This document shows, piece by piece, positions 1 through 36,293 of a DNA stretch of 36,293 bases. The notes beneath the pieces were generated by a model. That model did no database searches, was not told where the DNA came from, and was given only the letters and a program-made list of their open reading frames with translations. This stretch comes from Helicobacteraceae bacterium CG2_30_36_10 (GTDB taxonomy: Bacteria; Campylobacterota; Campylobacteria; Campylobacterales; Sulfurimonadaceae), in NCBI GenBank assembly GCA_001873135.1, contig MNYP01000057.1, forward strand, positions 1-36,293, given 5' to 3'. The position numbers and the translations under genes were made by a program. How positions within the stretch are numbered: the first letter of the stretch is position 1; the number at the start of each line of letters is the position of its first letter.

Positions 1-1
1 A

Positions 2-805
2 ACTGACGGTTTTAGCGTTGCTGTTACTCCAATTTTACAATATGGTGCTTTGGATATAAACTATAAAGACCCTACTAATACACAAGTAGGCTATACAGGA
101 ACAGGTGCCGGCGTAGCTCAAGATTTACAATTTGGATATAACCTAGGTCTTGCGTATGAAATTTCTGGTTTAACAATAGGTGCTGTATATAAATCTGAAA
201 TAGAGATGGAGTACAAAGGGCAACTTTCTGGTGCTACGCAACCGTTTGTTGATGGTGGAATTTTTCCAGCGGCTATGGCTGATAAACTATCTACACCATC
301 TGAGATGGGAGTTGGTGCTAGTTATGTAATGGAAGGCAATACTATAGCAATTGATTACAAGAAGATAGCATGGTCAAGTGCAAGTGGTTATGAAGATTTT
401 GGATGGGACGACCAAAATGTAATTGCTCTTGGTTATGAATATGCAACTAAAGACTGGGCAGCTAGAATAGGTTATAACTATGCAAGTAATCCGATTAGTG
501 ATGCAGGTGCAGTAACATTAGCACAATTTGGGGCTGCAGGTGGCACTAATCCTCAAATGTTTGGTGGAAATGCGTTAAATACATTTAACCTATTAGGTTT
601 CCCAGCAACTGTTGAGTCTCATTTTACCATAGGTGGAACATATGCATTTAACGATGTTATGTCTTTAGATTTAGCGTATATGTATGCACCTGAGACTTCT
701 ACTACTTTAGCTACAATGCCAGACATGACTACGCCATCTGATATGGAAACAACTGTTAAGCATAGTCAAACAGGTCTAAGTTTCCAACTTAACTACGCGT
801 TCTAA
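2..805 (+). CDS. Outer membrane protein transport protein, FadL/OmpP1-like beta-barrel (3' part; 5' end outside window)
   Basis: Frame open from base 2; aromatic/Gly-rich beta-barrel repeats, C-terminal ...SFQLNYAF typical of outer-membrane barrels; the ORF-track start at 50 is only an internal TTG. Confidence 0.75.
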   Translation, partial: TDGFSVAVTPILQYGALDINYKDPTNTQVGYTGTGAGVAQDLQFGYNLGLAYEISGLTIGAVYKSEIEMEYKGQLSGATQPFVDGGIFPAAMADKLSTPSEMGVGASYVMEGNTIAIDYKKIAWSSASGYEDFGWDDQNVIALGYEYATKDWAARIGYNYASNPISDAGAVTLAQFGAAGGTNPQMFGGNALNTFNLLGFPATVESHFTIGGTYAFNDVMSLDLAYMYAPETSTTLATMPDMTTPSDMETTVKHSQTGLSFQLNYAF

Positions 806-835
806 CATTCCATAGAAATTCTTCTTCGTTTTTTT

Positions 836-866
836 AATACCGCCTCTTGGCGGTATTGTATTTTTA
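836..866 (+). terminator. Rho-independent terminator downstream of the OMP gene
   Basis: AATACCGCC-TCTT-GGCGGTATT stem-loop (836-857) followed by a T-rich tract (GTATTTTT). Confidence 0.8.
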
Positions 867-889
867 CACTTCGTACGACTTATTCACTT

Positions 890-901
890 GGCATGTGGAA
901 A
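890..901 (+). repeat. GGCATGTGGAAA dispersed motif, intergenic (OMP/prfA convergent gap)
   Basis: Exact 12-mer. Confidence 0.9.
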
Positions 902-1018
902 CATTTGCCTAAACCTCACCTTCTTATGTTACAACATTGCGATAAATTTTATGATATTTATGTGAGACAAAACTTAAGCTCCGACTAAAGTCGGGGTACC
1001 GAAGAGCTATCTAAATTT

Positions 1019-2086
1019 TTAAAGCCCTGCAGCATCAACCATTTTACCTTGATGATCAGCGATAAGCGGTTCAATAATCTCATCTAAAAGACCACCGTGC
1101 ATAATTTCGGCAAGTCTGTAAAGTGTTAAAGTTATTCTATGGTCTGAGATACGATTTTGCGGGTAATTATAGGTTCTAATTCTTCCACTTCTGTCTCCCG
1201 TTCCAACCTGCGCTGAACGAGCTTCACTGTCTTTAGCCTGTGCTTCTTGCATTTGAATGTCATAAAGTCTGGCTTTAAGAACTTTCATTGCAGCATCTTT
1301 ATTTTTGTGCTGAGATTTACCGTCTTGATTTGTTACTACTAAACCAGAGGGTAAATGCGTAATACGAACAGCTGAATCGGTCGTATTTACCGACTGACCG
1401 CCATTGCCTGATGAACGCATTACATCAATTTTTAAGTCGGATGCATTGATTTGTATTTCAACATCATCAACTTCAGCCATAACTGCAACAGTTATGGCTG
1501 AAGTATGGACACGTCCCTGAGATTCGGTAGCGGGAACACGTTGAACACGATGTATTCCACCTTCATATTTCAACCGACTATAAACCTGATCGCCTTTTAT
1601 AAGTGCAATAACTTCTTTAAATCCACCAGCATCAGAGGGCGATGTGCTGATAAGTTCAACACTCCATCCTTTTAAATCGGCATAACGGGTGTAAGCATCG
1701 AAGAGGTCCCCAACAAAAATAGCAGCCTCATCGCCACCGGCACCGGCGCGAAGTTCCACAATGATATTTCTATCATCGTTAGGATCTTTTGGCAGTAAAA
1801 GAAGTTTAATCTCCTCTTCTAACTCCGGTTTGCGAGGCTCAAGCTCTCTGAGCTCTTCTTTTGCCATTTCAAACATCTCTGAGTCGCCAAGCATCACTTT
1901 CGCATCAGCGATATCTTTTACTAAGGCTTGATACTCTTTTGCTTTTTCAACAATTTTTAAAAGTGAAGATTGTTCTCTTGAGAGGAGCGTCATGCGCTTG
2001 ATGTCGGAAGTTATATCAGGTGAACTTAGCTGCTTGCTAAGTTCATTATAGCGGATGATAAACGGATTAAGTTTATCTGCTAACAT
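1019..2086 (-). CDS. prfA: Peptide chain release factor 1
   Basis: Contains [20 protein letters not shown] (GGQ motif) and [17 protein letters not shown]; full-length 355 aa. Confidence 0.97.
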
Positions 2087-2098
2087 AAATAGTTAACC

Positions 2099-2359
2099 TT
2101 ATATAGCGTTTACAGTTTTGTGTAGACGGCTTACTTTTCTTGCTGCTGTCTCTTTTTTCAAGACACCTTTGCTGACAAATTTATGAATTTGTTTGTTTGC
2201 TACTTTAAATGCTGCTGTAGCGTCTTCTTTGTTACCGGCTACAACTGCTGCTGTAACATCTTTTACGATATTTTTAAGACGAGTTCTGTAAAAACGATTT
2301 CGTTCTGCACGAACGATAGTTTGGCGAATTCTCTTAATTGATGACTTGTGATTTGCCAT
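2099..2359 (-). CDS. rpsT: 30S ribosomal protein S20
   Basis: [30 protein letters not shown]...; internal Met preferred over the upstream MRRTHY start in the ORF track. Confidence 0.95.
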
Positions 2360-2504
2360 GTAATGAGTCCTTCTCATAAAAATTTAGTCCGCAATAATAG
2401 CTTAAATAGAATTAATCTTAAGTTAAAAAGAATGTAAATTGCAATATTTAGCCTTTATATAGATATTTATGTTAAAATACGGTACTAAAACATAGGAAAA
2501 TTAT

Positions 2505-3845
2505 ATGAAATTATTTGGAACAGATGGCGTTAGAGGTGAAGCTGGCTCATTTTTAACTGCAGGGCTTGCTATGAGAGTTGCGATGGGTGCCGGGATATAC
2601 TTTAAAGAGCATTCTGTGAACAATAGAATCTTGGTCGGTAAAGATACCAGAATCAGCGGTTATATGATAGAAAATGCCATTGTAGCGGGGTTAACTGCCG
2701 TTGGTTACGATGTAGTGCAAATTGGTCCAATGCCTACTCCGGCAATTGCCTTTATAACAGAAAATATGAGATGTGATGCCGGAATCATGATAAGTGCTTC
2801 TCACAACTCTTTTGAAGATAATGGAATAAAATTTTTCGATGCTCAGGGAAATAAGCTCTCAACTGAAGTTGAACAAAGAATAGAAGATATCTGTAATGAT
2901 TCCAGTGCTATTTCCGGCGGTCAAGTTACCGGAAAAAAGATAGGTAAAGCAAAAAGAATTGATGACGTAATAGGACGATATATTGTTCAGCTAAAAAACT
3001 CTTTTCCGTTAAATCTCTCTCTTCATGGGGTAAGAATAGTCTTAGACTCAGCAAACGGTGCCGCATATAAAGTGGGTCCAACCGTATTAGAGGAGTTAGG
3101 TGCAGATGTAATTGTACTGCATGATGAGCCGAGCGGCTTTAACATAAATGAAGGTTGCGGTGCGCTGCATGCGAGTGATTTATGTGAGACCGTTGTAAAG
3201 TACCGTGCAGATTTGGGAATTGCTCTGGATGGTGACGCTGACAGATTGGTTGTTGTTGATGAAAATGGTGAAGTAGTCGATGGTGATCAACTTCTTGGAG
3301 CTTTAGGCTCTTATATGAATGATATAGGCGCTTTAAAAGGTGGTGGAATTGTTACAACCGTTATGAGCAATCAGGGTCTTGAAGATTTTGTTAAGGCAAA
3401 AGGCTTAAAACTATTTCGTTCAGATGTTGGTGATAAGTTTGTTTTAGAAGTTATGAAAGAAAAAGGAATCAATTTTGGCGGTGAGCAGAGCGGTCATATT
3501 ATTGCCAGTGATTTTTCTAAAACCGGGGATGGACTTGTCTCTGCCCTTCAAGTTCTGGCTCTTTTAATTAACACTAAGCAAAAAGCTTCAAAAGCTCTTC
3601 GTCCATTTAAACTTTACCCTCAAAAACTTATAAATATAAAAATTAAAGTTAAAAAACCGCTTGATAAGATAGCCGGACTCAAAGAGAAGCTAAAAGTACT
3701 GGATGAGAAAAATATCCGTCATCTTATTCGCTATTCAGGAACTGAAAATAAGTTGAGAATTTTACTTGAATGTAAAGACGCAAAAATAATGAATGCTCAA
3801 ATGGATGATATGGTAGCTTTTTTTGAAAAAGATTTAAATGCCTAA
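2505..3845 (+). CDS. glmM: Phosphoglucosamine mutase
   Basis: [54 protein letters not shown] motifs. Confidence 0.97.
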
Positions 3846-4293
3846 GCCCGCATTTCGTCTCAGTCTGATTTTATCCTTGGCTATGCTTGGGGTATTTATA
3901 ATTGACCAAAACATTAAAATGCTTTTCGTTGATGGTTTTAGATACTACGCTGAGTGTATTGACCTGATTTTAGTCTACAACAAGGGTGTTGCATTTTCAA
4001 TGTTTGCTTTTTTAGACGACTATTTAAAGTATATACAATTGGTTTTAGTTATCTCGATTCTTGGCTATGTGCTTTATTTAAAAAAAATCTGTTATGCATT
4101 TCCTGCGGGGCTTATGCTCGGCGGTGCCTTGTCGAATATATATGACAGGTTTGTTCACGGAGGCGTAGTGGATATGGTTTACTGGCACTGCGGCTTTAAT
4201 TTTGCAGTATTCAACTTTGCAGATGTAATGATTGATGTTGCGGTTCTTTGGATTTTGCTACTGAATTTTAAAGAGAAATGGTGCAGACAATAA
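3838..4293 (+). CDS. lspA: Lipoprotein signal peptidase (signal peptidase II)
   Basis: Four TM segments with [42 protein letters not shown] motifs; overlaps glmM by 8 bp. Confidence 0.95.
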
Positions 4294-4386
4294 TAGTAAA
4301 AAAGCTAATTAAAAGCACTTTTTAGATATTATTGCCCAAAATAACAGTTCAAATTAAGTAAGAACAAACATAACTAAAGGAAATTG

Positions 4387-5688
4387 ATGGAAATCAAATC
4401 GAATAAAATTGACGGTGCAAATGCTGAGATTGAAGCTACAATCTTAAAAGAAGAAGTAAACGCTAAGGTTGAAAAAATTGCTAAAGAGCTTACTAAAACT
4501 GCAAAAATTGACGGTTTTCGTAAAGGAAAGGTTCCTGTCTCTGCTGTTAAAAAGCAGTATGGCGAGCGTTTAGTTCAAGATGCTGAAGCTGAGGTTCTTC
4601 GTGATGTGCTGAGCAAAGGTTTAGCAGAATTAAATATTTCTAATGACTCTTTAATCGGTGAGCCTAACATTAGCAAGTTTGACAAGAGTGATGAAAAAAT
4701 TGAAGTGACTGTGAAAATTGCTATGCGTCCTAAGATAGATTTAGGCGATTATGCTTCAATGGTTAAAGATTTTGAAAAGCCTGTTGCAAGTGATGAAGCG
4801 GTTCAAGCGAGAATCAAAAATTTGGCAGAGGCGCAAGCTCCTCTTGTTGACGTTGTTAAAAACCGTAAAATGGTGGCAGGCGATACTGCGGTACTTGACT
4901 TTGAAGGTTCAGTGGACGGTGTATTATTTGAAGGCGGAGCAGCTAAAGATTTCGCTCTTAAACTAGGTTCTGGTCAGTTTATCCCTGGTTTTGAAGACCA
5001 AGTAATCGGCATGAAAAGAGATGACGAAGCAGTAGTTAAAGTTACTTTTCCAGCAGAATACGGCGGCAAAGAGTTAGCCGGCAAAGATGCTGAATTCAAA
5101 GTAAAAATTAACAAAATCCAAGTTAAAGAAGAAGTTGAAATTAACGATGAGTTAGCTAAGAAAATGCTTCCTGGTGAAGATGATGCTTCTTTAGAAAAAC
5201 TTATAGAATTAGTTAAAACTCAAATAGAAAATGAAGAGTTGTCAAAACTTTACAATGACGATTTAAAGCCGGCTCTTTTAGAGACTCTAGTTGAAAGTCT
5301 TACATTTGATTTGCCGGAGTTTGTTGTTGAGCAAGAGATTGATATGGCTCTGAATAAAACAGCCGGAACTATGAGTGAAGAGGAGATTCAAGAACTTCGT
5401 GAGAATGCAGACAAATTAACTGCACTTCGCGATACTTTCCGTGAAGACGCAACTAAAAGCGTAAGAGCAACCTTTATAATCGATTCTCTTGCTCAAGCAG
5501 AGAATGTTAAAGTTCAAGAACAAGAAGTTATGCAAACTATTTACTATGAAGCAATGCAAATGGGTCAAGACCCTCAAAAAGCTTATGAGCAATACAAGGC
5601 ATCGGGTTATATTCCTGCAATTCAAATGTCAATGGTTGAAGACAGAGTTCTCACGGGACTTCTTAATGCAAAGATAAAAAAGGCTTAA
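4387..5688 (+). CDS. tig: Trigger factor
   Basis: N-terminal GFRKGKVP signature, FKBP-type domain [17 protein letters not shown]; precedes clpP. Confidence 0.96.
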
Positions 5689-5692
5689 CAAT

Positions 5693-6283
5693 ATGAGTTA
5701 TATTCCTTATGTAGTAGAAAAATCAGGACGTGGCGAGCGTTCATACGATATCTACTCTCGTCTTTTAAAAGATAGAATTATTATGCTAAGCGGAGAGGTC
5801 AATGATGCTGTTGCTTCTACTATAGTTGCTCAGTTTTTATATCTTGAAGCTGAAGATCCGGAAAAAGATATTTATTTTTACATCAACTCTCCAGGTGGCG
5901 TTGTTACAGCGGGAATGGCTATCTTTGATACAATGAATTATATTCGTCCAAAAGTGGCAACAATATGTATAGGTCAAGCTGCATCAATGGGTGCTTTTTT
6001 ACTCTCATCAGGCGAAAAAGGTAAAAGATATGCACTTCCACATGCCAGAATCATGATTCACCAGCCTTTAGGCGGTGCGCAAGGTCAGGCAACTGATATT
6101 GCAATCCAAGCTAAAGAGATTCTTCGTATGAAAGTTGAACTCAACACAATCATTGCAGAAAATACCGGACAGAGTGTTGAAACTGTAGAGAGAGATACTG
6201 ATCGTGATAATTTTATGAGCGCACAAGAAGCCCTAGTTTATGGCATGATTGATGAAGTCTTAGTTAAAAGCGATAAAGAGTAA
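5693..6283 (+). CDS. clpP: ATP-dependent Clp protease proteolytic subunit
   Basis: [51 protein letters not shown]. Confidence 0.98.
6036..6046 (-). repeat. GGCATGTGGAA dispersed motif inside clpP
   Basis: Top strand TTCCACATGCC; encodes LPHA. Confidence 0.85.
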
Positions 6284-6293
6284 GGGGAATACA

Positions 6294-7358
6294 GTGGCAG
6301 GTACATTAAGAAGTCGAACTCGTCGTAATATCAGTACTACTACTGATCCTCTTAACAATACACTCAATATGGATAATCCTTCGAGTGATTTAGAGATTTA
6401 TTCCAAAGAGGTGTTGAGCTCGCTTATTGCAGATAACCTTCCGCCCACTCCTAATAATTTTTCACTTTACTTCGACAGACTTTTAGAAGACAAAAGTGAA
6501 AATCTTCGTAAACAGATAATATCAATGCTTGAGCTTGAAGAAAGCAATGACGCTGAAAATACCATTATGTTGGAACAAAGCCTTAAAAAAGGGTTCTCAT
6601 CTGTAAAAAATATTTTAGGCGTGACTGCTAATCTTTACAAGAATATTAGTTTAATGACAAAGATTCTAGATAGAAGAAAAACTGAACTCAGCGAGATTGA
6701 TGAAAAAGAGTCCGCAGCCGGACTCATTGTCTCTTTAGAGTCCGATATTACAAAACTCAATGCTATTCTTAAAAAACAAAATTCTCAAATGAAAATTATA
6801 TATGATGAAACAGCAGATATTGTTAAAAGTGTAGATAATGAAACTATTTTTGATAATCAATTTGGAGTGTATAATAAAAGATATCTTCTAACAAAAGTAA
6901 AGCAGGAGATAGCCCTAATAGGTGAGTTTAAACATAAAAGTTCACTGATTATGATAGAGCTGGACAAAGAGCTAAAAGTGAATGTTCAAAACGAGAAAGC
7001 CGTTATGCTAATGACTCGAACTATTGCCAGACTTTTGCTTAAAACTTCAAGAAGAAGCGATACGGTTGCTCATTACGGCAACGGTATCTTCGCAATGCTT
7101 TTAAAACATACAGATATACAAAGTGCGAAGAAAGCTTCTGAGAGACTTGCTGATTTGGTGTCTAATAGCAATTTCTTTTTAGCTGACCGTGAAATTTTAC
7201 TAAAAATATCAATCGGTATAACAAACATAGGCACAAGCTTTACGGTTGAAGAGACAATAGTGAGTGCGATGGACGCAATACAACAAGCCTATTTAAATCC
7301 TAAGATTGACTTTGCAGTATCACTTAGAAATGATGAAGTTATTGTGCCGGCAAAGTAG
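6294..7358 (+). CDS. Degenerate GGDEF-domain protein
   Basis: C-terminal GGDEF-fold pattern (FDNQFGVYNKRYLLTKV ... RRSDTVAHYGNGIFAMLLKHTD ... ISIGITNIG), with GNGIF in place of GG[DE]EF; GTG start. Confidence 0.75.
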   Translation: MAGTLRSRTRRNISTTTDPLNNTLNMDNPSSDLEIYSKEVLSSLIADNLPPTPNNFSLYFDRLLEDKSENLRKQIISMLELEESNDAENTIMLEQSLKKGFSSVKNILGVTANLYKNISLMTKILDRRKTELSEIDEKESAAGLIVSLESDITKLNAILKKQNSQMKIIYDETADIVKSVDNETIFDNQFGVYNKRYLLTKVKQEIALIGEFKHKSSLIMIELDKELKVNVQNEKAVMLMTRTIARLLLKTSRRSDTVAHYGNGIFAMLLKHTDIQSAKKASERLADLVSNSNFFLADREILLKISIGITNIGTSFTVEETIVSAMDAIQQAYLNPKIDFAVSLRNDEVIVPAK

Positions 7359-7362
7359 ATCG

Positions 7363-7884
7363 ATGAAATTAAATATAGTTGAATATCCAGATAGAAAGTT
7401 AAAAGAAAAATCTGTGGCAGTTGAGCTCTTTAATGAGGAGTTACATAATCTTTTAGATGCCATGTACCATATTATGATGGACTCTAACGGCATAGGGCTT
7501 GCAGCCATTCAAGTTGCACATGCCAAACGGGTTTTAATTTTAAGCATTCCTGATGAAGAGGGTGAACAACATAAAGAAGATCTCATTGAGATGATTAACC
7601 CGGTTATAACTTATAAGTCCGGGGAGAGTGTCTACCAAGAAGGTTGTCTGAGCGTACCTAGCTTTTATGAAGATATTGTCAGGTTTGAGAGCATAAGTGT
7701 TAATTACCAAGATAGAGAAGGCAATACAAAAAAAATAGAGACTGACGGACTACTTAGCATTGCCATTCAGCATGAGATGGATCACCTCGAGGGGATTTTA
7801 TTTATTGACAAACTCTCATACTCAAGAAGAAAAAAATTTGAAAAAGAGTACAAAAGAGCACAAAAAGAGAAAACTCTTTCTTAA
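7363..7884 (+). CDS. def: Peptide deformylase
   Basis: GIGLAAIQV, EGCLSVP, QHEMDHLEGILFID motifs; ATG at 7363 (MKLNIVEYPD) preferred over the ORF-track start. Confidence 0.96.
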   Translation: MKLNIVEYPDRKLKEKSVAVELFNEELHNLLDAMYHIMMDSNGIGLAAIQVAHAKRVLILSIPDEEGEQHKEDLIEMINPVITYKSGESVYQEGCLSVPSFYEDIVRFESISVNYQDREGNTKKIETDGLLSIAIQHEMDHLEGILFIDKLSYSRRKKFEKEYKRAQKEKTLS

Positions 7885-7961
7885 ATATGACATTATGTCA
7901 TATATCTGCATTTAATTAATTCATTACGTTATATTATTACAACTAGTAAAAAGGGTGGATA

Positions 7962-9470
7962 ATGAAACAGGTGAGTTGCGCTACATATGAAGGTATTGAT
8001 GCTAAAGTAGTTCAGGTAGAGTCAACTCTGACAAAAGGTCTTCCATCTTTTTCTATAGTAGGCATGGCAAATACAGCTATTACCGAAGCAAAAGAGCGTG
8101 TAAAATCAGCACTTCTATGCAATGAATTTTCATTTCCCCCAAAACGAATTACAATCAACTTGGCCCCGAGTGACGTCCGAAAGGAAGGTTCACAGTTTGA
8201 TTTAAGCATAGCACTGATGATAGCGCTTGATTATTTAGAGAGTGATTTTAGTGATTGGTTTGTTTTTGGCGAATTGGGACTTGACGGAAGTGTAAAAGAA
8301 AATTTACACCTCTACCCGCTTATGCTCTCACTGGCTAACCAAAAAATTATCAAAAAAGTTATAGTTCCACATGCCAGTCTTTCAAAACTCTCAAAAATAC
8401 CTAACCTCGAACTCTATGGTGTCAAAACATTGAGTGAAGCCATAGAGTTGCTGAAAAATCAAGATACCGCTCATCCATCCATGGAACAGGGCACTATTGA
8501 GTATCCATTTTATGAGATTGACGGGGAGAAGTATTTTTATGCTAAAGAGTATGAAGAGGATTTTATAGATGTAAAAGGTCAGGAAGTTGCCAAAAGAGCT
8601 ACGCTTATCTGTGCTGCCGGTTTTCATAACATCATTTATGAGGGAAGCCCGGGATGTGGCAAAAGTATGATTGCGAAAAGACTCAGGTATATTTTACCGC
8701 CTATGAATATGAGTGAAATACTTGATATTGCGAAGCTTGATGCACTTGATTTAAAAGAGCCGGAGTTTAAACCGCATCGAAATATCCGCTCGCCACATCA
8801 CTCCTCAACTTTGGCTAGCGTGTTTGGAGGAGGCTCTCATAAGGCGATGATAGGAGAAGTTGGCTTGGCACATAAAAGCGTGCTCTTTTTTGATGAGTTG
8901 CCTCACTTTTCAAAGAGTATTTTAGAAGCTCTGCGTGAGCCTATGGAAGATTCTAAAATACGAATTTCAAGAGTAAATTCCAAAGTAGAATACCCTGCCG
9001 ATTTTTTGTTTGTGGGCGCCATGAACCCCTGCCCATGCGGAAATCTGCTCAATGACTCAAAAGAGTGCAGATGCAGCGAACTTGAAATTTCCAGATACAA
9101 AAACAGGTTGTCCGACCCATTTTTAGACCGTATAGACCTAAATGTCGTAATGCAAAATGTAAGCGCTGAAGATAAGCCGAGTTACTCCTCAGAGGAGTTG
9201 CATAAAATGGTGGTCGGCGCTCACATCGTGGCTAAAAACAGAGGACAAAAAAACTTTAATGCAAAACTAAATGATAGAGATATTGAAAAGTATTGTCTGT
9301 TGAGCCAAGAGGCTAAAGAGATACTAGACATGGCTATAAACAGATTTGCTCTCTCTTTTAGAAGCATAAAAAAGGTTCAAAAAGTTAGCCGTACTATTGC
9401 TGATTTGGATGCAAGCGAGTTGATTGAGAAAAAACATCTGCTTGAGGCTTTGAGTTATAGAAGAAGATAA
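7962..9470 (+). CDS. comM: ComM / YifB-family Mg-chelatase-like AAA+ protein
   Basis: VESTLTKGLPSFSIVGMANTAITEAKERVKSAL, EGSPGCGKSMIAKRL Walker A, FFDELPHF Walker B, MNPCPCGN. Confidence 0.93.
   Translation: MKQVSCATYEGIDAKVVQVESTLTKGLPSFSIVGMANTAITEAKERVKSALLCNEFSFPPKRITINLAPSDVRKEGSQFDLSIALMIALDYLESDFSDWFVFGELGLDGSVKENLHLYPLMLSLANQKIIKKVIVPHASLSKLSKIPNLELYGVKTLSEAIELLKNQDTAHPSMEQGTIEYPFYEIDGEKYFYAKEYEEDFIDVKGQEVAKRATLICAAGFHNIIYEGSPGCGKSMIAKRLRYILPPMNMSEILDIAKLDALDLKEPEFKPHRNIRSPHHSSTLASVFGGGSHKAMIGEVGLAHKSVLFFDELPHFSKSILEALREPMEDSKIRISRVNSKVEYPADFLFVGAMNPCPCGNLLNDSKECRCSELEISRYKNRLSDPFLDRIDLNVVMQNVSAEDKPSYSSEELHKMVVGAHIVAKNRGQKNFNAKLNDRDIEKYCLLSQEAKEILDMAINRFALSFRSIKKVQKVSRTIADLDASELIEKKHLLEALSYRRR
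8365..8375 (-). repeat. GGCATGTGGAA dispersed motif inside comM
   Basis: Top strand TTCCACATGCC; encodes VPHA. Confidence 0.85.
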
Positions 9471-9473
9471 ATA

Positions 9474-9511
9474 TTTCCACATGCCGGCATGTGGAAACCG
9501 GCATGTGGAAA
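9474..9511. repeat. Three copies of GGCATGTGGAAA: perfect 24-bp palindrome plus one direct copy
   Basis: TTTCCACATGCCGGCATGTGGAAA (9474-9497) then GGCATGTGGAAA (9500-9511) between convergent comM and metH. Confidence 0.95.
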
Positions 9512-9519
9512 TTAAATAA

Positions 9520-12500
9520 TTAAACGTTGTAGTAAGTAGCCCCAGGATGATAAACAACTAAAGCACTTGTTGACTGCTCCGGGTGAATCTGAAAGGTTTC
9601 ACTGAGCTCAATGCCAAACTCTTCTGGTTTTAGCAGATCAAAGAGAGGACGGCTCAGTTCAAGGTCGGGACAAGCGGCATAACCAAAAGAGTATCTGCTT
9701 CCCTGATATTTGTTCATCTGCACATCACTGAGTTTACTCCCCTCTCCCTCAGAAATATTTAAATCAAGCCTAATCTGTTTATGCGCAATTTCAGCCAATG
9801 CTTCGGCCAACTCAACTCCGAGACCATGAAATTGGTAATACTCTGCGTAGTTCCCTTTGTCATATACTTCTCTCTCAGCTTCACTAATCTTTGAACCGGC
9901 ACTTACACATGTGAGGGCAATCACATCATGTCTATCTGAGTGAAAGAAGTCACTTAAAGCGCGGTGTGGCTCTTTTCTTTGTCTAGGGAAGTTAAACTGC
10001 TTTATTGCTCTTCCTACCACCTGATCCAGAGGTTCGCGGTTGATTTCATCAGGTGAGTTATACCCCTCGCTCTCATCAAAAATAAGAATTGTATTGTCAT
10101 CACTTCTGCATGGCCAGTAACCGTAAACAATGGTCGGCTCAAAGAGCTTTTCATCCAAAAACTGAGCTTTAAGACGCTCATAAGCCGGCATAATAATTTC
10201 GTCAACCTGCTTTTTATAAGCCTCTTTTGTCATCCCTTTTGAACTATAGCCCCAACGAGATTTAAAAAGTATTTTGTGGTTTATCCACTCAAAAGCCATC
10301 TCAATCTGCACGGGTGTTAGTTTCATTTCTCGTCTTCCCCAAAAAGGAGGCGTTGGAACTTTTACATCACGAGACGGCATCTTCAGCTCTGCAAATGGAG
10401 GGATAATTACTGCTTTTTTCTCTACAACCACTTTTTCTTGCGTCTCTTTACCATGCAGGTCAGTGTCAAAGTTCCCCGCTTCTATACGGCTCATAGCAGT
10501 TACCCCGTCAAAAGCATCTTTGCAGTAAAAGATAGGACCATCATAAAAAGGGCGGCAAAAGTCATCTATAAAAGAGCGCGTCAGAGCGGCTCCGCCTAAA
10601 AGAATAGGGATTTTAATATCTGCTTCTTTAAGTGTTTCAAGATTCTCTTTCATAACCTGAGTAGATTTTACCAAAAGTCCGCTCATGCCTAAAGCGCTTG
10701 CATTTGATTCTTTGAGCGTCTTTACAAATGTGTCTAAATCTACTTTTATGCCAAGGTTTATAACTTTAAAACCGTTGTTGGAGAGAATAATATCTACAAG
10801 GTTTTTGCCGACATCGTGAACATCGCCTCTAACTGTTCCTAAAACAAGGGTGGTATCGACTGTTTTGTCAATTTTTGGCAGATAAGGGTTGAGATAATCA
10901 ACAGTTTTTTTCATAGTCTCTGCACTTTGAAGCACGAAGGGCAACTGCATCTGTCCTGAGCCAAAAAGCTCACCGACTACTTTCATGGCATCGATAAGAA
11001 TTTCATTTACGATTATTTCAGGGGCTATTGTTTTTCGAGCCTCTTCAACGAGCGGTATCATTCTCTCTTTATCGCCGTCCATTAAAAGTTTTGCTATTTT
11101 TTCCTCGTTGCTCATGGCAAGGTATGCTGCATCTTCAACATCGCTATCCACTGCCTCTTTTGTGCTAAAGTGTTCTATAAACTCAAAGAGAGCGGCTCCT
11201 TTTGGTTTTTTGTTGAAGATAAGATTATTACAAATATCCTGCTCCTCTTGTGTAATCTTATTAAGAGGAATAATGTGCTTAACATTAATGATTACGGAAC
11301 TAAGACCTGCTTTGATACAGTGGTGTAAAAACATAGAGTTTAGGTAAGGTCTAGCATCTTTGTCGAGTCCGAAGGAGATATTTGAAAGTCCTAAAACAGC
11401 ACCGACTTCCGGGTGAAGAAGGCGAAGTTGTCGTATAGCTTCTATGGTATTTATGCCGGCGTCAAAATACTCTGCATCACCGGAACCCAAAGTAAAGGTT
11501 AAAAGGTCGAAAACTAAATCCTCAGGATTGATACCATGTTTTTTCGTTGCAAGTTCATAGATTCTCTGGGCCACCTCGATTTTTCTCTCAACTGTTTTCG
11601 CCATGCCGATTTCATCAATAGTGAGACACACTAAAGCCGCACCGAATTTTTTAGCCAACCGGCAAACTGTGTCGAACTTCTCAATGCCGTCTTCAAGGTT
11701 TACGGAGTTTATAATAGCTTTGCCGCCTATGAGCTTAAGCGCCTCTTCGAGTGCAGGAGTTTGAGTGGAGTCGGGCATAATCGGCAGATTTATTTTACTG
11801 GCATAAAGACTCATAACGGAGTTCATATCTTTTGTCTCATCGCGACCTGCAAAACCGACACTAACATCTAAAACATGCGCGCCTGCGCGAACTTGTTGTT
11901 GCCCAACACTGAGCGTTCCCTCATAATCTTCAGCGAGCAGAAGATCTTTAAAGGCTTTTGAACCGGTTGCGTTTGAGCGTTCCCCTATAAGCAGAGGTGC
12001 CGGCTCTTGCATAAGCGCAACATTTGAAAAGAGCGAAGCAAGAGCGTTGGGTTGATTTCCACATGCCGGCGTTGGGGTTATGTTCGCAACTCTGTTTACG
12101 AGTGCTCTAATATGCTGAGGTGTTGTTCCGCAGCATCCGCCAAGAAAGCTTACTCCGTTAAATGCGAGAAATTTTTCCTGTTGGTTAGCAAAATCATCGG
12201 GTCCCATCGGGTAGTAGGTGTAGCCACCGCGGTTTTGGGGAAGTCCTGCATTTGCGTGAACGCTGATAGGTTTGCCCCACACTTCACTGAGAGTTTTTAC
12301 ATGTTTTAAAACCTGCTCAGGTCCTGTTCCGCAGTTAAAGCCAAGGCTTAAGATATCAAAAGGCTCTAAAATCGTCGCAATAGTGGCGGCATCTGTTCCT
12401 ATAAGCATAGTTCCACTCAGCTCGATGGTTACGGAGACCATTATGGGAATTTCAGTCTCTCTTTGTCTGTTTGCCTCTTCGCAGGCGTGAAGAGCGGCTT

Positions 12501-13011
12501 TAATCTGAAGTGGGTCTTGGCAGGTCTCAAGCAAGAAAACATCGACGCCTCCGTCAATGAGCGCTAAACAAAACTCCGTATACCCTTTGAACATATCGTC
12601 ATAATGAATATGCCCCAAAGAGGGGAGTTTCGTGCCCGGTCCGACAGAGCCTAAAACAAAACGGGGATGCTCAGGCGTTGAGAACTTTTCGCACTCTTTT
12701 TTTACAAGCTCGGCTCCGGCTTTAGTGAGTTCATAAGCACGATGCCCTATCTGGTACTCGTTCAAAACCCAAGAGAAGGAGCCAAAGGTATTTGTGGTTA
12801 TAAAGTCTGCTCCCGCGGTTAAATAAGCATGAAAAATCTCACTTAGTATCTCGGGACAGGTAACATTTAAAAGTTCGTTACAACCCTCATTTCCTTCCCA
12901 TGCGGCATGTGGAATCTTATCATCACGTTGTTGAAGTTGCGTGCCCATTGCCCCGTCTATAATTAAAGGACGGGTTTTTATTGTGTTTAAAATGTATTGT
13001 TTTGTTGTCAT
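9520..13011 (-). CDS. metH: Cobalamin-dependent methionine synthase
   Basis: DGAMGTQLQ; GFNCGTGPEQ and LGGCCGTTPQHI (Zn site); GERSNATGSKAF pterin domain; DVHDVGKNLV cobalamin-binding; C-terminal activation domain. 1163 aa. Confidence 0.95.
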   Translation of the reverse strand: MTTKQYILNTIKTRPLIIDGAMGTQLQQRDDKIPHAAWEGNEGCNELLNVTCPEILSEIFHAYLTAGADFITTNTFGSFSWVLNEYQIGHRAYELTKAGAELVKKECEKFSTPEHPRFVLGSVGPGTKLPSLGHIHYDDMFKGYTEFCLALIDGGVDVFLLETCQDPLQIKAALHACEEANRQRETEIPIMVSVTIELSGTMLIGTDAATIATILEPFDILSLGFNCGTGPEQVLKHVKTLSEVWGKPISVHANAGLPQNRGGYTYYPMGPDDFANQQEKFLAFNGVSFLGGCCGTTPQHIRALVNRVANITPTPACGNQPNALASLFSNVALMQEPAPLLIGERSNATGSKAFKDLLLAEDYEGTLSVGQQQVRAGAHVLDVSVGFAGRDETKDMNSVMSLYASKINLPIMPDSTQTPALEEALKLIGGKAIINSVNLEDGIEKFDTVCRLAKKFGAALVCLTIDEIGMAKTVERKIEVAQRIYELATKKHGINPEDLVFDLLTFTLGSGDAEYFDAGINTIEAIRQLRLLHPEVGAVLGLSNISFGLDKDARPYLNSMFLHHCIKAGLSSVIINVKHIIPLNKITQEEQDICNNLIFNKKPKGAALFEFIEHFSTKEAVDSDVEDAAYLAMSNEEKIAKLLMDGDKERMIPLVEEARKTIAPEIIVNEILIDAMKVVGELFGSGQMQLPFVLQSAETMKKTVDYLNPYLPKIDKTVDTTLVLGTVRGDVHDVGKNLVDIILSNNGFKVINLGIKVDLDTFVKTLKESNASALGMSGLLVKSTQVMKENLETLKEADIKIPILLGGAALTRSFIDDFCRPFYDGPIFYCKDAFDGVTAMSRIEAGNFDTDLHGKETQEKVVVEKKAVIIPPFAELKMPSRDVKVPTPPFWGRREMKLTPVQIEMAFEWINHKILFKSRWGYSSKGMTKEAYKKQVDEIIMPAYERLKAQFLDEKLFEPTIVYGYWPCRSDDNTILIFDESEGYNSPDEINREPLDQVVGRAIKQFNFPRQRKEPHRALSDFFHSDRHDVIALTCVSAGSKISEAEREVYDKGNYAEYYQFHGLGVELAEALAEIAHKQIRLDLNISEGEGSKLSDVQMNKYQGSRYSFGYAACPDLELSRPLFDLLKPEEFGIELSETFQIHPEQSTSALVVYHPGATYYNV
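12056..12067 (-). repeat. GGCATGTGGAAA dispersed motif inside the metH interdomain linker
   Basis: Top strand TTTCCACATGCC; encodes part of TPACGNQ. Confidence 0.9.
12904..12914 (+). repeat. GGCATGTGGAA dispersed motif near the metH 5' end
   Basis: Exact 11-mer; encodes IPHA on the minus strand. Confidence 0.85.
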
Positions 13012-13167
13012 TGTATTCTTTTCTTTGAGTTAATAAGAAATATTTTATCAAAATAGAGCATAAAAAAGACTTTGAGTTGAAAAGCAAAATAAATATTATG
13101 CTAAAATAGATGTAAATGTTTTTGATAATGTGAAAAGATTATTTAAAAACTAAAAAAGGAGTATTTG

Positions 13168-14259
13168 ATGATAAAAAAGATGTTGATAAGCTCGTTGGTT
13201 GCTGTGGCATTGGTTTTAACCGGCTGTGGAGAAGATAGTGGAGGTGTTGATAAGTTAGAGACACAACAAATGTTGGATAATGGGGACTTTAATGGTGTTA
13301 TATCTAGGGTTGAAGCGACTGCCAGCTCTGACTCTGATTATTTGGCTTTAGCGGCTGCTTATATGGGCAAAGCAGGACTTGCTTTACCTGATTTGATTGA
13401 TATTATTCTTAACAGTGATGATACGGGGGATGATGCATTTGTTACTTTTATTGATCAAGTGGATACAAAAAAAAGCAGTTCCGCGCTGAATGATTTGGAA
13501 AAATCATCGGGATATTATAAGAAAATCGTGGAAGAGAAGTGTTCTGCTACTGATGCAAATTTGAGTTATTCCCAAAAAGATATTTGTCTGTTTCTAGGGC
13601 TCTCACAAACGATGAAGGTCGCTACGGCTATCGGATATCTTGCCGATGATATTTCAGTTTTGACTGCAGATATTAATACATCTGATGCTAAATTAACAGC
13701 TTCTTTGTGCGCTATGAAATATGCTATAGACGGCAGAAGTGATACAAATGTCACTTGTAGTGTGACAGACAACAATGAAAGTATCACATTTCTAGATAGC
13801 AATAGAACATATAGTCCAATAGTTATTTCAGAAAACGGCGAAACTTTTGAGTTTTTGATTACAGATAAAAACTCAACTGCTATCACTAGCAGTTTTTGTA
13901 GTACTGAGAGCTTCTCTACAAGAATAGCTTTAGACCAAAATATTACATTTGATACTTTATCTTCATACAGTGACTATAATGCATCATACCATGCCTGCCC
14001 GGTAAATGAGACTCTCTTGGTAGTCGGTGACGCTGCTTCGGAGGCAGATATAACAACAGCCGATGTTATTGTCTCAGCACTCAATGAAGGAACAGATTCT
14101 ATTGGAGTTGCAGCGAGTGAAGATATGCAGCAATCAATAGATGAGTTTAAGTGTGAAGTCTTAGGTGGAACATATAATTATAGTTCATGTGACAAAAGTT
14201 TAGATCAAAATGTTACCGAGCAACAAGTTATAACTTATCTCAACACAAACAATAACTAG
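13168..14259 (+). CDS. Putative lipoprotein of unknown function
   Basis: Signal with lipobox (ALVLTGCGED); no recognised domain; tightly followed by the TraF-like gene. Confidence 0.7.
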   Translation: MIKKMLISSLVAVALVLTGCGEDSGGVDKLETQQMLDNGDFNGVISRVEATASSDSDYLALAAAYMGKAGLALPDLIDIILNSDDTGDDAFVTFIDQVDTKKSSSALNDLEKSSGYYKKIVEEKCSATDANLSYSQKDICLFLGLSQTMKVATAIGYLADDISVLTADINTSDAKLTASLCAMKYAIDGRSDTNVTCSVTDNNESITFLDSNRTYSPIVISENGETFEFLITDKNSTAITSSFCSTESFSTRIALDQNITFDTLSSYSDYNASYHACPVNETLLVVGDAASEADITTADVIVSALNEGTDSIGVAASEDMQQSIDEFKCEVLGGTYNYSSCDKSLDQNVTEQQVITYLNTNNN

Positions 14260-14268
14260 GGGAAAATA

Positions 14269-15456
14269 ATGATGAAAAAAATACTATCACTGACACTTTT
14301 GGGTGCTACAACATCTTTAATGGCTATGTATGCAGAGCATGCATATCTTTATAAAGATCCTCGTATTATGGGAATGGGCGGTGCCAACATTGCTGTAGGT
14401 TCTTACTCAACTTCAGTTTTTTCTAATCCTGCAGGACTTGCAACTATAAAAAAAGAAAATGGCTTAATTGTTGATCTTCTTGGTATCGGTGTCTCTTCAA
14501 CGGCGAAGGTTCAAGAGTTTGTGCAAGATATCAATGATGCTTCAGACACAGGAAACGATGCGGCGGTATCTGAAGTGCTTAAAAAGTATTCCGGAGAACA
14601 TTTTCATATCGGTGTGGACAATTACAGTTCTGTTTCTGGAAATGCAGATGCGTTTGCCTGGAGTATAGGCTTGTTAGCGGTGGCTGATGTTAACTTGATG
14701 GCACATGCCAACGGAAGTACCACCGGCGGACTCTTAGAAACCAGCTCTCGTGCGTATGGAGGAGTTGTTTTAGGTGCTGCTAAACCATACGACACGGAGA
14801 TGGGACGCTTAGACATCGGTATGGGCTTGAAATATATAACACAAAATTCTTATGAAGGTGTACTCGGGATATCGGAACTCACAGATGACTCTGAGGATAT
14901 TGGCACAAAACTTCAAAACAAGTATGAAAAAACAGCTTCGGGCATAGGTTTTGATATTGGGGCAACTTTGCACCCTTTTGATGATAACTTCTTACATCCC
15001 GCTTTTGGTTTAAGTGTTTTAAATATTGGTTCTATGAATATGGATGACAATTACGGCAGACAGCCAATGACGGTAAATATCGGTATCTCCATTTCTCCGG
15101 AAGTTCCTCTTCTTGAAAAGTTTGTTGTGGCTGTAGATTATGTTGATCTTCTTAATGCAAATAAACTTCGCATCTATGAATACAGTGATAACGGCGATAT
15201 TATTAGTTTTAGTGATTATGAAGATAGTGATTTTATGAAAAGGCTGCGTATAGGTACAGAACTAGGCTTGATTGACTCAACATACTTTTCAACTGCGCTG
15301 AATTTTGGTCTATATCAAGGCGCTTATACAGCAGGATTGAACCTTGAAGTTACAATTTTAAAACTTAATTTTGCAACCTATGAAGAGCAAATCGGTTCTG
15401 GGAGTGTTGATATATCTGACAGAAGATATATGGCACAAGTCGGTATCGGCTGGTAA
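14269..15456 (+). CDS. TraF-like outer-membrane beta-barrel protein
   Basis: Signal peptide; KDPRIMGMGGANIAVGSYSTSVFSNPAGLATI typical of TraF_2/FadL-superfamily barrels; alternating beta pattern to the C-terminus. Confidence 0.6.
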   Translation: MMKKILSLTLLGATTSLMAMYAEHAYLYKDPRIMGMGGANIAVGSYSTSVFSNPAGLATIKKENGLIVDLLGIGVSSTAKVQEFVQDINDASDTGNDAAVSEVLKKYSGEHFHIGVDNYSSVSGNADAFAWSIGLLAVADVNLMAHANGSTTGGLLETSSRAYGGVVLGAAKPYDTEMGRLDIGMGLKYITQNSYEGVLGISELTDDSEDIGTKLQNKYEKTASGIGFDIGATLHPFDDNFLHPAFGLSVLNIGSMNMDDNYGRQPMTVNIGISISPEVPLLEKFVVAVDYVDLLNANKLRIYEYSDNGDIISFSDYEDSDFMKRLRIGTELGLIDSTYFSTALNFGLYQGAYTAGLNLEVTILKLNFATYEEQIGSGSVDISDRRYMAQVGIGW

Positions 15457-15475
15457 AATAAACCTCTTTTATTTG

Positions 15476-15500
15476 CACATGCCAAGATGGCATGTGGAAA
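15476..15500. repeat. Inverted pair of the dispersed motif after the TraF-like gene
   Basis: CACATGCCA-AGA-TGGCATGTG; right arm extends to exact GGCATGTGGAAA (15489-15500). Confidence 0.9.
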
Positions 15501-15552
15501 TACCTTTTAAATTTCTCCAATTAACCGGCACCTATAGCACAAACCTGACAAT

Positions 15553-15593
15553 TTGACGAAATAAACATAATTTTACTTGACTTACTTCGTCAA
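15553..15593. promoter_or_regulatory. Inverted repeat TTGACGAA-N25-TTCGTCAA, candidate operator
   Basis: 8-bp perfect arms 15553-15560 and 15586-15593; the right arm lies between putative -35 TTGACT (15577-15582) and -10 TACAAT (15601-15606), 18-bp spacing. Confidence 0.5.
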
Positions 15594-15606
15594 CTTGGAG
15601 TACAAT
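15577..15606 (+). promoter_or_regulatory. Putative sigma70-type promoter for the resolvase-like gene
   Basis: TTGACT-N18-TACAAT, 39 bp upstream of the start codon. Confidence 0.5.
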
Positions 15607-15644
15607 GACGATGAAATTCAATAAAAAGAGGAGTTTTACCGCTA

Positions 15645-16280
15645 ATGACAATTGCTTATATACGGTCGGATAAAAATTTTGATGCAGCACATGAACAGTT
15701 ACAACTGATAAATTCGTATGCAGTGTCAAATAGTCTCATTATTGATGACGAATTCATTGATCAAACATCACAAAATAAAAGGCTTAAAGATCGAGCAGAA
15801 GTTACTGAATATTTCCAAAAACAAACAGGGAGTACACTATTAGTATCGGATGTTTGGGTTTTAAGTACGGATATGGAAGATATTGTTCAGATGTTCAGTT
15901 GTTTACTAAAACATGATTTTAGTGTGCACTTTATTAAACAATCTGTTGTTATGTCACGACAAAGTAGTACAATGTTGGTTTTAGGATTGATGGATAATTT
16001 ACGACAAACAATACAGAGCGAATCTAGTCGAGTTATTGGAAGGCCTGTCGGCAGTAAATCTACTTCTAAGTTTGATAAACATATAAAAGAGATTATTGAA
16101 TTTATAAGAGATAAAAAAAGTGTTAGTGAAATGTCAAGAGTTTTAGATGTGAGCAGAAGTTCACTCAAAGACTACATAGAATCACGAGAGTTAAAAGAAG
16201 TTGCCTTTGGATCACTGCTTCTTGAAGTTTCATCTGACGCAGAAGAACAGGTAATCAATACGATTAGCTGTTCAAAATAA
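15645..16280 (+). CDS. Serine-recombinase (resolvase)-like protein with C-terminal HTH, probably catalytically inactive
   Basis: MTIAYIRSDKNFDAAHEQLQLI... aligns by eye with the resolvase N-terminus; GRPVGSKS + SVSEMSRVLDVSRSSLKDYI is HTH-like; Y-x-R-V-S and the LDRLGR arginines are not conserved. Confidence 0.65.
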   Translation: MTIAYIRSDKNFDAAHEQLQLINSYAVSNSLIIDDEFIDQTSQNKRLKDRAEVTEYFQKQTGSTLLVSDVWVLSTDMEDIVQMFSCLLKHDFSVHFIKQSVVMSRQSSTMLVLGLMDNLRQTIQSESSRVIGRPVGSKSTSKFDKHIKEIIEFIRDKKSVSEMSRVLDVSRSSLKDYIESRELKEVAFGSLLLEVSSDAEEQVINTISCSK

Positions 16281-16310
16281 TAGATAACAAATAAATACGA
16301 GGAATAGAAA

Positions 16311-17744
16311 ATGAGTGAAGAAAAAAAAGCTATTAAAATACCAACCCCTTGGAGAATTACACGTTACTATGTTTATTCATTAATTACTTTGGTACTTTTA
16401 GCAACACCTTGGATAGTGATAGATGGACATCATCTCTTTTTGTTAAGCTTTGATAAAATGAAATTACATCTTGCATTTATACAGTTTGACATGCAAGAGT
16501 TGTATTTGATGCCATTTTTATTGATATTGATGTTCTTAGGAATTTTTGCTATGACGGTTGTGGGCGGTCGTGTATTTTGCGGTTGGATGTGTCCACAGAC
16601 TATTTTCCGTGTCATCTACCGTGACTTAATTGAGACTAAGATTTTAGGTATGCGAAAGCGTATTAAAAACAAGCAGCAAGAGCCTGATATGTCAAAGACT
16701 GAAAACAAGGTGAAACAAGTTATTGCAATATTGCTTTGGACTGCTTTATCCATTATTGCATCGGCTAATCTTTTATGGTTTTTTGTTCCTCCTGAAGATT
16801 TTTTTGCCTATTTAGCCGATTTTGATAACCACTGGATAGTTTTTGGTACTTTGATTGCCATGACACTATTTTTAGTCTATGACATTATCTTTTTAAAAGA
16901 AGATTATTGTGCGTATGTTTGTCCTTACTCTCGAATTCAGTCTGTTTTATATGATGACCATACTGTTATGGCTCTTTATAACACGCACAGAGGTGGTGAT
17001 ATTTACGATGCAGAGCACAACAAAGTTTTCACAAAACAAAAAGAGCTTCAAGCCTTTGAACCATCAGCAGAATGTACTACCTGTGAGAGTTGTGTAACAG
17101 TCTGTCCAACACATATCGACATCCGTAAAGGTCTTCAGTTGGAGTGCATTAACTGTCTTGAGTGTGTTGATGCTTGTACAACGGTTATGGGCAAACTCGG
17201 CAAGCCTTCTTTGGTTACATGGTCAAGTGATTATGAAATTATAGATCAAAAAGGTAAAACTAAATATTTCCGTCCTAAGATTTTAGCTTATATAGGGATT
17301 TTGGTTGTAATTACGATTATCCTTGGCATGATGGGAAGTACAAAAGAACATATGCTCTTAAACATTAACAAAGAGACTCGTCTATATTCTACAAAATCAA
17401 TGCCGGATGGCAAGGTAGCAGTAGAAAATGCTTATGAATTCTTACTTCAAAATACTGAAAATAAGAAAATGAAGTTTTACTTTGAGGTAATTCCTCCAAA
17501 AGGTATGGAAGGTAAAATAACGATTGTTAGACCTAACGAAGCGTTCGAAGTTGTTCCTGGAATTAAAAAGAAAAAGATAGTTGTACTGAGAACTACGGAG
17601 GCTTTAGTTGATGATGAGAGAAAAGATACGGTTATCCCGATTACGATTAGAGCGTATGCTCTTGGTCACGAGGAGAAAATAGTTATTTTAAGAAACTCTA
17701 CATTTATTTTTCCTAAAGCAGAAATATTAAAAGCTGCCAAATAA
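16311..17744 (+). CDS. ccoG: Cytochrome c oxidase accessory protein CcoG (polyferredoxin)
   Basis: CGWMCPQTIFRVIYRDLIE, CAYVCPYSRIQSVLYD, CTTCESCVTVCPTHIDIRKGLQLECINCLECVDAC; TM segments. Confidence 0.95.
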   Translation: MSEEKKAIKIPTPWRITRYYVYSLITLVLLATPWIVIDGHHLFLLSFDKMKLHLAFIQFDMQELYLMPFLLILMFLGIFAMTVVGGRVFCGWMCPQTIFRVIYRDLIETKILGMRKRIKNKQQEPDMSKTENKVKQVIAILLWTALSIIASANLLWFFVPPEDFFAYLADFDNHWIVFGTLIAMTLFLVYDIIFLKEDYCAYVCPYSRIQSVLYDDHTVMALYNTHRGGDIYDAEHNKVFTKQKELQAFEPSAECTTCESCVTVCPTHIDIRKGLQLECINCLECVDACTTVMGKLGKPSLVTWSSDYEIIDQKGKTKYFRPKILAYIGILVVITIILGMMGSTKEHMLLNINKETRLYSTKSMPDGKVAVENAYEFLLQNTENKKMKFYFEVIPPKGMEGKITIVRPNEAFEVVPGIKKKKIVVLRTTEALVDDERKDTVIPITIRAYALGHEEKIVILRNSTFIFPKAEILKAAK

Positions 17745-17746
17745 GT

Positions 17747-17771
17747 AAACCCTAGCATAATGCTAGGGTTT
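17747..17771. terminator. Palindromic terminator after ccoG
   Basis: AAACCCTAGCAT-A-ATGCTAGGGTTT, 12-bp arms, directly after the ccoG stop. Confidence 0.7.
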
Positions 17772-17849
17772 GATGCAAATTTTCTTCTTCTTAATACATC
17801 AAAATAATCGTTTTTTGCTATAATTGGGTTTTTAAAACAAGGAATTTTG

Positions 17850-18914
17850 ATGGCATTTTCAGCTAAAAATCGTCAAGGTACACTAAGCGGTATCTTTTTT
17901 GTTGCTATATTTGCAGTAGCTGCGACTATGATCGCAGATATAAATTTTGTAAAATCATTGGGTATTTCCCCTCTAGTTATCGGTATTGTTATGGGTATTT
18001 TTTATGCAAATACTCTGCATAACCATATTCCAAGTGCATGGGGAAGCGGCATAACATTTTCGGGTAAAAAGATTCTAAGATTTGCTATAGTTTTTTACGG
18101 GTTTAGAATAACCTTTCAGCAGATTGCTGAGGTCGGCATGAGCGGCTTTATGGTCTCTCTTATTATGTTGAGTACAACATTTTTGCTAGGTACCTACCTT
18201 GGGACTAAAGCTTTTAAAATGGATAGAGATACCTCTATGCTCACAGCTGCCGGTGCTGCAGTGTGCGGTGCAGCAGCCGTTTTAGCTACCGAGCCTGTCT
18301 TAAAAGCAGAGGGTCATAAAACTGCAATAGCCGTCTCTATGGTTGTTCTCTTTGGAACGATTTCAATGTTTTTGTACCCTGTTTTGTATGCTTCGATTAT
18401 AGAGCCGGCAGTTGGTTTTTTACATATGACACCTCAAGAGTTTGGTATTTATGTCGGGGGAACTATCCATGAAGTGGCTCAGGTTGTAGCCGTTCCTGCT
18501 TCTATTATGGGCGCTCCACAGGATATGGCAAACTCGGCTGTTATTGTTAAAATGACAAGAGTTATTATGATAGCTCCGATGCTTATTGTGCTTGGTATTT
18601 ACCTCTCATACAGTGCTAAAAAAAGCGGTACGCAGGGCGGCGGAGTGAGTCTTGTTATTCCTTGGTTTGCGGTATATTTTATTGGCATGGCTGGGTTTAA
18701 CTCTCTGGGAGTAGTACCTCAAAATATAGTTGCTGTTATTAATGAGATAGATACATTTTTACTAACAATGGCAATGACGGCACTCGGCATGGGGACTATT
18801 TTTGCTAAGTTTAAAGGCTTGGGCCTTGCTCCGCTTTACACGGCAGGCGCCATGTTTGTATGGCTGGTTCTGGGCGGTTTTGTTGTTACTAAGCTTGTAG
18901 TAGCTTTCTTTTAA
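17850..18914 (+). CDS. YeiH/UPF0324 family putative membrane transporter
   Basis: Ten-TM pattern; GKKILRFAIVFYGFRITFQQI, TAAGAAVCGAAAVLATEPVLKA, GTIHEVAQVVA; ATG at 17850. Confidence 0.88.
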   Translation: MAFSAKNRQGTLSGIFFVAIFAVAATMIADINFVKSLGISPLVIGIVMGIFYANTLHNHIPSAWGSGITFSGKKILRFAIVFYGFRITFQQIAEVGMSGFMVSLIMLSTTFLLGTYLGTKAFKMDRDTSMLTAAGAAVCGAAAVLATEPVLKAEGHKTAIAVSMVVLFGTISMFLYPVLYASIIEPAVGFLHMTPQEFGIYVGGTIHEVAQVVAVPASIMGAPQDMANSAVIVKMTRVIMIAPMLIVLGIYLSYSAKKSGTQGGGVSLVIPWFAVYFIGMAGFNSLGVVPQNIVAVINEIDTFLLTMAMTALGMGTIFAKFKGLGLAPLYTAGAMFVWLVLGGFVVTKLVVAFF

Positions 18915-18978
18915 TAAAACTATTTAAGTAAAAATTATATAATGAGCTCCTAAAAAACTTCTAAAGGAGCCAAAATCG

Positions 18979-19446
18979 ATGTCACATCTTCCAAATACAT
19001 TAAATTCGTATTGGCTCTGGAGGGAAGTTTCTTTAAAGCTTGGAGTCTCAAACCCTGCTTATAAGTACTGGAGGGATACGCCGACACTGAAGTTAAATAA
19101 CAAATATATTTTTATTCAAAAAGAGACACTACCTGAAAAATATGAGTATGTTGAGCCAGTTTTAACTGACCTAAGCGGGTATCTGCCCATAAAGTTTGCC
19201 TCCGACAGATTGCACGTCAACGAGCATATCTTTTCATATGAAAAAATGAAACTTTATAAAGAGTTCGAATATAAATATGTCCAAGATGTAAAGTTCGTAA
19301 ATATAAAGAAATATTTTAGAGAAAATGGGATAAAAGTTCAAAAAAATTCTATAGTACAGCTTGGAAAAATCAAGGACTTGGACTTAAATGCCAACTGCAC
19401 TTTCTATAATTTGAAAAATGATTATGGTCTTGTAGTTTACGAGTAG
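18979..19446 (+). CDS. Hypothetical protein (155 aa)
   Basis: Complete ORF with AAAGGAG-type RBS; no family recognised. Confidence 0.65.
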   Translation: MSHLPNTLNSYWLWREVSLKLGVSNPAYKYWRDTPTLKLNNKYIFIQKETLPEKYEYVEPVLTDLSGYLPIKFASDRLHVNEHIFSYEKMKLYKEFEYKYVQDVKFVNIKKYFRENGIKVQKNSIVQLGKIKDLDLNANCTFYNLKNDYGLVVYE

Positions 19447-19450
19447 ATGC

Positions 19451-20497
19451 ATGAATAGTTTTTTTATAGAGTACCGTGACCCGCTTTTTGGAATAATCGT
19501 GTTTTTTGCTTTAATTTTTGTTATAACCTTTTCCTCCTATTGGTGGAGCAGGTATAAAAGGCAGGAAGACTATAGACATCTTGACAAATTTTTAAGACAG
19601 TTTCGTTCTCTTCCCTCCCAAGAAGAGCTAAAAGTTTTAATAACAAGCGGAGAACTCTCTGAAAAAACTTGGTTACTTTTAGCACACTCTTATGCCGGCA
19701 ATGGTGATTATGAAAAGAGTATTGGAATTTATAATGAACTCTTGAAAGTCGGAGACAAGGCCAACTACAGAGACACCATGTTCTTACTTGGGAGAACTTA
19801 TTTCAAAGCAGGTTTTCTTGAGCGCGCAAAACAGGTTTTTTTAGAAATTTTAAAAAATCATCCAAGAACTCCCCAAGCCCTTACATACCTACTTTTAGTG
19901 CATGAATATATGCGCGAGTATGAGCTTGCACTTGAAATTTTAGAGCCATTGGATGAATTGAATAAGCCGATAGAGAGCGATGGCGCATATCTACACTCTT
20001 TAATACTTATAAATGACACGAACCTAACATCTCAGGAGAAAGCGGAGAAATTACTTTGTATTTATAAGTCAACTCACCGATTGACTTATATGGTCTTTGA
20101 GTATCTTTTTCGCATAAATCCTAAGTTAGCTTGGGAAAATTTTGACAGCTCAAAATGTCATTTGTTGGTAGATATACTATGGCATGTGGATAAAAAAGAT
20201 TTGGATTTAGATATAATTGCTAAAAATGGCTATTTAAGGGAACTATACACTGCTCGTGGAGATATAGAACTTTCTTCAAAAAGTTCTGTTTTTGAATTTG
20301 ACGTTATGATTAACTTAAAAAATAAGGCGAATGCTACTCTAGCCTTTGAATATATCTGTGCTGAGTGTAAGCAAATCTTCCCATTTGGATTTAATCGTTG
20401 CAGTAATTGCCATGCTATTGACAGCTCAATTGTCGAGTTTAGTTTGACAAAAAATTATCATAGGAATTCTAGTGAAGAAAATAACTCTTTTCAGTGA
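19451..20497 (+). CDS. Membrane-anchored TPR protein with C-terminal zinc-ribbon-like Cys pairs (LapB/YciM-like architecture)
   Basis: N-terminal TM, TPR-like helices (WLLLAHSYAGNGDYEKSIGIYNELL), C-terminal CAECKQIFPFGFNRCSNCHA. Confidence 0.7.
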   Translation: MNSFFIEYRDPLFGIIVFFALIFVITFSSYWWSRYKRQEDYRHLDKFLRQFRSLPSQEELKVLITSGELSEKTWLLLAHSYAGNGDYEKSIGIYNELLKVGDKANYRDTMFLLGRTYFKAGFLERAKQVFLEILKNHPRTPQALTYLLLVHEYMREYELALEILEPLDELNKPIESDGAYLHSLILINDTNLTSQEKAEKLLCIYKSTHRLTYMVFEYLFRINPKLAWENFDSSKCHLLVDILWHVDKKDLDLDIIAKNGYLRELYTARGDIELSSKSSVFEFDVMINLKNKANATLAFEYICAECKQIFPFGFNRCSNCHAIDSSIVEFSLTKNYHRNSSEENNSFQ

Positions 20498-20900
20498 TGG
20501 AAGTGCTCTTGGAAACCCGGGTCCCGGAGGCTATGGAGTAGTTCTAAGATATGGAGACAGCGAAAAAGAACTTTTCGGTTCTGAGGCTCATACAACAAAC
20601 AACAGAATGGAGCTTTTAGCTGTTGTAGAAGGCTTACGAGCTTTAAATGAGCCCTGCGATGTAGATATTATATCAGACTCATCTTATGTAGTAAAAGGGA
20701 TCAATGAGTGGCTTGATGCCTGGAAAAAAAGAGAGTTTAAAAAGGTTAAAAACCCCGATTTATGGAAAGATTATATATCTGTAGCGCATGGGCATAGAAT
20801 AAAAGCTATTTGGGTAAGAGGACATAACGGGCATGTGGAAAATGAGCGCTGTGATAAGCTGGCACGTGATGCCGCACAAGAGATGAAAGATTCACTATAA
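20472..20900 (+). CDS. rnhA: Ribonuclease HI
   Basis: [57 protein letters not shown] start. Confidence 0.97.
20830..20841 (+). repeat. GGCATGTGGAAA dispersed motif inside rnhA
   Basis: Exact 12-mer; encodes GHVEN. Confidence 0.85.
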
Positions 20901-20910
20901 TGAGGAAAAT

Positions 20911-21594
20911 ATGAGTAGAAAAATAGAAGATTTGGAAACAACTTTAGGCTATACGTTTAAAAATACAAAGCTCATTATCGAAGCGCTGACACATAAAAGT
21001 TATAAACAGCGCTACGATAATGAGCGATTAGAGTTCCTAGGCGATGCGGTAATGGACCTAATAGTAGGAGAATATCTTTTTAAGAAATTTTCTAAATCGG
21101 CTGAGGGGAATCTCTCTAAAATAAGAGCGTCTCTTGTAAATGAAACAGGCTTTGATAAGTTGGCCCGCTCACTTAATCTTGGTGAATATATACTTATGTC
21201 TAATGCAGAAGAGAACAACGGAGGAAGAGAAAAATCTTCTCTTTTGTCTAACGCTTTTGAGGCAGTTATGGGAGCTATTTATCTTGAAGCGGGCTTAGAG
21301 ACGGTAAATAAAATTGCTGTTGATTTGATAGAAAAAAACCATGAAGAGATATCGTTAGATTATCTCTTTAAAGATTACAAGACAACACTGCAAGAACTAA
21401 CCCAAGCAAGATTTGGAGTAACTCCTGAGTATAAAGTTATTGCCAGTCGAGGACCGGATCATTTAAAAGAGTTTGAGGTCGCAGTAATCATACAAGACAA
21501 AGAGTATGCCAGAGCGATTGGAAAAAGTAAAAAAATGGCTCAACAAGACTCTGCTGAGTTAGCAGTTGAACTGTTGAAAAAGGAAATATCGTGA
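20911..21594 (+). CDS. rnc: Ribonuclease III
   Basis: [16 protein letters not shown] signature, [12 protein letters not shown]-terminal dsRBD. Confidence 0.97.
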
Positions 21595-22664
21595 ATAGTT
21601 TTGGGCAAAAATTAAAATTCAGTACCTTTGGTGAGTCACATGGAACTGCTATCGGATCTCTTTTAGACGGAGTGCCTGCCGGGCTCGAGATTGATGAAAA
21701 GTATATCCAAAGCGAATTAGACCGCAGAAAACCAGGTAAAAGTGAATTTGAAACGGGGCGCAAAGAGGAAGACAAAGTTGAGATTCTCAGCGGTGTTTTT
21801 GAAGGTAAAAGCACAGGCACACCAATTGCCATGATAATTTACAATACCAACCAAAAGTCAAAAGACTACACAAACATAAAAGATGTATTTCGTCCGGGAC
21901 ATGCAGATTTTACCTATTTTCATAAATACGGCATTCGAGACTACAGAGGCGGCGGTCGCTCATCAGCAAGAGAGACAGCTGCAAGAGTTGCAGCAGGAGC
22001 AATAGCAAAGCTGATGCTAGACAAACTAAATATTTCAGTTCATAGCGGACTAAGTGCAGTTGCAGGTGTTAAATCAGAAGTGTTTGATTATGAGAGCGCA
22101 AAACGCAGTATTATATATTCACTCGATCCAAATAAAGAAGAAGAGCAAAAAGCGGTAATACTAAGAGCAAAAAATGACCACGATTCTGTCGGCGGTGTTT
22201 CCAGAGTTATTATCAAGGGTGCTCCAAGAAGTTTAGGACAACCGCTTTATTATAAACTTGATGCTGTTTTGGCAGATGCAATGATGGGTATTAATGCAGT
22301 AAAAGCAGTTGAAATCGGAGATGGAGCACTAAGCGCATCTCTTCTTGGCTCACAAAATAATGATGAAATTAGAAACAGCGGCTTTAGTAGTAATCATTCA
22401 GGCGGAATTTTAGGCGGAATCAGTAACGGTGAAGATATCGTTATAAATGTTTACTTTAAGCCTACCCCTTCAATATTTAAAGAGCAAAAAACTGTTACTA
22501 CTGAAAATGAAGAGGTAAACTTTTCACTAAAAGGAAGGCATGACCCTTGTGTAGCAATTCGAGGAACTATAGTTTGTGAAGCAATGGCGGCTCTTGTGAT
22601 TGCAGATATGTTGCTTTTAAATATGGGCTCTAATATGGATGGAGTAAGTAAATATTATCTTTAA
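21591..22664 (+). CDS. aroC: Chorismate synthase
   Basis: [55 protein letters not shown] start overlapping the rnc stop. Confidence 0.97.
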
Positions 22665-22728
22665 CAAGTAAGATGGATAAGAGATATAAGAGAGATATAT
22701 GCTGATAGATTCAGCATATATACTTAAG

Positions 22729-23094
22729 CTATTTTAAATCGTTAACGTATTTAGCAACAGAGTCAATCTCATCCCAAGAAAGGTCAGCAGTTACACTTTT
22801 CATAAGGGCACCGTATCCATACTTGTCAAGGCTTCCATATCTATACTCTTTTAAGTCTTTTGCTACTTTATCAGTATCCATGCCAGCGATTGCGGGTGAA
22901 ATTTTGCCACCTACTGATGCCGCTTGTTTGAAAGCACTTTTTTCACCTTGTTCACCATGACACGAAGCGCATTCTTGTTTATAGATTGCTGGACCATTTG
23001 GTGGCAGTAAAAGACCTGATTTATAGTTCGTTGCACTATCTTCTGCAAATAAAGTAATACTTGCTAGCAATACACAAAGAATGATTTTTTTCAT
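22729..23094 (-). CDS. Small periplasmic cytochrome c (class I, single heme)
   Basis: Signal peptide, YKQECASCHGEQGEKSAF (CxxCH), later Met candidates. Confidence 0.9.
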   Translation of the reverse strand: MKKIILCVLLASITLFAEDSATNYKSGLLLPPNGPAIYKQECASCHGEQGEKSAFKQAASVGGKISPAIAGMDTDKVAKDLKEYRYGSLDKYGYGALMKSVTADLSWDEIDSVAKYVNDLK

Positions 23095-23264
23095 TTTGAA
23101 ACCTCAAATAATTAAATTTATGTGATTATTATAAACAGACAACTCTTAAATTAACTAAAAAATATCTTTGAAATAGTTAATTTGATGTAAAATGTTACTT
23201 TATAGCTTGCTAAGTAAAAGTATTAACTAAATAAATATTTAAAAAAACTTTAGGAGTTCTTATA

Positions 23265-23309
23265 ATGTTACACTTAAAAAAAAGAAACAAAAAAAAGGAG
23301 AAGGAGTAA
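23265..23309 (+). CDS. Putative 14-aa leader ORF (MLHLKKRNKKKEKE)
   Basis: SD AGGAG at 23252-23256, 8 nt before ATG 23265; stop overlaps palindrome AAGGAGTAATACTCCTT. Confidence 0.35.
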   Translation: MLHLKKRNKKKEKE

Positions 23310-23326
23310 TACTCCTTGATTAAAAC

Positions 23327-23680
23327 ATGCAGAATATAAAATTACAATTACACAGAGAACTAAATAATTATATTGATAATAAAGGTGAGTTTTTACCCTA
23401 TTATCCAGGCATGAATATTTTATATTCAACTTTCTATAAAGAGCAGTTAAAAGAGACTTTAAGAGCGTTAAAAGAAGAAGACGAAACCAATGCAAAAAGT
23501 TTTGAACTCTATCTTGATACAATTATAGTCAATATGCACACTAAGGTCAAGAAGTATAAAAAATCTATTTATTTTGATAATGAAAATATAAAAGATATAG
23601 AAAATCAGGGACATACTGTACCGTTTTATGTTGATGAAAAAAAGAATATTTATGTTCTTTTAGGACTATTAAAGTCTTAA
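23327..23680 (+). CDS. Hypothetical protein (117 aa)
   Basis: Complete ORF with plausible codon use; no family recognised. Confidence 0.55.
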   Translation: MQNIKLQLHRELNNYIDNKGEFLPYYPGMNILYSTFYKEQLKETLRALKEEDETNAKSFELYLDTIIVNMHTKVKKYKKSIYFDNENIKDIENQGHTVPFYVDEKKNIYVLLGLLKS

Positions 23681-23867
23681 GAGATGCCTCAAGTAGCACA
23701 CAGCGGTATCTAATATATGATATTGTACGATTTTTCATTACAGTGAAATAATGTAACAATTTTATCACAATCTAGTATTTCTTTTTTAAATACTTTTATT
23801 TAAGTCTGAAATTTAAAATATTACGATAATGTACAGTAATTATTAATTATAAGTTAAAAGGATAAGT

Positions 23868-25343
23868 ATGGATTATAAATATCTTAATAATATGTTATCG
23901 GAGATGGACAAGGATTTGTCTTCAAAAGGGATGAGCAGAAGAGACGCTATGAGATTAGCGGGTTTATCTGGTGCAGGATTTCTTTTTGGCGGTACTAGTA
24001 GCCTCAAAGCTGAAACCCAAGAGGAGAAAGTTACTTCTGCTGCAAAAGGCAGAATAGTGATTGTTGGTGGAGGTCTTGCAGGTATGTCAACTGCCGCAAG
24101 ATTAACATTAAATCTTAAAGACCCTGATATCACTGTTATTGAGCCTGAAAAGCTTTCAGTGTCTTACCAACCAGGGCAGACATTAATTGGTGGCGGTATT
24201 TGGGAAGAGAGTGATATCGCATATAACAGAGATGATTTTGTACCTGCAGGCGTAAAACTAATCGATGATAAAGTTATAAGTTTCACTCCTCAAAAGAATT
24301 TTGTGGCCACGGCTAAAGGTCAAAAAGTTGAATATGATTATCTGATTATTGCAACCGGTATGCAGCTCGACTGGGAGAGTATTGAAGGTTTAGAAGCAGT
24401 AGGCCGTGGTTACTCAAACGGAGATAATTCAAAACTTTTAAAACATTTAGGCGATAGCGGTGTATGTTCTATATATACTGCAGAGGGTGCTACTAAAACT
24501 TGGGAACAAATGCAAAAGTATGTTGCACAGGCAAAATCAGGTAAAAAAACAGAGTTTGTTTTTACTCATCCAAGTACACCTATTAAATGTGGTGGTGCTC
24601 CAAAGAAAATTATGTATTTAACAAACTCTAGACTTAAAGAAGCTGGTGCAAGAGAAAATGCAGAACTTACAATGTATCCTAATGGCGGGGCAATGTTTGG
24701 TATTCCTGAATATCATGACGCTATTTTAGAACAGTTTAAGAGAGAAGATTTTAAATGGCATTATAGACATAATCTAGTTGGAGTCGAGCTTGAAAACAAA
24801 ATAGCAATTTTCGACTCTAAATGGCAAGAAAAAGGTGAATGGGATCCAGTTTTAAAAGAGTATGAAGTTATCGGAAAACATGAGAGAAAAAAAGTTCCAT
24901 ATGATTTTTTACATATTACTCCTCCAATGGTAGGCCCAAGAGAAATAAGAGAGTCTGACATTGGCTCAGCTTCTGGATATGTACCTGTAAATAAAGAAAC
25001 TCTTCAGCATGTTCAGTACAAAAATGTATTTGCTGTTGGTGATATTGCAGCTGTTCCAATGGGTAAAACAGGTGGTTCTGTAAGAAAACAATATAAAGTT
25101 CTTGTAGATAATCTGATAGCTATGATGGAAGGAAAACCATTAAAATCTAAATATGAGGGCTATACAGTTTGCCCACTTATTACAAGTATTGGTACGGTTA
25201 TGTTGGCAGAGTTTGACTGGACAGTTAAGCCTACCCCTTCATTTCCACTTGATCCATTGGTCGAGAGATGGATATTCTGGTTAATGAAAGTATACGCTCT
25301 TAAACCTATGACAATGTACGGAATGCTCTCTGGTAGAGCATAA
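23868..25343 (+). CDS. Tat-exported FAD oxidoreductase, sulfide:quinone oxidoreductase / flavocytochrome c sulfide dehydrogenase-like
   Basis: SRRDAMRLAGLSGAGFLFGG Tat signal; RIVIVGGGLAGMSTAARL Rossmann motif; YDYLIIATG; KKVPYDFLHITPPMVGP; VFAVGDIAAVPMGKTGGSVRKQ. Confidence 0.85.
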   Translation: MDYKYLNNMLSEMDKDLSSKGMSRRDAMRLAGLSGAGFLFGGTSSLKAETQEEKVTSAAKGRIVIVGGGLAGMSTAARLTLNLKDPDITVIEPEKLSVSYQPGQTLIGGGIWEESDIAYNRDDFVPAGVKLIDDKVISFTPQKNFVATAKGQKVEYDYLIIATGMQLDWESIEGLEAVGRGYSNGDNSKLLKHLGDSGVCSIYTAEGATKTWEQMQKYVAQAKSGKKTEFVFTHPSTPIKCGGAPKKIMYLTNSRLKEAGARENAELTMYPNGGAMFGIPEYHDAILEQFKREDFKWHYRHNLVGVELENKIAIFDSKWQEKGEWDPVLKEYEVIGKHERKKVPYDFLHITPPMVGPREIRESDIGSASGYVPVNKETLQHVQYKNVFAVGDIAAVPMGKTGGSVRKQYKVLVDNLIAMMEGKPLKSKYEGYTVCPLITSIGTVMLAEFDWTVKPTPSFPLDPLVERWIFWLMKVYALKPMTMYGMLSGRA

Positions 25344-25350
25344 TAAATAA

Positions 25351-25380
25351 GAGAAGGAATCCTCTCCTTCTCTCTCTTTA
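25351..25380 (+). terminator. Rho-independent terminator after the SQR-like gene
   Basis: GAGAAGGA-ATCCTC-TCCTTCTC stem followed by a pyrimidine-rich tract. Confidence 0.7.
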
Positions 25381-25427
25381 TATTCTTTCACAAAATTAAA
25401 TAATATTTTTTATAATCAGGATTTTAT

Positions 25428-25883
25428 ATGCAATTAAAATTAGAATTTGTCATTTACAATCACTCTCTAGAGAGATTTGAGATAGATGAGAATGAGTATT
25501 TATTTGAATTAGATAATGAACAGATGCAAACATATAAGCTTTTTAAAGATTCAGATTTGCATCTGTATAATTGGCTCAAAGAGTCAGACTTTTTTCTAAA
25601 CTGGATAAAAGAAGAAGTATATCCAGAGAGCATCGGGAAGAAGATAGCTATTCGCTCTGTAAATGATGTAGACTACACAAGATTTTATTTCTTTAAAGTT
25701 ACAAGTGGCGATATCCATTATGAATATTTCAAGAAACTTTTTGATATATATCATGAATTAGAGTGGCAAGATAGAGAAGAAATCGGAGCAAATATTTTAG
25801 AACAGTTGATGGTTAAACGACAAGAACTTATTATTGAGCTAAAAGAAAATGTTGTTGAAGAAGCTAATTTACAAGAGAAGTAA
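25428..25883 (+). CDS. Hypothetical acidic protein (151 aa)
   Basis: Complete ORF between the SQR-like gene and soxC; no family recognised. Confidence 0.6.
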   Translation: MQLKLEFVIYNHSLERFEIDENEYLFELDNEQMQTYKLFKDSDLHLYNWLKESDFFLNWIKEEVYPESIGKKIAIRSVNDVDYTRFYFFKVTSGDIHYEYFKKLFDIYHELEWQDREEIGANILEQLMVKRQELIIELKENVVEEANLQEK

Positions 25884-25884
25884 A

Positions 25885-26130
25885 ATGGTAAAAAAATTTA
25901 AACTTGCAATAAAAAAAGAGATTTTTTATTATTTGCTAATACTATTAATTTTGGCTTTAGTAATGCATAGCGATTTATTAAACAATTCGGTTGCAAGGTT
26001 TCAAGCTATGAGTGAAAAAGGAAATTATACTCATCCTTTTTTATACGCTTTTATCGTATATGCTACAATTTTATTTTTTAGAAAAATAATTGATTTTGTG
26101 GTAGGTATATTTGAGAAGAAGAGTAATTAG
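25885..26130 (+). CDS. Small two-TM membrane protein
   Basis: MVKKFKLAIKKEIFYYLLILLILALVMH... FLYAFIVYATILFFRKIIDF; starts 2 nt after the preceding stop. Confidence 0.6.
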   Translation: MVKKFKLAIKKEIFYYLLILLILALVMHSDLLNNSVARFQAMSEKGNYTHPFLYAFIVYATILFFRKIIDFVVGIFEKKSN

Positions 26131-26368
26131 TTTAACTTTAGAATAATATGTATAAAAAAACTATATGGAGAGGCTCGCTTTTTAAAGCTATGTTCCCATA
26201 AGTAACAAAAATTGAGCAAATGCCTTCTTCTATCAATCTTTTGATTTTATAATAGCATTTGAGTAATGTAAAAATGTATAATTGTTTTTTGTGCCAACTT
26301 TGTGATACAATCATAAAAGGTTAACAAATTAATTTATTAAAAAAATAATAAATAATAAAGGAGAAGAT

Positions 26369-27670
26369 GTGGATAAAACATTTGAAACAGAAAGATCAAC
26401 ATCTGTGAGTAGAAGAGATTTCTTCAAAAGAACAGTGGCTGTAAGTGCTGTTGCTGCTGCAAGTATTCTAGCACCAGGCTCATTGCTCGCAGATGATGAA
26501 AATATTATTCATCATACTAAGTGGGGAACTATTTTAGGGGATGAATGTAATTTCAATCCTTATGGACTACCATCAGAATATGAGCATAATGTAGTAAGAA
26601 GAACATCGGCCCTTATGTCATCAGGTGGTGACATGCATGCTGCAATTTCTATGACGCCGCTACATGAATTAAGTGGAATCATTGTACCAAATGGTTTACA
26701 CTTTACTCGTACTCATAATGGGGTAGCTCACATTGATCCAAATAAGTATAGACTGATGATTCATGGTCTTGTGGAAAAACCAATTGTACTCACATTAGAT
26801 CAGCTTAAGAGATATCCAAGCGAAAGTAGAATCTTATTTTTAGAGTGCCCATCAAATAGTGCTGCTGAGTGGAAAGGTCCACAATTTGGCTCTTTACAGT
26901 TTGTTAAAGGTATGATGAGTTGTTCGGAGTGGACAGGCGTGCGCCTAAAAACTATACTTGATGACCTTGGTCTTAAACCGGAAGCTAAGTGGATGCTTGC
27001 AGAAGGTAGTGACGGTTCTGAGATGAGTAGAACATTGCCTGTTGAGAAAGTTCTTGATGATGTGATGATAGTTTATGCACAAAATGGTGAAGCTTTACGC
27101 GATGAGCAGGGTTATCCTGTACGTTTAATGGCACCGGGCTGGGAAGCTAACTTGTGTGTTAAGTGGCTAAAAAGATTAGAGTTTGGTGACAAACCATGGT
27201 ATGCGAAGGAAGAAACTTCCAAATACACTGTATTGACTGCAAGCGGAAAAGCTATTCAGCATTTCTATGCGAATGAGGTAAATTCTATTGTAACAAGTCC
27301 CTGTCCAGAAAAACCATGGACTGACCTTAAAGTAGGCGACTTAGTTGAGATAGAAGGTCTTGCATGGAGCGGACACGGAACTATTAGAGGTGTTGATATC
27401 AGCTTTGATGGCGGCAAAAATTGGACAGAGGCTAATCTTAAAGGTTTAGTTCTTCCAAAAGCTTGGACAAGATTTTCATATATGTATAGATATGAGGGTA
27501 AAGCATTATTGTTACAAAGTCGTTCTTATGATGACTCCGATAATGTTCAGCCTACTGTTAATCAAGAGAAAAAAGTAGTTGGTGTAGAGGGTGTTTACCA
27601 TAGAAACGCTATCTGTACATGGGCTGTTGATGCTAAAGGAGGGGTGACAAATGTTCAAGTTAGATCGTAA
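26369..27670 (+). CDS. soxC: Sulfane dehydrogenase molybdopterin subunit SoxC
   Basis: Tat signal SVSRRDFFKRTVAVSA; sulfite-oxidase fold (HTRTHNGVAHIDPNKYRLMIHGLVEKP, FLECPSNSAAEWKGPQ, GYPVRLMAPGWEANLCVKWLKRLEF); followed by soxD; GTG start. Confidence 0.95.
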   Translation: MDKTFETERSTSVSRRDFFKRTVAVSAVAAASILAPGSLLADDENIIHHTKWGTILGDECNFNPYGLPSEYEHNVVRRTSALMSSGGDMHAAISMTPLHELSGIIVPNGLHFTRTHNGVAHIDPNKYRLMIHGLVEKPIVLTLDQLKRYPSESRILFLECPSNSAAEWKGPQFGSLQFVKGMMSCSEWTGVRLKTILDDLGLKPEAKWMLAEGSDGSEMSRTLPVEKVLDDVMIVYAQNGEALRDEQGYPVRLMAPGWEANLCVKWLKRLEFGDKPWYAKEETSKYTVLTASGKAIQHFYANEVNSIVTSPCPEKPWTDLKVGDLVEIEGLAWSGHGTIRGVDISFDGGKNWTEANLKGLVLPKAWTRFSYMYRYEGKALLLQSRSYDDSDNVQPTVNQEKKVVGVEGVYHRNAICTWAVDAKGGVTNVQVRS

Positions 27671-28868
27671 ATCAATTTTAATAGGAGCATCGCTATTTGC
27701 TAGTTCGGCCCTTCTTTTTACGGGATGTTTGCCTTCATCGACTAGTGTAAATGAAAAAACTAATGCAAGTGCTTCAAGTAAACTTGGACAGTATGAAATT
27801 AAAAGTAAAACTGCTATCGACGGCGGTGTTACTTATGTAAGGGCAAACGGCGTAGAAACTGCATATGCTTACAATCAGCAAAATACCAAGGGTGTTAGCT
27901 TTGGTAGAACTGCAACACCAAATGAAATCAAGGCATGGGACAGAGATTCTCTACACGATGGTACAGGTTTACCAGAAGGAGAAGGTTCTGTTGAGTTAGG
28001 AGAAGAGCTTTATGATGCTCAGTGTGTTTCTTGTCATGGTGACTTTGGAGCTGGTGGTAGGGGTTATCCTCAATTATCCGGAGGAAATCAATCTAAAGAT
28101 GAAAACGGAGTAGTTATAACTCTTAAAAATCAGAGAGTTTATGGAAAAACAGAAGCACCAAAAAGAACTATCGGTACATATTGGCCAAAAGCCACTACTC
28201 TTTTCACATATATAAGAGATGCTATGCCTTATGCACATCCAAAAAGTTTAACTAATGATGAAACTTATGCTATTACTGCTTATTTATTGGCTCAAAATCG
28301 TATAAAAATTGATGGTGAAACGATGGATGATGAATACATTTTAGATAAAGAAAAGCTCGCAAAAGTAGTTCTTCCAAATAACAATGGTTTTTATCCAGAT
28401 ATTGATGGTCCAAACGGTCCTGAAAATGTAAGAGCATTCTTTGCTAATCGTGCTAAAAATATTGGTGCGGGCATTAGATGTATGAGTGATTGTAAAGATC
28501 CAGGCGGCATTGACGGTAAAACAGAAACAGCGGTTATGACAATTGAGTATGAAATGAGCGATGTTAAACCTCCATACTCAACTGTTAGAGATTTACCACC
28601 AGAGCAAGAAGATAAAACTATATCTAAAGCTGAAAAAATGTACAATGTATCTTGCAAACTTTGCCATGCAACTCCTCAAATGGGTGCTCCGGTAATTGGT
28701 GATGTAGATGCATGGAAAAGTGTAATAGCTAAAGGTTTTGATAAGGTTCTGGTTAATTCAATTGCTGGTATTGGTGGCATGCCTCCTAAAGGTGGCAATG
28801 AGGATTTAACAGATACAGACATGAAGTTAATAGTTGAATTTATGATAGATTCAAGTAAGAAAAAATAG
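27651..28868 (+). CDS. soxD: Diheme cytochrome c SoxD
   Basis: Lipoprotein-like signal (LLFTGCLPS), two CxxCH motifs (CVSCHGDFGAGGRGYPQL; CKLCHATPQMGAP); overlaps soxC by 20 bp. Confidence 0.93.
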   Translation: MFKLDRKSILIGASLFASSALLFTGCLPSSTSVNEKTNASASSKLGQYEIKSKTAIDGGVTYVRANGVETAYAYNQQNTKGVSFGRTATPNEIKAWDRDSLHDGTGLPEGEGSVELGEELYDAQCVSCHGDFGAGGRGYPQLSGGNQSKDENGVVITLKNQRVYGKTEAPKRTIGTYWPKATTLFTYIRDAMPYAHPKSLTNDETYAITAYLLAQNRIKIDGETMDDEYILDKEKLAKVVLPNNNGFYPDIDGPNGPENVRAFFANRAKNIGAGIRCMSDCKDPGGIDGKTETAVMTIEYEMSDVKPPYSTVRDLPPEQEDKTISKAEKMYNVSCKLCHATPQMGAPVIGDVDAWKSVIAKGFDKVLVNSIAGIGGMPPKGGNEDLTDTDMKLIVEFMIDSSKKK

Positions 28869-28892
28869 TAAACCAAACAAAAGGAAAACAAA

Positions 28893-29351
28893 ATGGAAAG
28901 AAGAAAATTTTTAGGCGTAGGGCTAGCAGTTTTTGCTGCGATTGTAGCACCGGGAACAAACTTAAGAGCAATGGACTTTAGAGCCACTATGCCAAAAGCA
29001 TGGACAGCAGAAAAATCAGTTGATGCAATCAAAGAGTTATATGGTTCAGCGGAATTGAAAAAAACTGATAAAATCAAATTTACTGCACCTAAACTTGCAG
29101 AGAATGGTGGATCAATTCCAATTAACATCAAGTCTGACTTAGATCTTGAATCAGTAGCACTCTTCCAAGATGCAAACCCAAGAAGTTTAACCGTTGTATT
29201 TACAATTCCTGTAGGTGGAATCATTGATTATGATTTTAGAATAAAAATGAGACAAACTGCACTAGTTACAGTCGTAGCTAAAGGCAGAGACGGTACACTA
29301 TATACAACCAGTAAAGAGATAGATGTTTCTATCGGTGGATGTGGAGGTTGA
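28893..29351 (+). CDS. soxY: Thiosulfate oxidation carrier SoxY
   Basis: RRKFLGVG Tat-like leader and C-terminal GGCGG swinging-arm motif. Confidence 0.96.
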   Translation: MERRKFLGVGLAVFAAIVAPGTNLRAMDFRATMPKAWTAEKSVDAIKELYGSAELKKTDKIKFTAPKLAENGGSIPINIKSDLDLESVALFQDANPRSLTVVFTIPVGGIIDYDFRIKMRQTALVTVVAKGRDGTLYTTSKEIDVSIGGCGG

Positions 29352-29415
29352 TTCAACCCTCCCCCTCCAAGATAGATAAGTAAAAAAATAAAAATAAAAA
29401 ACAAAGGTAAAAAAA

Positions 29416-29718
29416 ATGGCAAAGATGAAAATTAAAGCAAAAGCAAAAGGCGACATCGTAAATGTAAAAGCAATGTTTACAAGCTTAATGGCAGATAAAG
29501 AAGAGGCAGAGAAGAAGAAAATCTCTGTAGAGTATATTACATATATCGTTGCAAAACACAACGGAAATATAGTGTATGAAGCAAATACAAGTGGATTCAT
29601 GTCTGAAAACCCTCTTGTTAAGTTCGATTTTAAAGGCGGTAAAGAAGGTGATAAAATTGAATTCACTACAATTGACAACAATGGAAAAACAGAGACAGGT
29701 TCAGAAAAAATTAAATAA
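29416..29718 (+). CDS. soxZ: Thiosulfate oxidation carrier SoxZ
   Basis: Follows soxY; Ig-like fold pattern (NPLVKFDFKGGKEGDKIEFTTIDNNGKTETGSEKI). Confidence 0.95.
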   Translation: MAKMKIKAKAKGDIVNVKAMFTSLMADKEEAEKKKISVEYITYIVAKHNGNIVYEANTSGFMSENPLVKFDFKGGKEGDKIEFTTIDNNGKTETGSEKIK

Positions 29719-29726
29719 GGACGCTT

Positions 29727-30746
29727 ATGAAAACTAAAATAATTATTTTATTATCGATAATAGCGTTCGTTATTGCGATGCCGTTTATATTTAATAAAAG
29801 CGTTACTATTTCAGATCCGCATAGACTTGACGTTGATGGTAATTTTATTCTTTACGAATGGGTTGAGGCTCGTGACGGTCAAGGCCCTGATTGGGATTAT
29901 AACTTAACACCAGTGCAAGTTAGTGATAGAGTTTGGTGTTTCTTTGGTGCAATGGAAATGCCAACTAAAGAGAATGCTGGAAATATGTCAAATAGTTGTT
30001 ATATTAAAGGTGATGATAGTTGGATAGCATGGGATAGTGGTCCTTCCTATGTATTTGCTAAGCAAGCTTATGAAGCAATGAGTAAGATTGCAAAGCTTCC
30101 TGTTAGTACAGTTATAGTTAGTCATGAACATGATGACCACTGGTTGGGAAATAACTACTATAAAGAAGTTCACGGTGCTGAAATTATGGGTCCAGAATCT
30201 ATAAATGTAAATTACCATAAGGGCGATCAAACAAGAATGGTTAAAGCATTGTATCAAAATGCTATTAGAAAAACAGAACTTGTTCCTGTTGATAAATCTT
30301 TTAAAGAAACTGTTAACTTTAAAATTTCTGGTATAGATTTTGAATATGTTAATGTTGGATATGCACACTCTGAAGATGACTGGTTTTTATATTTACCAAA
30401 AGATAAAGTTGTTTTGGTTGCTGACGTTGTTATGAACGGAAGAGTCACTTCAAATAGAGACGGCATTATTATAGGTCAACTTGAGGCACTAAAAGCTATC
30501 AAAGCTAGAGATTGGAATCATTTAGTTCCAGGACATGGTTTTATAACTGATAAAACGGCTGCTGATGAAGCTGTTCGTTACTTTACTCTCATTAAAGATG
30601 AAGTTTTAGAAGGAATAGAAGAGGGAGTACGCCCTGATGATATTACTAAAGTTGTTACTCTTGACGAGTTTAGAGGTAAAGATTTATACTACCTACTTAG
30701 TTCCGGAAATGTCTATAGAGCTTATGAAGAGCTAGAAATGTATTAA
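29727..30746 (+). CDS. soxH: SoxH-like metallo-beta-lactamase-fold hydrolase
   Basis: SHEHDDHWLGNNYY (HxHxDH), NVGYAHSEDDWFLY, LVADVVMNGR, HLVPGHGFITDK. Confidence 0.85.
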   Translation: MKTKIIILLSIIAFVIAMPFIFNKSVTISDPHRLDVDGNFILYEWVEARDGQGPDWDYNLTPVQVSDRVWCFFGAMEMPTKENAGNMSNSCYIKGDDSWIAWDSGPSYVFAKQAYEAMSKIAKLPVSTVIVSHEHDDHWLGNNYYKEVHGAEIMGPESINVNYHKGDQTRMVKALYQNAIRKTELVPVDKSFKETVNFKISGIDFEYVNVGYAHSEDDWFLYLPKDKVVLVADVVMNGRVTSNRDGIIIGQLEALKAIKARDWNHLVPGHGFITDKTAADEAVRYFTLIKDEVLEGIEEGVRPDDITKVVTLDEFRGKDLYYLLSSGNVYRAYEELEMY

Positions 30747-30812
30747 AGGAAGAAGATAAAGAGGAATAATTTATAATAAAAAGTAACTTAAGTCCTTTTT
30801 ATCTTTGCTTTA

Positions 30813-30874
30813 CCATTGGTAGTGCTTGTAACATTAAAGATAGTGTTAATAATTTATCTTGCACTACCCAATGG
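30813..30874. repeat. Long imperfect inverted repeat (hairpin) between soxH-like and MOSC genes
   Basis: CCATTGGTAGTGC (30813-30825) versus GCACTACCCAATGG (30861-30874): 13-bp stem with one bulge. Confidence 0.75.
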
Positions 30875-30936
30875 ATAAATAGCACAAAAAATCAAACATA
30901 AAATTACAGAAGATTAAAAAAAGAGAGTGGTACTAT

Positions 30937-31383
30937 ATGTCATTACATCAAACTGGGAAAATATTAGAACTATTTTATTCTACAAATGATGGTAGGATAA
31001 ATACAACTGAGTTGGCTCTTGATGAGAAGGGCGTTATAGAAGATAAATATTATGATAAAGATATACAGAGATCAGTTTTAATAACTTCACAAGAAAGTTA
31101 TAAGTTAGCGGCTAGTCATGGTATAGATGCCCCATACAGTGCATTAGGTGAAAATATACTTATAGATTATAACCCTTACCATTTAAGACCGGGAGCGAGA
31201 CTTGCTATAGGTGATGCTCTTGTATTAGAGATTAGTCAAAATTGTACATTGTGCAAAAGTTTAGCAAAAGTAGATGCTAGACTGCCTAAAATACTTAAAG
31301 ATGACAGAGGTGTTTTTGCTAAAGTTATTAACAGTGGAACTATTCAAAAAGGTGATAATATTTATCTTCTAAATCAGCAGTAA
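30937..31383 (+). CDS. MOSC-domain protein
   Basis: ALGENILIDYNPYHLRPGARLAIGDALVLEISQNCTLCKSL, GVFAKVINSGTIQKGD. Confidence 0.85.
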   Translation: MSLHQTGKILELFYSTNDGRINTTELALDEKGVIEDKYYDKDIQRSVLITSQESYKLAASHGIDAPYSALGENILIDYNPYHLRPGARLAIGDALVLEISQNCTLCKSLAKVDARLPKILKDDRGVFAKVINSGTIQKGDNIYLLNQQ

Positions 31384-31410
31384 AAAGTTCATAGAAAAGA
31401 AGGAAAAGAG

Positions 31411-32349
31411 ATGAAATCAATTATAAAAGGTTTACTTACTGTGCTCGTTCTTGTAACAGGGATTGCTGCTAATGCATCACAAGATATTCAGATATATACA
31501 ACTGACAACTCTGCGGGTAAAATAACAGGAGTTACGATAGAAAAAGTTTTTTCAGATGCAGGGTTCACAATCTCTGGAAATAATGACATGAATGTAGCGT
31601 TTAAGTCAAAGTTTCAAAAAACAAACCATAAAATGTATCATCTTTTTACTCTTTATAAAAAAGATTTGGTTCTAGCATTAGTTAAAGTGTCTCCAAAAGC
31701 CGCATTGTTTGCACCGTTGAGCATGTCTATCTATATGAAAAAAGGCTCAAACGACATTTCTATTTCATCTTTATCAATAGATGGTATGGCAAAAGTCACA
31801 GGCATACCTGCTACAAACAAGCATATGATAGAATACAGTAAACTTGTTAGAGCAACCCTTGCTAAAGCTTTACCGAAGGGTCACTTTAAAAAAACATCGT
31901 ATAAGCAATTAAAAGCTAAGGGCGAACTAGTTACTTCATTCAGTGCAGAAATGCAAGAGCAGGGAGAAGATGTTGAAGATGAGCTTGAAAGTTTTCAAAC
32001 AGAGTTAGAAGGTTCACTTGAAACTGTTGGATTTGTAATCGCAGGTTTCAACAAATTAAGTGATGATTTTTCAGAAGCCGGTTATGATAAATATGACTTT
32101 TTTGATGCATACTCTATTTGTAAACTATCGGTTATTTTTGAAGTGGCAAAAACTCATCCTGAAGCAGGTGCGTTTGCCCCTTGTACATTTTACATGTATA
32201 AAGAAAAAGGTTCAACTGAAGTACAGATGGCCTATCCGTCAGTATATAACTGGATAAGCTCTTTAGAGATAAAAGACGAGCCATCTATTAAAGTGCTAGA
32301 AGATGCTCAAAAACTTATGGTTAGAGTAGTTAAAGAAGTTACTGAGTAA
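31411..32349 (+). CDS. Exported protein with two tandem DUF302-like domains
   Basis: Signal peptide; repeated pattern ...VSPKAALFAPLSMSIYMKKGSNDISIS... and ...THPEAGAFAPCTFYMYKEKGSTEVQMA.... Confidence 0.7.
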   Translation: MKSIIKGLLTVLVLVTGIAANASQDIQIYTTDNSAGKITGVTIEKVFSDAGFTISGNNDMNVAFKSKFQKTNHKMYHLFTLYKKDLVLALVKVSPKAALFAPLSMSIYMKKGSNDISISSLSIDGMAKVTGIPATNKHMIEYSKLVRATLAKALPKGHFKKTSYKQLKAKGELVTSFSAEMQEQGEDVEDELESFQTELEGSLETVGFVIAGFNKLSDDFSEAGYDKYDFFDAYSICKLSVIFEVAKTHPEAGAFAPCTFYMYKEKGSTEVQMAYPSVYNWISSLEIKDEPSIKVLEDAQKLMVRVVKEVTE

Positions 32350-32378
32350 TAAAATAATTTAAAAGAGAGGATTTCCTA

Positions 32379-33722
32379 ATGGCTATATCAAGAAGAAAAG
32401 CTTTACAGTTTTCAGGCGTACTTGTAGCAACAACTGCATTAAATGCATCTAATAAAATAGATGGCTTAAAACTCAAGGAAGCAGTTAAGACCAATACATC
32501 TTATAACGCTCCATTATCACCTGCGAAAGGTCCAAGAGTTGTTGTGGTTGGTGGTGGCTGGTCAGGACTCTCTATCGCAAAATATACAAAGATATTTGCT
32601 CCAAATGCAGATGTGGTTTTAGTAGAGCAGAGGTATGAGTTTATATCGGGTCCTCTTAGTAACTTGTGGCTGGTAGATAAAATAGAGTTGGAATTTTTAA
32701 CTCATGATTATCTTCAAGCTGCAAGAGAAAACAACTATACGTATTTTCATGCAACTGCAATAGATCTTGACAGAAAAAATCGTATTTTAAAAACTAGTGA
32801 TGGCGATGTTAGTTTTGATTACTTGGTTTTTGCACCTGGGATTGATTATGATTATTCACGTTGGACTAAAGATATTGCTTTTGAGACAAGGCTTAGACAG
32901 GAGTATCCCGCAGGTTTTATCCCAGGGTCTGAGCATATAACTTTACGCAATAAAGTTTTAAATTTTAAGGGTGGAAACTTTATATTGACTGTTCCAAGCG
33001 GAAATTATAGATGCATGCCTGCCCCTTATGAGAGAGCTTGCATTATTGCGGATTATTTCAAGCAAAAGAAGCTAAAAGCTAAAGTTATACTGCTGGATGA
33101 GAACAATGCTATAACTATTAAAAAAGAGGGTTTTCAATCTGCTTTTGACAAACTTTACAGTGATTATCTTGAATATCATCCTAATACTAAAATTCAAAAT
33201 ATTGACCTTGATAAAAAAATAGTTGAAACAGAGTTTAATGAAATCAGTTTTGAAGAAGCTGCTTTTTACCCACATGTAAGAGGGGCAAAGATTCTAGAAA
33301 GAGTCGGAATTGCAAAAGATGCTAATAACATGCTCGAAGGTGATATTAATACATTAACATATGAAGTCAATGATGAAAAAGATATCTATATTACTGGCGA
33401 TTCGAGACCGATGGGATTTTCAAAATCAGGTAATACTTCAAACTCTGAAGGCCATTACGTAGCAACACTAATCGCACAGAAAATTAATAAAAGCAAAAAA
33501 ATAAAATGGGAATCACCGACAACTGCTTGTTTCTCTGCAGTATCAATCGCACCAGAGAGAGCAATATATATCTATACTCAATATGCATATAATAAAACGG
33601 ACTCAACATTTAAATTTACATCTACAAGTAGCAGTGAAAATTGGCTCAAAGATGGAGCTGTTAACGCTGATTCAAATAGAGCTTGGGCTACTGCTTTATA
33701 TATGGATATGTTTAGCAAGTAG
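32379..33722 (+). CDS. Flavocytochrome c sulfide dehydrogenase-type flavoprotein (FccB/SoxF-like)
   Basis: Tat-like SRRKALQFSG; PRVVVVGGGWSGLSIAKY; YRCMPAPYERACIIADYFK; DIYITGDSRPMGFSKSGNTSNSEGHYVA; C-terminal TTACFSAVS cysteine. Confidence 0.85.
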   Translation: MAISRRKALQFSGVLVATTALNASNKIDGLKLKEAVKTNTSYNAPLSPAKGPRVVVVGGGWSGLSIAKYTKIFAPNADVVLVEQRYEFISGPLSNLWLVDKIELEFLTHDYLQAARENNYTYFHATAIDLDRKNRILKTSDGDVSFDYLVFAPGIDYDYSRWTKDIAFETRLRQEYPAGFIPGSEHITLRNKVLNFKGGNFILTVPSGNYRCMPAPYERACIIADYFKQKKLKAKVILLDENNAITIKKEGFQSAFDKLYSDYLEYHPNTKIQNIDLDKKIVETEFNEISFEEAAFYPHVRGAKILERVGIAKDANNMLEGDINTLTYEVNDEKDIYITGDSRPMGFSKSGNTSNSEGHYVATLIAQKINKSKKIKWESPTTACFSAVSIAPERAIYIYTQYAYNKTDSTFKFTSTSSSENWLKDGAVNADSNRAWATALYMDMFSK

Positions 33723-33756
33723 TTAATTTAAATTAGATGAAGAAATCCCCGCTATT

Positions 33757-33820
33757 GTAAAGAGTTAAGGCGGTGTCAGCTTTGCTGATGGAAAACCTTT
33801 ACTGTAGAGAAGTAGCTCTA
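33757..33820. other. Candidate structured RNA/hairpin cluster
   Basis: GTAAAG(33757-33762)/CTTTAC(33797-33802) enclosing TCAGC-TTT-GCTGA (33776-33788), then TAGAG/CTCTA (33805-33820). Confidence 0.4.
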
Positions 33821-33826
33821 TTACAC

Positions 33827-33847
33827 TTTCCACATGCCATGTGGAAA
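33827..33847. repeat. Inverted pair of the dispersed motif between convergent genes
   Basis: TTTCCACAT-GCC-ATGTGGAAA; the minus-strand copy is an exact 12-mer. Confidence 0.9.
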
Positions 33848-33852
33848 TGTAA

Positions 33853-34911
33853 TTAATCCTTTTTATCCATAACCTCTTTTGCCGACTTTATAGCAGTTCC
33901 TAAAGCTGTTCTTGCAACGCTCCAAGCTTGTATCCCCATTCTTTTTGCTTCTCGTGCAGTTTGAGACTGTAAAGCTTTTTCACCTCTTTTCATTGCTGTT
34001 TTTGCTAGGACAGAAAACCTCTCTCTTATGACCTCCGCGGTCTCTTTTGAAATATGAATAAGTTCTTCTAAATCGTAATGCATGTTTTTGTGTATATCAA
34101 GTAAAGATTTTCTTATAGCTTGTGAGCTCTCACTTGCCTTTGTCTGTATAACTTGAGAGAAAAGTACATCTGTTTGGTTTAAGTCCTCTATAATGGTCTC
34201 ATAGTCTTCTATAAGGATATGCTTAGCTTCTACCGGCATAAAGACAAGTCTCTTTTTAAATCTGTCTATTGCATGAATAAGACCGCTTCTCATTCCTTTT
34301 AGCACAGATCCGAGTATGGCGTCAGCTCTTGTAGGTGTTGCTTCTGATACATCTACGGCTGATTGTAAAATAGTAGAGAGAATTTTTCTAACTCTAATGG
34401 TATTTAATGAGCCCTCTTTTATAGCCTCTAAAGTCAACTCTTTTATAATCTCTTCAAGGGTCTCTTCTATATCTCTCTCTTGATCTTTTTCAAGTGCCGT
34501 GATAATAGCAGACTCAACCATCTCACCGAGAATGTCAAATAGGTCTATTGATTGGAGTTTGACTTGGTGTAGTTTTACAATTGCTTCGCTGTTTTGACTG
34601 CCAAACTGCTCCTCAATTGCATTGAAAACATCATATTTTGCTCTTTGCAGAGCATCTGATTTTTTTTCTAAGCTTCGTTCTATCTGCTCTTTTTGAGCTA
34701 AAAGAGTCTCAACTTCGTCATGCAGTGCCTGCGTTTCCATAGTTAAAATTGTTGTTACTACAGTTTTAACCTCATGAAGTGTTAGTTGGTCGAGCTCAAT
34801 TTTCCACTCCTCAGACATACGAGTTAAAGCATCAGTAACTCTTTTTTCAACATTTTCAAATCTGCTGTTATACGAGTTTTTTAAATCTCTTTGAAGTTTT
34901 TCTAAGTCCAT
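33853..34911 (-). CDS. Hypothetical helical/coiled-coil protein (352 aa)
   Basis: Complete ORF, strongly charged helical composition, no recognised catalytic motif. Confidence 0.7.
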   Translation of the reverse strand: MDLEKLQRDLKNSYNSRFENVEKRVTDALTRMSEEWKIELDQLTLHEVKTVVTTILTMETQALHDEVETLLAQKEQIERSLEKKSDALQRAKYDVFNAIEEQFGSQNSEAIVKLHQVKLQSIDLFDILGEMVESAIITALEKDQERDIEETLEEIIKELTLEAIKEGSLNTIRVRKILSTILQSAVDVSEATPTRADAILGSVLKGMRSGLIHAIDRFKKRLVFMPVEAKHILIEDYETIIEDLNQTDVLFSQVIQTKASESSQAIRKSLLDIHKNMHYDLEELIHISKETAEVIRERFSVLAKTAMKRGEKALQSQTAREAKRMGIQAWSVARTALGTAIKSAKEVMDKKD

Positions 34912-34938
34912 TTCAAATCCTTTAACATTATTTATTAT

Positions 34939-35208
34939 TTATAGTACCATTTTTATATTTTGATGCGCTTTGAGTGCTTCGTAAATGAAGTTTCTTTCAT
35001 CTTCGTTTTGTATTACTAAATCAAGGTTCATGCTTACGTATTTACCGGTTTTACTGGCATTGGAATGCGTTAAATCATGTTCTCTGTCGATTATAACATC
35101 ATGAATTGCTTTTTGTATAGCCTCTTTTTCATGCCCCACAAGTTTGTAACACCAAGAGCAAGGATATGATAGTTCAAGTTTCTGTGTATTATCGTTTATA
35201 ATTTCCAT
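34939..35208 (-). CDS. DUF493 family protein (HP0495/YbeD-like)
   Basis: [39 protein letters not shown]...; start moved inside the ORF-track start (35241). Confidence 0.75.
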
Positions 35209-35659
35209 TTTTTCCTCCTGATTTTTCTTCGAGTTGAACATTTTTGATAATCATGCCCTTATCTATAGCTTTAACCATATCGTAAATAGTTAAAAGACCT
35301 ATGCTTGTGCCGGTAAGTGCTTCCATCTCAACTCCTGTCTGACCTGTTAGTTTAGTTGTAACAGTGAGCTTAAATCCAGGCAGTTCAGGCAACTCTTCGA
35401 CATCGCAATTTATACCGCTTAGATTTAACGGGTGACACATTGGAATCAGCGTACTCGTTTGTTTCACTCCCATAACAGCCGCGATTACAGCAGTCTGAAG
35501 TACAGGACCTTTTTTTGTTTTTTCACTGACAATTGCATTAAAAGCATCCTGACTCATTTGAATCATTCCGCTTGCAACGGCAACTCTGGTAGTCTGGCTT
35601 TTGTCTGAAACATCAACCATCTTTGGTCTTTGGTTTTCATCTAGGTGTGTTAAGTTCAT
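35189..35659 (-). CDS. moaC: Cyclic pyranopterin monophosphate synthase accessory protein MoaC
   Basis: [24 protein letters not shown]-type motif ([18 protein letters not shown]), [23 protein letters not shown]. Confidence 0.96.
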
Positions 35660-35779
35660 ATTAATTCTTTATGTATTTTATAGTTTGGTAATTATTATAT
35701 CGAATGGATGTTAAATAAGTGCTAGTAAATTACCCCAACTTACTCTTCTTGAGATATACCCTTAAGATTAGTGCAACTG

Positions 35780-36010
35780 TTATAATAGTGAATAAACTTT
35801 ATCAGAGCTCTCAAATACGCAAAACAAATCAAGTTTATTTTTATGGTCATTATTGGTTTTACGACCGTATTCCCGAGCTAAATCCCTAATCAATTTCATT
35901 TCCTCTTCATCTTGAAACGATAATTTGAGAATATTAGCACCGTCATAACCTTTATAAGTCTGAATATTTTTAAGTTTCATATCCATTGATTTCATTATGA
36001 TTGGCTTCAT
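35780..36010 (-). CDS. Hypothetical protein (76 aa)
   Basis: Small complete ORF, no recognised family. Confidence 0.4.
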   Translation of the reverse strand: MKPIIMKSMDMKLKNIQTYKGYDGANILKLSFQDEEEMKLIRDLAREYGRKTNNDHKNKLDLFCVFESSDKVYSLL

Positions 36011-36073
36011 TTCCCATTTTTTGACCGTGAAAAATGGTTGATAGGGTTAAAAACTCGTCTCGAATAGCTATTT

Positions 36074-36293
36074 TTAGGTAAGTAATTTGATACTTTGATG
36101 AATACACAAAGCTAAAACGCCGAACATCAAATGACTGGCTACTTTGGTGGCACCCTTTACATAAGTATGTTTACATATTGTACACAGCTTTAGCAACGAA
36201 CGCTCTTGCAATCTCTTTACGATATTTAGGGGGGTTTGTGATTTTTACTTCGGAAATAAACTTCTCAATCTCAGCAAAATCAAGAATATGCAT
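36074..36293 (-). pseudogene. Internally deleted transposase remnant
   Basis: Reverse-strand translation gives MHILDFAEIEKFISEVKITNPPKYRKEIARAFVAKAVYNM* (IS transposase N-terminus-like) and, in another frame, CKHTYVKGATKVASHLMFGVLALCIHQSIKLLT* (C-terminus-like), with the core missing. Confidence 0.6.

Follow-up and report, generated by a model that had tools for sequence, protein, structure and literature searches.

The window, i.e. the whole stretch of DNA analysed (36,293 nucleotides), is a contig of a Sulfurimonas MAG. An open reading frame with an ATG start at 15645 encodes a protein of 211 amino acids, here termed the regulator after its proposed function. It ends 30 bp before the start of ccoG (16311), as the preliminary description had stated; the ORF coordinates and the assignment of CcoG (NCBIfam TIGR02745 equivalog, 453 bits versus a cutoff of 317) confirm this arrangement. 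A palindromic, terminator-like hairpin is located 3' of ccoG, thus regulator and ccoG look like a single transcription unit (Table 1). The Pfam Resolvase model (PF00239) matches residues 3-121; its score of 29.1 bits exceeds the curated cutoff (23.3). No other Resolvase-domain gene copy is present in the window's genome. Mobile-element genes were not seen among the nearby ORFs of the window or among the neighbours of related loci, which bears out the absence of a mobile-element context noted earlier. Known RNA motifs were not found in the window. Lipoprotein-like and outer-membrane-protein-like genes (13165-15456) lie between metH and the regulator gene. This pair is also present in some relatives (L053, L057) and absent in others, where metH is located directly upstream of the regulator.

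Table 1. Features of the regulator-ccoG locus, with positions in the window
Feature	Position	Strand	Basis
Putative operator 1: TGACGA-N17-TTGACTT-N3-TCGTCA, 39-bp inverted repeat, spans the -35 box	15554..15592	+	Upstream conservation
Sigma-70-like promoter: -35 TTGACT (15577-15582), 18-bp spacer, -10 TACAAT (15601-15606)	15577..15606	+	Consensus scan, 10/12
Putative operator 2, weaker: TGACGATGAAATTCAA-N12-TTTTACCGCTA, 39 bp, ends at the start codon	15606..15644	+	Sequence; strong arm 15606-15621
Serine-resolvase relative, predicted to be dead; proposed transcription regulator, 211 aa	15645..16280	+	ORF, Pfam Resolvase, AF2 model/Foldseek, 47-sequence alignment
Regulator protein layout: resolvase-like domain ~1-127; GRPxGS linker 132-137; HTH ~144-188; C-terminal tail with C209			
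Cys86 codon	15900..15902	+	Invariant Cys among the 47 orthologs; gamma-delta and the intact relative L106 have Glu here
HTH; its recognition stretch SRSSLKDYIxSR is nearly invariant	16119..16202	+	Conservation of 169-186; HTH_7 matches
Cys209 codon, C-terminal tail	16269..16271	+	C209 in 46/47 orthologs
ccoG (cytochrome oxidase accessory protein), in one operon with the regulator and its proposed main target	16311..17744	+	NCBIfam TIGR02745 equivalog; downstream of every ortholog
Terminator-like stem-loop, end of the two-gene unit	17747..17771	.	11-bp palindromic stem; T-rich tail scored on the - strand

Resolvase fold and catalytic residues

The AlphaFold model of the regulator (pLDDT 85) shows the helices of an HTH domain at 144-188, preceded by a linker (130-137) that is disordered. 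Foldseek searches against the PDB yielded the Tn3 and gamma-delta resolvases as top matches (E 3e-7), and also the catalytic domain of Sin. A sequence-profile search of the PDB agrees with these resolvase matches. Together with the Pfam score above cutoff, they support the statement of the preliminary description that the N-terminus resembles serine recombinases. Among the 47 orthologs aligned, 46 match Resolvase at E <=0.01 and 32 match HTH_7.

Catalytic positions were read from an alignment of these 47 divergent orthologs, which are 28-77% identical to the window protein. The gamma-delta resolvase sequence served as alignment reference. In the window protein, Ser10 of gamma-delta is replaced by D9, D67 by W71, R68 by V72, and R71 by T75. 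R8 (in YIR) and R45 (R50 of the window protein) are retained. The nucleophile position, Asp in the window protein, is Ser in none of the 47 orthologs. In the LDRLGRD segment, the D67 position is Asp once, and the R68 and R71 positions are never Arg. The R8 position holds Arg in 40 and Lys in six sequences, the R45 position Arg in all. The earlier claim that the catalytic residues and conserved arginines are lost applies to Ser10, D67, R68 and R71, but not to R8 and R45. An intact catalytic Ser/Arg set was absent, by alignment, from every ortholog.

An intact recombinase from another Sulfurimonas genome (L106) served as positive control. Its Ser, R68 and R71 aligned in place; the alignment is therefore not at fault for the missing catalytic residues. 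Comparison of the family profile with gamma-delta by hhalign retained the same register across the LDRLGRD segment. As far as aligned residues can tell, the resolvase-like clade, with no intact catalytic set in any ortholog, is catalytically dead. In the MAFFT alignment with intact relatives, the clade lacks about 14 helix E residues, whereas hhalign against gamma-delta alone gave no such gap. A shortening of helix E in the regulator clade is thus likely from the alignment, but not shown. Two resolvase relatives without ccoG, L101 (4315-5001) and L102 (4387-5016), have the catalytic serine replaced as well (Gly, Lys). Dead resolvases may hence have emerged more than once in the order.

A functional site-specific recombinase with divergent residues, inverting or excising DNA at the operator pair, would be in accordance with the resolvase fold and with the two res-like inverted-repeat sites near the gene. 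It is highly improbable and was rejected. The Ser, R68 and R71 positions are never conserved, no second distant site was found in the window's genome, the regulator-ccoG order is stable across the order, and helix E is apparently shortened by 14 residues.

Invariant in the 47-sequence alignment are Q18, R50, C86, the GRPxGS linker and most of SRSSLKDYIxSR. The mean majority-residue frequency amounts to 0.84 in the recognition stretch (169-186) versus 0.48 in the resolvase domain. Purifying selection was evident from a dN of ~0.10 with saturated dS versus the closest ortholog, and from dN/dS values of ~0.004-0.1 in close pairs. Loss of catalytic residues by itself could hint at a decaying pseudogene or a chance ORF. 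This explanation is practically untenable and was rejected, as the frame is open in orthologs, dN/dS is far below 1, the HTH is near-invariant, and the gene is retained order-wide. C86 and C209 are lacking in gamma-delta and in the intact relative L106. The two clade-specific cysteines suggest thiol- or metal-based sensing, an inference without data on their reactivity.

Linkage to ccoG, operator sites and loss of the regulator

Orthologs were accepted at E <1e-20 in a sample of 13 families of the order (Campylobacterales) and 135 Sulfurimonas genomes. Pairs with ccoG were found in nine of the 13 families, and orthologs in 64 of the 135 Sulfurimonas genomes. All 103 ortholog loci (76 distinct proteins) have a co-oriented ccoG downstream of the regulator, although one genome yielded no more than a fragment of it. 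Linkage to ccoG is thus complete for the orthologs across the order. Both conditions named in the preliminary description as able to refute it, an intact catalytic Ser/Arg set and a lack of conserved ccoG linkage, were therefore decided in its favor. The weak matches L101, L102 and L106 (23-26% identity) have no ccoG. Distance matrices of regulator and ccoG gave a Mantel value of 0.65, versus a permutation maximum of 0.29. Phages, viral contigs and plasmids harbored no close relative of the regulator; the plasmid matches were recombinase family proteins of 24-27% identity.

Some loci deviate from the common pattern. A single-contig genome (G272; L049/L093) has a 149-amino-acid ccoG fragment after the regulator, attributable to a frameshift, gene decay or an assembly error. 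Lone regulator-ccoG pairs occur in two families otherwise without the pair in this sample (L083 in f2, L077 in f3), where lateral transfer or a relict is possible. One bin contains two similar regulator copies with operators on separate contigs (G088:C171 and G088:C172), representing either a duplication or mixed strains. In other families, further genes follow in the regulator-ccoG operon: one for an SQR-like flavoprotein at 18 of the 19 loci of f4, f8, f11 and f13, or DUF6858, NifX-like or SLAC1 genes. The flavoprotein belongs to Pyr_redox_2; the best named model is SQR type III, with a score far under the cutoff of that model.

The operator consensus TGACGA-N17-TWGACTT-N3-TCGTCA persists in front of orthologs whose proteins share as little as ~30% identity, and both the -35 and -10 boxes are conserved within this upstream footprint. 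In Sulfurimonadaceae, this operator is accompanied 52 bp downstream by a second, weaker one of equal length (operator 2 in the window), with counterparts better kept in other Sulfurimonas, e.g. TAACGATTAAACC...TTGATTTTCATCGTCA. Shuffling of the window gave an expectation of 0.01 operators per window. Allowing two mismatches, the operator was detected in 58 of the 64 Sulfurimonas genomes with the gene versus one of 71 without (135 genomes; Fisher 5e-30). This sole gene-less genome with an operator is a 64%-complete MAG, and ccoG is missing as well. The p-values for operator co-occurrence overstate independence, since the genomes compared are related, and are indicative only. Order-wide matches were again located mainly in front of the regulator gene. 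In the window's genome, a search with up to three mismatches revealed no operator beyond the regulator's own locus, hence the regulator there looks purely local. Taken alone and searched genome-wide, the strong arm TTGACTTNNNTCGTCA showed no excess (61 versus 81 in the reversed control).

An operator at the gene's own promoter, almost confined to gene-bearing genomes, adds evidence for a transcription regulator, although binding data are lacking. As no binding has been shown for the resolvase-like protein, the 39-bp element may instead be the site of another ccoG regulator, with the two genes linked for a different reason. This is improbable. The distribution of the element matches that of the regulator gene and not that of ccoG (one of 71 gene-less genomes, nearly all with ccoG), and it is located at the regulator's own promoter, not immediately before ccoG.

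Operators also precede other genes. An M48 peptidase operon is preceded by the operator in 23 genomes with the regulator and in one without (p 6e-8). Twelve of these loci were read in detail, the rest were assigned by close likeness of the matched sequence. A -10-like box follows this site at a distance of ~41 nt. The site keeps GACTT, which is thus part of the operator and not just of a -35 box. A placement that far before the -10-like box is more typical of activation. The sign of the regulation is therefore unsettled, which counts against the explanation favored below. In the window's own genome, the M48 operon has no operator. Locus L157 has the 39-bp operator (4978-5016) near a Dabb-domain gene and an operon of small-membrane-protein, M48 peptidase, prmC-like and DUF4149 genes; equivalent loci are L158, L159, L161, L162, L164, L169-L171 and L174-L176. 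The 70-amino-acid membrane protein of the M48 operon (EPxLExIxDYD) has no Pfam match. Rarer operator sites precede SLAC1/TehA-DUF302 (three genomes) and cytochrome c (two genomes). Single genomes have sites before DUF6858 and before NifX-like plus DUF6858 genes near cydAB. SLAC1, DUF6858 and NifX-like genes, which have an operator in trans in Sulfurimonas, belong to the families found in cis behind ccoG in other families of the order. That one lineage has these genes in cis and another has them under an operator in trans lends independent support to a real regulon.

Twelve regulator-less Sulfurimonas genomes still have ccoG beside metH, with regulator and operator both gone. A Fur/PerR-like palindrome, TTATAATnATTATAA, is located upstream of ccoG in most regulator-less Sulfurimonas (seen among L177-L188 and L191-L210). 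The box was first seen by eye and therefore tested on 20 further regulator-less genomes. Fourteen of these held-out genomes matched it in at least 12 of 14 positions, where shuffles predict 1.3. None of 300 simulated sums reached the summed score. Regulator-bearing genomes did not have the box (score 10.1 versus 9.9 shuffled). These results suggest that two unrelated control systems of ccoG have been exchanged in Sulfurimonas.

Proposed mode of regulation

Very probably, the regulator is a dead resolvase that was domesticated and now serves the regulator-ccoG operon as an autoregulated transcription factor. The regulation is inferred, without binding, expression or mutant data. In the proposed mechanism, a resolvase lost the strand-cutting chemistry and would have retained dimerization and DNA binding. 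The regulator presumably binds at its own promoter, to the 39-bp inverted repeat overlapping it. The two sites, 52 bp or about five helical turns apart, flank the -10 box. Control of the operon would most likely occur as autorepression, which is inferred from the overlap with the -35 box, the flanking of the -10 box and the analogy with transposon resolvases repressing their own promoters. Further promoters may be addressed in some species (M48 peptidase operon, SLAC1/TehA-DUF302, NifX-DUF6858), with a possible activation inferred at the M48 promoter. Relief of repression is inferred to run through Cys86 and Cys209, which may respond to a metal or to a thiol-reactive signal; the candidates are reactive sulfur, redox state and copper.

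Several points count against this mechanism, besides the placement of the M48 site. Subsites of res are shorter than the 39-bp outer-to-outer half-site spacing of this operator, so the binding geometry is unsettled. Moreover, about half of the Sulfurimonas genomes live without the regulator gene. The preliminary description had proposed a recombinase fold turned into a regulator of respiration genes. A regulator is supported by the dead site, the linkage and the operator, with regulation itself remaining an inference, and ccoG fits a respiratory role. The wider regulon appears more like sulfide or redox handling plus oxidase assembly.

Different signals have been considered. A thiol-based sensor of reactive sulfur (sulfide or persulfide), with a SqrR/CstR-like function on a resolvase scaffold, is possible, yet falls short of being probable. 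Persulfide-responsive repressors are already known (PMC9143464; PMC9774250). The two clade-specific cysteines would suit this function, and the operons and trans targets include the SQR-like flavoprotein, SLAC1/TehA, cytochrome bd and oxidase assembly. However, the SQR-like assignment is weak, ccoG alone accompanies the regulator in the window operon, and the cysteine pairs fit redox or metal sensing equally. Sensing of copper (or iron/heme), matching CcoG/cbb3 oxidase assembly to the metal supply, is unlikely. CcoG has been reported as cupric reductase, and its loss halves the oxidase activity in Campylobacter jejuni (PMC8267372). The obligate ccoG link and the Fur/PerR-like box before ccoG in regulator-less Sulfurimonas also point to such a signal. 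However, no copper-handling genes were found among the other operator targets, and a classical Cu(I) motif is missing.

A more far-reaching proposal can only be tentative: that the domesticated resolvase represents a new transcription-factor family derived from a serine resolvase, with two acquired cysteines for sensing reactive sulfur or redox state, controlling oxidase assembly across Campylobacterales and swapped with Fur/PerR-type control in the evolution of Sulfurimonas. The regulator is a candidate for the control of cbb3-oxidase assembly in Campylobacterota.

Comparison with known systems

A review of respiratory regulation in Campylobacterota mentions no resolvase, recombinase or invertase (PMC6682613). 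In the open-licence literature, to which the search was confined, no measured regulation by such a gene and no paper with ccoG plus a resolvase were found. The same literature contained no dead resolvase described as a regulator and no resolvase clade described as a dedicated transcription factor.

Recombinases regulate genes through DNA rearrangement. The Mpi-type DNA invertases (NCBIfam NF009949) are the best NCBIfam match of the regulator, near full length with 43 bits. This score is far under the 272-bit cutoff, and unlike these invertases, the regulator has no catalytic residues and no invertible segment was found. The persulfide repressors SqrR, BigR and CstR share with it, as a proposed analogy only, a conserved cysteine pair and sulfur/redox-linked targets. 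Their folds are of the ArsR or CsoR type, whereas the regulator has a resolvase fold, and its thiol chemistry has not been shown. Fur/PerR control of ccoG apparently occupies the same regulatory slot in gene-less Sulfurimonas, with an unrelated protein family and operator.

The gamma-delta/Tn3 resolvase (TnpR) shares with the regulator the N-terminal resolvase fold, the C-terminal HTH, R8 and R45, and the inverted half-sites at the own promoter. TnpR represses its own promoter from res. In contrast to TnpR, the regulator is without catalytic Ser, D67, R68 and R71, and its helix E is apparently shorter. It has two new conserved cysteines, a stable tie to ccoG and extra trans targets, and no transposon. 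Self-repressing resolvases are thus already known; new, as far as the open-licence literature goes, is a resolvase clade as a dedicated transcription factor. If a whole clade has dropped the chemistry and kept the operator, it would clearly exemplify the change of an enzyme of transposon type into a classical transcription factor.
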